A DNA stretch of 45,306 nt, taken from Phycisphaerales bacterium. GTDB taxonomy: Bacteria; Planctomycetota; Phycisphaerae; Phycisphaerales; UBA1924. Positions 1 to 45,306 of this stretch are shown here, piece by piece. The DNA lies in contig JAJDDG010000048.1 in the NCBI GenBank assembly GCA_029260435.1, positions 1 to 45,306 of the forward strand, read 5' to 3'. Position numbers and translations under genes: made by a program. Below the pieces are notes generated by a model. The model searched no databases, had not been told where the DNA came from, and saw nothing but the letters and a program-made list of their open reading frames with translations. Each line of letters begins with the position of its first letter. Position 1 is the first letter of the stretch.

Positions 1-1236
1 TTCGTCCGTCATCGGGAAGCCCAGCGCGCTTTCGAACAGCTCGGAGAATGTCACCTGCCTAAAGTGGCTGCCGAAGTCGATGGTCATGTCGCCGAACGGC
101 AGGCGGAGTTCTTCGGGTGTGACCGAGGATTCTTCGCGCCCGCTCGCCTTTGCGACAACACACCGTGCGCACGCGCGGATCATCTCTTCCGTCAGCTCGC
201 GCATCGAGTGGTAGTCGCCGAACGCCTCGTACACCTCAAGGCTCGTGAACTCGGGGTTGTGGTTCTTGTCCATCCCCTCGTTGCGGAAGTTGCGCGACAA
301 TTCAAAGACGCCCGGCAAGCCGCCGACGATCAGGCGCTTGTGGTACAGCTCCGGGGCGATCCGCATGAACAGATCGATATCCAGCGCGTTCATGTGCGTG
401 ACGAACGGCCTCGCTGCTGCGCCGCCCGCGAGGGATTGCAGGACGGGCGTCTCGACCTCGAAATCGCCCCGATCGCTCAGGAACGAGCGCACGCGGTTCA
501 TGATCGCGGCCCGCATCTTCATCACGTGCATCGATTCGGGGTTGGCGTACAGATCCACATACCGCTTGCGGTACCGCAGTTCGATGTCCTGCAGCCCGGA
601 CCACTTCTCTGGGGGCGGCGCGATGCTCTTGCTCGCGATCTCCAGCCCGCTTGCCCATATCGTGATCTCGCCCTTCTTGGTTTTCATGAGCGGCCCGGTG
701 ACAACAACGATGTCCCCCAGGTCCAGCTGCTTGCAGATATCGAAGCCGGGCTCGGCGCAGTCTTTCTTCGAGACCGCGATCTGGAGATCCGCTTCGATGC
801 CCTTCCCATTGAGTTCACCGCCCCCCCCACCGTTCTCACCCTCTTCATTCTTTTCAAGGTCGCTCACGCCAGCGGTGGTGTGATCGCGCAGCTGCATCCA
901 GATGAGGCGACCGCCGTCGCGCTTGAGGACGATCCGTCCTGCGACTTTCACCATTGCGCGCGGATCCCCACCACCCAGAATCTCCAGCGCGGTCTGTTCG
1001 GTGCCCTTCGCCTGTGCGCTCGCTTCCTGATACTTCGCGTCGCCGCTCTCGTCGTACATCGCCCGGGCAGCCGTGAGATTGCTGAGCCCGTCGGTGCGGG
1101 AGCCGTAGGGCTTGGCGCCGAGGGCTGCGATCGCGTCGCGGTTTTCGCGCCGCTGCTGCTCGAGGTGGTGGGGGGACTGTGACGCAGCATCTTCCGTTGC
1201 GCCTGCCTGTGGCTGAGGGGGTGTGGGAGGGGTCAT
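1..1236 (-). CDS. lysS: Lysyl-tRNA synthetase, class II (C-terminus cut off by window edge)
   Basis: Charges tRNA-Lys with lysine in the cytoplasm. The minus strand reads 412 residues up to the edge. After a variable N-terminus comes an OB-fold anticodon-binding domain (VKVAGRIVLKRDGGRLIWMQ), then the class II core with RYRKRYVDLYANP, an ETPVLQ stretch and motif 2 as RNFRNEGMD; the C-terminal catalytic part lies beyond position 1. A glycine-rich insertion (NEEGENGGGGGELNGKG) sits in the OB-fold and is unusual. Two in-frame ATGs exist at 1245 and 1236. The inner one is preferred because a TACGAT hexamer ends seven bases before it, as at several other starts here. No T-box or other leader is visible. 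The family call is secure; the start is less so. Confidence 0.95.
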   Translation of the reverse strand, partial: MTPPTPPQPQAGATEDAASQSPHHLEQQRRENRDAIAALGAKPYGSRTDGLSNLTAARAMYDESGDAKYQEASAQAKGTEQTALEILGGGDPRAMVKVAGRIVLKRDGGRLIWMQLRDHTTAGVSDLEKNEEGENGGGGGELNGKGIEADLQIAVSKKDCAEPGFDICKQLDLGDIVVVTGPLMKTKKGEITIWASGLEIASKSIAPPPEKWSGLQDIELRYRKRYVDLYANPESMHVMKMRAAIMNRVRSFLSDRGDFEVETPVLQSLAGGAAARPFVTHMNALDIDLFMRIAPELYHKRLIVGGLPGVFELSRNFRNEGMDKNHNPEFTSLEVYEAFGDYHSMRELTEEMIRACARCVVAKASGREESSVTPEELRLPFGDMTIDFGSHFRQVTFSELFESALGFPMTDE

Positions 1237-1321
1237 AGAGGGCATCGTACCGAGGACGTGTCCTTTGATCGCGCGGGTGAATTCGCAGCCCGCGAATATG
1301 AAGCCATGACATAATCCCTGC

Positions 1322-1873
1322 ATGACCACCGTTTTCGAAACCCCGCGATTGATCCTCTGCAAACACCTGCAGAGCGATCTCGATGAGATCGCCTCGATGC
1401 AGGGTGATATGCGCGTCATGCGATGGGTCGGCGGGAAAACATATTCGCGGGAAGAGGTCGCCGATCGCCTCGAAAACATCCTCGACTACCAGGCGCGGAC
1501 GCCCTACGGGTTTTTCGTCGCGCGGTGCAAAAAAACCAGCGCCTTCGTCGGCGAGGGGGGCGTGGTGCCCATCGCCCGGAGCGGTACCGATCCGCGCCAT
1601 TTCGATAGGCGGGGCCCGGAGATCGAGGTGGGCTACCGATTCGCGTTCGACCATTGGGGCAAGGGGTACGCAACAGAAATCACCCGCGCCGCGGTGCGGT
1701 ACGCCTTCGAGACCGTCGGGCTGTCGCGAATCATCGGCGTGACCTCGCCGGACAACAGCGCGTCCCAGGCGGTGCTGATGAAAGCCGGGCTGCGCTACGT
1801 CGGGCCGACGGACGCGTACTACGACCAGACCGTCACGATGTACGAACGGACCCGCGCCGAATACACCGTGTGA
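1322..1873 (+). CDS. GNAT family N-acetyltransferase (RimJ/RimL-like)
   Basis: A 183-residue acetyl-CoA-dependent acyltransferase of the RimJ/RimL branch, which usually acts on protein N-termini or small amines; the substrate cannot be read from sequence. It opens with the typical TPRLIL strand. The acetyl-CoA pyrophosphate loop is HWGKGYATE near residue 115, followed by the helix AVRYAFE and the ...NSASQAVLMKAGLRYVG motif typical of this branch. There is no Shine-Dalgarno site. A CATAAT hexamer ends exactly six bases before the ATG, suggesting a leaderless message. The next gene, pfkA, starts 20 bp downstream but has its own TACCAT hexamer, so the two may be transcribed separately. Confidence 0.9.
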   Translation: MTTVFETPRLILCKHLQSDLDEIASMQGDMRVMRWVGGKTYSREEVADRLENILDYQARTPYGFFVARCKKTSAFVGEGGVVPIARSGTDPRHFDRRGPEIEVGYRFAFDHWGKGYATEITRAAVRYAFETVGLSRIIGVTSPDNSASQAVLMKAGLRYVGPTDAYYDQTVTMYERTRAEYTV

Positions 1874-1893
1874 CCCTCCGGTACCATGCGCCC

Positions 1894-2997
1894 ATGAGCG
1901 AGATCAAACGCATTGGCGTGCTGACAGGCGGCGGGGATTGTCCGGGGTTGAACGCGGTCATCCGCGCGGTCACCAAGGCCGCCATCTTCAACAACGGGTG
2001 GGAGGTCTTCGGCATCGCCGACGGGTACCTTGGGCTGATCGAGGACCGCGTCCGCCCGCTCCGCGCGAACGATGTCTCGAACATCCTCACCGTGGGCGGC
2101 ACGATCCTCGGCTCATCAAACAAAGCCAACCCCGAGCGATTCGCGACGGGCACCAACCCGGACGGCTCACCCGTCTTCGAGAATGTCTGTGATCGGTGCA
2201 TCGACACCATCAACAAACACCGCATGGACGCGGTCGTCGCCATCGGCGGCGACGGCACCATGAGCGGCGCAAAGCCATTCATCGAGGCGGGCATCAACAT
2301 CATCGGTGTGCCCAAGACCATCGACAACGACCTCGTCGGCACCGATCTCACATTCGGCTTTATGACCGCGGTCTCCATCGCCACCGAAGCGCTCGACCGC
2401 ATCCACACCACCGCGCAGTCCCACTCGCGCGTGATGATCGTCGAGGTGATGGGGCGTAACGCCGGGTGGATCGCGCTGCATTCGGGGGTGGCCTCCGGCG
2501 CGGACATCATCCTGTTGCCCGAGTTCCCTTATTCGATGGATGTGATCTCGAAGTACCTCCACCACCGCGAAGAGATCGGGCGCAACTTCACCGTGATCTG
2601 CACCGCAGAAGGTGCCCACGAGGACGGCGGCTCGATGACCATCTCGAAAATAGACCCCACATCGCCCGACCCCGTGCGTCTCGGCGGTGTCGCGCACGTC
2701 CTTGCGCACCAGATCGAAGAGCAGACCGGGCGAGAATCAAGGGCGGCGGTGCTCGGGCACGTCCAGCGCGGCGGCACGCCGATCGCTGCGGATCGCGTGC
2801 TCGCGACGCGGTTCGGGCGTCACGCCACCGCGCTGCTCAGAGCGGGCAAACGCAACCGACTTGTTGCGATGGTGGGCGGCAAGATCACCGACGTGGATAT
2901 CACAGAGGCAGCCGATAAGCAGCGTGTGATCCTGGCGGATAACGAGCTGATGGAAGCGGCGCGTTCGGTGGGCACATCATTCGGTGTGAACATCTAG
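1894..2997 (+). CDS. pfkA: 6-phosphofructokinase (group III, probably ATP-dependent)
   Basis: Phosphorylates fructose 6-phosphate in glycolysis; 367 residues. Visible motifs are the N-terminal GVLTGGGDCPGLNAVIR, the nucleotide loop GGDGTMSGA, the catalytic PKTIDNDLVGTD, MGRNAGWIAL and HVQRGGTPIAADR. In this family the last Gly of GGDG (bases 2254-2256) goes with ATP use, since PPi enzymes carry Asp there. The Lys in PKTIDND (2314-2316) is shared by PPi enzymes and the mixed group III. The combination matches group III enzymes that use ATP. A longer reading frame opens upstream in the GNAT gene, but this ATG has the conserved N-terminus right after it and TACCAT six bases before it, with no Shine-Dalgarno site. 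Confidence 0.95.
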   Translation: MSEIKRIGVLTGGGDCPGLNAVIRAVTKAAIFNNGWEVFGIADGYLGLIEDRVRPLRANDVSNILTVGGTILGSSNKANPERFATGTNPDGSPVFENVCDRCIDTINKHRMDAVVAIGGDGTMSGAKPFIEAGINIIGVPKTIDNDLVGTDLTFGFMTAVSIATEALDRIHTTAQSHSRVMIVEVMGRNAGWIALHSGVASGADIILLPEFPYSMDVISKYLHHREEIGRNFTVICTAEGAHEDGGSMTISKIDPTSPDPVRLGGVAHVLAHQIEEQTGRESRAAVLGHVQRGGTPIAADRVLATRFGRHATALLRAGKRNRLVAMVGGKITDVDITEAADKQRVILADNELMEAARSVGTSFGVNI

Positions 2998-3014
2998 CAG
3001 GGCACGAGCGTACA

Positions 3015-3050
3015 AAAAAGGAGAACCCCCCTCCCATTGCGAGAGGGGGG
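3015..3050. terminator. Possible intrinsic terminator downstream of pfkA
   Basis: An 8-bp stem (3026-3033 with 3043-3050) and nine-base loop lie 28 bp after the pfkA stop. There is no T-run on the plus strand. On the minus strand the stem is followed by TTCTCC and then six T, so it would work better for a minus-strand transcript, although no minus-strand gene is evident. Confidence 0.35.
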
Positions 3051-3180
3051 TGGAGAGCAGGTGCTCGTTCAGGTTTCAAGAATGACTTTTCTGGATGCTT
3101 CGGAAAACGACCGAGCCGTCATGGCCCCGAGATCGAGCTCCCAAACTTTCGCGGTGCGGTGAGGTAGATCTGCGAGGGGC

Positions 3181-3230
3181 CACGCGGCTCGGTCCAAAGC
3201 CGCGTGTCAGGCAGGCATGTTTACCATGCC
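3181..3230. repeat. Hairpin repeat pair (CAC...GTG and GGCATG...CATGCC type)
   Basis: A perfect 9-bp stem starting CAC and ending GTG (3181-3206) is followed eight bases later by a 6-bp GGCATG/CATGCC stem (3214-3230). The same two hairpin types occur together at 39.0-39.5 kb, which suggests one dispersed intergenic repeat family. Confidence 0.5.
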
Positions 3231-3595
3231 CGAGCGCGGCGTATCTGTTGACTCCTCTTGCCAACCCGAAGCATCCTGGTCTGTTCTCTTTGCCTGTTCT
3301 CCTTATCTCTTCAAATCCACAACATGCCATCGCGTCGGCAGACCAAACACCCAAAGCGCTACTCAACGCCCTAACACGTGCTCCACTCACCGACCCGCGT
3401 CAAAGCGACACAGACGACGACTCAGAAAGCGAAGCTGCTCCCGGTTTCAGGTGCCTGATTGTGTGTGGTTCTGAAGAACCCTGTGCGGTTGTAGGATGTA
3501 CCCAATCCGGGTCGAGTCCAACGGTTTTAGCGATTTTTCCGCCTGTAGTGCCGGAGCCGATAATGTCTGATGTGAAGGGGTAGAAGGAGAACGAG

Positions 3596-4795
3596 ATGAC
3601 CGCATCGCGATGCCGCACCTTTGTCCTCACGATTCTTGTGCTTGCGACGGCATCGGCGTGGGCTGAAAACGCGCCGGATGATCCGGTCACCATCCGCGTG
3701 CGTGTGCTTGATCACGCGGGCGATCCGGTGACCGGGGTGACGGCCTGGCTGGGCAATGCAGACCGCAGCTATGGCGCGGAATCATGGCATCACGAACTGA
3801 TTCTTGATGCCGATGGGGAAGCCGAGATCATCGAAACACGATCCGCATTGCCAGAAATGATCGGGTGCTCAGTCGGTCGGATTATGAGCGGGCCCTCCAC
3901 AAACAGGAAGAATCAAATTGAGCATTACAAAACACTAATCACTACCAATGCTTTTCCAACTCTCTCAGATATTGAATTTCCCCTAGACCAGGATGAACTC
4001 GAATTGGTTATCCAAGCAATTCCTGCAGTGATGCGAGATATTCATATCCGCCTGGGTGACCACGACCTAACAGACAATACATGGGCGCATCGGCAAGACA
4101 TCTACATGACGTCGTTCTTAGGCATGGTTTCGCTCAATGGATCGATTCAACAGCGAACAATTCGGGCTATCCCCAAAGGAAAGGATCTTCAACTTGAAGT
4201 CCATTCACCGATCAACCAAGACGCCGCAATTGTCGGGCAGCACGAGCCAGATTTGGGCGGCATCCCGAAGCACTTCTTCACGCCCCGGATGGTCAGGCGT
4301 GTCACCATCCCCGGCGATGAATTGCTCGAGCCTGCTGGCACAGCGAATGTACATCTGGAGCCGCTCGAACTGGACGCGACAATCTGGATCGACCTGCTCG
4401 AAAACGGAGAGATGGTGAAGGTGCCGAGTGTGGTGAGCGGCATCATGGTCGATCTATTCGAAGAGAACGGGAGATACGTACTTCAATGCATGGCGTCATG
4501 GAGACACCGGACGGGGACTCCTGAAAACGACCTGATGGTGCATCTGCCTGTTCATGTCCCCGCGGGCACGTATTACGTCATCGGGCTGCACGACCGAATG
4601 CAGCACAAGAACGCATGGACACTGCTGGATATTCTTGAAGCCGGGCGCGGTGATGTCTTCGAGGAAGCTGGAGCGACGAAGTTCACTGCGCAGGCAGGCG
4701 ATTACCGCACTCTGGTTGATCCACCGGACAACGCGGAGAACGTGCACTACCGCATTATTGACCTCTGGGAGCAGGAACAAGCCGAGGACGACTGA
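3596..4795 (+). CDS. Secreted protein of unknown function
   Basis: 399 residues, family not recognised. It begins with a clear signal peptide (MTASRCRTFVLTILVLATASAWA). Next comes a short stretch, VRVLDHAGDPVTGVTAWLG, resembling the start of a carboxypeptidase-regulatory-like beta domain, so part of it may be a beta-sandwich. No catalytic motif was seen. The start is well supported by AAGGAGA about eight bases upstream. Bases from about 3850 to 4260 are clearly AT-richer than the flanks and use codons such as AAA, ATT and CTA that neighbours avoid, giving a mosaic look. The gene converges on the MFS transporter with no space between the stop codons. Confidence 0.8.
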   Translation: MTASRCRTFVLTILVLATASAWAENAPDDPVTIRVRVLDHAGDPVTGVTAWLGNADRSYGAESWHHELILDADGEAEIIETRSALPEMIGCSVGRIMSGPSTNRKNQIEHYKTLITTNAFPTLSDIEFPLDQDELELVIQAIPAVMRDIHIRLGDHDLTDNTWAHRQDIYMTSFLGMVSLNGSIQQRTIRAIPKGKDLQLEVHSPINQDAAIVGQHEPDLGGIPKHFFTPRMVRRVTIPGDELLEPAGTANVHLEPLELDATIWIDLLENGEMVKVPSVVSGIMVDLFEENGRYVLQCMASWRHRTGTPENDLMVHLPVHVPAGTYYVIGLHDRMQHKNAWTLLDILEAGRGDVFEEAGATKFTAQAGDYRTLVDPPDNAENVHYRIIDLWEQEQAEDD

Positions 4796-6211
4796 TCACC
4801 CCGACACGATCCGTCCTTCTCTGCGCAGCCTTCGCTGCTTCATCATCAGCATGAACATGCTGATCCCGCCGATCACACCGAAGCTCGCCATGATCACCAG
4901 CCAGTAGAACCACTTGTCCTCTTCGCTGACCTGCTTCTGCACGATCCCCGTGATGAACAGCGCAAACGCAGCCCCGTAGTACTGGAACGAATCGATCACG
5001 CCCGCTGCGAACCCAGCCATCTTCTTGCCGCCGATATCCATCGGCGCCGCAGCGCCGACCAGCGAGTGAGTCGAGTTTACTGTCATCGAGATCAGGATCA
5101 GGATGATGCACCCGGTCCAGATGCCGCTCGTCGTCGGCCCGACGAGCCCCTTCGCCATGATGATCGCCGCGGTTCCGATCACACACGCTTCCACGAAGTA
5201 CAGCACAACCGCGACCGGAGCCCGCCGACCCTTCGCGAACTTGTCGGAGATAAACCCGGACATGATCGAGCCCATCACCGCGACGACCGGCATCGCTATA
5301 AGCGTCGCGACCGCGATCCTCGGCGGGTCGTTCGCCATATCGAAACCGAGCTGGTCCTCGAAATACAGTATGGACAACTGGTCGGTCGGCTGGCGCACCG
5401 CGCCGGTGCACGCGTACGCGACCGCGTAGAACCAGATCAGCGGGTGCGTGAGGATTGTCTTAAAAGACTTGGAGAGCGAGACGGTCACACCCTCGGAATC
5501 GTCGATCTCATCAACAATCACGCTGTCATCGAAGCCCGCATCTTCTGGAGATTCCTTCACAGCAAAGAACATCAGCACCGCCGCAGCCGCTGTAAACAGC
5601 GGCGGGATCTGGAACAGCGCCCGCCACTCGCCCTGCTGCGCCATTGTGATGCCGAAGATCACGATCCCGGATGTCAGCATGAAGGGGCCGAGCTTGGAGA
5701 TAGCGACCTGACCGAGCTGGATCATGATGCCGAAGATCCCGGCGAAGATGCCCCGCTCGGTCCTGTGGAACCACGCCGCGTTGATCTTCACCATGCCCGG
5801 CGCGCCGAACGATTGGAAATACCCGTTCATCAGCGCGAGAAGGGCAAAGGTTGTGAACACACTTACATATGCCGAAATGGCGTCAAGCGGGAAGAACCCG
5901 AGGATGAAGTTGATGATGATCGTGCCGATCGCACCGATCAGCATCGAGCGTTTCCCGCCCTGGCGGTCGGCGAGCAAGCCGTTGATGAGTTGCCCGGTGC
6001 CGTAGGCGAGCGACCAGATCGCGAACAGGTTTGCGATGTCTGACGAATCGAACCCGAACTCGTCGATCATGCCCGGCGTGGCGAATCGGAAGTTGTACCG
6101 GCACATGTAGTACGTGGCGTACATGAGCCCGATCGAGAACCAGTTGAGCCCGCGCCGCGGACGGAAACCACGCGGGTGCTTGATCGTGAAACGGTGTTCG
6201 TCGTGGCTCAT
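4796..6211 (-). CDS. MFS transporter, organophosphate:Pi antiporter-like (GlpT/UhpT family)
   Basis: 471 residues with about twelve membrane segments. It resembles the organophosphate:phosphate antiporter family, which exchanges glycerol-3-phosphate or hexose phosphates for phosphate. Supporting stretches are MYATYYMCRYNFR in helix 1, FQSFGAPGMVKINAAWFHRTERG in the middle loop region, and MDIGGKKMAGFAAGVIDSF in helix 10-11 (GlpT-type proteins have a related MD-G-K/R segment). The substrate cannot be fixed. It is divergent from a Na/Pi cotransporter and PhoU-like pair across a 353-bp gap, which suggests a phosphate-uptake neighbourhood. The ATG at 6211 is followed directly by a polar N-terminus. 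Confidence 0.85.
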   Translation of the reverse strand: MSHDEHRFTIKHPRGFRPRRGLNWFSIGLMYATYYMCRYNFRFATPGMIDEFGFDSSDIANLFAIWSLAYGTGQLINGLLADRQGGKRSMLIGAIGTIIINFILGFFPLDAISAYVSVFTTFALLALMNGYFQSFGAPGMVKINAAWFHRTERGIFAGIFGIMIQLGQVAISKLGPFMLTSGIVIFGITMAQQGEWRALFQIPPLFTAAAAVLMFFAVKESPEDAGFDDSVIVDEIDDSEGVTVSLSKSFKTILTHPLIWFYAVAYACTGAVRQPTDQLSILYFEDQLGFDMANDPPRIAVATLIAMPVVAVMGSIMSGFISDKFAKGRRAPVAVVLYFVEACVIGTAAIIMAKGLVGPTTSGIWTGCIILILISMTVNSTHSLVGAAAPMDIGGKKMAGFAAGVIDSFQYYGAAFALFITGIVQKQVSEEDKWFYWLVIMASFGVIGGISMFMLMMKQRRLRREGRIVSG

Positions 6212-6564
6212 GTCTGGTATCGCCCTCGTCCGGGTCGGTTCTTGCTTGTCGGGTGACCGCCGATAGTGAGGGCGAAGCGTACGTCAATCCGCCCGCGCAT
6301 TCTGAAAATGGACAGTTGATCCGTTTCGATGCCGCTCGATCCACCGCCGATCCGCCAGAACGCATCCCTAACGATTGCCGGATGGGTGTTCCCGATTCCG
6401 AGCCGCCAACCTGCACGCAAACTTTCTGAAACTTGCCCCCGAGCCGGTGCCCGCACCACGCGTTTTCTTTCTATAAGACTCGCTCAAGGCTCCTTTGCAC
6501 GCTGGACTCACCCGCCTCGTACACGCCCGCCGCCCGGCGGAGCGACCCACAGGGCCCGAGCAGG
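6212..6564. promoter_or_regulatory. Divergent intergenic region between two phosphate-type transporters
   Basis: This 353-bp region must hold promoters for both directions. A TATAAG hexamer at 6472-6477 is a possible plus-strand -10 about 85 bases before the cotransporter start, but I find no matching -35. I could not identify a Pho box. Open frames here are poor. Confidence 0.3.
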
Positions 6565-7833
6565 ATGTCAGAAAAAGACACACCAACCCCGCCCGCTCCC
6601 AAGGACGACAAAGCCCCTCGCGCACGCGCGGAGGACGACACACACCACGCGCACCGAGGGCACCCCGCATGGGCGCACGGCATCGCCGCCGGGCTCTGTC
6701 TCTACTTCTTCCTCTCCGCGATCAACGTCATCGGCTCCGGGCTGAAGCATGTCGGCAAGAACACCGACGCGCTCGAACGCTTCCTCTCCGGTGCCGACAA
6801 CCCCTTCGTCGCCCTGCTCGGGTCGGTCATCGTTACCTCGCTCGTGCAGAGTTCCTCCTTCACGACATCCCTCATCATCACCCTCACCGCTGCGGGCGTG
6901 ATGGATGTCGAGGCCGCGGTCTTCGCTGTTATGGGCGCGAACATCGGTACTTCTGTCACCAACACAATCGTCGCGCTGGGGCAGGTGAAAATCAAGCGAC
7001 AGTTCCGGCGCGCGTTCACCGCAGCGATCGTCCACGACATCTTCAACTGGCTCACTGTTGCGGTACTCTTCCCGATCGAGTGGATTTCCGGTGCGAGCCA
7101 CGAGTCCGGCAAGGGTTGGCTCATGCGGTGCTCGGAATGGGCCGCGAGTTTTATCTCATCGAGCGAGTACGAGAAGCCGTTCAACCCGGTCAAATGGGTG
7201 ACCAGCCCGGTCGTCAAGGTGTTCGAGTGGTTTGGAGATCTTGTCACCGGCGCAATGGATTGGGTCGGGATCGATTTCTCCAACGAAGCAGTCGCGGACG
7301 GGATATTCGTCGCTGTGCTCGGGCTGGGGCTCCTGTTCGTCGCGCTGGCGTACCTCGTGAAAAACCTCAAGGGTGCCCTGCTCGACCGCATCGAGGGCAT
7401 GTTCCGCAGCTACTTCTTCCGCAACGACTTCGTTGCCTACATCGTCGGCGGGGTCACCACCGTGCTCGTCCAGTCCAGTTCCGTGACAACGAGCCTGATC
7501 GTTCCCCTCGCCGGGGCCGGCGCAGTCAAGATCCGGCGCGTCCTGCCCTACACGCTCGGCGCAAACCTGGGCACGACCATCACCGGCGTCCTCGCGGCAA
7601 CCGCCAACCCCGAACCCGCCGCGATCGCCGTCGCAATCGCCCATATCACCTTCAATCTTCTCGGCACCGCCATCTGGTACCCGTTGAGATTCATCCCCTT
7701 CTCGCTCGCGCACGGCTACGCCCGTATCGCCGCAAGATCGAAATGGAACGCGATCGGGTACCTGTTGCTCGCGTTCTTCGTGCTCCCGTTGCTCGGCGTG
7801 ATATTCACAGAAATCATCCTGGGCTTACTATGA
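6565..7833 (+). CDS. Na/Pi cotransporter family protein
   Basis: 422 residues, inner membrane. It has the inverted duplication of the NaPi-II family. The first QSSS signature is VQSSSFTTSLIITLTAAGV, followed by ANIGTSVTNTIVALG; the second is VQSSSVTTSLIVPLAGAG, followed by ANLGTTITGVLAA. These paired motifs form the substrate and sodium site and couple Na+ entry to phosphate uptake. A polar, charged N-terminal tail of about 35 residues precedes the first helix. The frame is open further upstream to 6433, but this ATG is the last before the conserved part and has GAGCAGG just upstream. The PhoU-like gene follows 21 bp downstream, so the two are probably co-transcribed. Confidence 0.93.
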   Translation: MSEKDTPTPPAPKDDKAPRARAEDDTHHAHRGHPAWAHGIAAGLCLYFFLSAINVIGSGLKHVGKNTDALERFLSGADNPFVALLGSVIVTSLVQSSSFTTSLIITLTAAGVMDVEAAVFAVMGANIGTSVTNTIVALGQVKIKRQFRRAFTAAIVHDIFNWLTVAVLFPIEWISGASHESGKGWLMRCSEWAASFISSSEYEKPFNPVKWVTSPVVKVFEWFGDLVTGAMDWVGIDFSNEAVADGIFVAVLGLGLLFVALAYLVKNLKGALLDRIEGMFRSYFFRNDFVAYIVGGVTTVLVQSSSVTTSLIVPLAGAGAVKIRRVLPYTLGANLGTTITGVLAATANPEPAAIAVAIAHITFNLLGTAIWYPLRFIPFSLAHGYARIAARSKWNAIGYLLLAFFVLPLLGVIFTEIILGLL

Positions 7834-7854
7834 TCGCAGCAGGAAGGACCGGTC

Positions 7855-8514
7855 ATGCTTAGGCAGCTTCTTATCGCGTTCAAGGGTTCCGAGACCCTCG
7901 ACAACGCCTACGACGAATTCACCGAGATGCTCGAATACGCCGAGTGGATGTTCGACCGCGCGAACGAAGTCCTGCGCCGCGAGGTCGAGCCCGCCGAGAT
8001 CAAGGACTCGCTCTACAAAACCGATCAGGCGATCAACACACTCATCCGCTCGATCCGGCGCAAGATCATCCGCCACCTGACCATCAACCCGGGCACCGAG
8101 GTCGGCGCATCGATGGTGCTGATGAGCGTCGCCAAGGACGCCGAACGCATCGGCGACTACTGCAAAAATGTCTTCGAGGTCGGGCAGTTCTACAAAGAAG
8201 ACTTCCACGTCCCCGGCTACCACGAGCCCCTCGAGGAGATCCGCGCAAACACACAGAAGATGTTCGCGGTGGTCCGCGAGGCGTTCAACGAGTCGAGCGT
8301 CAAAAAAGCCGACAAGGCAGCCGCAAGCGCAGCCAAGATCCGCACCAAGTGCGACATGATCATCGAGCAACTCCTGCTCGACGCCTCAAGCATCTCGACC
8401 CACGAAGCCGTCGCCTACTCCCTGCTCGCGCGACACTACAAACGCGTCGCCGCCCACCTCGCCAATATCGCCTCCGCGGTCCGCGGCAAGATCGAAGATC
8501 TCGACTTCAGCTGA
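7855..8514 (+). CDS. PhoU domain protein
   Basis: 219-residue all-helical protein. It carries PhoU-type helices with acidic/metal-site segments such as MSVAKDAERIGDYCKNV near residue 90 and ARHYKRVAAHLANIAS near residue 195; the second matches the E/D-R-(I/V)-(G/A)-D/H-x-x-N PhoU repeat less closely. PhoU proteins modulate phosphate uptake and Pho signalling. Its place right after a Na/Pi cotransporter suggests it controls that transporter rather than an ABC Pst system; no pst genes are in the window. The start has AGGAAGGA about seven bases upstream. The gene is convergent with the next, with 37 bp between stops. Confidence 0.88.
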   Translation: MLRQLLIAFKGSETLDNAYDEFTEMLEYAEWMFDRANEVLRREVEPAEIKDSLYKTDQAINTLIRSIRRKIIRHLTINPGTEVGASMVLMSVAKDAERIGDYCKNVFEVGQFYKEDFHVPGYHEPLEEIRANTQKMFAVVREAFNESSVKKADKAAASAAKIRTKCDMIIEQLLLDASSISTHEAVAYSLLARHYKRVAAHLANIASAVRGKIEDLDFS

Positions 8515-8551
8515 ACCACACCGCCCCTCGGCGATAGCACGCAGACCCCAT

Positions 8552-9502
8552 CTACAACTCGAGCCCCATCAGCTTGAGCAGTTCGTCGATGTCGCCGAAC
8601 GCGATCGCGTACCCCAGCGCCACGCCGCCCACGAGTGTCGCCAGCACCATCTGCATCGTCAGGCGCGCCCAAGGCTTCGTCTTCCGGATCGCGGGCAGTT
8701 CCCCGACGATAGGCGTCAGGAACATCCCCCCGAGCCACGCTCCAGCAACCGCGCCCCCGCCGGGTCCGCCGGGCCACCCGTAGAGATACCCCGCAGCGCA
8801 GAGCGTGCACGTCAACACCCCCCCCACTGTTCCGACAGACGCGCCGACGCCGCTCGAAATGCTCCGCCGCGAGCGCCACACCGTCAGCACACCGATGAAG
8901 AATGTCGCCCCCGCGATCGCGCCGAGCATCTTGCTGAACGTCTGGTTGTTCCACAGCAGCACCACGGGCGACGCGACACCCGCGAAGATATGCACCAGCG
9001 CCGTGCTCCCGCACCCCGGGAGCCTGCGCCCGGCGCGCTCCATGAGCCACACCGCCGCGAACATCCACACACCAAGCCCGCCGATCCAGGCAAGCCCAAT
9101 TCCCGTAGAAAACCACCCCGAGCGCATCAGCGGGACTGTCACCACCGCCGCACCCGCAAGGCACAGAGCCGCCCGCCCCGCGATTCGTGCGCGCGTCTTC
9201 CATTCCTTCAACCCACCGACAACCGCCGCGCAGGCGCAGAGCAGCGCGAAGTACGCAACCCACCATTCGATGCCCATCTTGAGCGAAGGCACCACAAGAA
9301 AACGCTCCTGCACAAAGCCGACAGAGAGCACCACGCCCAACGCAATCGCCCCGCCAACCAACCAACCCCCACCCCCCCCACTCCCGCTGCGCTGCTCCGC
9401 GCTGCACATGTCTTTGCGCCACACCCGCAGCACGATCGCGCAGACCACGCCCGCGAGTAGAGCAGGCAGAGCAGTCGATCCGAATATCATGAGCGGCGTC
9501 AT
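8552..9502 (-). CDS. Polytopic membrane protein of unknown function
   Basis: 316 residues with about nine or ten hydrophobic segments, many Gly, Ala and Val, and short loops. A cytoplasmic-type glycine run (SGSGGGGGW) lies near residue 45. No catalytic motif or family was recognised; NNQTFSKMLGAI and TCTLCAAGYLYGWPGGPGGG are the most distinctive segments. A TAGGGT hexamer ends six bases before the ATG and there is no Shine-Dalgarno site, so it may be leaderless. A terminator hairpin for the upstream YceI gene lies between the two genes, so this gene probably has its own promoter. Confidence 0.75.
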   Translation of the reverse strand: MTPLMIFGSTALPALLAGVVCAIVLRVWRKDMCSAEQRSGSGGGGGWLVGGAIALGVVLSVGFVQERFLVVPSLKMGIEWWVAYFALLCACAAVVGGLKEWKTRARIAGRAALCLAGAAVVTVPLMRSGWFSTGIGLAWIGGLGVWMFAAVWLMERAGRRLPGCGSTALVHIFAGVASPVVLLWNNQTFSKMLGAIAGATFFIGVLTVWRSRRSISSGVGASVGTVGGVLTCTLCAAGYLYGWPGGPGGGAVAGAWLGGMFLTPIVGELPAIRKTKPWARLTMQMVLATLVGGVALGYAIAFGDIDELLKLMGLEL

Positions 9503-9521
9503 ACCAATACCCTATAAAACA

Positions 9522-9555
9522 GGGCAGGGCAGCGTGATTTCACGCCACCCTGCCC
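9522..9555 (-). terminator. Rho-independent terminator of the YceI gene
   Basis: Inverted repeat 9522-9537 with 9540-9555 forms 14 pairs interrupted by two mismatches, with a two-base loop. On the minus strand it is followed by CTGTTTTATAG. It sits about 30 bp past the YceI stop and just before the next minus-strand gene. Confidence 0.75.
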
Positions 9556-9585
9556 GCTTGAATCGGTCCGCAAAGGATTAGGCAG

Positions 9586-10200
9586 CTACTTGCGCAGCCC
9601 CTCGAATGTCACATACAAGGTGACCTCGTCGCCGAGCCCGTCGCCTTCGATGTACTTCGTTATCCCGTAGTCCGAGCGGTTGATGACCAACACCCCCTCG
9701 AACCCCTGCTTGTACCCCTGCATCGTCTCGCCCTCGCCGACAGGCTCGAGGTTCACCGAGATATCTTTCGTCACGCCGCTCAACGTGAGTTTGCCCTTGG
9801 CGACCATGCCATCGCCGGAACTCTCGATCGAATCGCTCTTGAACGCGATCGTCTGGAACTGCTTGGCGTTGAAGAAGTCCGGACTCCTCAGGTGGTTGTC
9901 CCGCTTCTCGTTGCCCGTGTCCACGTCGCTCGTTTTCACCGAGATATCGATAAAACTGGAAGCCGGATCGTCCGGGTTCACGTTGAATGTGCCCGTGGGG
10001 TTGTTGAAGCGCCCGTAGACGTACGAAACGCCCATGTGCTTGATCCGGAAGACAACCATCGAGTGAACCGAATCCACCGCGAATGCGTTCGCAGCCGTCG
10101 CTTCGCTCGCGCTCGCGCTCTGCGGGTTCATGCTCATCGCGGTGATCCCCGCGCCGATCGCCACAACGCCCGCCATCACACTGCCAAACATCTTGCTCAT
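9586..10200 (-). CDS. YceI family periplasmic protein
   Basis: 204 residues. A signal peptide (MSKMFGSVMAGVVAIGAGITA...ASA) is followed by the YceI lipocalin-like barrel: AVDSVHSMVVFRIKHMGVSYVYGRF, then SIDISVKTSDVDTGN-type strands, DNHLRSPDFFNAKQFQTIAF and a LTLSGVTKDISV segment. Family members bind isoprenoid lipids in the periplasm; the ligand here is unknown. The frame extends to 10236, but the ATG at 10200 has GGAG six bases upstream and gives a clean signal peptide. A 17-bp inverted repeat AACTAT-5-ATAGTT lies at 10324-10340 upstream. Confidence 0.9.
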   Translation of the reverse strand: MSKMFGSVMAGVVAIGAGITAMSMNPQSASASEATAANAFAVDSVHSMVVFRIKHMGVSYVYGRFNNPTGTFNVNPDDPASSFIDISVKTSDVDTGNEKRDNHLRSPDFFNAKQFQTIAFKSDSIESSGDGMVAKGKLTLSGVTKDISVNLEPVGEGETMQGYKQGFEGVLVINRSDYGITKYIEGDGLGDEVTLYVTFEGLRK

Positions 10201-10323
10201 TCTGCTCCTGCCTTTCATTGAGTGACCTGGACCCACCGCTGCTCCGATCTAGGATCAACGACGAATCGCCGCAGATCATTGCATGAATCCCGCCCCCCAT
10301 CCGATCCGACGAGACAATCCAAA

Positions 10324-10340
10324 AACTATCTGGAATAGTT
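10324..10340. promoter_or_regulatory. Inverted repeat, possible operator upstream of YceI gene
   Basis: AACTAT and ATAGTT arms separated by five bases, in an AT-rich patch of the 187-bp gap between the histidine kinase stop and the YceI start. A regulatory role is inferred only from position and symmetry. Confidence 0.3.
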
Positions 10341-10387
10341 ATCGGACTATATGTCCTTGTGATTGAATTCTGAATCCACCCTGGGAC

Positions 10388-11323
10388 TCACGCCGCGGAT
10401 CGATCGGATGCTGAGTCATCCCCATGCTCTGCTGCTGCTTCCCCGTCAGGGAGCATGATGGAGAATGTCGTTCCCTCGCCCGGCGTGCTCTGCACGCTGA
10501 TCGTCCCGCCCACTTCTTCGATCAGGCGTTTGCAGATCGTCAGCCCGAGTCCGGATCCTTCGGGCGTCTCGTTCTCGTCAACCCCGGAAAAGAACGGCTC
10601 AAAGACCTTGTTCTGGATATCCTGAGATATCCCGTGTCCTGTATCCGAGACCAAGATCGCGACTCCCCCGCTGCTCTTGATCTGGTCGTGCTGAGGATTC
10701 CTAGTGGGGGTGGTTGTGGGGGGGTTCCACGTGGAACGCTCACCACGGATCACCAACGAGCCCGCCTTCGGGCGCATCGCCTTGCACGCGTTCAGCAGCA
10801 GATTCAGAAACACATGCTGCAGCGCGATCGGCTGGATCCCCGCCCGGAGCCCATCTTCGATCTCGTATGTGCACGAAATCCCGTCTTTTTCGGGTGTCCG
10901 CGCCATACAGGTCAGCGCCTCATCCAGCACGCTTTGCACAGAGCACGAGGAATCATCCGAACCCTCACGGGTGAAACCCAGGAGAGCCGAGGCGATATTT
11001 GCAGCCTTATCCGTCGTGTTGAGTGATTTTTCCAGCGCCTTGGAGACAAGATCCTTGTCGTCCATATCGTGCAGTGCGAGCTGGGCATAACTCATGACGG
11101 GCGTCAACAGATTGTTGAACTCGTGGGCAATAGTGCCCACCAGCGTGCCCAGCATCACAAGCCGATGCGATCGGGCCAGCTCCTTTTCGAGCCGCTCCGC
11201 TCGCTCGCCGAGTTCGTCGATGCGTCGGAGCAGACGCTCCTCGTCGTAGACCGATGTCTTGGGATTTTCGGACACCACTGGTACACACCTCATCTCACGA
11301 TTCGGAGCTGAACAACACTCCAT
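10388..11323 (-). CDS. Soluble sensor histidine kinase
   Basis: 311 residues, no membrane segment or sensor domain. A coiled coil (residues about 25-50) leads into the HisKA domain with the H-box GTIAHEFNNLLTPV. The HATPase domain follows with N-box FLNLLLNACKAM, G1 SDTGHGIS, F-box VFEPFFSG and G2 GSGLGLTICKRL. The motifs are complete, so it should autophosphorylate; no response regulator is in the window. Between N-box and G1 there is a Pro/Thr-rich insertion of about 25 residues (WNPPTTTPTRNP and neighbours), which the family does not normally have. Its DNA carries a parS-like palindrome at 10724-10737. An alternative ATG lies at 11293; neither start has a good ribosome site. Confidence 0.88.
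   Translation of the reverse strand: MECCSAPNREMRCVPVVSENPKTSVYDEERLLRRIDELGERAERLEKELARSHRLVMLGTLVGTIAHEFNNLLTPVMSYAQLALHDMDDKDLVSKALEKSLNTTDKAANIASALLGFTREGSDDSSCSVQSVLDEALTCMARTPEKDGISCTYEIEDGLRAGIQPIALQHVFLNLLLNACKAMRPKAGSLVIRGERSTWNPPTTTPTRNPQHDQIKSSGGVAILVSDTGHGISQDIQNKVFEPFFSGVDENETPEGSGLGLTICKRLIEEVGGTISVQSTPGEGTTFSIMLPDGEAAAEHGDDSASDRSAA
10703..10737 (+). repeat. parS: 35-bp repeat copy 1, ending in a parS-like palindrome
   Basis: The last 14 bases (10724-10737) are GTTCCACGTGGAAC, a perfect palindrome equal to the core of known chromosomal parS sites. The preceding 21 bases are G-rich. The whole 35 bp matches 11598-11632 at 33 positions in the same orientation, differing only at 10711/11606 and 10728/11623. 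It lies inside the histidine kinase gene 1.2 kb from parB. Binding by the neighbouring ParB is inferred. Confidence 0.8.
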
Positions 11324-11388
11324 CCTCGCTGCAAAGGTGGTATCGACGCGCTTCGATTAAATCCTCACCCCGTCAAGACGGGGGGGTG

Positions 11389-11892
11389 CTATTCGCGGCT
11401 GCTGAGCCAGCCTGGGCGGTTTGTGTCGCCCAGGTCACCTCCGGAAACCAACCATGCCCTGATAACTTCTGGTCTGAGATCCAAGTCGCCCAGCGCCGCC
11501 TGCTCCACCCATTCGAATTCGATGTGCCCCTCTTGGCTCTGAACCACCCGAGGAGCATCGCTATCACTCGCGGGGGCCATATTGGCGTCGTCCGAGCAGT
11601 GGGGGGGGTTGTGGGGGGGTTCTACGTGGAACACCAGGTTGATCTCATGCCGGGGCTTGCCATTCTGGGTGAACATCTGCTCACACACGAGCAGGCACTC
11701 CCCCGCTTTCATAAGCAGCCCCGTCTCCTCCATCAGTTCGCGTTCAAGGGCTGCCCCACTCGTTTCCCCAGCCTCAATATGTCCCCCGGGAAGGTAGGCG
11801 TATCCCTCTTTGATATTCCTGCAGACCAACACCCATCGCCCCTGCTGGATCAGCCCTCGCGCAATGAGTTCGATCTTCTTCGTGTCTCCCAT
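11389..11892 (-). CDS. NUDIX hydrolase
   Basis: 167 residues from this start. It has a complete NUDIX box GGHIEAGETSGAALERELM followed by EETGL (Gx5Ex7REUxEExGU), which binds Mg2+ and cleaves nucleoside-diphosphate-linked substrates; the substrate is unknown. FEWVEQAALGDLDLRPE is a typical C-terminal segment. Between them is an extra Pro/Asp-rich loop (HVEPPHNPPHCSDD...) whose DNA holds the second parS-like repeat, in another reading frame from the one in the kinase gene. The frame opens at 11976. AGGAG at 11902-11906 favours ATG 11892 (nine-base gap) over 11898 (three bases). It is divergent from parB with an 84-bp gap and upstream of the kinase on the same strand (65-bp gap). Confidence 0.88.
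   Translation of the reverse strand: MGDTKKIELIARGLIQQGRWVLVCRNIKEGYAYLPGGHIEAGETSGAALERELMEETGLLMKAGECLLVCEQMFTQNGKPRHEINLVFHVEPPHNPPHCSDDANMAPASDSDAPRVVQSQEGHIEFEWVEQAALGDLDLRPEVIRAWLVSGGDLGDTNRPGWLSSRE
11598..11632 (+). repeat. parS: 35-bp repeat copy 2, ending in a parS-like palindrome
   Basis: GTTCTACGTGGAAC at 11619-11632 differs from the palindrome at 10724-10737 by one base, and the 21 G-rich bases before it by one more. It lies inside the NUDIX gene, about 350 bp from the parB start. Confidence 0.75.
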
Positions 11893-11976
11893 AACCATTG
11901 TCTCCTGCCTTCGCATCATCGGTTCACCGGGCGTACAGTGGTCGGGAATTCGGTAGGGGGCTTCGAGGACACGCAC

Positions 11977-12939
11977 ATGAGCAAACCCACCAAACCGCGT
12001 CTCGGGCGAGGTCTATCCAGTCTGTTGTCATCGACAATGGAAGTAGAGGTGCCAACCGCTTCACCTGCTAATCAAGAAGCCACACCAACTTCGATATCCC
12101 CCCATTCGGGTGATGATCGCCCCGATGTCCGCTGGATCCAGATCTCACAGATCTCCGTCAGCCCATTCCAGCCCCGTCGTCAGCCCGAGCAGGCAGAGCT
12201 TGAAACCCTCGCCGCCTCGATCCGTTCGATGGGGGTCATGCAGCCGATCCTCGTCCGCCCAAAACTCCACGACGGCGCAGCACAAGCAGCAGCGGGGTGG
12301 GAGCTGGTCGCGGGTGAGCGCCGCTGGAGAGCCGCTCAGCTCGCCAAGCTGGAAATAATCCCGGCGTCCATCATCGATATCGATGATAAAGAGGCAGCCG
12401 AATGGGGCATCGCTGAAAACCTGCAGCGTGAGGATCTCTCCGCGATCGAGCAGGGGTGGGCGCTGCGCCAACTTGTAGACCGATTCGGGCAGACGCACTC
12501 CGAGATCGCATCACGCATTGGCATCGCGCGGGCGAGCGTCTCGAACCTCATCCGACTGACAGATCTCGAAACCGATCTACAGGAAATGATCCTGCGGGGT
12601 GATCTCTCCGCCGGGCACGCAAAGGTGCTACTCGGGATCGATTCCGTGCAGGCCCGCCAGCGTTTTGCGCTGCAAACAGTGAAGCACGCATGGAGCGTCC
12701 GCGCTCTGGAATCCGCGATCAACAAAGCGGATCAGACCAACACCGCCAAGCCCGCGCACCAAGGCGAACAACCCGCGAATATCGTCGAGCTCGAGCGCCA
12801 ACTCGCCGAGCACCTTGGCACAAAGGTCAGGCTGCGTACCGCCCGCGACGGCAAACGCGGTTCCCTCACTATCGAATTCTTCGGGCCCGATGGGTTCGAA
12901 GATCTCGCCTCCCGCCTCGGCTTTGTCATGCGCTCCTGA
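11977..12939 (+). CDS. parB: Chromosome-partitioning protein ParB
   Basis: 320-residue CTP-dependent DNA clamp that loads at parS and spreads to organise the origin region. The N-terminus KPRLGRGLSSLL is the usual ParA-contacting peptide. Then come ParB box I with SPFQPRR, the CTP-binding GERRWRAAQ, NLQREDLSAIEQG, and a helix-turn-helix HSEIASRIGIARASVSNLIRL; the C-terminal dimerisation part ends ...SLTIEFFGPDGFEDLASRLGF. The ATG has GAGGA seven bases upstream; the frame is open far upstream but without ParB-like sequence. No ParA is next to it: the P-loop ATPase at 17.5 kb is Mrp-type. Two parS-like sites lie 0.35 and 1.2 kb upstream. Confidence 0.96.
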   Translation: MSKPTKPRLGRGLSSLLSSTMEVEVPTASPANQEATPTSISPHSGDDRPDVRWIQISQISVSPFQPRRQPEQAELETLAASIRSMGVMQPILVRPKLHDGAAQAAAGWELVAGERRWRAAQLAKLEIIPASIIDIDDKEAAEWGIAENLQREDLSAIEQGWALRQLVDRFGQTHSEIASRIGIARASVSNLIRLTDLETDLQEMILRGDLSAGHAKVLLGIDSVQARQRFALQTVKHAWSVRALESAINKADQTNTAKPAHQGEQPANIVELERQLAEHLGTKVRLRTARDGKRGSLTIEFFGPDGFEDLASRLGFVMRS

Positions 12940-13120
12940 CAATATCGAGACGTAAGTTGTTATCAGACAACACCTCCAATCTCATGTTCCGATCCGCGCT
13001 TGTCCGATGAAAAAAACGCGGCAATAATCGAAGCGTTATCGGGCTTTATGCCTGATGCCTCGGTGTACAAGGCACTCCATGTCTCAAGGCTGCGCACCAC
13101 CAAGGAGGGCCGCCGGCCGC

Positions 13121-13549
13121 ATGTCCAATCAGGACCTCACACATCTGAGTCTGCCGGAGTTGCAGCGCGAGATCCAGCGCCGTCAGCGTCAGCTCGAGCG
13201 CAGAATCAGATCGCTCTCGGAAAAACGCGAGCGCCTGCTCGCGCAGGTCATGGAGATCGAATCCGAAATCGCCGCCGCAGAGGTCGAGATCAAGGCGAAC
13301 GGCGGCACGCCCGCCGGCATCCGCAAGCGACCCCGCAACAAGAACACCCTCGCCGATGCGCTCGCGAGCATGCTCAACGACCAGGACATGTCCGTCACCG
13401 AGGTCTCGGTCGCCGTCCAGGACGCCGGGTACCGCACCACCTCGCCGAACTTCCGCACGATCGTGAACCAGACGCTGCTCAAAGATGCCCGCTTCAAGCG
13501 CGTGCGGCGCGGCCGCTACACCGTCAAAGCCAAGTCCCGCACGTCCTAG
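13121..13549 (+). CDS. Coiled-coil protein with C-terminal winged-helix-like domain
   Basis: 142 residues. The first half is a charged coiled coil (SLPELQREIQRRQRQLERRI...) and the second half looks like a winged helix of the HARE/H1-like sort: NTLADALASMLNDQDMSVTEV...NFRTIVNQTLL..ARFKRVRRGRYTVK. The very basic C-terminus suggests nucleic-acid binding. Function not known. An ATG at 13079 is in frame, but AAGGAGG at 13102-13108 lies about 12 bases before the chosen ATG and the conserved-looking part starts here. Confidence 0.75.
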   Translation: MSNQDLTHLSLPELQREIQRRQRQLERRIRSLSEKRERLLAQVMEIESEIAAAEVEIKANGGTPAGIRKRPRNKNTLADALASMLNDQDMSVTEVSVAVQDAGYRTTSPNFRTIVNQTLLKDARFKRVRRGRYTVKAKSRTS

Positions 13550-13560
13550 CACAATCCGGT

Positions 13561-14925
13561 CTAGTGCTCGCTCATCTCGATCTGTGTGATCGCGTGTGTG
13601 CGCCTGTTCAAACGAAAGAACATCACCGCGCCGCACGCGCTCACCGCCGACAGCATCACGAACACCCACCCGCCGATCCCGGGTACGTGGACCCCCGGGC
13701 CCAGCGCAAACCCCGTGTAGAGCAGCGTGCCGATGAACGGCGCAAACACACCCCGCACCCCGGTCAGCGTGACGTGGATCCCCATATACACATGGGCCAT
13801 CCCTCTCGGTGCAAAGTCGTTGTGCCCGAGCTGCCACGCCAGCATCCCGCCGCCGAACGCACACCCCAAGATAATCCGTGCCGCGTACAGCGCAGGCATA
13901 CTCTCGAGGATAAACCCCACGCCCATCAGCAGGTTCGCTAGCACAAAGAACCACGAATGGAACACCCGAAACCGGATCACATGCACCCTGTCGAGCAGCT
14001 TCGACCAAAGAGGGATCGAGAGCACCGGCATGACGACCGCCGGGATCACCTGCGTCAGCGCGATGGATTGCGCATACCCGAGCTCGTCGTACTCCTTGGT
14101 CAGCGCGACAATAAACGCCGGCATCGCCGCCAGGTTCGGGATCCCCAGCGCCATCATCGCCAGCATATACGAGCGATACGCGCTGTCTGTCTTCAGCACG
14201 CCGATCATCTCCCCCGCCCCGGCGCGCTTCGTTCGTTTGTGCTCGCGGTGCCCGCGCTCGTTCGCCAGCTGCGCCGCCCGCCCCCGCCATCGCACGTGTG
14301 AAAACGCCCACACCCCCGCGGTGCCCACCACGATCGATAGCGCGTACACGATCCGGAACCCGTGCCCGCTGAGCGACGGGATATCCATCACCCACCCGAC
14401 CGAAGCCGCGGTAACCCCGACCATAAGCGTCATCACGATCGTCAGACGCCCCGTCGCGCGGGCGCGGTCTTTCCGCGGGTAGTTCGCGCCCCACAGTTCC
14501 CCGCGTGTGGTATAGATCCCCGCCATGCAGACCCGCCCGAGCACCTGCGCGAGTACGAGGATCCCAAGCCCGAACGTGTTGAATGGTGCCGCGACGATCA
14601 TCGCCACACACGCCAGCACGCCGCTCTGCATCACCAGCGTTGCGCGGACCCGGTCGCGCCCGTGTACGAAATTCGTCCAGATGAAGCTCGTGATATTCGC
14701 AAGCGCTGGCGCCGCAGAGAGCAGCGCGATGACCATCGCCGGCGCGTCAAACGCCTTCTGCGCGATCACCCCGATCACCCCACCTTCGATGCACCCGATC
14801 GCCGTCGGCATCAGCAGTGCGCTGGTCAACTCCCACCGGTAGCTGCGCCGACTCGCCACCGGCATCGCTCCGGGTAGGAACGACCGTGCAACAACAATCG
14901 GATTGAATGTGTTCAGCAGACGCAC
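13561..14925 (-). CDS. MFS transporter
   Basis: 454 residues with about twelve membrane segments and a basic cytoplasmic loop (GHREHKRTKRAGAG) in the middle, as in MFS proteins. No substrate motif was recognised. The frame is open to 14973, but the first part is Arg/Pro-rich and unlike a membrane protein. A GTG at 14925 preceded by TATGGT eight bases earlier is a likely start; ATG 14865 just before SRRSYRWELTSALL is a further option. It converges on the winged-helix-like gene with 11 bp between stops. Confidence 0.82.
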   Translation of the reverse strand: MRLLNTFNPIVVARSFLPGAMPVASRRSYRWELTSALLMPTAIGCIEGGVIGVIAQKAFDAPAMVIALLSAAPALANITSFIWTNFVHGRDRVRATLVMQSGVLACVAMIVAAPFNTFGLGILVLAQVLGRVCMAGIYTTRGELWGANYPRKDRARATGRLTIVMTLMVGVTAASVGWVMDIPSLSGHGFRIVYALSIVVGTAGVWAFSHVRWRGRAAQLANERGHREHKRTKRAGAGEMIGVLKTDSAYRSYMLAMMALGIPNLAAMPAFIVALTKEYDELGYAQSIALTQVIPAVVMPVLSIPLWSKLLDRVHVIRFRVFHSWFFVLANLLMGVGFILESMPALYAARIILGCAFGGGMLAWQLGHNDFAPRGMAHVYMGIHVTLTGVRGVFAPFIGTLLYTGFALGPGVHVPGIGGWVFVMLSAVSACGAVMFFRLNRRTHAITQIEMSEH

Positions 14926-15031
14926 GCGGCAGGACCATACACGCGCCGTATCACCCGGGCGCGCAACCACCACGCAAACTCATCCAATAAGATCACCGTG
15001 TACGTTCGTGAAGAGTGGGGGGGCGGGGGGC

Positions 15032-15304
15032 TTAGTACATCGTGGGCTGCGCGGTCAGGCGGCTCGGGCGATCGGTCAGGAACATCCGCCGGAGGTCGTC
15101 GTACATCGCCCGCTTGTTGTGATCGAACACGATCGTGGTGCGGTTGTCGACCTCGGCCTGGCGCATCCCGAGGCTGCTCAACTCGGGGGTTGGGTTCGAG
15201 CGGAACCGCGAGAGGTGCGAACCGGCGCACCCGCTCATCGCGAGCAGGGAAGCCCCAGCGAGGGCGGAGACAGCGACAACAACGATACGACGGCTCTGAT
15301 TCAT
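15032..15304 (-). CDS. Small lipoprotein
   Basis: 90 residues. Signal sequence MNQSRRIVVVAVSALAGASLLAMSGC with a lipobox-like MSGC, so the mature protein should be lipid-anchored. The rest (LGMRQAEVDNRTTIVFDHNKRAMYDDLRR) is a polar helix of unknown function. GGAAGGA six bases before the ATG supports this start over upstream codons to 15364. Confidence 0.75.
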   Translation of the reverse strand: MNQSRRIVVVAVSALAGASLLAMSGCAGSHLSRFRSNPTPELSSLGMRQAEVDNRTTIVFDHNKRAMYDDLRRMFLTDRPSRLTAQPTMY

Positions 15305-15958
15305 AACACTTCCTTCCACGGGAGGCCCACGTTTGTATCGGTGTACCGCCTCCCGGTCAATCAAATCATCGGGAGATCACGCTCTAAAACCCCTGACGAT
15401 CCCCAAATGAAGACGCCGAGCCCCCCGCCGGGTTCCACAGGATCGAGCCGATGTGGATAGACAGTGGGTCTACAAGCTAGTACTCGCCCACCTGATTGCT
15501 GGGGGGTAGGTTGACACAGGAGATAAATAACGAAATGGCGGGGGATGTCTCGGGAGTGGGGGGTGCTCATCCACCCCGTCCCCGGGGTCGCGAACCGGGC
15601 AATGTCCAACTGTTTTCCGTTACGACGGGAGCCGAACGAGTTGCCGAGCAATGGGCAAGCCGCCACCGAGCGGACGCCCGGGACTCAGCCTCGGGCACCC
15701 ACCTGGCTAGGAACAGGCTTGGGCATGCGGCTCGCGGCCTCGGGAGCGGGGTGATTTTTTTTGATCCCAATTGCCAGAACCAACCCTTCGCAGAGTCGAG
15801 GATAAAATCAGAATCCTGATTTCATATTCTGAATGGTGGTGGGGCGAGATCAGAATTTGGATTTCATGCTCGAAAGGGTGGGGGGGTTCAGGCGAGGGCC
15901 CTATGTTCCGATAGCCTTGTGGCGACAGGCAACAGAACCAACCGTGGACAAGCGAGCG
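15305..15958. other. Intergenic gap upstream of cysE
   Basis: About 650 bp. Open frames exist on both strands (for example plus 15534-15819 behind an AGGAGA), but their third-base GC is low compared with neighbours and I recognise no protein, so I call none. The last 150 bp hold an inverted repeat and direct repeats near cysE, entered separately. A run of eight T lies near 15752-15759. Confidence 0.5.
15807..15867. promoter_or_regulatory. Repeated TCAGAAT sites, possible cysE operator
   Basis: Two 19-bp direct repeats start at 15807 and 15849 (16/19 identical), exactly 42 bp or four helical turns apart. The first also forms a perfect 7-bp inverted repeat, TCAGAAT at 15808-15814 with ATTCTGA at 15826-15832. 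This arrangement about 90-150 bp before cysE is typical of a cooperative regulator site, but the regulator is unknown. Confidence 0.45.
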
Positions 15959-16939
15959 ATGACGGACAAGGGCGAAGATCAATCAAACATCGGCGTGGAC
16001 AAAGCGCTCGTGTACGAGCTCGCCGATTCCATCCTCCACCACAAGGTCCTCCGACACCTCGGTGACCACCGCCTGCCCGATCGCGAATCGGTTGACCACC
16101 TCGTCGAACTCTGCCGCCACCTCATGTTCCCCGGATTCTTCGGCCGCCGCGGGCTCCGCCGCGACAACCTCTCGCTCTACGTCGAAGAACTCCTCTCCCG
16201 GATCATCCTCAACTGCGAGGAGCAGGTCCGCGCGGTCCTCCGCTACATGGTCGATATCGAAACATCCCGCGCCGACCGCATCTACGAATCCGAGTGCGAC
16301 GCCCGCGCCCGGGAAATCACCGAGCAGTTCGTCGCCGAACTACCCGCGATCCGGTGCATGCTCGCGACAGATGTCCGCGCCGCGTACGACGGCGATCCCG
16401 CCGCAGTGCATACAGACGAAACCATCTTTTCATACCCCGGCATCGAAGCAATCTTCTCCCACCGGATCGCGCACTGCCTGTACAAGCTCGGCGTGCCGCT
16501 CCTCCCGCGCATCATCCAGGAAGCCGCGCACTCCCGATCCGGCATCGATATCCACCCCGGCGCGCAGATCGGTTGCTCCTTCTTTATCGACCACGGCGGC
16601 GCGGTCGTCATCGGCGAAACCACACAGATCGGCGACAACGTCCGCATCTATCAGGGTGTCACCCTCGGGGCGATCTCGTTCGTGCGCGACCAGAACGGCA
16701 ACATGCTCCACAGCCCGACAAAACGCCACCCCACAATCGGCAACCGCGTCACCATCTACGCTGGCGCCGTCATCCTCGGCGGCGACACCATGATCGGCGA
16801 CGAGTGCGTTATCTCGGGCGGCGTCTTCGTCCGCGAGTCCGTGCCCCCCGGGCACATGGCCCGCCAGAATCAGCCCGAACTCGTCGTCCGCACCAACCGC
16901 GATCGATCCGACCCAGCCCAGTCCACCGCGGGCGGGTGA
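15959..16939 (+). CDS. cysE: Serine O-acetyltransferase
   Basis: Transfers acetyl from acetyl-CoA to L-serine, the first step of cysteine synthesis; 326 residues. A long helical N-terminal part (residues 1-185) is followed by left-handed beta-helix hexapeptides: GIDIHPGAQIGCSFFIDHGGA, VVIGETTQIGDNVRIYQGVTLG, then IGNRVTIYAGAVILGGDTMIG and VISGGVFVRESVPPG. The catalytic His-containing HPGA and DHGG segments are present. The length fits the longer plant/planctomycete-style enzymes rather than the short EpsC type. The frame opens at 15833; ATG 15959 is chosen because upstream residues are not family-like, though its ribosome site is weak. The repeated operator-like sites upstream may regulate it. 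Confidence 0.92.
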   Translation: MTDKGEDQSNIGVDKALVYELADSILHHKVLRHLGDHRLPDRESVDHLVELCRHLMFPGFFGRRGLRRDNLSLYVEELLSRIILNCEEQVRAVLRYMVDIETSRADRIYESECDARAREITEQFVAELPAIRCMLATDVRAAYDGDPAAVHTDETIFSYPGIEAIFSHRIAHCLYKLGVPLLPRIIQEAAHSRSGIDIHPGAQIGCSFFIDHGGAVVIGETTQIGDNVRIYQGVTLGAISFVRDQNGNMLHSPTKRHPTIGNRVTIYAGAVILGGDTMIGDECVISGGVFVRESVPPGHMARQNQPELVVRTNRDRSDPAQSTAGG

Positions 16940-17027
16940 GCCCGCAAGCCGCCCACATCCCCGTCAAGCCCCGCTCGGTTTGATCCGATATCTCAAGCGG
17001 GCGACCACCGCCCTCGGGAGCGATCGA

Positions 17028-17411
17028 ATGCGCACATTTCTCGTCCTGCTGGTATTGATCGCAAGCACCGCGCTCGCCGGGTGCTCGAAGAAATCCGCCG
17101 AAACCGCGACAGAAGTCAAAGCCCGGTACGCCGCCCGCTTCGCCGAGGGCATCCAGTTCGGGATCGCTGGCACCATCCGCGCCGCCTCCTACGACCCCAT
17201 CACCTACGACCTGATCGATGTCCAGATCGAGAACGAGCCGGACACTCTGATCCACGCCAAACGCGCCCAGATCATCATTAACCCGGAGAATGACACCATC
17301 ATGCTCCGACTCCAGGATGTCGTCAGCGCGGATGTCGAACTCGGGCACCTCGTCGAGATAGAAGGCTTCTCCACCGCAGAAGTCCCCCTCGGCTTCGACG
17401 TCCGACCATAG
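17028..17411 (+). CDS. Small lipoprotein
   Basis: 127 residues. MRTFLVLLVLIASTALAGC is a clear lipoprotein signal with lipobox LAGC. The mature part (GIQFGIAGTIRAASYDPITYDLIDVQIENEPDTLI...) looks like a beta-rich domain of unknown function. GGAG seven bases before the ATG supports this start; the frame also has a TTG at 16980. It lies between cysE and mrp on the same strand. Confidence 0.75.
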   Translation: MRTFLVLLVLIASTALAGCSKKSAETATEVKARYAARFAEGIQFGIAGTIRAASYDPITYDLIDVQIENEPDTLIHAKRAQIIINPENDTIMLRLQDVVSADVELGHLVEIEGFSTAEVPLGFDVRP

Positions 17412-17471
17412 CCCGCCCATCGCCCTCGATTATCACCGCGATACCGCGCAGACGCCTATCATCTGCTCCCC

Positions 17472-18584
17472 ATGCCATTCACCAAAGCAGATGTCATCGT
17501 CGCCGCTTCCGCGGTCACCCTCCCCGACAAGCGCACCCTCGCGGACGCAAGGCTGGTCCACGCCGCCCAACTCTGCGACGGCTTCGCCAAAGTCCAGCTC
17601 GTGCCGATCCCGCAGGCAATCGTCGCCGAGATCACGCGCCGCGTGCAGCACGCCGTGAGCACCGCCGCGCAGCAAGCGGGCGAACCACTCCAGAGCGTGA
17701 ACGTCGAGTTCGTTGATCCAACCAAAGCACACAATCCCGGCGCTCCGGGCAGCAGTGGGGGGGCGAGCGAGAAAGCCGGGAGCTGGGGCGACGCGAAGAT
17801 CATCGCCGTCGGCGCGGGCAAGGGCGGTGTCGGCAAGTCCACTATCTCTGTAAACCTCGCCGTCGCGCTTGCACGCAAGGGCTTCGTCGTCGGCCTGCTC
17901 GATGGCGATATCTATGGCCCCTCCATGCCGACCCTCCTCGGGCTCGACGCAATGGACACTATCGTCCACGGCAGCCAGCTCCAAACGTTCTACGTCCACG
18001 GCGTCAAAGCAATGACCATCGGCAAGCTCGTCGATGCGGACAAACCACTCATCTGGCGCGGCCCGATGGCGCACGGCGCGTTCAAGCAACTCGCCGAACA
18101 AACCGCCTGGGGCGAACTCGACTACCTCATTGTTGACCTTCCACCCGGCACGGGCGACGTCCCCCTCACCATGGCGCAGCTCATGCCCGTGACCGGCGCA
18201 ATCGTCGTCTGCACACCACAGAAAGTCGCGCAAGACGACGCCGTCCGCGCCGTCCGCATGTTCCAACAGCTCAACATCCCTCTCATGGGCGTCGTCGAAA
18301 ACATGAGCTACTTCATTGGAGACGATGAAAAAACATACGACATCTTCGGCAGAGGCGGCGCCGAACAGATGGCCCAGCGCATGGGCCTGCCCTTCCTCGG
18401 CGCGATCCCCATCAACATGAAACTCCGCGCCAACTCCGATAGCGGTAACCCCACCGCGAACTTCGAAGACTCGGGCGACGAACTCGCTGGTGCCCTGCAA
18501 ACCCTCGCCGAACGCGCCGAGAGCGAAGCCGCCGTCGCCTCCATGCAGAAACAAGGTGCCGCTCCAAAGCTGACAATCAGCTAG
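17472..18584 (+). CDS. mrp: Mrp/NBP35-type P-loop ATPase lacking the CxxC
   Basis: 370 residues. Mrp (ApbC) proteins carry Fe-S clusters to target enzymes. A degenerate N-terminal MIP18/DUF59-like part (residues 1-85) and a Gly/Ser linker precede the ATPase domain with deviant Walker A GAGKGGVGKST, DGDIYGPSMP, and DLPPGTGDVPLT. After ENMSYF, most Mrp proteins continue C-P-x-C; here it reads IGDDEKTYDIFGRGG, so the usual cluster-binding cysteines are absent. It could be an Mrp relative that works without a bridging cluster, or a different P-loop regulator. A TATCAT hexamer ends nine bases before the ATG; no Shine-Dalgarno. Its last 8 bp overlap the end of rmuC on the other strand. Confidence 0.9.
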   Translation: MPFTKADVIVAASAVTLPDKRTLADARLVHAAQLCDGFAKVQLVPIPQAIVAEITRRVQHAVSTAAQQAGEPLQSVNVEFVDPTKAHNPGAPGSSGGASEKAGSWGDAKIIAVGAGKGGVGKSTISVNLAVALARKGFVVGLLDGDIYGPSMPTLLGLDAMDTIVHGSQLQTFYVHGVKAMTIGKLVDADKPLIWRGPMAHGAFKQLAEQTAWGELDYLIVDLPPGTGDVPLTMAQLMPVTGAIVVCTPQKVAQDDAVRAVRMFQQLNIPLMGVVENMSYFIGDDEKTYDIFGRGGAEQMAQRMGLPFLGAIPINMKLRANSDSGNPTANFEDSGDELAGALQTLAERAESEAAVASMQKQGAAPKLTIS

Positions 18585-19968
18585 CGTCCCCACCAAACGG
18601 CAGCGCCCGCTCGGGATCAGCCTCGGACTCAGGCAGCGAACCCCGCGTCTTGAGTTCCCGCACCGACCCCTCCAACTCCTTCAACTCCGGTGCCGGCTTG
18701 CTCGACTTGGCTCCCGCATCCTCAAATTTCTTGATCGTCGGCATCAGCCGCTGGTCCACACTCCCCACAAACTTGTTGTACCGCTCTCGTGCCTGATCCA
18801 GCGCCCTGCCTACGCCCTCGGCGTGCCCCAGTGCTACCGCCGCACGCTCGTGCAATTCCTTGCCCAGCGTAAATAGCTCGTTCGCCGAATCCGAGAGCGA
18901 TTGCTCCCGCCATCCCACCGCCACCGCGCGCAACAACCCGATCAGTGTGGACGGGCTCGCCAGCACCACGCCCTGCTGCGCCGCGGAATCCAGGAGCGCC
19001 GGCTCGCGCTCCAGCGCCGCATCGATGAACTGATCCCCCGGGATGAACATCACCACAAACTCCGGCGATCCCTCGAACTGCGCCCAATAATCCTGCTTCG
19101 CCAGAGCCTTTGCCTGATCGCGGACATGCTTCGCAAACCGGGTGAGGCACGCCTCGGATACCTCCGGATCGTCCGCCTCGATCGCATCCAGATACGCCTC
19201 GATGTTCGTCTTTGCATCGATCACGATGACCCGATCATTCGGGAGACGCACCACCATGTCCGGTTTCTGGAGCCGACCCTCTGTGTCTCGAACGCCCTCT
19301 TGAGTTGCAAAGTCGCAGTAGCTCGTCATCCCTGCGAGTTCCGCCACACGCTCCAGCTGGATCTCGCCGTACCGCCCCCGCACCTGCGGCTTGCGCAGCG
19401 CCCGCGAGAGCTTGCCCGTCTCGTCCCGCAGCGCCTCGCTCGCAAGCGAGACATGCGTCACCTGTTCCAGCAGCTTCGAATTCGCCTCGATCCGGTGCTT
19501 CTCGATCGCCGCGAGCTTTTCGTCTGTCCGCTTGAGCACCTCCCCGATCGGGCGCACGATCTCGCCCACCGCCTTGCTCTTTGCGTCGAACTGCTGCCCC
19601 GCGAGTTTCAGGAACGACTCGCTCGAATCCTTGAGCGCCTTGGCCGCGGTGGATTGCATCGCCTTGTCGAACTGTTCTCGCTGCTCGTCTAGGCGTTTCT
19701 CGAGCTGCGCTTCGTACTGCGCCCGCTCGCGCACCTGCGATTCCACCCGCTCCCGCAACGTCGCCGCCTCAAGAGACATTCCCTCGGCCTGTTCTCTGAG
19801 CCCCCTCGTTTCTCCCGCCTGGAGTTCGAGTTCGGCGCACGCCGCGTCGCGCTGCCCCCGGAGCTCACCAACCTCAGATTGCGACCGCCACCCGCGCACC
19901 ACGAGCCACACACACACACCGAGCGTCGCGACCAACGCCAGAGCAACAACAATCAACGCGATCTCCAT
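18577..19968 (-). CDS. rmuC: DNA recombination protein RmuC
   Basis: 463 residues. An N-terminal membrane helix (MEIALIVVALALVATLGVCVWLVV) and a long coiled coil (about residues 30-130) lead to the RmuC nuclease-like core: RGRYGEIQLERVAELAGM, DMVVRLPNDRVIVIDAKTNIEAYLDA, and VVMFIPGDQFIDAAL. The D...DAK pattern is the PD-(D/E)XK-like site expected for RmuC, which limits inversions between repeats. TAGACT ends six bases before the ATG and there is no Shine-Dalgarno, so it may be leaderless. Confidence 0.93.
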   Translation of the reverse strand: MEIALIVVALALVATLGVCVWLVVRGWRSQSEVGELRGQRDAACAELELQAGETRGLREQAEGMSLEAATLRERVESQVRERAQYEAQLEKRLDEQREQFDKAMQSTAAKALKDSSESFLKLAGQQFDAKSKAVGEIVRPIGEVLKRTDEKLAAIEKHRIEANSKLLEQVTHVSLASEALRDETGKLSRALRKPQVRGRYGEIQLERVAELAGMTSYCDFATQEGVRDTEGRLQKPDMVVRLPNDRVIVIDAKTNIEAYLDAIEADDPEVSEACLTRFAKHVRDQAKALAKQDYWAQFEGSPEFVVMFIPGDQFIDAALEREPALLDSAAQQGVVLASPSTLIGLLRAVAVGWREQSLSDSANELFTLGKELHERAAVALGHAEGVGRALDQARERYNKFVGSVDQRLMPTIKKFEDAGAKSSKPAPELKELEGSVRELKTRGSLPESEADPERALPFGGDAS

Positions 19969-20000
19969 CCCCGGAGTCTACACGCGCTGCTCCCGTCGCC

Positions 20001-22877
20001 CTACCTCGATTGTGGTTCTTTCTCCGGACGGATCGTCAGCACCACCCGCCGATCGTCGTCCCGCAACCCGTTGAGCAGCTCCCTGAGCCGCCACGCATCG
20101 CAACTCAGGATCGACTCCTCCGCCCGCAGCTCATCCGCCATCCCGAGCCCGCGGTAGCGCATGTCGCACGATAGCAACGCCAGGTGCCTCGGGTTGTCCA
20201 GGTTCACCCGCAGCCCGTCCAACGCCTGTTGACGAGCGCCTTCGAGCTCCTCGTCGCGCACGCCCCGCTCGTGGATCTCGCCGAGCACCGCGAGCATCCG
20301 CTCGCCCACCCGCTCGATCTCTTCACCCCGCACCGCCGCCGCCGCCCAGATCATCCCGCTCGCATCGTGGGACACACCAGGCGAAACACCGCACCCAACC
20401 CAGGACGCGAGCTGCTCCTCTTCCTGCAATACCTCCGCGAGCCGCGCCTCCCACACATTCCCAAGCACATTGATCTGGTAGTACGACTCCCGATCCGTGT
20501 ACCCCACGCCGCGGTACCCCACCAGCACCATCGCGTGATCGGCGCTCGCGTCGCACGTCGTGTGCACCTCGATCGACCCGCGAACAAGACCGCTCTCGTC
20601 ATCATGCTTCGAATCCTGCGCATCGATCCGATCGCGCGCGGGCAGCATCCCGAGCGTCCCCGCAGCCGCGTCCAGCGCGTCCCGCCGCTCGATATCCCCG
20701 ATGATCGTCGCCTCGATCGGCGCGCGATCCATAAACTCCTCCGCCCACCGCTGCGCCCCACCCAACTCCACGCGAGCCGCGTCTTCGCCGTCGAGCATGC
20801 CGTACCGTGGATCATCCGCGCGGTGCGTCGCCCGCACGAACACATCTCCGAGCATCCACCCGGGAGATGACCGCCGTCGCACCGCTTCTGCTGTCACCGT
20901 CTCCCGCCACCGCCGCAGCGCGCCCGCTTCGATTAGCGGCTCATGGATCGTGGAACTCATCACACCGAGCGCAGCGCGAACCTCGCCCGGGTCGCATTCC
21001 GCGGTCACCTGCATCGAATCGTCCAGCGCCGCCCCGTCGAACTTGATATCCCGACCCGCCAGCGCCGTGTCCACCGCAGCGACGCTCGTCCCGCACCACG
21101 CCGGCGCGTCCCAGACCGCCGCAGCCGCGCTCGTGTACCCGCGAGTGGACCCGTTCTCCTGAGACCGCCCACCCGCCAGCGCAACACCGATCACCACCCG
21201 GTTCACCGCGGACTCCACCTTCTTGTGGTGCACGATGACACCGTTCGCGAATACCGCGCTCGTCATCCCCGTCGCCGGGTCGTACTCGATCGAGACAATC
21301 CCTCCGCGCTCGCCCTCCTCGAAATCAATCGCGGGCAAGGGCCCCGCCGCCTCGCGTGCGTCCGCGAGAACCCGCCCGCTCGCGTGATCGATCGCTTGAA
21401 CAATCGTTGACTCATCTGGAACCGTCCCCGTCGCCCCAACGACGACCGTGCAGCACGACCCCGCCGCGAATATCTCCGCGAATGCCCGCCCGATCGCCTC
21501 GTCCTCCGTCAACCCCGCGATCTGCGCCGTTAATTCGTACTCCCGCTGGCGCGACAGCACCGTGGACCCCATCCGCACCCGCGACAGCACCCATGAAGCC
21601 ACCCGCCCGTTCGTCCGAGACCGCGCCGACCGTGCCTCGCGCCGCGTCTGCGCAACGACCCGTGCCCGAGCACCCCGCACATCGACCGCCTCGAACCCGT
21701 CCCGACGAACACGCTCGATCTCGTTGTTGAGTCTGTGCACACTCTCCACCCAACCATCCCCGCTCGTGATCGCGGACACCCCGCTCACCCGCGCAACACC
21801 AACAAAGTCCCATGCATTCGCCGCGACCTCTCGCGCGCCGAACGACCCATCAAGCACACCCCTGCGAAGCCGCGTACGCATCGCCTCGATCGCCAGATCG
21901 CGGACCACCGATTCCTTGAAATCACGCTCCGTCCGAACCGCCCCCGCCGCCGACGACGCGACCAGCACCTCCACCGTCGTTTCTGGTTCGCCCTGGATCG
22001 CGCTCGATATAGCACGCTCGTGCGCACCCTCCGCTACCCGCCACCGCTCCCGGTTCGTCCCGCTCTCGCGTGGTTTTAAATCCCCGAACGCCCGCGCGAT
22101 CGCCCGCACACCAGCGCCGCCATCGATCTCGCCGACCAGCACCACTGTCGTCCGTTCGGGCGTAAAATTCCGTTTGTGATACGCCGCCATCGAGCGGACA
22201 TCGATTTGTTCGAGTGTCCCCGGATCCACGAGCGTAGGTCGCTCGCCGAGCCCGCTGCCCGGAACGAGCCGCTCGAACAGCATCGATCGCGCGTCGCGCG
22301 ATTCACTGCTAAACAGACGCGCGTCCTCAATACTCAGCCGGCGCTCCTTCTCTACAACACCGTTATCGAAGATCACCCCGCCGACCGCATCCGCCCCGAC
22401 CTGTAGCGCGAGTTCCAGCGCCCCGCTCCCCGCATCGGAAATCCCAAACGCGTACACCGTCTCCCCGTGCCGCGTGTACACACTCTGCAACCTGTCAAAC
22501 TCCATCCCGTGCGCCGCGAACCGCCGCCGCGCCTCCCCCTCCTCGAAGTGCGCCGAGCGCGTGAAGACCAGCCGACCAACAAGGTGCGCCGCCCCCAGCT
22601 CATCGTCGCGCTCATCGAGCGTCCCCGCCCCGATCCGCACCCGCACAGCAACGTCCCGCCCGCCCCCGTTCTGCCGAGGCACGATCACATACGTCACCCC
22701 GTTGCGGAGCGACCCGCTCAAAATGCCGGGGTCCTGTTCGAGCAGCGCCGATGTGTCCCTCTCATTCCCACCCTGCAGCGTCGCGCCCGCGAACAACACC
22801 GTGGCGCAAACCGCCGCCGCGCGCAGGATCACGCCAGCCCGTGTCATCCCCAGGGTTCTGTTCGTCAACCGCGCCAA
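20001..22877 (-). CDS. Large M16-like (insulinase family) protein, probably inactive
   Basis: 958 residues with two M16-type halves. The first half aligns with PqqL/pitrilysin proteins, including GAAHLVGRLVF, TRHGETVYAF and the ...VVEKERRLSIEDARLF segment. M16 proteases need HxxEH; here the place reads HLVGR (bases 22572-22586), so both the catalytic Glu and second His are lost while the downstream Glu-rich helix is kept. It is probably a non-catalytic partner or binding protein. A signal sequence follows the start, so it should be exported. The TTG at 22877 has AGGAGG seven bases upstream and is preferred over GTG 22964 and ATG 22847. It overlaps nothing; rmuC begins 32 bp downstream on the same strand. 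Confidence 0.85.
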   Translation of the reverse strand: MARLTNRTLGMTRAGVILRAAAVCATVLFAGATLQGGNERDTSALLEQDPGILSGSLRNGVTYVIVPRQNGGGRDVAVRVRIGAGTLDERDDELGAAHLVGRLVFTRSAHFEEGEARRRFAAHGMEFDRLQSVYTRHGETVYAFGISDAGSGALELALQVGADAVGGVIFDNGVVEKERRLSIEDARLFSSESRDARSMLFERLVPGSGLGERPTLVDPGTLEQIDVRSMAAYHKRNFTPERTTVVLVGEIDGGAGVRAIARAFGDLKPRESGTNRERWRVAEGAHERAISSAIQGEPETTVEVLVASSAAGAVRTERDFKESVVRDLAIEAMRTRLRRGVLDGSFGAREVAANAWDFVGVARVSGVSAITSGDGWVESVHRLNNEIERVRRDGFEAVDVRGARARVVAQTRREARSARSRTNGRVASWVLSRVRMGSTVLSRQREYELTAQIAGLTEDEAIGRAFAEIFAAGSCCTVVVGATGTVPDESTIVQAIDHASGRVLADAREAAGPLPAIDFEEGERGGIVSIEYDPATGMTSAVFANGVIVHHKKVESAVNRVVIGVALAGGRSQENGSTRGYTSAAAAVWDAPAWCGTSVAAVDTALAGRDIKFDGAALDDSMQVTAECDPGEVRAALGVMSSTIHEPLIEAGALRRWRETVTAEAVRRRSSPGWMLGDVFVRATHRADDPRYGMLDGEDAARVELGGAQRWAEEFMDRAPIEATIIGDIERRDALDAAAGTLGMLPARDRIDAQDSKHDDESGLVRGSIEVHTTCDASADHAMVLVGYRGVGYTDRESYYQINVLGNVWEARLAEVLQEEEQLASWVGCGVSPGVSHDASGMIWAAAAVRGEEIERVGERMLAVLGEIHERGVRDEELEGARQQALDGLRVNLDNPRHLALLSCDMRYRGLGMADELRAEESILSCDAWRLRELLNGLRDDDRRVVLTIRPEKEPQSR

Positions 22878-23086
22878 CCAAAGACCTCCTCGAATAGGCA
22901 AACCATACGCCCACTCAGCTGCCCGCAACCGCTCCTTCGACCGATCCACACCCGGGATCCACACCCCCCCCCACCCGCGATCGCCCCCGAATTCTTACCG
23001 ATCGCCACCCGCCTCGTTGCCAATCCTCACCCGCCAACCCCCTCCCGGATATGGACCGATCCGCATCCCCCCCGTACCCTCCCCGC

Positions 23087-23884
23087 GTGAACGACCAACC
23101 CAACCATCCCCCGCCCTCCCCCGCCGGGTTCTCGGGCCTCGCCGCCATCGCGTTTATCCTCGCGATCCTCTCGATCGCAGCCTGCGCGATCCCCTTCGCC
23201 GCCGCATCGATCAGCGCTTCGCTGACATACGCCGTCTTCGCGATGCCCGTCATCGGGCTCGCCGCCGCGTGCTTCGCGTTCCTCTCCACGCGCCAGATCG
23301 CGCGATCCAACGGCATGATCGCCGGCAAACCCCTCGCCCTCATCGCGATGTTCGTGGGGCTCGCCGTCGCAATCCTCCAGGGAGCCTTTGTCATCGGTGC
23401 CGTGCGCACCGTCGCGGGGATCCGCAACACCCTCGTCCCCGTCGTGCACGAGTTCGTTTCCGAAACCGCGCAGGGCGATGACGCCGCCGCCCGCGCCCTG
23501 CTCGCCCCCGCGGTCGCAAACAACCTCCCGCCCGCCGCGATCATCGAGTTCAACAACCAACTCACCGCGCAGATCGGCACCTTCTCCAAAGCCGAACTCA
23601 ATTTCACCGATGTCCTCGCCGCCTCCGCCGCACTCCGCGCCCGCGCAATCCCGGGCGCGCAAATCCCCGCGTTCGACGCCCGCCCCGTTGTTCTCCTCGG
23701 GGCTTCGGGCCGCGCAACCGCCTACGCCTTCCTCGACGAAACCGCGATCGAGAAAAACACCATCCTCTTCGTGGACATGCTCGTCGTCCTCCCCGAGTCC
23801 GATCGCGCGATCACGCTCCAACCAACCGGCCCCGCGTCCAAGGTCGCCGCCGCGCTCTCGCTCTCTACGACCGGATCCCCGTAA
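23087..23884 (+). CDS. Small membrane protein with DUF4190-like N-terminus
   Basis: 265 residues. After a Pro-rich start come three hydrophobic segments (GLAAIAFILAILSIAACAIPF, YAVFAMPVIGLAAACFAFL, LALIAMFVGLAVAILQGAFVIG), a pattern like DUF4190 proteins. A soluble part of about 150 residues follows, and may be a periplasmic NTF2-like or other alpha/beta fold. Function unknown. GTG 23087 is chosen because TACCCT lies exactly six bases before it, as at other starts here; ATG 23051 is an in-frame alternative. Its end overlaps the end of the LptG-like gene by 20 bp. Confidence 0.7.
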   Translation: MNDQPNHPPPSPAGFSGLAAIAFILAILSIAACAIPFAAASISASLTYAVFAMPVIGLAAACFAFLSTRQIARSNGMIAGKPLALIAMFVGLAVAILQGAFVIGAVRTVAGIRNTLVPVVHEFVSETAQGDDAAARALLAPAVANNLPPAAIIEFNNQLTAQIGTFSKAELNFTDVLAASAALRARAIPGAQIPAFDARPVVLLGASGRATAYAFLDETAIEKNTILFVDMLVVLPESDRAITLQPTGPASKVAAALSLSTTGSP

Positions 23885-24965
23885 GCAGCACGATCGCCAC
23901 CGGCGCGAGCAACAAACTCGGCACAAAGACCCCGAGCCACACGGGCACCCCCGCCAAAGACACACTCGTGCTCATCGCCGCCGCCGCAAGCCCCATCCCC
24001 ATGATCGGCGCGCTCCGCATCGCTGCCCCAAGCATCGGCTGAGGCAACCGGACTAGAAACATCGGCAGCGCCGCGATCAGCGCGAGCAGGTTGCTCAATA
24101 TCCCCGCGATCCGCCCCCACCGCGCTCGATCGAGCTTGTCCCGCGCGCGATCGTCCAGCCCGCCGCGCCGAAGAATGTCCGAGATCTGTCCCCACCCAAG
24201 GTTCTGCCCGAGCGATGTCATCCGCCGGATCATCAGCGTCTCGGGATCGAGCGATGTCGCGAGCACATCCGTCGCCCGCACACTCGAACGCACCGGATCG
24301 ATCACCCGCGCCATACCACCCCCGAGCCGCCACGCCCCGCTTTCCCACACCGCGCGATCCCCCCACACATGGAGCGACACCCGCCCGTCCCGATCCCGCG
24401 CCCACATATGCACCCCCTCCAGCACACCCTCGCCCGGATCAAACAGATCCGCCGAGACAAGCCTCCCCTGATCGTCCGCGATCAGATGCACCGTCAACAA
24501 CCCCAACTCGCGGCTGCCAGAATCACCAACATCCCGCGTCAACAAATGCGCCACCCGAGGGATCACCAGTTCATTATCAATCACCTGCACCAGACTCACA
24601 CCCAGCGCCACCACAACAAACGGCCGCACCACCCGGTGCAGACTCACCCCGCTCGCCATCACCGCAACCAGTTCCCTGCTGCGCACCAGCTGCGCGCACG
24701 TGAACCCCGCCGCCACGATCAGCACCACCCCGCTCAGGTACGAGAACAACTGCAACAGCCTGGGCCCCCACAGATCCGCGATCGCCCCGAGCGTCTCAAA
24801 CGTCCGCGCGATCGACCCCGCGTCAGCGCCCGCGCGATCCTCGCCCGCCTGCGAAAACCGCCGCAGGTTGATCACCACATCCACAGCCACCACAAAGCTG
24901 AACAGCACAACGAACAACGTCCCCGCGTTGATCAGAAACAGCCGCGCGATGTACCGGTCCAGCAT
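23865..24965 (-). CDS. LptF/LptG family permease (LptG-like)
   Basis: 366 residues. It has the six-helix YjgP/YjgQ layout: three N-terminal membrane segments from MLDRYIARLFLINAGTLFVV, a periplasmic beta-jellyroll region (about residues 125-260), and three C-terminal segments. LptFG with LptB2 drives lipopolysaccharide out of the inner membrane. ...CAQLVRSRELVAVMASGVS is a family hallmark near the second helix. The frame opens at 25172 but upstream residues are not family-like. It is the last gene of a minus-strand operon, two bases after the PAP2 gene. Confidence 0.88.
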   Translation of the reverse strand: MLDRYIARLFLINAGTLFVVLFSFVVAVDVVINLRRFSQAGEDRAGADAGSIARTFETLGAIADLWGPRLLQLFSYLSGVVLIVAAGFTCAQLVRSRELVAVMASGVSLHRVVRPFVVVALGVSLVQVIDNELVIPRVAHLLTRDVGDSGSRELGLLTVHLIADDQGRLVSADLFDPGEGVLEGVHMWARDRDGRVSLHVWGDRAVWESGAWRLGGGMARVIDPVRSSVRATDVLATSLDPETLMIRRMTSLGQNLGWGQISDILRRGGLDDRARDKLDRARWGRIAGILSNLLALIAALPMFLVRLPQPMLGAAMRSAPIMGMGLAAAAMSTSVSLAGVPVWLGVFVPSLLLAPVAIVLLTGIRS

Positions 24966-24967
24966 CT

Positions 24968-25609
24968 TCACCGCAGCCCATCCTCCCGACCGCGCCCGAC
25001 AGGAACAAGCCCAACTCGCCCGAGCGCCCAAACAACCGCGTAGCTCACCACCGCAGCGCCGACCACATCGCTCGCCCAGTGCGCGCCCGCCATCAGGCGC
25101 GTCGCCCCGCACCCCGCGCCCAGCGCAATCCAAACCACCCGCGCCTCGGGGTGCATCCGCTGCAGCGACCACGCCGCGCCGAACGCCACCGCCGTATGGC
25201 TAGACGGGAACCCCAGTCCGCCCGAATCAAATGTACCTTCTCCAAACGCGCGGAACGCGTACCCCGCAACCTCCGGATCAGGACGCGCCCGCCGGACCAC
25301 AAGCTTGAGCACCTCCGCCGCCGCGCCACCCGCCAGCGCACCGAGCACCACGCCGATCCCCCGCGCCAACGCATGCCGCCCGACAATCCCCGCGCCCGTG
25401 CGCAACCGGCGCGTATCAAGCAACGCCATCACGATCCCGACAACAATCCACGTCGGCACATACCCGCACACCCGCAGTGCCCTGTTCCAGTCCTCCCGCC
25501 CCGCGCCCTCCACAACCAGCGCATCCAGCGCCCACCGGTCCACCACCATCGACGCGCCGATGCCGAGCACCCCGATCACCCCAAACACCATCACGCCGCG
25601 TGCGCTCAT
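24968..25609 (-). CDS. PAP2 superfamily phosphatase
   Basis: 213-residue integral membrane phosphatase. The three PAP2 motifs are present: KLVVRRARP, PSSHTA and TRLMAGAHWASDVVGA, in the expected order and spacing. The last starts with Thr-Arg rather than Ser-Arg. Such enzymes dephosphorylate lipid phosphates, for example undecaprenyl pyrophosphate or lipid A. Its ATG overlaps the stop of the glycosyltransferase as ATGA (25606-25609), so translation is coupled, and the LptG-like gene follows after two bases. The context suggests recycling of a lipid carrier or trimming of a lipid during envelope assembly. Confidence 0.9.
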   Translation of the reverse strand: MSARGVMVFGVIGVLGIGASMVVDRWALDALVVEGAGREDWNRALRVCGYVPTWIVVGIVMALLDTRRLRTGAGIVGRHALARGIGVVLGALAGGAAAEVLKLVVRRARPDPEVAGYAFRAFGEGTFDSGGLGFPSSHTAVAFGAAWSLQRMHPEARVVWIALGAGCGATRLMAGAHWASDVVGAAVVSYAVVWALGRVGLVPVGRGREDGLR

Positions 25610-27294
25610 CGCCCAGCCCCCTCGTGCGCCGCCCGCGTCCCGCCGACAACATGAATCGGTACGTCCTCGTTCACCGTGCGGAGTGTCCCGATTTTCAGCG
25701 ACCGCCGCCACTTCCGCTCGCCACCGCCCACCAGCACCGCCTTCCCGCCGCTCTCATCAAGCATGCCGCCGAGGCGCGTGCCATCGAAATAATCGTACGC
25801 CGTCCTCCGATCGCCGAGCAGAGCCGAAGCACACCCCACGACCGGGTGCCCCTCCATATAAAACGCCAGCAGGCTCGCCGTGTCGTACCGCTCCGCCAGA
25901 ACCGCCCCGCCGCCCATCCCCGCAACGAGCCCCGACACCTCGCCCGCGAGCGCCGCGCTCCCGCTCAGCCGGTGCATCGGCACGAACTGCCCGATCACCG
26001 GCGTCCTCGCGACCCCGCCGATCATCAGCATGCCCAACCAGCCAACAACCCCATACCCGAGCGACCAGTGCCACCCCAGCTGCGCCCATGTCTCGGGCTT
26101 CCGCCGCAAGATCCCCGCGCGATCCGTCGCGCCGTCCGCGCGCCACCGCGAAACCTTCTCCCGCCACGCATCAATCGCGCCGGGCATCCCCCGTGCCACC
26201 TGCAGACTCAGCCCCGCGTACCCCGCGATCGCCCAGTTCCCCTCCACATCCGTCAAAAACGACACCAGGAAGTACACCACCACAATCACCGCGCCGCTCC
26301 ACGCAAGCAAAGAAGCAGTGGTGTCGGCGCCCCTGCGCAACCCGCGCACCCCCGCGATCCCCATCAGCACAACCATCGGCCCGACAAGCCCGATCTGCGA
26401 CCCAATGAATTCAAGAGCCCACACCGGGCGGTACGACCACCCGCCGCCCGCGTCCTTGTGCGACAGATCCCCGCCCGCCATCCCGAGATGACCGAGCAGG
26501 TGCTTCACCGTCGGCCACCCGTTCTGCTGGTTCCAGATCAACACCGGGCTGATGCACACCGCAAAGACAACAACCCCAACCAGCGCGCCGATGACAGTCC
26601 CGCCCGTCCACACAAGCCGCTTGCGCCGCACAACCGCGAACACAATCAAACTCAATGGCAGAAACAGGATCGTGTACTTAAACAAAAACCCGATCCCGAT
26701 CGCCGCGCCGAGCGCAACCATCGCCCCCCCCGCGCTCTTGCCCGCGCCCATCCGCTCCACACCGCACCACGCCGCGCACAACCCGATCACCCACCACATC
26801 ACAAACGGCCCGTCAATCGTCATCAGCATCGCCGTGCCGTGAAACACCGCCATCGCCATCCACCCAAGCACCGCGTACAAACCAACCCGCCCCCCGCCGA
26901 TCCGCCGCCCGAGCCATCCGAGAGCAAGCATCGTCACCGCAGAACTCATCACCGCGCCGATCCGCACCCCGAACTCCGTATCGCCGAACAAAGCCGTCGT
27001 CCCCGCGATCAACCACGCAACGCCCGGCCCCTTCGAGTAGTACGACAGATCCAGGTGCCGCGCCCACTCCCAGTAGTGCGCCTCGTCCCCCACCAGTTCC
27101 ACCCCGCCGACAAGCAGCGCAATAATCCGTACAACAGTCACCGCGCAGATCAACCCGAGCGCACCCGCCCAGGCACGCCGACTCCCGCCCCCTCTCCCCT
27201 CCGAGGGAGAGGGTGGTCGAGCGCAGCGAGATCGGGTGAGGGGGTCTATCTCTTCTCCCGGTCTCTTCTTGATTTGTCGATGAGAAACATTCAT
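25606..27294 (-). CDS. GT39/ArnT-like membrane glycosyltransferase
   Basis: 562 residues with about eleven membrane segments. The key signature GDEAHYWEWARHLDLSYYSKGP lies in the first periplasmic loop, with the acidic DEA(H) site of GT-C fold enzymes such as ArnT and PMT. These use polyprenyl-phosphate sugars to modify lipid A or proteins. TAMLMTIDGPFVMWWV is another family segment. The N-terminal 45 residues include DPLTRSRCARPPSPSEGRGG, encoded by a palindromic repeat-like element (27185-27245), so the natural start might be further in; ATG 27294 begins three bases after the LptF-like stop. The gene is followed by PAP2 with a 4-bp overlap. Confidence 0.88.
   Translation of the reverse strand: MNVSHRQIKKRPGEEIDPLTRSRCARPPSPSEGRGGGSRRAWAGALGLICAVTVVRIIALLVGGVELVGDEAHYWEWARHLDLSYYSKGPGVAWLIAGTTALFGDTEFGVRIGAVMSSAVTMLALGWLGRRIGGGRVGLYAVLGWMAMAVFHGTAMLMTIDGPFVMWWVIGLCAAWCGVERMGAGKSAGGAMVALGAAIGIGFLFKYTILFLPLSLIVFAVVRRKRLVWTGGTVIGALVGVVVFAVCISPVLIWNQQNGWPTVKHLLGHLGMAGGDLSHKDAGGGWSYRPVWALEFIGSQIGLVGPMVVLMGIAGVRGLRRGADTTASLLAWSGAVIVVVYFLVSFLTDVEGNWAIAGYAGLSLQVARGMPGAIDAWREKVSRWRADGATDRAGILRRKPETWAQLGWHWSLGYGVVGWLGMLMIGGVARTPVIGQFVPMHRLSGSAALAGEVSGLVAGMGGGAVLAERYDTASLLAFYMEGHPVVGCASALLGDRRTAYDYFDGTRLGGMLDESGGKAVLVGGGERKWRRSLKIGTLRTVNEDVPIHVVGGTRAAHEGAGR
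27185..27245. repeat. Palindromic repeat-like element inside the glycosyltransferase N-terminus
   Basis: CCTCTCCC, CCGAGG and GGGAGAGG arms form an imperfect hairpin, followed by a GAGCGCAGCGAGATC segment and GGTGAGGGGG. The CCTCTCCCCT...GGGGAGAGG...GGTGAGGG pattern recurs at 39440-39512. Its translation is the low-complexity N-terminal stretch of the protein. Confidence 0.45.
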
Positions 27295-27297
27295 GCG

Positions 27298-29013
27298 CTA
27301 GTGCTTCCGCAACTTCCCGTACTCAATACATGTAAACATGCCCATCGCGATCACCCCGCCCCAAAGCACAACGAGCCCGATCTCCCCGCTCTTGTGCGCC
27401 AGGCTCTGCCCCGCGCCGATCGTGATCACCGCGAACAACGCCGGAAAGAAACTCCACATATACACCGGCAGCGCGAGCGAATCCTTCATCTTGAACCCCA
27501 CCACCGCGCCCGTCATCACCATCAGCAACCCCGTAAGCGAAAACGCCGCTCGCTCGTGCTGCTTGCTCGTGATCTCGCGGTGCAGATCCGCCACCCGATC
27601 CTTGAGCCGCTTGCGCGCCTTCGTGATCGCCCCGCCCGCTTCCTCCTCCGCATCCAGCGCGATCTCTTTACTCTGCTTCTGCAACTCCTTCACCGGCTTC
27701 TCAAGCAGCGGTGTCAGATGATCCGTCGTCGTGCGCAACCCGGGGATGCTCATCGCCCGCCGCTCCGCGTCCGCCCCCTGCCCGTCATTGCGAACAGTCA
27801 CCACCCGCTCCGCGCGCACCTCAAGCCGCGCGATCCGTTTCTCGCTCATCAACCCCGCTCCGCCCGATTGCTTGTCCACACTCACATACACATCCCGCGC
27901 AAGATGCACCGTCTCCGTGCCCCCGCCGTCCGTGCGCACGAGCCGCACATGCTCCGCCCCCTCGCTCCGCCGCACCCGCCACCCGCCCCTCTCGCGCACC
28001 AGCGCCGAACCGACAATCGTCACCCGATTGTCCACCGCCTCATCGATCAGTTCGCCAACCCCCTCCGTCCGCAGCCGCGTGTCGAGCTCCTCGATCATCT
28101 GGTGCTCCGCGATCCGCGCCGCGAGATTCGTTCGAAGTGTCTGCACCTTCTGGATCCGCTCCGGGTTCGTGCGCAGCGCAACCAGATCCCCATAGCTCAT
28201 GAACTTCGGATCCTCGCTGAACGTCCCCGGCACCGTGTACCTCGGCGAGATGAACCGCTTCTGCCAGAGCGTGACCGGAGGCCCATTGTCTCGACCGCTT
28301 TGCACAATATCCGCGTCATCAAATACGAGCTGCACGCTGATCGTGTCCTCGCGCGCCCCATCCTCGCCCACATCCGAACCGCCGAACATCCAAACCGCAA
28401 CCCGCGCCGCGCTGATGTACGCATCAACATCCCCGCCCTTGTCCCGCTGCACCGCGAACACATCAGTCATCAGCAACCCGTCAAACGCACCGCTCCCCTC
28501 ACTCGGCGCCAGCGTTGTTACCCCCGCCGCGTGGACATCCCAATCCGCGAGATGAATACTCTCGCCCCGCTCCACCGCCGAGCTGATCATCCGCGATGCG
28601 TTCTCCGCCACAACCCGTTCCATCGAGCGCAGGAACCCCGGGATCACAATGTTCATCAACACCGCCAGCACCACCGTCAGCACCGCGCCCAGCCCCACCG
28701 CCGGCACGATCAACGACCGATGCCCGATCCCCCCCGCCATCGCCGCCGTCGCCTCATGCTCCGCCGCGAACCGGTGATACGTCATCGTCGCAGCGAACCC
28801 CGCCGCAAACGGCAGCGAGAACTGCAGCATGGGCACCATCGCCAGCCCCATCAGTTGGAGCGCCTCGCCCAGCCCGATCTGCCCGTCTGCTAATGGCTTC
28901 ACCGCTGCCGCAAACGAGATCACCACCACAAGCCCCGTCCCCGTCAGCGCAAGCAGCCGCCCCTGCTCACCGAGCAGTGCGCCCCAGATCCGTGTCGGTG
29001 CTCGCCTCGCCAT
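27298..29013 (-). CDS. LptF/LptG family permease with enlarged periplasmic domain
   Basis: 571 residues, far longer than the usual 350-400. Three membrane segments at the N-terminus (from MARRAPTRIWGALLGEQGRL; YHRFAAEHEATAAMAGGIG is the family loop) and about three at the C-terminus enclose a region of about 360 residues. That region includes the jellyroll and a coiled, charged stretch (LEKPVKELQKQSKEIALDAEEE...). Probably the LptF-like partner of the permease four genes downstream. The ATG at 29013 is preferred over the TTG at 29040. This gene is the first in the minus-strand operon; 231 bp separate it from the divergent pseudopilin cluster. Confidence 0.82.
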   Translation of the reverse strand: MARRAPTRIWGALLGEQGRLLALTGTGLVVVISFAAAVKPLADGQIGLGEALQLMGLAMVPMLQFSLPFAAGFAATMTYHRFAAEHEATAAMAGGIGHRSLIVPAVGLGAVLTVVLAVLMNIVIPGFLRSMERVVAENASRMISSAVERGESIHLADWDVHAAGVTTLAPSEGSGAFDGLLMTDVFAVQRDKGGDVDAYISAARVAVWMFGGSDVGEDGAREDTISVQLVFDDADIVQSGRDNGPPVTLWQKRFISPRYTVPGTFSEDPKFMSYGDLVALRTNPERIQKVQTLRTNLAARIAEHQMIEELDTRLRTEGVGELIDEAVDNRVTIVGSALVRERGGWRVRRSEGAEHVRLVRTDGGGTETVHLARDVYVSVDKQSGGAGLMSEKRIARLEVRAERVVTVRNDGQGADAERRAMSIPGLRTTTDHLTPLLEKPVKELQKQSKEIALDAEEEAGGAITKARKRLKDRVADLHREITSKQHERAAFSLTGLLMVMTGAVVGFKMKDSLALPVYMWSFFPALFAVITIGAGQSLAHKSGEIGLVVLWGGVIAMGMFTCIEYGKLRKH

Positions 29014-29244
29014 ACCACCATCCTCGATCCTCACCCCCAACCCCGCAAATCACCCCTGTCCGTCGCCCCGAGCTTTCCGGACCCTGCCGCATCCCCTGCA
29101 ACCGCTACCCCCCGCACGCCCCCCTTCCCCCACCCGCATATCCAGACCTACACCAACCAACCCCCGCCGGATCCCCTTGCTTGTATTCGATGGTTCTGTT
29201 GTACCGCCGCACCCATTCTCTACCCGCGGCACGAGACAAGACCC

Positions 29245-29703
29245 ATGCGACCACCAACGCCTCTCAACCCATCATCCCGCCGCACCCCCCGCGGCTTCTC
29301 CCTCCTCGAAGCGCTCTTCGCCGCCGTCGTCCTCGGGATCTCCGTCATGGCAGTCATCTCCGCGATCACCACCGCCCAACAGATCTCATTCGACGGCCAA
29401 AAACGAGTCCTCGCCGCAATCGCCGCAGACGACTACATGATCGAACTCGCCACCATTCCCTACACCCTCCTCCCATTCCACGACAACACCTTCCACGCAA
29501 TCGGGCAGATGACCACCCTCGACGCAACCCCATACCCAAACGCCTTCTGGCCGCTCTCCCGATCAGTCACAGTCACCAACGCAACCGTCGAGGACGACGT
29601 CTTCCTCACCACAATCTACGGCCTCCAGGTCGTCGTCACCTGCGACGACGAGTTCCACGAATACGCCCGAGTCGAGATGTTCATCCCAGACCCCGCACAA
29701 TGA
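29245..29703 (+). CDS. Type II/IV pseudopilin, PilV-like
   Basis: 152 residues. A prepilin leader ends in Gly with the helix beginning FSLLEALFAAVVLG: the Gly at -1, Phe at +1 and Glu at +5 are the prepilin peptidase rule. The short soluble domain has no recognised features. The stop overlaps the next start as ATGA (29700-29703). It is the first of four pseudopilin-type genes. Confidence 0.88.
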   Translation: MRPPTPLNPSSRRTPRGFSLLEALFAAVVLGISVMAVISAITTAQQISFDGQKRVLAAIAADDYMIELATIPYTLLPFHDNTFHAIGQMTTLDATPYPNAFWPLSRSVTVTNATVEDDVFLTTIYGLQVVVTCDDEFHEYARVEMFIPDPAQ

Positions 29704-30338
29704 TCCACCACAAGCGCACAACCAACCCCTCCCGCCGCGGGCTCTCCGTCCTTGAGCTGATGATCGCCCTCGCGATCACATCCATGGTCGCGCTCACACT
29801 CGCAACCGTGCTTACCGCCGCCTCCCGCGGCATGAGCGACGCAGCCTCCACCCGCAGCGCCCTCCAGCGGGTCCACGCCGCCCACGTCCGCATCCGCGCG
29901 TACACCGACGCCGCGCTCAACATCCTCGAACACGACCCCAACCAGGGCATCGCCCTCTGGCTCCATGACGAAAAACCCGGCGGGCGCGTCAACCTCACCG
30001 AACTCCGTGTCTTCTGGTTCGACTACGACAACGAACGCATCACCATCGAACGCATCGTCTTCCCCGAAGCATGGACGCAGGAAATGAAAGACGCCGCCGA
30101 TGCCGAACTCCCCCTCGGCGCAGGCTACTTCCTCACCATGGCAGGACAACGCGCCCTCGGCTACACCGAAACATCAACCATCGCCACAGGATGCACCCCA
30201 ACCGATTTCATCTTCAATAACCCCACAATCATCGAATCCAACAGGCTCACCCTCTCCGCATCCTTCGACAACGGCCGCGGCGCCGCCGAACCAATGCTCC
30301 TCGTCTTCGCACTCCCAAACCACAAACAGCCCTCGTAA
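29700..30338 (+). CDS. Type II/IV pseudopilin, PilW/GspJ-like
   Basis: 212 residues with leader MIHHKRTTNPSRRG and mature helix LSVLELMIALAITSM, giving Gly -1 and Glu +5. The soluble domain is beta-rich and resembles minor pseudopilins at the pilus or secretion tip. Its ATG overlaps the previous stop; the next gene starts 18 bp after its end. Confidence 0.87.
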   Translation: MIHHKRTTNPSRRGLSVLELMIALAITSMVALTLATVLTAASRGMSDAASTRSALQRVHAAHVRIRAYTDAALNILEHDPNQGIALWLHDEKPGGRVNLTELRVFWFDYDNERITIERIVFPEAWTQEMKDAADAELPLGAGYFLTMAGQRALGYTETSTIATGCTPTDFIFNNPTIIESNRLTLSASFDNGRGAAEPMLLVFALPNHKQPS

Positions 30339-30356
30339 GTGAAAGAGGTACCGCCA

Positions 30357-31916
30357 ATGAACACCAACACACCGACCACGAATCGTTGCCGTCTGACGCG
30401 CTATGTCCAAAGCACGCAGCACGCCCGCGGGGGTGTGGGGGGGCGTGGTATCGCCATGATCCTCGTGCTCATCTCCGTCTCCGTCGCGCTGGTCATCGCG
30501 GGTGTCGCGCTGACAACGCGCGATACAACCTCCGCGATCGGGCAGAACGCAACCAGCACCTCCAAGGCAAACTGGGCCGCCGAGTCCGCCGCGAATATCG
30601 CCGCGTCCGTGATCTCTAAAAATATCAACACATGGACAGACGCCGTCACGACCGACCTGATGTCCGACTGGGCCTTCGCGGACGCAGATGTCACCGTCAC
30701 CGTCACCAACGCCGCCGGCCTCGAACCAACCCCCACAGACGAAATCCTCATCATGACCATAACCGCCACATCGGGCGGCATCACCAAGCAGATCGTTAAA
30801 GAGGTCGCCGTCACCCAGCCCGTCGATCTGTCTGGCGCGATCAACCCCATGCTCGGCGAATTCGCCATCTTCGCCACCGAAAGATTGGAAATCGCAAACG
30901 CCTCCACAGTCCGCGTCTGGCCCGGGTGCCCGACCAGTTCTTCACGACCCGAAGTGGATATCGGCGGCAATTTCGCCTCGATCCTCGATGTCAACATCGA
31001 CCCCACAAACCTCTACATGGTCCGGTTCTTCCCAATCAGTTCCGGCGCACTGGCAGTACAGGACATGACCACCGACCCCTCCTTCGACGGCGGCGATGTC
31101 GTCCCAGTCAATATCCCCACCTACAACACCCCGTGGAGCCCCGGCCTCGACATCCAACCCAACATGGGCGATGTCCTCATCACCGGCAGCGGCAATACCA
31201 TCACTCTCGATGGCGCCACCGATCCGCTTGTCTTCATGGACTCACTCACTATCGATAACGGTGCCAAGCTTATCATCGCCGGCGCTGTCGAGATGTACGT
31301 CCAGAACGACATCACCGTGGACGATGCCTCATTCGTCTTCGAAAATCAGGGCGCGTCCCTCAAACTCTTCACCGGACACCAGGTGATCTTCCAGAACAAC
31401 GCCTTCGTCGGCACCCGCGACGTGCCGACAAGAGAAGACGCGCTTGTCTCCAATCACCACGCCGATCACCTCCAGATCATCGTCCGCGACGAGGCGTTCC
31501 AGAACGGGCACGCTTCTCCGACGATCAGAGTTACGAACGCGCTCGTCAGCGCCGATATCCGCGCTGCCAGAGCCGACGTGCGTTTCGAGAACAACGCCAT
31601 CCTCATCGGACGCCTCACCGCCCGCCGCGCCGCATTCGACAACGCATCACTCTTCTACGACCCCAAACTCGGCACGGACTCCGGCTTCACCAACCTTGCT
31701 GGCCCATGCTACGACCAGGTCACCAGCCTCCCCGTCGCCGGGCTACAGAACGCCCTCGATACATTCAACTGGACACTCGGCGAAGGCTTGTTCTCCACAT
31801 GGATCACCACGCAGGTCGCAGACGACCCCAACGCCGGATCCTCAGGTGGCGTCCAACTGCTCTCCGATACCGACGGCACATACACCTCCGTCTTCGAGGG
31901 CAACTTCCAGCACTAA
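30357..31916 (+). CDS. PilX-like pilus/secretion protein with a large beta-helix-like domain
   Basis: 519 residues. After a basic, Gly-rich start there is a single membrane helix IAMILVLISVSVALVIAG of PilX/GspK type, lacking Glu at +5. Residues 60-150 look like the alpha-helical neck. The remainder is a long beta region with repeats such as GNTITLDGATDPLVF, NGAKLIIAGAVEMYV, DDASFVFENQGASLKLF and NNAILIGRLTARRA, suggestive of a right-handed beta-helix. This is unusually large for a pseudopilin. AAAGAGGT seven bases before the ATG supports the start. Confidence 0.78.
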   Translation: MNTNTPTTNRCRLTRYVQSTQHARGGVGGRGIAMILVLISVSVALVIAGVALTTRDTTSAIGQNATSTSKANWAAESAANIAASVISKNINTWTDAVTTDLMSDWAFADADVTVTVTNAAGLEPTPTDEILIMTITATSGGITKQIVKEVAVTQPVDLSGAINPMLGEFAIFATERLEIANASTVRVWPGCPTSSSRPEVDIGGNFASILDVNIDPTNLYMVRFFPISSGALAVQDMTTDPSFDGGDVVPVNIPTYNTPWSPGLDIQPNMGDVLITGSGNTITLDGATDPLVFMDSLTIDNGAKLIIAGAVEMYVQNDITVDDASFVFENQGASLKLFTGHQVIFQNNAFVGTRDVPTREDALVSNHHADHLQIIVRDEAFQNGHASPTIRVTNALVSADIRAARADVRFENNAILIGRLTARRAAFDNASLFYDPKLGTDSGFTNLAGPCYDQVTSLPVAGLQNALDTFNWTLGEGLFSTWITTQVADDPNAGSSGGVQLLSDTDGTYTSVFEGNFQH

Positions 31917-31928
31917 GAGGGCTATCCC

Positions 31929-32495
31929 ATGACCCGCCGAGCATTCACACTCATCGACCTCTCCATCTCCCTCGCGATCGTCGCGATCGCCGTGGTCGTC
32001 GTCATCCCCACCGCCTCGCCCGCCGAGCGCATCCAACTCATCGGCTCCACCAACACCCTCGTCGCCGATATCGAGTTCGCACAATCAGAAGCCCTCGCCA
32101 ACCCGAGCGACCCCGCGATTGTGCGCTTCGATGTCGTCGCAAACACCTACTGGGTCGCCCGAGCCTCCACACCCGATACGCCCATCATCCACCCCATCAA
32201 CAACGAGCCATACCTCCGCACTCTCAACGACCTATCCGCCGCTGCACTCTCCATCGACCTCCCCTCCGGAGGCGACACCATCGCGTTTGATAACTTCGGT
32301 GCCCTCATCGCCGGGGAAGACACCGTCGCGCGCATCTCCTCAACGACCGACGAACTGTGGATCGTCATCGGTGCAGACACCGGCTTCGCCTCCATCACCG
32401 CCGATGACCCGGTCGCCGCACCACCCCCCGAACCGGATCCCGCCCCCGAGGGTGGCGGTGGTGTTGATCTGGGCGGCGGCGGGTTGAGTAAATAA
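31929..32495 (+). CDS. GspH/FimT-like pseudopilin with non-canonical cleavage site
   Basis: 188 residues. MTRRAFTLIDLSISLAIVAIAVVVV is a prepilin helix, but position -1 is Ala instead of Gly and position +5 is Asp instead of Glu. Both changes are known to reduce cleavage or assembly in other systems. The soluble region has FDNFGALIAGEDTVARI, typical of GspH. The C-terminus is rich in Pro and Gly (APPPEPDPAPEGGGG). AGAGGG seven bases upstream supports the start. It is the last pseudopilin of the cluster. Confidence 0.82.
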   Translation: MTRRAFTLIDLSISLAIVAIAVVVVIPTASPAERIQLIGSTNTLVADIEFAQSEALANPSDPAIVRFDVVANTYWVARASTPDTPIIHPINNEPYLRTLNDLSAAALSIDLPSGGDTIAFDNFGALIAGEDTVARISSTTDELWIVIGADTGFASITADDPVAAPPPEPDPAPEGGGGVDLGGGGLSK

Positions 32496-32557
32496 TTCGC
32501 GGGTACAGACCCGTTTCCTGTAATCCCTCACACCACTCGCCCATATAGATTGGTGGA

Positions 32558-33811
32558 ATGTCACCGCACCCGCGCCATCTCACCATCCTCGCCACCTGCC
32601 TGATTGCTGTCAGCATGACCACACACGCCTCGCCTGCCGTCTGCAAGACAGCTTCGCGCGCCCAGAGCGACACCGAAAGCGAACCACACGCAATCGACGC
32701 CCTTGCAAGGTGGGTCGAACAAAACTGCACGCCGGCGAAGATCCGCCAACTCACCGAAGACGGCAAGCACTCCGTCCGCGACGCCCTCCAGCAGACTCTC
32801 ATCGAAGCGCACACCCGCCGCGCCCAGCGCACCGGGCTCTTCTTCTTCGATCCCGACGACGCAACCGACCCCCTCCCCCTCTGGGCAAGACCTGCGCCCG
32901 GTCATCAAGCCCGCTGCACCACCGCGGTCCTCCTCGTCCACGGGCTCGACGAACCCGGAGACATCTGGGACGAGCTCGCCCCCGAACTCCACGACGCCGG
33001 ATTCTGTGTCGCTCGCTTCGAATACCCAAACGACCAGGCGATCGCCGATTCCACCCACATGCTCGCCGGCGCACTCACCACACTCGCCGAAGCGGGCGTC
33101 ACCGATGTGAACATCGTCGCCCACTCCATGGGCGGGCTCATCGCACGCGACCTCCTCACCGCCCCGGACTACTACGACACCATCACCGCCGACCACCCCG
33201 AGTTGCCAAACATCCCGCACCTCATCACCATCGGCACGCCAAACCTCGGCTCCGCATTCGCCCCCCTCCGCACCATCGCCGAACTCCGCGACCAGTTCCA
33301 CCAGCTCCCGTCCCTCAAAGACATCTCCGCCGCCGATCTCCTCGCGTTCGTCGCCGACGGCGACGGCACCGCGGGGATCGACCTCAAACCCAACTCGCCC
33401 TATCTCACCGAACTCAATGCCCGCCCACTCCCCCAGGGCACCCATTTCACCATCATCGCCGGACGCATCGCTCCCGCCGTGAGCGACGGGCTGGCAGACA
33501 TCCTCGATTCCTCCTTCGCTCGCGCGCTCCTCACAGACGAACAGATCGCCGCGCTGACCACACAAGCCGCCGCCGCCAACGACGCCATCGGCGACGGAGT
33601 CGTCTCACTCGACTCCGCCACATCGCTGCAGATCCCCGACACCGAAGTCCTCGACGCCGACCACAGATCCATGCTCCGCACCGTCCCCCTCGAGCGCACG
33701 ATCCGCCGCTGGACAACCGGCGAAACCCGCACCGAACCACCCGCCATCCCCATCATCCTCGACCGCCTCGCTCCCCACCCTCTTCCCTCCGATCAACCCG
33801 CCAGCAACTGA
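32558..33811 (+). CDS. Secreted alpha/beta hydrolase (lipase-like)
   Basis: 417 residues. A signal peptide (to about residue 25) precedes an alpha/beta hydrolase fold: oxyanion segment LLVHGLDEPGDIW, nucleophile elbow AHSMGGLIA (Ser), and a C-terminal His in DADHRSML. An acidic residue completes the triad, probably Asp in GDGVVSLDSA. It acts outside the cytoplasm on an unknown ester. Being right after the pseudopilins, it might be a substrate of that system, which is only inference. TAGATT ends six bases before the ATG and no Shine-Dalgarno is seen, so a leaderless message is likely. Confidence 0.85.
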   Translation: MSPHPRHLTILATCLIAVSMTTHASPAVCKTASRAQSDTESEPHAIDALARWVEQNCTPAKIRQLTEDGKHSVRDALQQTLIEAHTRRAQRTGLFFFDPDDATDPLPLWARPAPGHQARCTTAVLLVHGLDEPGDIWDELAPELHDAGFCVARFEYPNDQAIADSTHMLAGALTTLAEAGVTDVNIVAHSMGGLIARDLLTAPDYYDTITADHPELPNIPHLITIGTPNLGSAFAPLRTIAELRDQFHQLPSLKDISAADLLAFVADGDGTAGIDLKPNSPYLTELNARPLPQGTHFTIIAGRIAPAVSDGLADILDSSFARALLTDEQIAALTTQAAAANDAIGDGVVSLDSATSLQIPDTEVLDADHRSMLRTVPLERTIRRWTTGETRTEPPAIPIILDRLAPHPLPSDQPASN

Positions 33812-33814
33812 CGG

Positions 33815-33888
33815 GTGCCACGCCTTGTTACGAAGTACAAGGCGTGCTCTTCCTCCCGCGTGCCACTGACCGGTCTTCAGGTCAGTGC
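33815..33888. repeat. Two hairpins of the intergenic CAC...GTG repeat family
   Basis: Immediately after the hydrolase stop: CACGCCTTG/CAAGGCGTG at 33819-33846 and CACTGACC/GGTCAGTG at 33864-33887, each preceded by GTGC. The first stem sequence recurs twice near 39.15 and 39.35 kb. Confidence 0.7.
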
Positions 33889-33950
33889 CTCTTCATCATT
33901 CCTTCGGCTTCGCTGCTACCAAAAAACAAAAAATCCCCTACCCTCAACCC

Positions 33951-34511
33951 ATGGCCCAGCGCCGTCACCACTACGAGCGCGCATTCGAGCGGTACCTCCG
34001 CCGACACCGCATCCCCTACGTCTCGGTAGACGAAGCAAAGAAAGCGCTCCTCCCGGATCGCGCCCGATTCGCGGTCACCGAATCCAATCAAGAAACCGAC
34101 GCCACCAGATCGTTGAAGTCATTCGATTTCGTCGTCTACGCCCCCGACGCAAATTTCCTCGTCGAGGTCAAGGGCCGAAAAGTCCCCAAGTCAATCAACG
34201 GCACCACCCGTTCCCGCGCCCGACTCGAAAGCTGGGTCACACGGGAAGACGTCGACTCCCTCCGCGTCTGGCAGTCCCTCTTCGGCGACGGTTTCTGCGC
34301 CGTGATCGTCTTCCTCTACTGGTGCCAGCAGGAACCGCCGGACGCCCTCTTCCAGGAAACATTCGTGAGCGACCACCGCTGGTACGCCCTCCGCGCAATC
34401 ACCGTGGACGACTACGCCGCCGCGATGCGCGTCCGATCCCCCCGATGGCGCACCGTCCACCTCCCCACCGAAGACTTCGAGCGCCTCTCCCACCCATTTT
34501 CAGGCCCATGA
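33951..34511 (+). CDS. Putative PD-(D/E)XK-like nuclease fold protein
   Basis: 186 residues. It opens with RHHYERAFERYLRRHRIPY, a motif seen in small planctomycete proteins. SLKSFDFVVYAPDANFLVEVKGRK follows, fitting the D...ExK core of restriction-endonuclease-like folds (Asp, then Glu and Lys of EVKGRK). W- and aromatic-rich strands lie in the second half. Function unknown; DNA or RNA processing is a guess. TACCCT lies six bases before the ATG with no Shine-Dalgarno; the frame is open from 33885. Confidence 0.72.
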   Translation: MAQRRHHYERAFERYLRRHRIPYVSVDEAKKALLPDRARFAVTESNQETDATRSLKSFDFVVYAPDANFLVEVKGRKVPKSINGTTRSRARLESWVTREDVDSLRVWQSLFGDGFCAVIVFLYWCQQEPPDALFQETFVSDHRWYALRAITVDDYAAAMRVRSPRWRTVHLPTEDFERLSHPFSGP

Positions 34512-34597
34512 CCCGCCCGCCGCGGAACATCCCACCCCCGCAAATCATCCAACCATCCATCCTTTACACCGCCCCCGACCCCCCGTACCGTGAGAGC

Positions 34598-34813
34598 ATG
34601 CCAATGCGATCCCATACACGCTGTTCAAGACTCCTCACCCCGGTGATCATGCTCGCCTGCAGCGCCGCTCCAGCGCTGGGCTCCATCACCCCCCCCGTCC
34701 CCTCCGACCCCGGATCGCCAAACAAACTCGCGCTCTACGGAATCGGCGGGTTCCTCGCCATCCTCTGCATCGTCTTCGCCATCATGCCCTCCCAACGCAC
34801 CCACCACGACTGA
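34598..34813 (+). CDS. Small membrane protein of unknown function
   Basis: 71 residues. A cleavable-looking signal (LLTPVIMLACSAAPALG) is followed by a short Pro-rich stretch and a C-terminal helix KLALYGIGGFLAILCIVFAIM. So it is either anchored once after cleavage or spans twice. TACCGT lies exactly six bases before this ATG. A second ATG at 34604 has GAGAG about seven bases upstream and is a close alternative. Confidence 0.6.
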   Translation: MPMRSHTRCSRLLTPVIMLACSAAPALGSITPPVPSDPGSPNKLALYGIGGFLAILCIVFAIMPSQRTHHD

Positions 34814-34858
34814 ATAACACCCTGTCCCCCCTCTCAACAAACCCGGGGAACCACAAAA

Positions 34859-35158
34859 ATGACAAAGTCACAATTCAGAGCACTCATCATGCTCAACGCC
34901 GCGCTGCTCGCAATCCTCGCAGCCGTCGTTTTCTCGCCCTCCGCAAACGCCCAGAACAGACCAAACCGCGCTCGCGGCGAATACACCATGGTCTCCGGCG
35001 AGTTCCAGGGCGCATCCGAAAATGCCATCTGGATCCTCGACGCCGCAAACCAGGAACTCCTCGCGCTCCGCTGGAACCACTCCCAGAAAAAACTCGACGG
35101 CATCGGCTTCCGCGACCTCTCCAGAGACGCCGCACAAACCGGACGCGGAGGACGCTAA
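34859..35158 (+). CDS. Small secreted protein, related to the next gene
   Basis: 99 residues. Signal/anchor MTKSQFRALIMLNAALLAILAAVVFS...NAQN, then a compact domain EYTMVSGEFQGASENAIWILD...LALRWNHSQKKLDGIGFRDL. The domain is similar in layout to the one in the next protein (TVLTSRASDDNDILAVLD...), suggesting an old tandem duplication. Function unknown. The stop is four bases before the next start, so they form an operon. Confidence 0.7.
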   Translation: MTKSQFRALIMLNAALLAILAAVVFSPSANAQNRPNRARGEYTMVSGEFQGASENAIWILDAANQELLALRWNHSQKKLDGIGFRDLSRDAAQTGRGGR

Positions 35159-35161
35159 GCA

Positions 35162-35491
35162 ATGACCACCCAAACCAACAACACCAATCAAGTCCCCACC
35201 GGCGCCACCGTCCTCTGGGCTTCCGCCCTCATCATCGTGGGCATGATCATCGCCAACGCCGCACGCATCCTCCCGGGCAACACCGCCTACGCGGATGTCT
35301 CCGAGGTCGCCGACCTCACCGTGCTCACCTCCAGAGCCTCCGACGACAACGACATCCTCGCCGTCCTCGACCGCCGCGGAGAACGCCTCTACGTCTACGC
35401 AATCGAGCAGGGACGTTCAGTCGAGCTCTACCAGGTCCAGGACCTCTCCCAACTCTTCACACAGGCCCGCGGCTCCTCCAAACGCCGCTGA
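35162..35491 (+). CDS. Small membrane-anchored protein, related to the previous gene
   Basis: 109 residues. One hydrophobic segment (TVLWASALIIVGMIIANAARIL) near the N-terminus, then DLTVLTSRASDDNDILAVLDRRG and ERLYVYAIEQGRSVELYQVQDL. It resembles the 99-residue protein before it in order and spacing of strands, ending in basic residues. Function unknown; the pair probably acts at the inner membrane. Confidence 0.7.
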   Translation: MTTQTNNTNQVPTGATVLWASALIIVGMIIANAARILPGNTAYADVSEVADLTVLTSRASDDNDILAVLDRRGERLYVYAIEQGRSVELYQVQDLSQLFTQARGSSKRR

Positions 35492-35665
35492 CCAGCGCGT
35501 CCACCCCCAACCCCTGATATCCTCGCCCCGCCAGCACAGCTGAGCGTTCTGAACCGTGCGCGGGCGTCGGCCCCACGCACGAGCCAATACACACCGCCGA
35601 CGACATCCCTCCCTCACCACGAACGCTCCAGCGCGCACCTCCCGCGCGCCCCGCAAGGCGAAACC

Positions 35666-37030
35666 ATGTCAATCTTCCCCCTCACGCAGTTCGAGGCAGA
35701 TCTCGAAGCAGACCGCAAACAGCGCGCGCAACAGCAAGCCGAGCTCGAAGCCAAAACCATCGTCGTCCGCTACGGCTCCATGCGCATGATCGCCGAGTAC
35801 AAATACTCGGGCGATGCCCTCCTCGGGTGCGGCTCAAAGCTCGTCGTCCGCACACACCGCGGCTCCGAAATCGCCACACTCCTCACCACAACCTGCCCAA
35901 ACGCCGGGTGCGGCTCCGCCGTAACGCGCAAAGACATGCTCGACTACATCGAGGCATCAGGCGGCAAGGACTACCCGTTCTCCACCGACGGCCGCGTCCT
36001 CCGCGTCGCTTCCGTCGAGGACATGAACAAACAATCCGCCCTCACCGCCAAACGCCACGAACACCGCAAACTCGTCCAGTCACTCGCCGACAATCACGAA
36101 CTGGATATGCACATCACCGAGGTCGAGCAGATCCTCGGCGGCGAACGCACAACCGTCTTCTTCACCGCACCAGACCGCGTGGACTTCCGCGAACTCGTCA
36201 AAGAACTCGCCAAAGAATTCTCCTCACGCATGGACATGCGACAGGTCGGCGCCCGCGACGAATCCAGACTCATCGCTGACTACGAAAAGTGCGGCCAGCA
36301 CTGCTGCTGCAAGCAGTTCCTCAAAGTCCTCAAGCCCGTCTCCATCCGCTCCGCAAAGCAGCAGAAAGCAACACTCGACCCCGTAAAAATCTCCGGGCGC
36401 TGCGGCCGACTCATGTGCTGCCTCCGCTATGAAGACCAGTCGTACAACGAACTCATCAAAAAACTTCCAAAAATCAAAAAACGCGTCGGCACCCCCGACG
36501 GCATCGGCATCGTCGTAGAGCGACAAGTCCTCACACAGATCGTCCTCGTCAAACTCGAAGACACATTCAAACGTGTCGCGTTCCCCGTCGAGGACATCGT
36601 CTCCCCGGAAGAAGTTGAAACGGTCCTCGGCAAATACGACCAACCCGTCGAGCCCGCGCCGCTCCTCGAGAAAGAACCCGCTACAGACAAACCCAGTTCC
36701 AAAAAACGCCGCCGCTCGCGCAAGCCCCGCTCCGAAAAACAAGACGCCGCCCCGCGAGGCGAGAGCCAGCAACCCACCACGCAGGAGGGCGACACCAGCG
36801 CACCGCCGAAGAAAAAACGCCGCCGCCGCAGGTCCAAACGCCCGACCGATGGCGCTCAGCCCCCGCGCGATCAACGCCCCGCAGACGCAGGCAACCAACC
36901 GCAACCCGACGGCGCGGGCAACAAGAAAAAGCGCCGCCGTCGTCGCCGCCGCAAACCGGGAGGTGGAGGTGGTGATGGTGGGGGAAGCGGCGGCGGGGGT
37001 GATAGTGGCGGGGGCGGTGGTGGTGGATAG
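35666..37030 (+). CDS. PSP1/YaaT-like protein with Arg/Lys- and Gly-rich tail
   Basis: 454 residues. The PSP1 domain shows YADYEKCGQHCCCKQFLK-type cysteines near residue 210 and SGRCGRLMCCLRYE near residue 250; these bind a [4Fe-4S] cluster in relatives. RTTVFFTAPDRVDFRELVKELA is the PSP1 core. In Bacillus, YaaT works with YlbF and YmcA to steer RNase Y; a similar RNA-related role is possible here. After residue 335 the protein is disordered: KKRRRSRKPRSEK, KKKRRRRRSKRP, KKKRRRRRRRKPGGGGG, and then almost pure Gly with Asp and Ser to the end. The matching DNA is G-rich. Start by AAGG seven bases before the ATG. Confidence 0.88.
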   Translation: MSIFPLTQFEADLEADRKQRAQQQAELEAKTIVVRYGSMRMIAEYKYSGDALLGCGSKLVVRTHRGSEIATLLTTTCPNAGCGSAVTRKDMLDYIEASGGKDYPFSTDGRVLRVASVEDMNKQSALTAKRHEHRKLVQSLADNHELDMHITEVEQILGGERTTVFFTAPDRVDFRELVKELAKEFSSRMDMRQVGARDESRLIADYEKCGQHCCCKQFLKVLKPVSIRSAKQQKATLDPVKISGRCGRLMCCLRYEDQSYNELIKKLPKIKKRVGTPDGIGIVVERQVLTQIVLVKLEDTFKRVAFPVEDIVSPEEVETVLGKYDQPVEPAPLLEKEPATDKPSSKKRRRSRKPRSEKQDAAPRGESQQPTTQEGDTSAPPKKKRRRRRSKRPTDGAQPPRDQRPADAGNQPQPDGAGNKKKRRRRRRRKPGGGGGDGGGSGGGGDSGGGGGGG

Positions 37031-37050
37031 CCGGGCGCTCTTTCACCGTG

Positions 37051-37134
37051 GTGCCACTGATCCGCCGTGGCGGACCAGTAGTCTTCCCTTCTTCCTCTTC
37101 TGGGGTGCCATGCTCACACACCAGCATGAGCATG
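37051..37134. repeat. Two hairpins of the intergenic repeat family
   Basis: After the PSP1 stop: an ACTG..TCCGCC/GGCGGA..CAGT hairpin at 37055-37078 preceded by GTGCC, and a perfect 8-bp CATGCTCA/TGAGCATG hairpin at 37109-37134 preceded by GGTGC and followed by TCTTCTC. The flanks match those at 33.8 and 39.0-39.5 kb. GATGCCTG repeats follow at 37151-37180. Confidence 0.6.
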
Positions 37135-37213
37135 TCTTCTCTTTTCCTTCCTGATGCCTGCTCCCTGATGCCTGCTGCCTTTCCCCTCCTCCCCCGGTAT
37201 CCTCTCAAGCAAT

Positions 37214-39001
37214 ATGTCCGATCAAGAACCCACGCCCCAGCCCGCTCTCTCGCCGCCCCCGCCCGCTGCGCCCGTCGCCACCGCAACCGCGACCCACCCG
37301 CCACACGACACCGGATTCAAGGAGACACTCATCTCCCTGCTCATCTCCTTCGTCATGGCCCTCGTCTTCCGCTCCTACGTCATCGAAGCATTCGTCATCC
37401 CCACCGGCTCTATGGCGCCCACCCTCCTCGGCCAGCACATGCTCTACCGCTCCGCCCAGACCGGCTACGACTGGACCGTCAACCCCTGGTGGTACTTCAA
37501 CCGCGATCTACCCTTCCCCGTCCAGGGCGCCGGGCAACGCGGTAACACCCCGCCACCTATCGTCACCGACCCGATGACCTTCTCCGGGCACAACCTCAAG
37601 TACTCCCAGAACTACCAGGACCAACACGCCGCTAAACGAAAATTCCGCGGGCACCCCGAGGGCGGCTCGCCAAAGCCCATCCGCGCGGGCGACCGCATCC
37701 TCGTCCAGAAATACCTCTACGAAATCTTCGAGCCCGAGCGCTTCGATGTCTTCGTCTTCAAGAACCCCGCCCTCGCCACGCAGAACTACATCAAGCGCCT
37801 CATCGGCCTCCCGAACGAACAAGTCTGGCTCGTCGATGGCGATGTCTTCGCCCGCCCCGTCACATTTAATGCCGACGACGAACCACTCCCCGCCGCCGAC
37901 TGGCAGATTCAGCGCAAGCCCCGCCGCGCACAGAGCGCCCTCTGGAGACCGCTCTTCTCCACCGAATACACACCGCTCGATCCTGCCCGCGACGGCATCG
38001 ATTGGTTCATCGACCCCTGGATCGCGCCAGGCTTCGACCACCCAACCCGCACATCACTCCGCACCGAACGCCCCGGCGCAACAATCACTTGGGACAACAC
38101 CAACTGGCCAATCACCGGCTGGGTGCCCTACAACGAATCCGCCATCACCCAGAATCGCACCGGCTTCCGCCTCGCCGACCTCCGCATGCGCGCCGCCGTT
38201 ACACCGGATACCGATGTGCTCACCTGCACCGCAACCATCGCCTCCCACCAGCACGAATTCCGCGCACGCATCGAGCCGGGCGGCGCTTCGCTCCAGATGC
38301 GCCCCGACGACCAGGATGCCCCGTGGCAGACCCTCGCGTCGCACACCGGCCCGCTCCTGCGCGCAGCGCGCAGCACACCCGTCGTCTTCGAGCATGTCGA
38401 TCAGGCGCTCTCCCTCATCATCGACGGCAAGGTCATCCTGACCGCCGACTACGACTGGTCCCCGGACCAGCGCCTGCTCAACGCCACCGGGCGCGATACC
38501 GATTCCTTCTTCCCGGGGCGATCACGACAGACAAACGACCTGCTCAAGCAAGGCACATACAAGTTCGCCAACCCGCGAGTGAGATGGGATTTCGAGGGCT
38601 CGCCCGTCACCCTCCACCGCGTCGGGCTCGACCACGACATCTACTACCAGCCCTCGCACCAGCACGGACGCGCCCGCCCCGGGCTCGCAACCCACCCGGC
38701 GCGCCCCGCGACAATGCACGCCGACCAGTTCTTCGCACTGGGCGACAACTCCGTCAACAGCGCAGACTCCCGCGCGTGGCACACGATCGACCCCGAATAC
38801 GCCAAACAGATGTTCGGGATCACAATGGAAGACGACAACATGTCCCGGGGCCAGTACGAAAAAGCAATCGCCGACACCGCCGGGCTCATCCCGCGCAACA
38901 TGGTGCTCGGCAAAGCATTCTTCGTCTACTTCCCAGCACCGCACTCCCTCGGCGGACGCATCCCCGTGCCAGACACAGGCCGCATCCGCTTCATCCGCTA
39001 A
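37214..39001 (+). CDS. lepB: Signal peptidase I with very large insertion
   Basis: 595 residues, about twice the usual length. It removes signal peptides from exported proteins at the membrane. After a Pro-rich cytoplasmic tail and one membrane helix (about 39-53), box B reads IPTGSMAPTLLG with catalytic Ser66. Catalytic Lys194 is in YIKRLIGLPNE, and box E is FFALGDNSVNSADSRAW near residue 506. Two insertions are present: about 75 extra residues between Ser and Lys, and about 300 residues between Lys and box E that look like a beta-sandwich (TCTATIASHQHEFRARIEP...ALSLIIDGKVILTADYD). All catalytic residues remain, so it should be active. TATCCT ends ten bases before the ATG. Confidence 0.93.
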   Translation: MSDQEPTPQPALSPPPPAAPVATATATHPPHDTGFKETLISLLISFVMALVFRSYVIEAFVIPTGSMAPTLLGQHMLYRSAQTGYDWTVNPWWYFNRDLPFPVQGAGQRGNTPPPIVTDPMTFSGHNLKYSQNYQDQHAAKRKFRGHPEGGSPKPIRAGDRILVQKYLYEIFEPERFDVFVFKNPALATQNYIKRLIGLPNEQVWLVDGDVFARPVTFNADDEPLPAADWQIQRKPRRAQSALWRPLFSTEYTPLDPARDGIDWFIDPWIAPGFDHPTRTSLRTERPGATITWDNTNWPITGWVPYNESAITQNRTGFRLADLRMRAAVTPDTDVLTCTATIASHQHEFRARIEPGGASLQMRPDDQDAPWQTLASHTGPLLRAARSTPVVFEHVDQALSLIIDGKVILTADYDWSPDQRLLNATGRDTDSFFPGRSRQTNDLLKQGTYKFANPRVRWDFEGSPVTLHRVGLDHDIYYQPSHQHGRARPGLATHPARPATMHADQFFALGDNSVNSADSRAWHTIDPEYAKQMFGITMEDDNMSRGQYEKAIADTAGLIPRNMVLGKAFFVYFPAPHSLGGRIPVPDTGRIRFIR

Positions 39002-39784
39002 CAATTCCCCGTGCCACCGATCCGCCGCAGCCGATCAGTGCCCTTCCGTTCCATTTCTTAGGAATATGCAATGCACACCCGGGTGCCGTGGTATACGCCG
39101 CAGGCGTAAACCACGACCAAGTCGCCATCATCCGGGTGCCACGCCTTGGTCCGCAGGACAAGGCGTGCTCTAGTGCAGCACCGGGTGGCATGCCAGCGCG
39201 TTCGCGCGGGCATGTCTTGTCTCCCGTGCCACCGATCCGCCGCAGCCGATCAGTGCCCTTCCGTTCCATTCCTTAGGAAGAGGCAATGCACACCCGGGTG
39301 CCGTGGTATACGCCGCAGGCGTAAACCACGACCAAGTCGCCATCATCCGGGTGCCACGCCTTGGTCCGCAGGACAAGGCGTGCTCTAGCGCGCGTCGGGT
39401 GGCATGCCAGCGCGTTCGCGTGGGCATGTCTTCTCTCCTGCCTCTCCCCTGTCGAAGACCCGCCGTGGCGGGGGAGAGGATGTCATCCCGACTTGTCGGG
39501 GTGACAGGTGAGGGCTCCCCAACCGACTCCCACCTTCAACCACTCCCTTCTTCCTGATGCCCGGTGCCTGATCCCTGATGCCTCCTCTTTCCCTTTCCTC
39601 ACAAAAAAGCCACACACGCGCACCGGCGCAGAGTAGCGGATCACCCCGCAGTAACCGACATCATCTCTGTTGTCATCTCTGCCCTTCCATCCGTAATCCG
39701 CCCGATAAATACAGTGTTCCTGTGCGCCATCTCCGGGAACAACCCATCCTTTCGTCCGTATAACACCAGTATCCGGGAGCCACA
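39002..39784. repeat. Repeat-rich gap with 215-bp tandem duplication
   Basis: Units 39011-39225 and 39226-39436 are near-identical tandem copies. Each holds four hairpins: CACCGATC/GATCAGTG; CGTGGT..TACGCC/GGCGTA..ACCACG; CACGCCTT..GTCC/GGAC..AAGGCGTG; and CATGCC/GGCATG. Most loops contain CCGCAGG or similar. After them come a CCTCTCCC-type element (39437-39478), a GTCATCCCGA/TCGGGGTGAC hairpin near 39481-39504, and GATGCC direct repeats near 39556-39585. No gene is credible here. Confidence 0.85.
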
Positions 39785-40831
39785 ATGAACCCTCGCGCCC
39801 TTCTGTTCTTCGCGGCCACACTGCTCATCAGCGCACCCGCTCCCGCGGGCGTGCCCGACTTCGGCTACCAGTGGGCCACCATCACCGACCCCGGCAACCG
39901 CCCCACCCGTCCGGAAGAAACGGTCTTTTTCCCAAACACAGAATTCGGCGCGGTGGACCATGTTTACCGTATGTCCACCACCGAGGTCTCCGTCGGGCAG
40001 TGGTTCGAGTTCGTAGGTGCCTTTCTCACCGTCTTCCCCGGGCGATATGGCTCAAACCTCACCGGGATCGCGATCGATGATTTCTTTATGCAGCCGGAAC
40101 TCAATCCCGGGCATACCTTCGACGAACCAGCCAACATGAGCTGGGAGTACGCCGCGCGGTACGCCAACTGGCTCCACAACGACAAGGCGATCACCGCCGG
40201 TGCCTTCTCCAATGGCGTGTACGACACATCTACTTTCACGTTCAATCCAGACGGTTCGTCGAACCACCAGATGCAGCATGATCCGGGCGCGAAGTTCTGG
40301 ATCCCGACGCACGACGAGTGGGTCAAGGCAGCCTACTGGGATCCAGACAAGAATGCTGGCGAGGGCGGGTACTGGAAATACCCCTACGCCTCCGACACGC
40401 CCCCTGTCTCCGGATTCCCAGAAGACGGCGGCATGACCAACGTCGGAGCGGGCTTCTTCGACCCCGAGGGCTTCCCGATCGCCGTCGGCTCATACCCGAA
40501 CGCCTCCGTGCCGTGGGGATTATTCGATGTCTCCGGAGGGATGGCGGAGTACACAGAGACTGGCTTTGACGGGGGACTAAACGGGTTTCGATGGCGCAGA
40601 GGGTCTTGGTTCTCTCTGCCGGATGGCCAGGATTTTTGGGATGCAAGCGATTGGAATTCAACCGTTTCTGTCAGAGGTGCAGGGCTCACAGGCCTGAGAG
40701 TTGCGGCACAACCCGTCCCTGCACCACCAGCACTCGTCGCGATGGCTTGTGCGGTATTTATCACAACGCGAAGAAGAAAGAGAGGAATCCAATGCAATCT
40801 AAACTCTACGTCGGTGTTATTGCCTCCTTGA
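39785..40831 (+). CDS. Secreted FGE-sulfatase-fold protein with PEP-CTERM-like tail
   Basis: 348 residues. A signal peptide (to about residue 21) is followed by a formylglycine-generating-enzyme/SUMF1-type domain: MSTTEVSVGQWFEFV, MSWEYAARYANWL, FWIPTHDEWVKAAYW, and the closing GLFDVSGGMAEYTE. The catalytic cysteines of true FGE are absent, so it is probably a binding or structural form. The C-terminus VPAPPALVAMACAVFITTRRRKR is a PEP-CTERM-like sorting signal for exosortase. Beyond it another 13-14 residues run into the next gene because no stop follows the RRRKRG, which is unusual. GGGAG about six bases before the ATG supports the start. It overlaps the next gene by 40 bp. Confidence 0.85.
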   Translation: MNPRALLFFAATLLISAPAPAGVPDFGYQWATITDPGNRPTRPEETVFFPNTEFGAVDHVYRMSTTEVSVGQWFEFVGAFLTVFPGRYGSNLTGIAIDDFFMQPELNPGHTFDEPANMSWEYAARYANWLHNDKAITAGAFSNGVYDTSTFTFNPDGSSNHQMQHDPGAKFWIPTHDEWVKAAYWDPDKNAGEGGYWKYPYASDTPPVSGFPEDGGMTNVGAGFFDPEGFPIAVGSYPNASVPWGLFDVSGGMAEYTETGFDGGLNGFRWRRGSWFSLPDGQDFWDASDWNSTVSVRGAGLTGLRVAAQPVPAPPALVAMACAVFITTRRRKRGIQCNLNSTSVLLPP

Positions 40832-42159
40832 TGATCTCGGGCATGGCTCATGCGGTCGTAACCGCTCCTGTAAGCGCGCTTGCAAATACCACCATCACAA
40901 ATGTTGGGCTCAATCGCTATCAGGTTGATATAACAGTCACGGGAAACGCTGGAGCCGTCGTCCTAGAAGGAGATATTGATGATCACATTACTCAGATCTC
41001 AATAAATTTTCCTAACTCATTTTTACAAATTCTCAACTTGGCTGTCAGGGGAGAGAATTCACTGCCTGGAATTGCAGCAGTGGAACGCATCCAACAGGGG
41101 GGGAATTTTTCATCGAAAACTATCATTACCCAATTTGATATAGCAGGAGATCTGGGAGTTCCTGGAGGTGTGACAGACAGAGTTGACGTACACACAATCC
41201 AGTCAATGAACATCGGGGGTGATCTTCGGGCGGATGTGCGTGCCGATCTTGGATCCGGCACGAGGCTGATCGACAATCTGGTCGTCGATGGAAGCATTCT
41301 GGGTGGGCACGTCAGGGTTCAGGGGGGGAACTTAAATTCACTAACGGTTGCAGGTGATATCGTCGGCGATGCGTCGAGCGATCCATCAGAAGTGATCGCG
41401 ACCGGAACGATTGGGTTCGTGCAAGCAGCATCTATGAATGAAGTTCTGATCGGGGATAGTAATGCAATATCGGGCAACTCAACCGTTGGAACCGTCGAGT
41501 GCTCTGGCAATTTTTTCTCAACAACACCCATGACCATGGTGTCATTAGATTCTCTTCGAGTTGATGGTGACTATGATGCTGACATTACGATTCAACAACC
41601 GCTAGACACAACCGATCGAATTCGCGTTGGCGGGAGCTTTGCTGCCTCTGGATTCATCAGGCTTCCCGCAAGCGGCCTGCAAGGACAAATCATCATCAAC
41701 GGCGAAGATGTCGCGGGAACCTGGGACGGCACAGTCACCGTGGGCGCCACCTCACTATCAAGCCCAAACTATGCGAACACTTCCGGTTCGCTTGGTGGCG
41801 GGGCGGCCGGAGAAGTCCCATTCGATCTGCACAACGAAGACTGCGAACCCGTCGATGGCGCTGTCATCTCCTCGACAGCAGCCAAGCCGTCGGTCATCTC
41901 GCTGCGCCACTACGGCCCCATCGAGTTCGATGTGGGCGCAACGCCCATCCGCATGGAACGCCAGCAGCAGGAATGCACGAACCCCGCCAACTGGGCGGAT
42001 GTAACTTCTGACTTCACATTTGCTGTCGGGGCAAATCCGAACATTCTGGAAGCGACCCCGGTATCCCAGGCCAACTTCCTGTGCGGGTACAGGTATCGTG
42101 CCGTGCATAACCCGGCGCCGACCGGCAACGACCGCCTCCGCTGCACACAGATCTTGTGA
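40792..42159 (+). CDS. Secreted beta-rich protein, interrupted before its dockerin
   Basis: 455 residues. A signal peptide MQSKLYVGVIASLMISGMAHA precedes a long region of repeated beta strands (MNIGGDLRADVRAD, LIDNLVVDGSILGGHVRVQ, LNSLTVAGDIVGDA...), which may be a beta-helix. The frame ends at a TGA right where a GTG-started frame (-1) continues with SEPDAGVYFDYEF and a dockerin. The two pieces look like one gene broken by loss of one base near 42155. Bases about 40.6-41.7 kb are clearly AT-richer than either side. AGAGGA six bases upstream supports the start. Confidence 0.75.
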   Translation: MQSKLYVGVIASLMISGMAHAVVTAPVSALANTTITNVGLNRYQVDITVTGNAGAVVLEGDIDDHITQISINFPNSFLQILNLAVRGENSLPGIAAVERIQQGGNFSSKTIITQFDIAGDLGVPGGVTDRVDVHTIQSMNIGGDLRADVRADLGSGTRLIDNLVVDGSILGGHVRVQGGNLNSLTVAGDIVGDASSDPSEVIATGTIGFVQAASMNEVLIGDSNAISGNSTVGTVECSGNFFSTTPMTMVSLDSLRVDGDYDADITIQQPLDTTDRIRVGGSFAASGFIRLPASGLQGQIIINGEDVAGTWDGTVTVGATSLSSPNYANTSGSLGGGAAGEVPFDLHNEDCEPVDGAVISSTAAKPSVISLRHYGPIEFDVGATPIRMERQQQECTNPANWADVTSDFTFAVGANPNILEATPVSQANFLCGYRYRAVHNPAPTGNDRLRCTQIL

Positions 42160-42554
42160 GTGAACCGGATGCTGGTGTCTACTTCGACTACGAGTTCACG
42201 CTCGTGCGTTGCGATGGCGATGCCAACAGCGATGAATTGATCGACGTGAATGACATCTCGTATGTGTTGTTCAGGCTCGCCGGCGATCCCTGCGATGGCG
42301 GCGACGCAAACTTCGACGGAGCAGTGGATGTCAACGACATATCCTACGTCCTGTTCCGCTTGGGTAATTCCTGCGGTGGCGCAATGGCGATGATGGGCGG
42401 CCCCGGCGCAACCATCACCGGGCAGGACGTCATCGAAGAAATGGGATTCAGAAACTTCCGCCAGTTTGAGCGATTCATCAGCACTCTCGGGAGCGACGCC
42501 GAAACCATCGTCCCGCCGATGGTCGAAGCAGCGATCCAGACGCTGACCGACTAA
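42156..42554 (+). CDS. Dockerin-bearing C-terminal piece of the preceding protein
   Basis: 132 residues. Two calcium loops of dockerin type: DANSDELIDVND and DANFDGAVDVND, each with D1, N3, D5, D9 and D12, followed by ISYVLFRL. It overlaps the stop of the previous frame as GTGA, so it could be translated by coupling. But it has no signal peptide of its own, and its first residues continue the previous protein if one base is restored. Most likely a frameshifted gene, or else a sequencing error. The C-terminal helical part (DVIEEMGFRNFRQFERFIS) is of unknown function. A strong terminator follows. Confidence 0.75.
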   Translation: MSEPDAGVYFDYEFTLVRCDGDANSDELIDVNDISYVLFRLAGDPCDGGDANFDGAVDVNDISYVLFRLGNSCGGAMAMMGGPGATITGQDVIEEMGFRNFRQFERFISTLGSDAETIVPPMVEAAIQTLTD

Positions 42555-42580
42555 GGTTCTCCCAACCTCGAATAATCACC

Positions 42581-42620
42581 AGAGGCATCGGATCATGCTC
42601 CGGTGCCTCTTTCTATTTTA
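42581..42620 (+). terminator. Rho-independent terminator
   Basis: A 12-bp stem with one G-T pair (42581-42592 with 42599-42610) and a six-base loop, followed by TTCTATTTTA. It ends the dockerin transcript 27 bp after its stop. Confidence 0.85.
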
Positions 42621-42722
42621 CCCTCGTCTCCGCTATAGCTGTCTCTGCACCTTCAAGCGTTTTTGTTCTTTGTGGTGGGACCACATTGCCTTGCTCCAGG
42701 AGAAAAAGAGCAGCGCAGTGAT

Positions 42723-43436
42723 CTAATAGTCTCTCCGCCGACGCCGAGCCGGCGCCATGACCACCACCCCCGCGCACCCCAGCACAACCGACGCCGGGGC
42801 GGGCACGAGTCGGATCTCGCCGATCGCGTAGTCAGTATCGGGCATACTCCCCGCGTCAAACGTAACCCGCAGCATGTCCGTCGCGCTCAAGCTCGCCGTG
42901 CTCACCCCGCCCAAGTCAAACCGAAGCATCTGTGCGCCACTCGATATCGATTGTGAGATCAAAAACGACGCCCGCTGCGTGGGTCCGACCCCACTGATGA
43001 GTTCCACCGTTGCCACCACTCCGCCGCGATCCGCGTAGAGCATGTCGATCTCAAGATACCGTTCGCTCGGGGCAGACAGGTCCATGCTCATCGATCCCCC
43101 GGTGCTGTACTCCAGGCGCAGGATCGCGCCGGAGTCCACACCGCCGTCGTAGATCAGCGCGCCCTGGATATCGCCCTCGCTGATCCGGACAAAGTGCCCC
43201 GCGCTGGAACTCACATGCTCGAGCGCAGCGCCCCGGAACCCGCCCAACACATCGTTCAACCGCCCACGCCAGAGCGCGGTGCCGATGTTCGGCGCACCAT
43301 GCGAAGGCTGCCCGACCCACAACTCCATCATCGCCTGCGGCGCATGGTCAAACGAATCAATAATCCTGCCAGCCTGCGCATGCGACACAACCGTGCCGCA
43401 AGCCGCGAGCGCAACGATACCACTACAAATACGCAT
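42723..43436 (-). CDS. PEP-CTERM domain protein
   Basis: 237 residues. A signal peptide (MRICSGIVALAACGTVVSHAQA) is followed by a beta-rich middle (IIDSFDHAPQAMMELWVG..., GGVDSGAILRLEYSTGGSMSMDL, LRFDLGGVSTASLSATDML). The C-terminus VPAPASVVLGCAGVVVMAPARRRRR is a PEP-CTERM sorting signal: VPAP motif, hydrophobic helix, basic end. It is probably exported and processed by exosortase; the function of the body is unknown. GGAGAA eight bases before the ATG supports the start. No exosortase gene is in the window. Confidence 0.87.
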   Translation of the reverse strand: MRICSGIVALAACGTVVSHAQAGRIIDSFDHAPQAMMELWVGQPSHGAPNIGTALWRGRLNDVLGGFRGAALEHVSSSAGHFVRISEGDIQGALIYDGGVDSGAILRLEYSTGGSMSMDLSAPSERYLEIDMLYADRGGVVATVELISGVGPTQRASFLISQSISSGAQMLRFDLGGVSTASLSATDMLRVTFDAGSMPDTDYAIGEIRLVPAPASVVLGCAGVVVMAPARRRRRDY

Positions 43437-44297
43437 GAATGTATTTCTCCAAACTCGTTTAAGATGTGCCGACCAATCGGGTGCCGGTGCGCACCCGATT
43501 CAAGCGCCCTGCGCGCTGTTAGGCGCGCAGGGCGTTCCCTCTTGCTCACCGGCTCCGGGCGCAAGCGCCCGGAAATGTCCCCCGGCGAATCCCGCGTGCT
43601 GGCGTGAACCGACACGCGGGGGGTGTGGTGTGGAGTGCGCAAATTGGGTGCGCGTCCCCCACTGAGAGGAGTCAGAACATGTGCGCACCGCGCTAGCGGG
43701 TGCGGACAGATGACATCTTGGTGCGCGGGAGGGCGGGTGCCGCGTGGGAACAACTCTCGCGGTGCGCATGGATATGCGCTGCGTGAACAGTCCTACGCGA
43801 CGGGTACGCGGCCCGTGCGCCGAGGTCTATGATGTTGCTGGTGGGGAGACACACTTCCCTGTTCTCAACGCCAGCACCGTCCATGTATGTGCGAACACGG
43901 GCGGTTGGAATGAACACAAACCGGGGAGGTTGCCCCGGGCGGTTCTGGATCGGCGCCTGTGTGTGCGCCGGATGGTTGCGGAAAAAGACTCCTCCGCGGG
44001 GGTGGGATCAGCACGCCCCGGATTGATCAGCAATCTCGAAGTGACGTGTTTCGATCCTCGTGCTACATGCACTATGCGCGCCATATGGGATGGTGCAAAC
44101 GGCAGATGTCGGAAAATGCGCACCGGCGCGGGGGGCGTGCGCACGGGGTGGTCCGGGGGCACTTATCCGGTGCGCACGTGGCCTGGGGGTCGATATTTTC
44201 GGGGACGGTTTTGGTCGGTTTTTGCGCCGTTCGGCACACCGGCGGGGGAATAATCGTCCGGATATCATACTTCGTGAGGCAGACGGAAGGAGCACGG
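43437..44297. other. 860-bp gap with hairpins and many GTGCGC motifs
   Basis: Divergent gap between a PEP-CTERM gene and a small membrane protein. It contains three consecutive hairpins: AATCGGGTGC/GCACCCGATT (43475-43500), CGCCCTGCGCGC/GCGCGCAGGGCG (43505-43534), and CCGGGCGC/GCGCCCGG (43555-43572). It also has ten copies of GTGCGC, at 43487, 43635, 43648, 43681, 43721, 43762, 43815, 43963, 44137 and 44170. Four of these are the full palindrome GTGCGCAC. Open frames here have unlikely codon use and are not called. Confidence 0.6.
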
Positions 44298-44675
44298 ATG
44301 AGCGTGATGCAGATCATTCTCGCGGTGATCGGGGCGTATCTGGCGGTCGGGATCGTCTTCGCGATTGTCTTTGTACTTGCTGGTGTTGTGCGCATCGACC
44401 CGGCGGCGGCGCGGAGTTCGGTGCGGGCGCGGCTTATATTTATGCCCGGCGCGGCGGCGTTGTGGCCCTTGCTTGCTTTGCGGTGGGCGCGATCGGCGCG
44501 GGGTAGTGTGGTGAGTGTGGTGAGTGTGGTGAGTATGGTGGGTATGGGGAGTGGGGGGAGCGGTGGGGCGCAGCGGAAACTGCATGTGGTGCTGTGGTGT
44601 GTGGTGGGGCCGATCGCGCTGGCGGTTGTGGTGGCGGCGCTGGTGATCGGTGGCGCGGTTGGGGGTGCGGCGTGA
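44298..44675 (+). CDS. Small membrane protein of unknown function
   Basis: 125 residues. Helices MSVMQIILAVIGAYLAVGIVFAIVFVLAG and VVLWCVVGPIALAVVVAALVIGG bracket a cytoplasmic-type basic segment. A run of four near-perfect 9-base repeats (about 44507-44546) encodes SVVSVVSVVSMVG. AAGGAG about seven bases before the ATG supports the start. Its stop overlaps the next start as GTGA, so it is an operon partner of the ferric-reductase-like protein. Confidence 0.7.
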   Translation: MSVMQIILAVIGAYLAVGIVFAIVFVLAGVVRIDPAAARSSVRARLIFMPGAAALWPLLALRWARSARGSVVSVVSVVSMVGMGSGGSGGAQRKLHVVLWCVVGPIALAVVVAALVIGGAVGGAA

Positions 44676-45306
44676 GCAATTCGTATCGATGGGTGCAGTG
44701 GAATCGGCATAAGAAGGTGTACGATCTTGTGCTGGTTGGCGCATGCGTTTGTTATCTGATCGCGTTTGTTGGCGTGAGTTCGGTAGTACACTTGGGGGAT
44801 CACGCGGTATCGCCTCCGGTGCTTATGATTCGCGGATTCGGGACGCTGGCGATCGTGCTGCTGCACGTGATCCTGGCGATCGGGCCTCTGGCACGGCTCG
44901 ACGATCGGTTCAACGCGCTACTGTATAACCGCAGGCATATGGGGGTCGTGTTTTTCTGCTGCGCGCTGGGGCACGGGGCGCTGAGTTTTCTGTTCTACGG
45001 CGGGTTCGGTGTGCGGGATCCTGTGAGCGCGGTGCTGGCATCGAGCGGGGGGGATTTCGCTTCTGTCAGCGGGTTCCCGTTTGAGGTGCTGGGCGCTGTG
45101 GCGCTGGGTGTGTTTTTTGTGATGGCGGCGACGAGCCACGATTTCTGGCTGGCGAACCTCGGGGCGCGGGTGTGGAAAGCGGTCCATATGTGCGTGTACG
45201 GCGCGTACTGGATGGTGCTGTTGCATGTGACGCTCGGTGTGCTGCAGAGCGAGGGGAGCACGGCGTACCGGGTGCTGCTGGTCGGCGGCGCGCTCGGGCT
45301 GATCGG
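44672..45306 (+). CDS. Ferric-reductase-like transmembrane protein (C-terminus cut by window edge)
   Basis: At least 211 residues; no stop before the edge. About five membrane segments with histidines placed for heme b: LLHVILAIGPLARLDDRF, NRRHMGVVFFCCALGHGALSF, and the ...WKAVHMCVYGAYWMVLLHVTLG pair. This fits the ferric-reductase/MsrQ-like heme membrane family, which moves electrons across the membrane; in relatives a Rieske or flavin domain follows. GTG 44672 overlaps the previous stop. The partner domain, if any, lies outside the window. Confidence 0.8.
   Translation, partial: MSNSYRWVQWNRHKKVYDLVLVGACVCYLIAFVGVSSVVHLGDHAVSPPVLMIRGFGTLAIVLLHVILAIGPLARLDDRFNALLYNRRHMGVVFFCCALGHGALSFLFYGGFGVRDPVSAVLASSGGDFASVSGFPFEVLGAVALGVFFVMAATSHDFWLANLGARVWKAVHMCVYGAYWMVLLHVTLGVLQSEGSTAYRVLLVGGALGLI

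Follow-up and report, generated by a model that had tools for sequence, protein, structure and literature searches.

parB, its neighbouring genes and two parS-type palindromes

The window, i.e. the whole stretch of 45,306 nucleotides analyzed here, represents one entire contig (C48) of an assembly that measures 3.12 Mb and is 92% complete. It carries a parB gene, a NUDIX hydrolase gene divergent from it and, farther on, a histidine kinase gene [Table 1]. In agreement with a preliminary description of this DNA, two stretches of 35 bp in the same orientation, 10703-10737 and 11598-11632, were found to be identical at 33 of 35 positions (94% over 35 bases in a BLAST alignment), each ending in a parS-type palindrome situated at most 1.3 kb from parB. 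One palindrome, hereafter parS-A, lies within the kinase gene and is a perfect match to the 14-bp core of the chromosomal parS type, GTTYCACGTGRAAC; the other, parS-B, lies within the NUDIX gene and deviates from it by one base. Also as described, the two are read in different frames, the first G of the palindrome being at codon position 2 in the kinase gene and at codon position 3 in the NUDIX gene. The search of the assembly for the palindrome, which had been proposed as a check, returned GTTYYACGTRRAAC solely at the positions of parS-A and parS-B, and such a concentration of few sites by parB is a property of chromosomal parS.

Table 1 Features of the parB locus (coordinates of the window).
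Feature	Coordinates	Strand	Remarks
Histidine kinase gene, host of parS-A	10388..11323	-	Pfam HATPase_c E 2e-24, HisKA E 1e-5
Flank of parS-A	10703..10723	.	C-rich on - strand; codes part of Pro/Thr-rich loop
parS-A	10724..10737	.	Perfect palindrome GTTCCACGTGGAAC; codes S-T-W-N, codon phase 2; position and phase as in other genera
NUDIX hydrolase gene, host of parS-B	11389..11976	-	Pfam NUDIX E 1e-12; true start may be further in
Flank of parS-B	11598..11618	.	C-rich on - strand; codes start of Pro-rich loop
parS-B	11619..11632	.	GTTCTACGTGGAAC; codes V-F-H-V-E, codon phase 3
parB	11977..12939	+	Divergent from NUDIX gene; ParB_N/HTH_ParB/ParB_C; start codon at 11977; CTP motif GERRWRA

The ParB protein encoded in the window is matched by solved structures of ParB, such as 6t1f of Caulobacter (E 1.6e-36), and, besides its CTP motif, harbors an Arg aligned with R173 and a Gly aligned with G201 of Caulobacter ParB. 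This pair of parS-type specificity residues was found by Jalal et al. to be conserved among ParB proteins and to differ in Noc (PMC7383237). Other DNA-contact positions of the protein are atypical (171 = I, 172 = A, 204 = K); at 171 and 172, ParB and Noc alike usually have a Lys and a Ser, both conserved and in contact with parS (PMC7383237). Across the family, ParB was seen to have Leu or Ile at position 171 and mostly Asp or Glu at position 172, where the window's protein has Ile and Ala, respectively. A search beside parB for ParA-type Walker motifs, in the window and in 54 loci of the family (L093-L146), found none, the only two Walker motif matches, at 17820 of the window and in L098, being Mrp-like; a parA gene next to parB, which is usual albeit not obligatory for chromosomal parS, was thus not present. 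Judged by all of the tests applied except that of an adjacent parA, parS-A and parS-B are putative parS sites to which ParB is predicted to bind. A second, weak HTH_ParB match was observed elsewhere in the same genome (contig C171:36686-36937; L405).

Conservation of the two sites and of their codons

The NUDIX-kinase-parB region was compared across members of the same family (Phycisphaerales, Planctomycetota) at 54 loci, nearly all of them from different genera; kinase orthologues adjoin the NUDIX gene in about 40 of these loci. A palindrome with no more than one mismatch occupied the orthologous position of the NUDIX gene in 42 of 53 genera and that of the kinase gene in 30 of 39, and the exact pattern at these positions was read from codon position 3 in the former (V-F-H-V-E) and from codon position 2 in the latter (S-T-W-N). 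Since the phases are the same in relatives, the phase difference between the two sites is a property of the family. Of the 163 genomes of the family, 50 had the strict NUDIX-parS pattern, and a sample of 237 genomes from the order's other families yielded no match to it. Roughly one fifth to one quarter of the genera had no site with up to one mismatch at either position, and neither the parS-A nor the parS-B position is thus indispensable. On these comparisons, both intragenic parS sites are ancestral in the family rather than recent insertions.

The codons at the two sites showed an extreme bias. At the Glu column of the NUDIX site, GAA was used in 43 of 44 sequences, the remaining conserved Glu columns of this protein having GAA in 149 of 469 cases (32%; p about 1e-20; binomial, phylogeny ignored). 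TCC accounted for 35 of 36 codons at the Ser column of the kinase site but for 17 of 117 at the Ser columns used for comparison (p about 1e-28; binomial, phylogeny ignored). GTA in the NUDIX site occurs in the window's genome alone and corresponds to the one-base mismatch of its palindrome. With codons frozen to this extent, it is the DNA that is constrained at parS-A and parS-B.

The preliminary description had further stated that both proteins gain a Pro-rich loop where their families normally have none. Relatives do carry loops at these places, and the segment following the palindrome is hypervariable in the family, ranging from 6 to 40 residues in NUDIX and from 4 to 65 residues in the kinase. 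The loops of the window, at 27 and 24 residues versus family medians of 12 and 11, are long yet not unique, as long Pro-rich loops occupy the same place in other genera (L104, L111). A restriction of the loops to parS-bearing sequences was rejected because their lengths do not differ between sequences with and without parS (medians of 12 and 13, respectively, for NUDIX, and of 12 and 11 for the kinase). Loop variation is independent of parS, and the loop is thus not an insertion brought along by the palindrome.

Origin of the shared C-rich flank

That the shared flank lies outside known parS, as had been pointed out, is correct, and most palindromes of the family lack it. In the window, 20 of the 21 bases of the parS-A flank are as in the parS-B flank. 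When NUDIX and kinase flanks were compared in all combinations (24 x 24), the window's own pair was the most alike of 576 pairs and the only one in which the first 12 flank bases were identical (12/12). Identity at 20 of 23 flank positions was reached in 6 of 200,000 shuffles of one flank that kept its C-richness, indicating that the similarity exceeds that expected from C-richness alone. In the whole set, the window included, flanks were slightly more similar within than between genomes (p 0.002-0.05, depending on flank length and comparison). The common C-rich flank is the sole feature particular to the window's genome, and local recombination between the two sites is the most likely means by which one of them acquired the flank of the other. 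Because both palindromes predate the window's genome, copying of a short tract would be the simplest account of the similarity. Independent slippage of C-runs could also have made similar flanks, G or C runs of at least 6 being common in the window (44 within 45 kb).

Taken as a whole, the locus very probably contains a pair of genuine parS sites of the chromosomal type, retained by the family within the NUDIX and kinase coding sequences beside parB, which are predicted to load ParB and whose flanks in the window were probably made alike by local copying. ParB would load at both sites as a CTP-dependent clamp and slide outwards to form the partition complex, on a chromosomal segment that presumably lies near the origin. 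The host genes would accommodate the DNA site inasmuch as each phase gives a tolerable peptide, V-F-H-V-E forming a NUDIX beta-strand and S-T-W-N opening a variable loop of the kinase ATPase domain, while selection for the DNA site would fix the codons. The variable loop after both sites would have turned C-rich in the window's genome, and the palindrome common to both would have seeded gene conversion or ectopic recombination that made the flanks alike, with point changes afterwards, including the C-to-T in parS-B. A DNA segregation site would thereby fix codons of two unrelated proteins, family-wide and in two phases, so that the cost of an intragenic site becomes measurable; the shared flank, for its part, suggests that one parS site can overwrite the sequence around another.

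The preliminary description had read the repeat as a parS-carrying element that inserted into genes near parB and was tolerated in-frame, a view assessed here as the independent insertion of a small element into both genes. Its parS-like and ParB-associated character and its presence in two genes and two frames stand; its recent insertion does not. Identity at 33 of 35 positions in the same orientation, extending beyond the shared palindrome, the length of the two loops relative to the family medians and the existence of dispersed parS with fixed partner motifs in sister genera would all suit an insertion, but palindromes occupy the orthologous codons, in the same phase, in dozens of genera, usually without the flank. 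The orthologous sites largely refute the insertion reading, and mobile-element insertion was rejected for the window's genome on account of these sites and of the lack of additional copies. Empty sites were not found in relatives, which have the palindrome at the same codons, the V-F-H-V-E segment of NUDIX belongs to a conserved fold, and loops of similar length, including long ones, occur in relatives without the palindrome, an outcome that the preliminary description itself had named as telling against it. Such an element would work in the manner of Rickettsia palindromic elements, which are mobile, about 100-150 bp long and inserted in-frame in many genes. The window resembles them in that short palindromic DNA is read within coding genes in more than one frame, and differs from them in having two ancestral sites at orthologous codons with no further copies in the genome. 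We regard an insertion of this kind as very unlikely. The probability that the palindromes are coding coincidences, V-F-H-V-E being a common NUDIX strand, and the flanks unrelated C-runs is next to nil: sites with up to three mismatches are no commoner in the window than in shuffled sequence and G/C runs abound there, but chance would leave unexplained the freezing of codons, the occurrence of two sites in two phases, their confinement to the parB locus and the rarity of the flank identity among shuffles.

G/C tracts next to parS

The flank might alternatively be a functional extension of parS, with a G-tract 5' and a C-tract 3' affecting ParB loading or sliding, to which the two flanks converged. 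Among 87 unique family sites, outward C runs of at least 5 within 12 bp numbered 17, whereas 3 ran the opposite way and the background predicted 2.0; seven genomes were listed with GGGGGT directly before parS and no genome with CCCCCT (G018 and G093 excluded); and nearly all of the 22 sites of G018 follow the order G-run, parS, C-run. In the 163 genomes of the family, a G-run precedes parS in 19 and a C-run in 9. Most family sites, including most of those in NUDIX and kinase genes, nonetheless have no such run, the excess is partly due to coding (Pro codons after V-F-H-V-E; recF Trp-Gly-Val codons in Gammaproteobacteria), the sense is opposite in G093, and in the window the T/A base usual between run and palindrome is missing. 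A role of the G/C tract as part of parS is accordingly a lead, and one that we consider improbable as the explanation of the flank. In G093 (L346-L350), parS is often followed by AGGGGG, the reverse of the C-tract sense seen elsewhere.

The notion of a C-run flank across bacteria was discarded: a scan of named genomes mostly returned Gammaproteobacteria, in which the tract consists of the recF Trp-Gly-Val codons before V-F-H-V-E. Three loci (L215, L236 and L252), from an Opitutae MAG, a Verrucomicrobia MAG and a MAG labelled Polynucleobacter meluiroseus, the last probably mis-binned, share 35 identical bases before parS (ending GGGGT) and continue with ACCCCCCT. Our literature search found no paper on G-rich flanks of parS.

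Comparison with known systems

The Noc binding sites (NBS) of Bacillus are short palindromes bound by a ParB-type CTPase. The sites of the window are likewise short palindromes paired with a ParB-type protein, whose binding is predicted, but their sequence is that of parS, not NBS, and the ParB has R173/G201, not Q173/R201; a Noc/NBS identity was rejected, neither Gln173/Arg201 nor the NBS sequence being found.

The recF gene of Pseudomonas aeruginosa contains both parS1 and parS2 (PMC5521831), and 9 of the 10 parS sites of this species are within coding sequences (PMC4368675). As with parS1 and parS2, the window has a pair of sites of the same type (TGTTCCACGTGGAACA) in coding sequence near parB, and the recF sites of Gammaproteobacteria also encode V/M-F-H-V-E, as does the NUDIX site. 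The window differs from P. aeruginosa in its host genes, NUDIX and histidine kinase, in having one site in another phase (S-T-W-N), in the lack of a parA adjacent to parB and in the C-rich flank common to both sites. The pair is thus the planctomycete counterpart of the intragenic parS of P. aeruginosa, in other host genes. Among the matches of the literature search, no paper on parS in this bacterial group was found. In recF of Gammaproteobacteria, the mid-gene parS was seen to encode DWGVFHVE, and the C-terminus of the protein carries a (V/M/L)FHVE motif once more (L210, L223, L229, L233, L263, L266, L218).

Dispersed parS copies in sister genera

Exact copies of GTTCCACGTGGAAC were found spread over many contigs in sister genera, namely 22 in G018 (L326-L345), 10 in G083 (L351-L357), 9 in G093 (L346-L350), 9 in G003 (L358-L362) and 8 in G033 (L363-L365). 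About half of these dispersed copies are intergenic by a rough gene call. Most of those of G018 are flanked on both sides by G-runs and C-runs, many of them accompanied by a partner motif, CTCTGCGAAGCGC or CTCTTCAAAAGGTGCGC, and after several of those of G083 a GCGC-rich motif comes at a distance of about 13 bp, succeeded by TTCAGAAAC-like bases. The partner motifs of G018 and G083 are fixed and almost confined to the vicinity of parS, on which ground their being a wider repeat that merely carries parS was rejected. The dispersed copies may be either mobile repeats or composite binding sites, and they offer a place to study changes in parS number.

One may go further and view parS of the family as a spreading repeat, with flanks copied between sites as in the window, the composite of parS and fixed partner motif multiplied to 8-22 places of the chromosome in some genera, and a mobile centromere site sometimes settling in genes. 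We hold this to be possible, if rather doubtful; were it true, the centromere site would itself be a mobile repeat. Additional ParB paralogues were rejected as the cause of the dispersed parS because a single HTH_ParB match was present in each of the many-site genera G083, G003, G033 and G093, whereas the window's genome, with two sites, has two. Extra, weaker HTH_ParB matches were also observed in G018 and G005.
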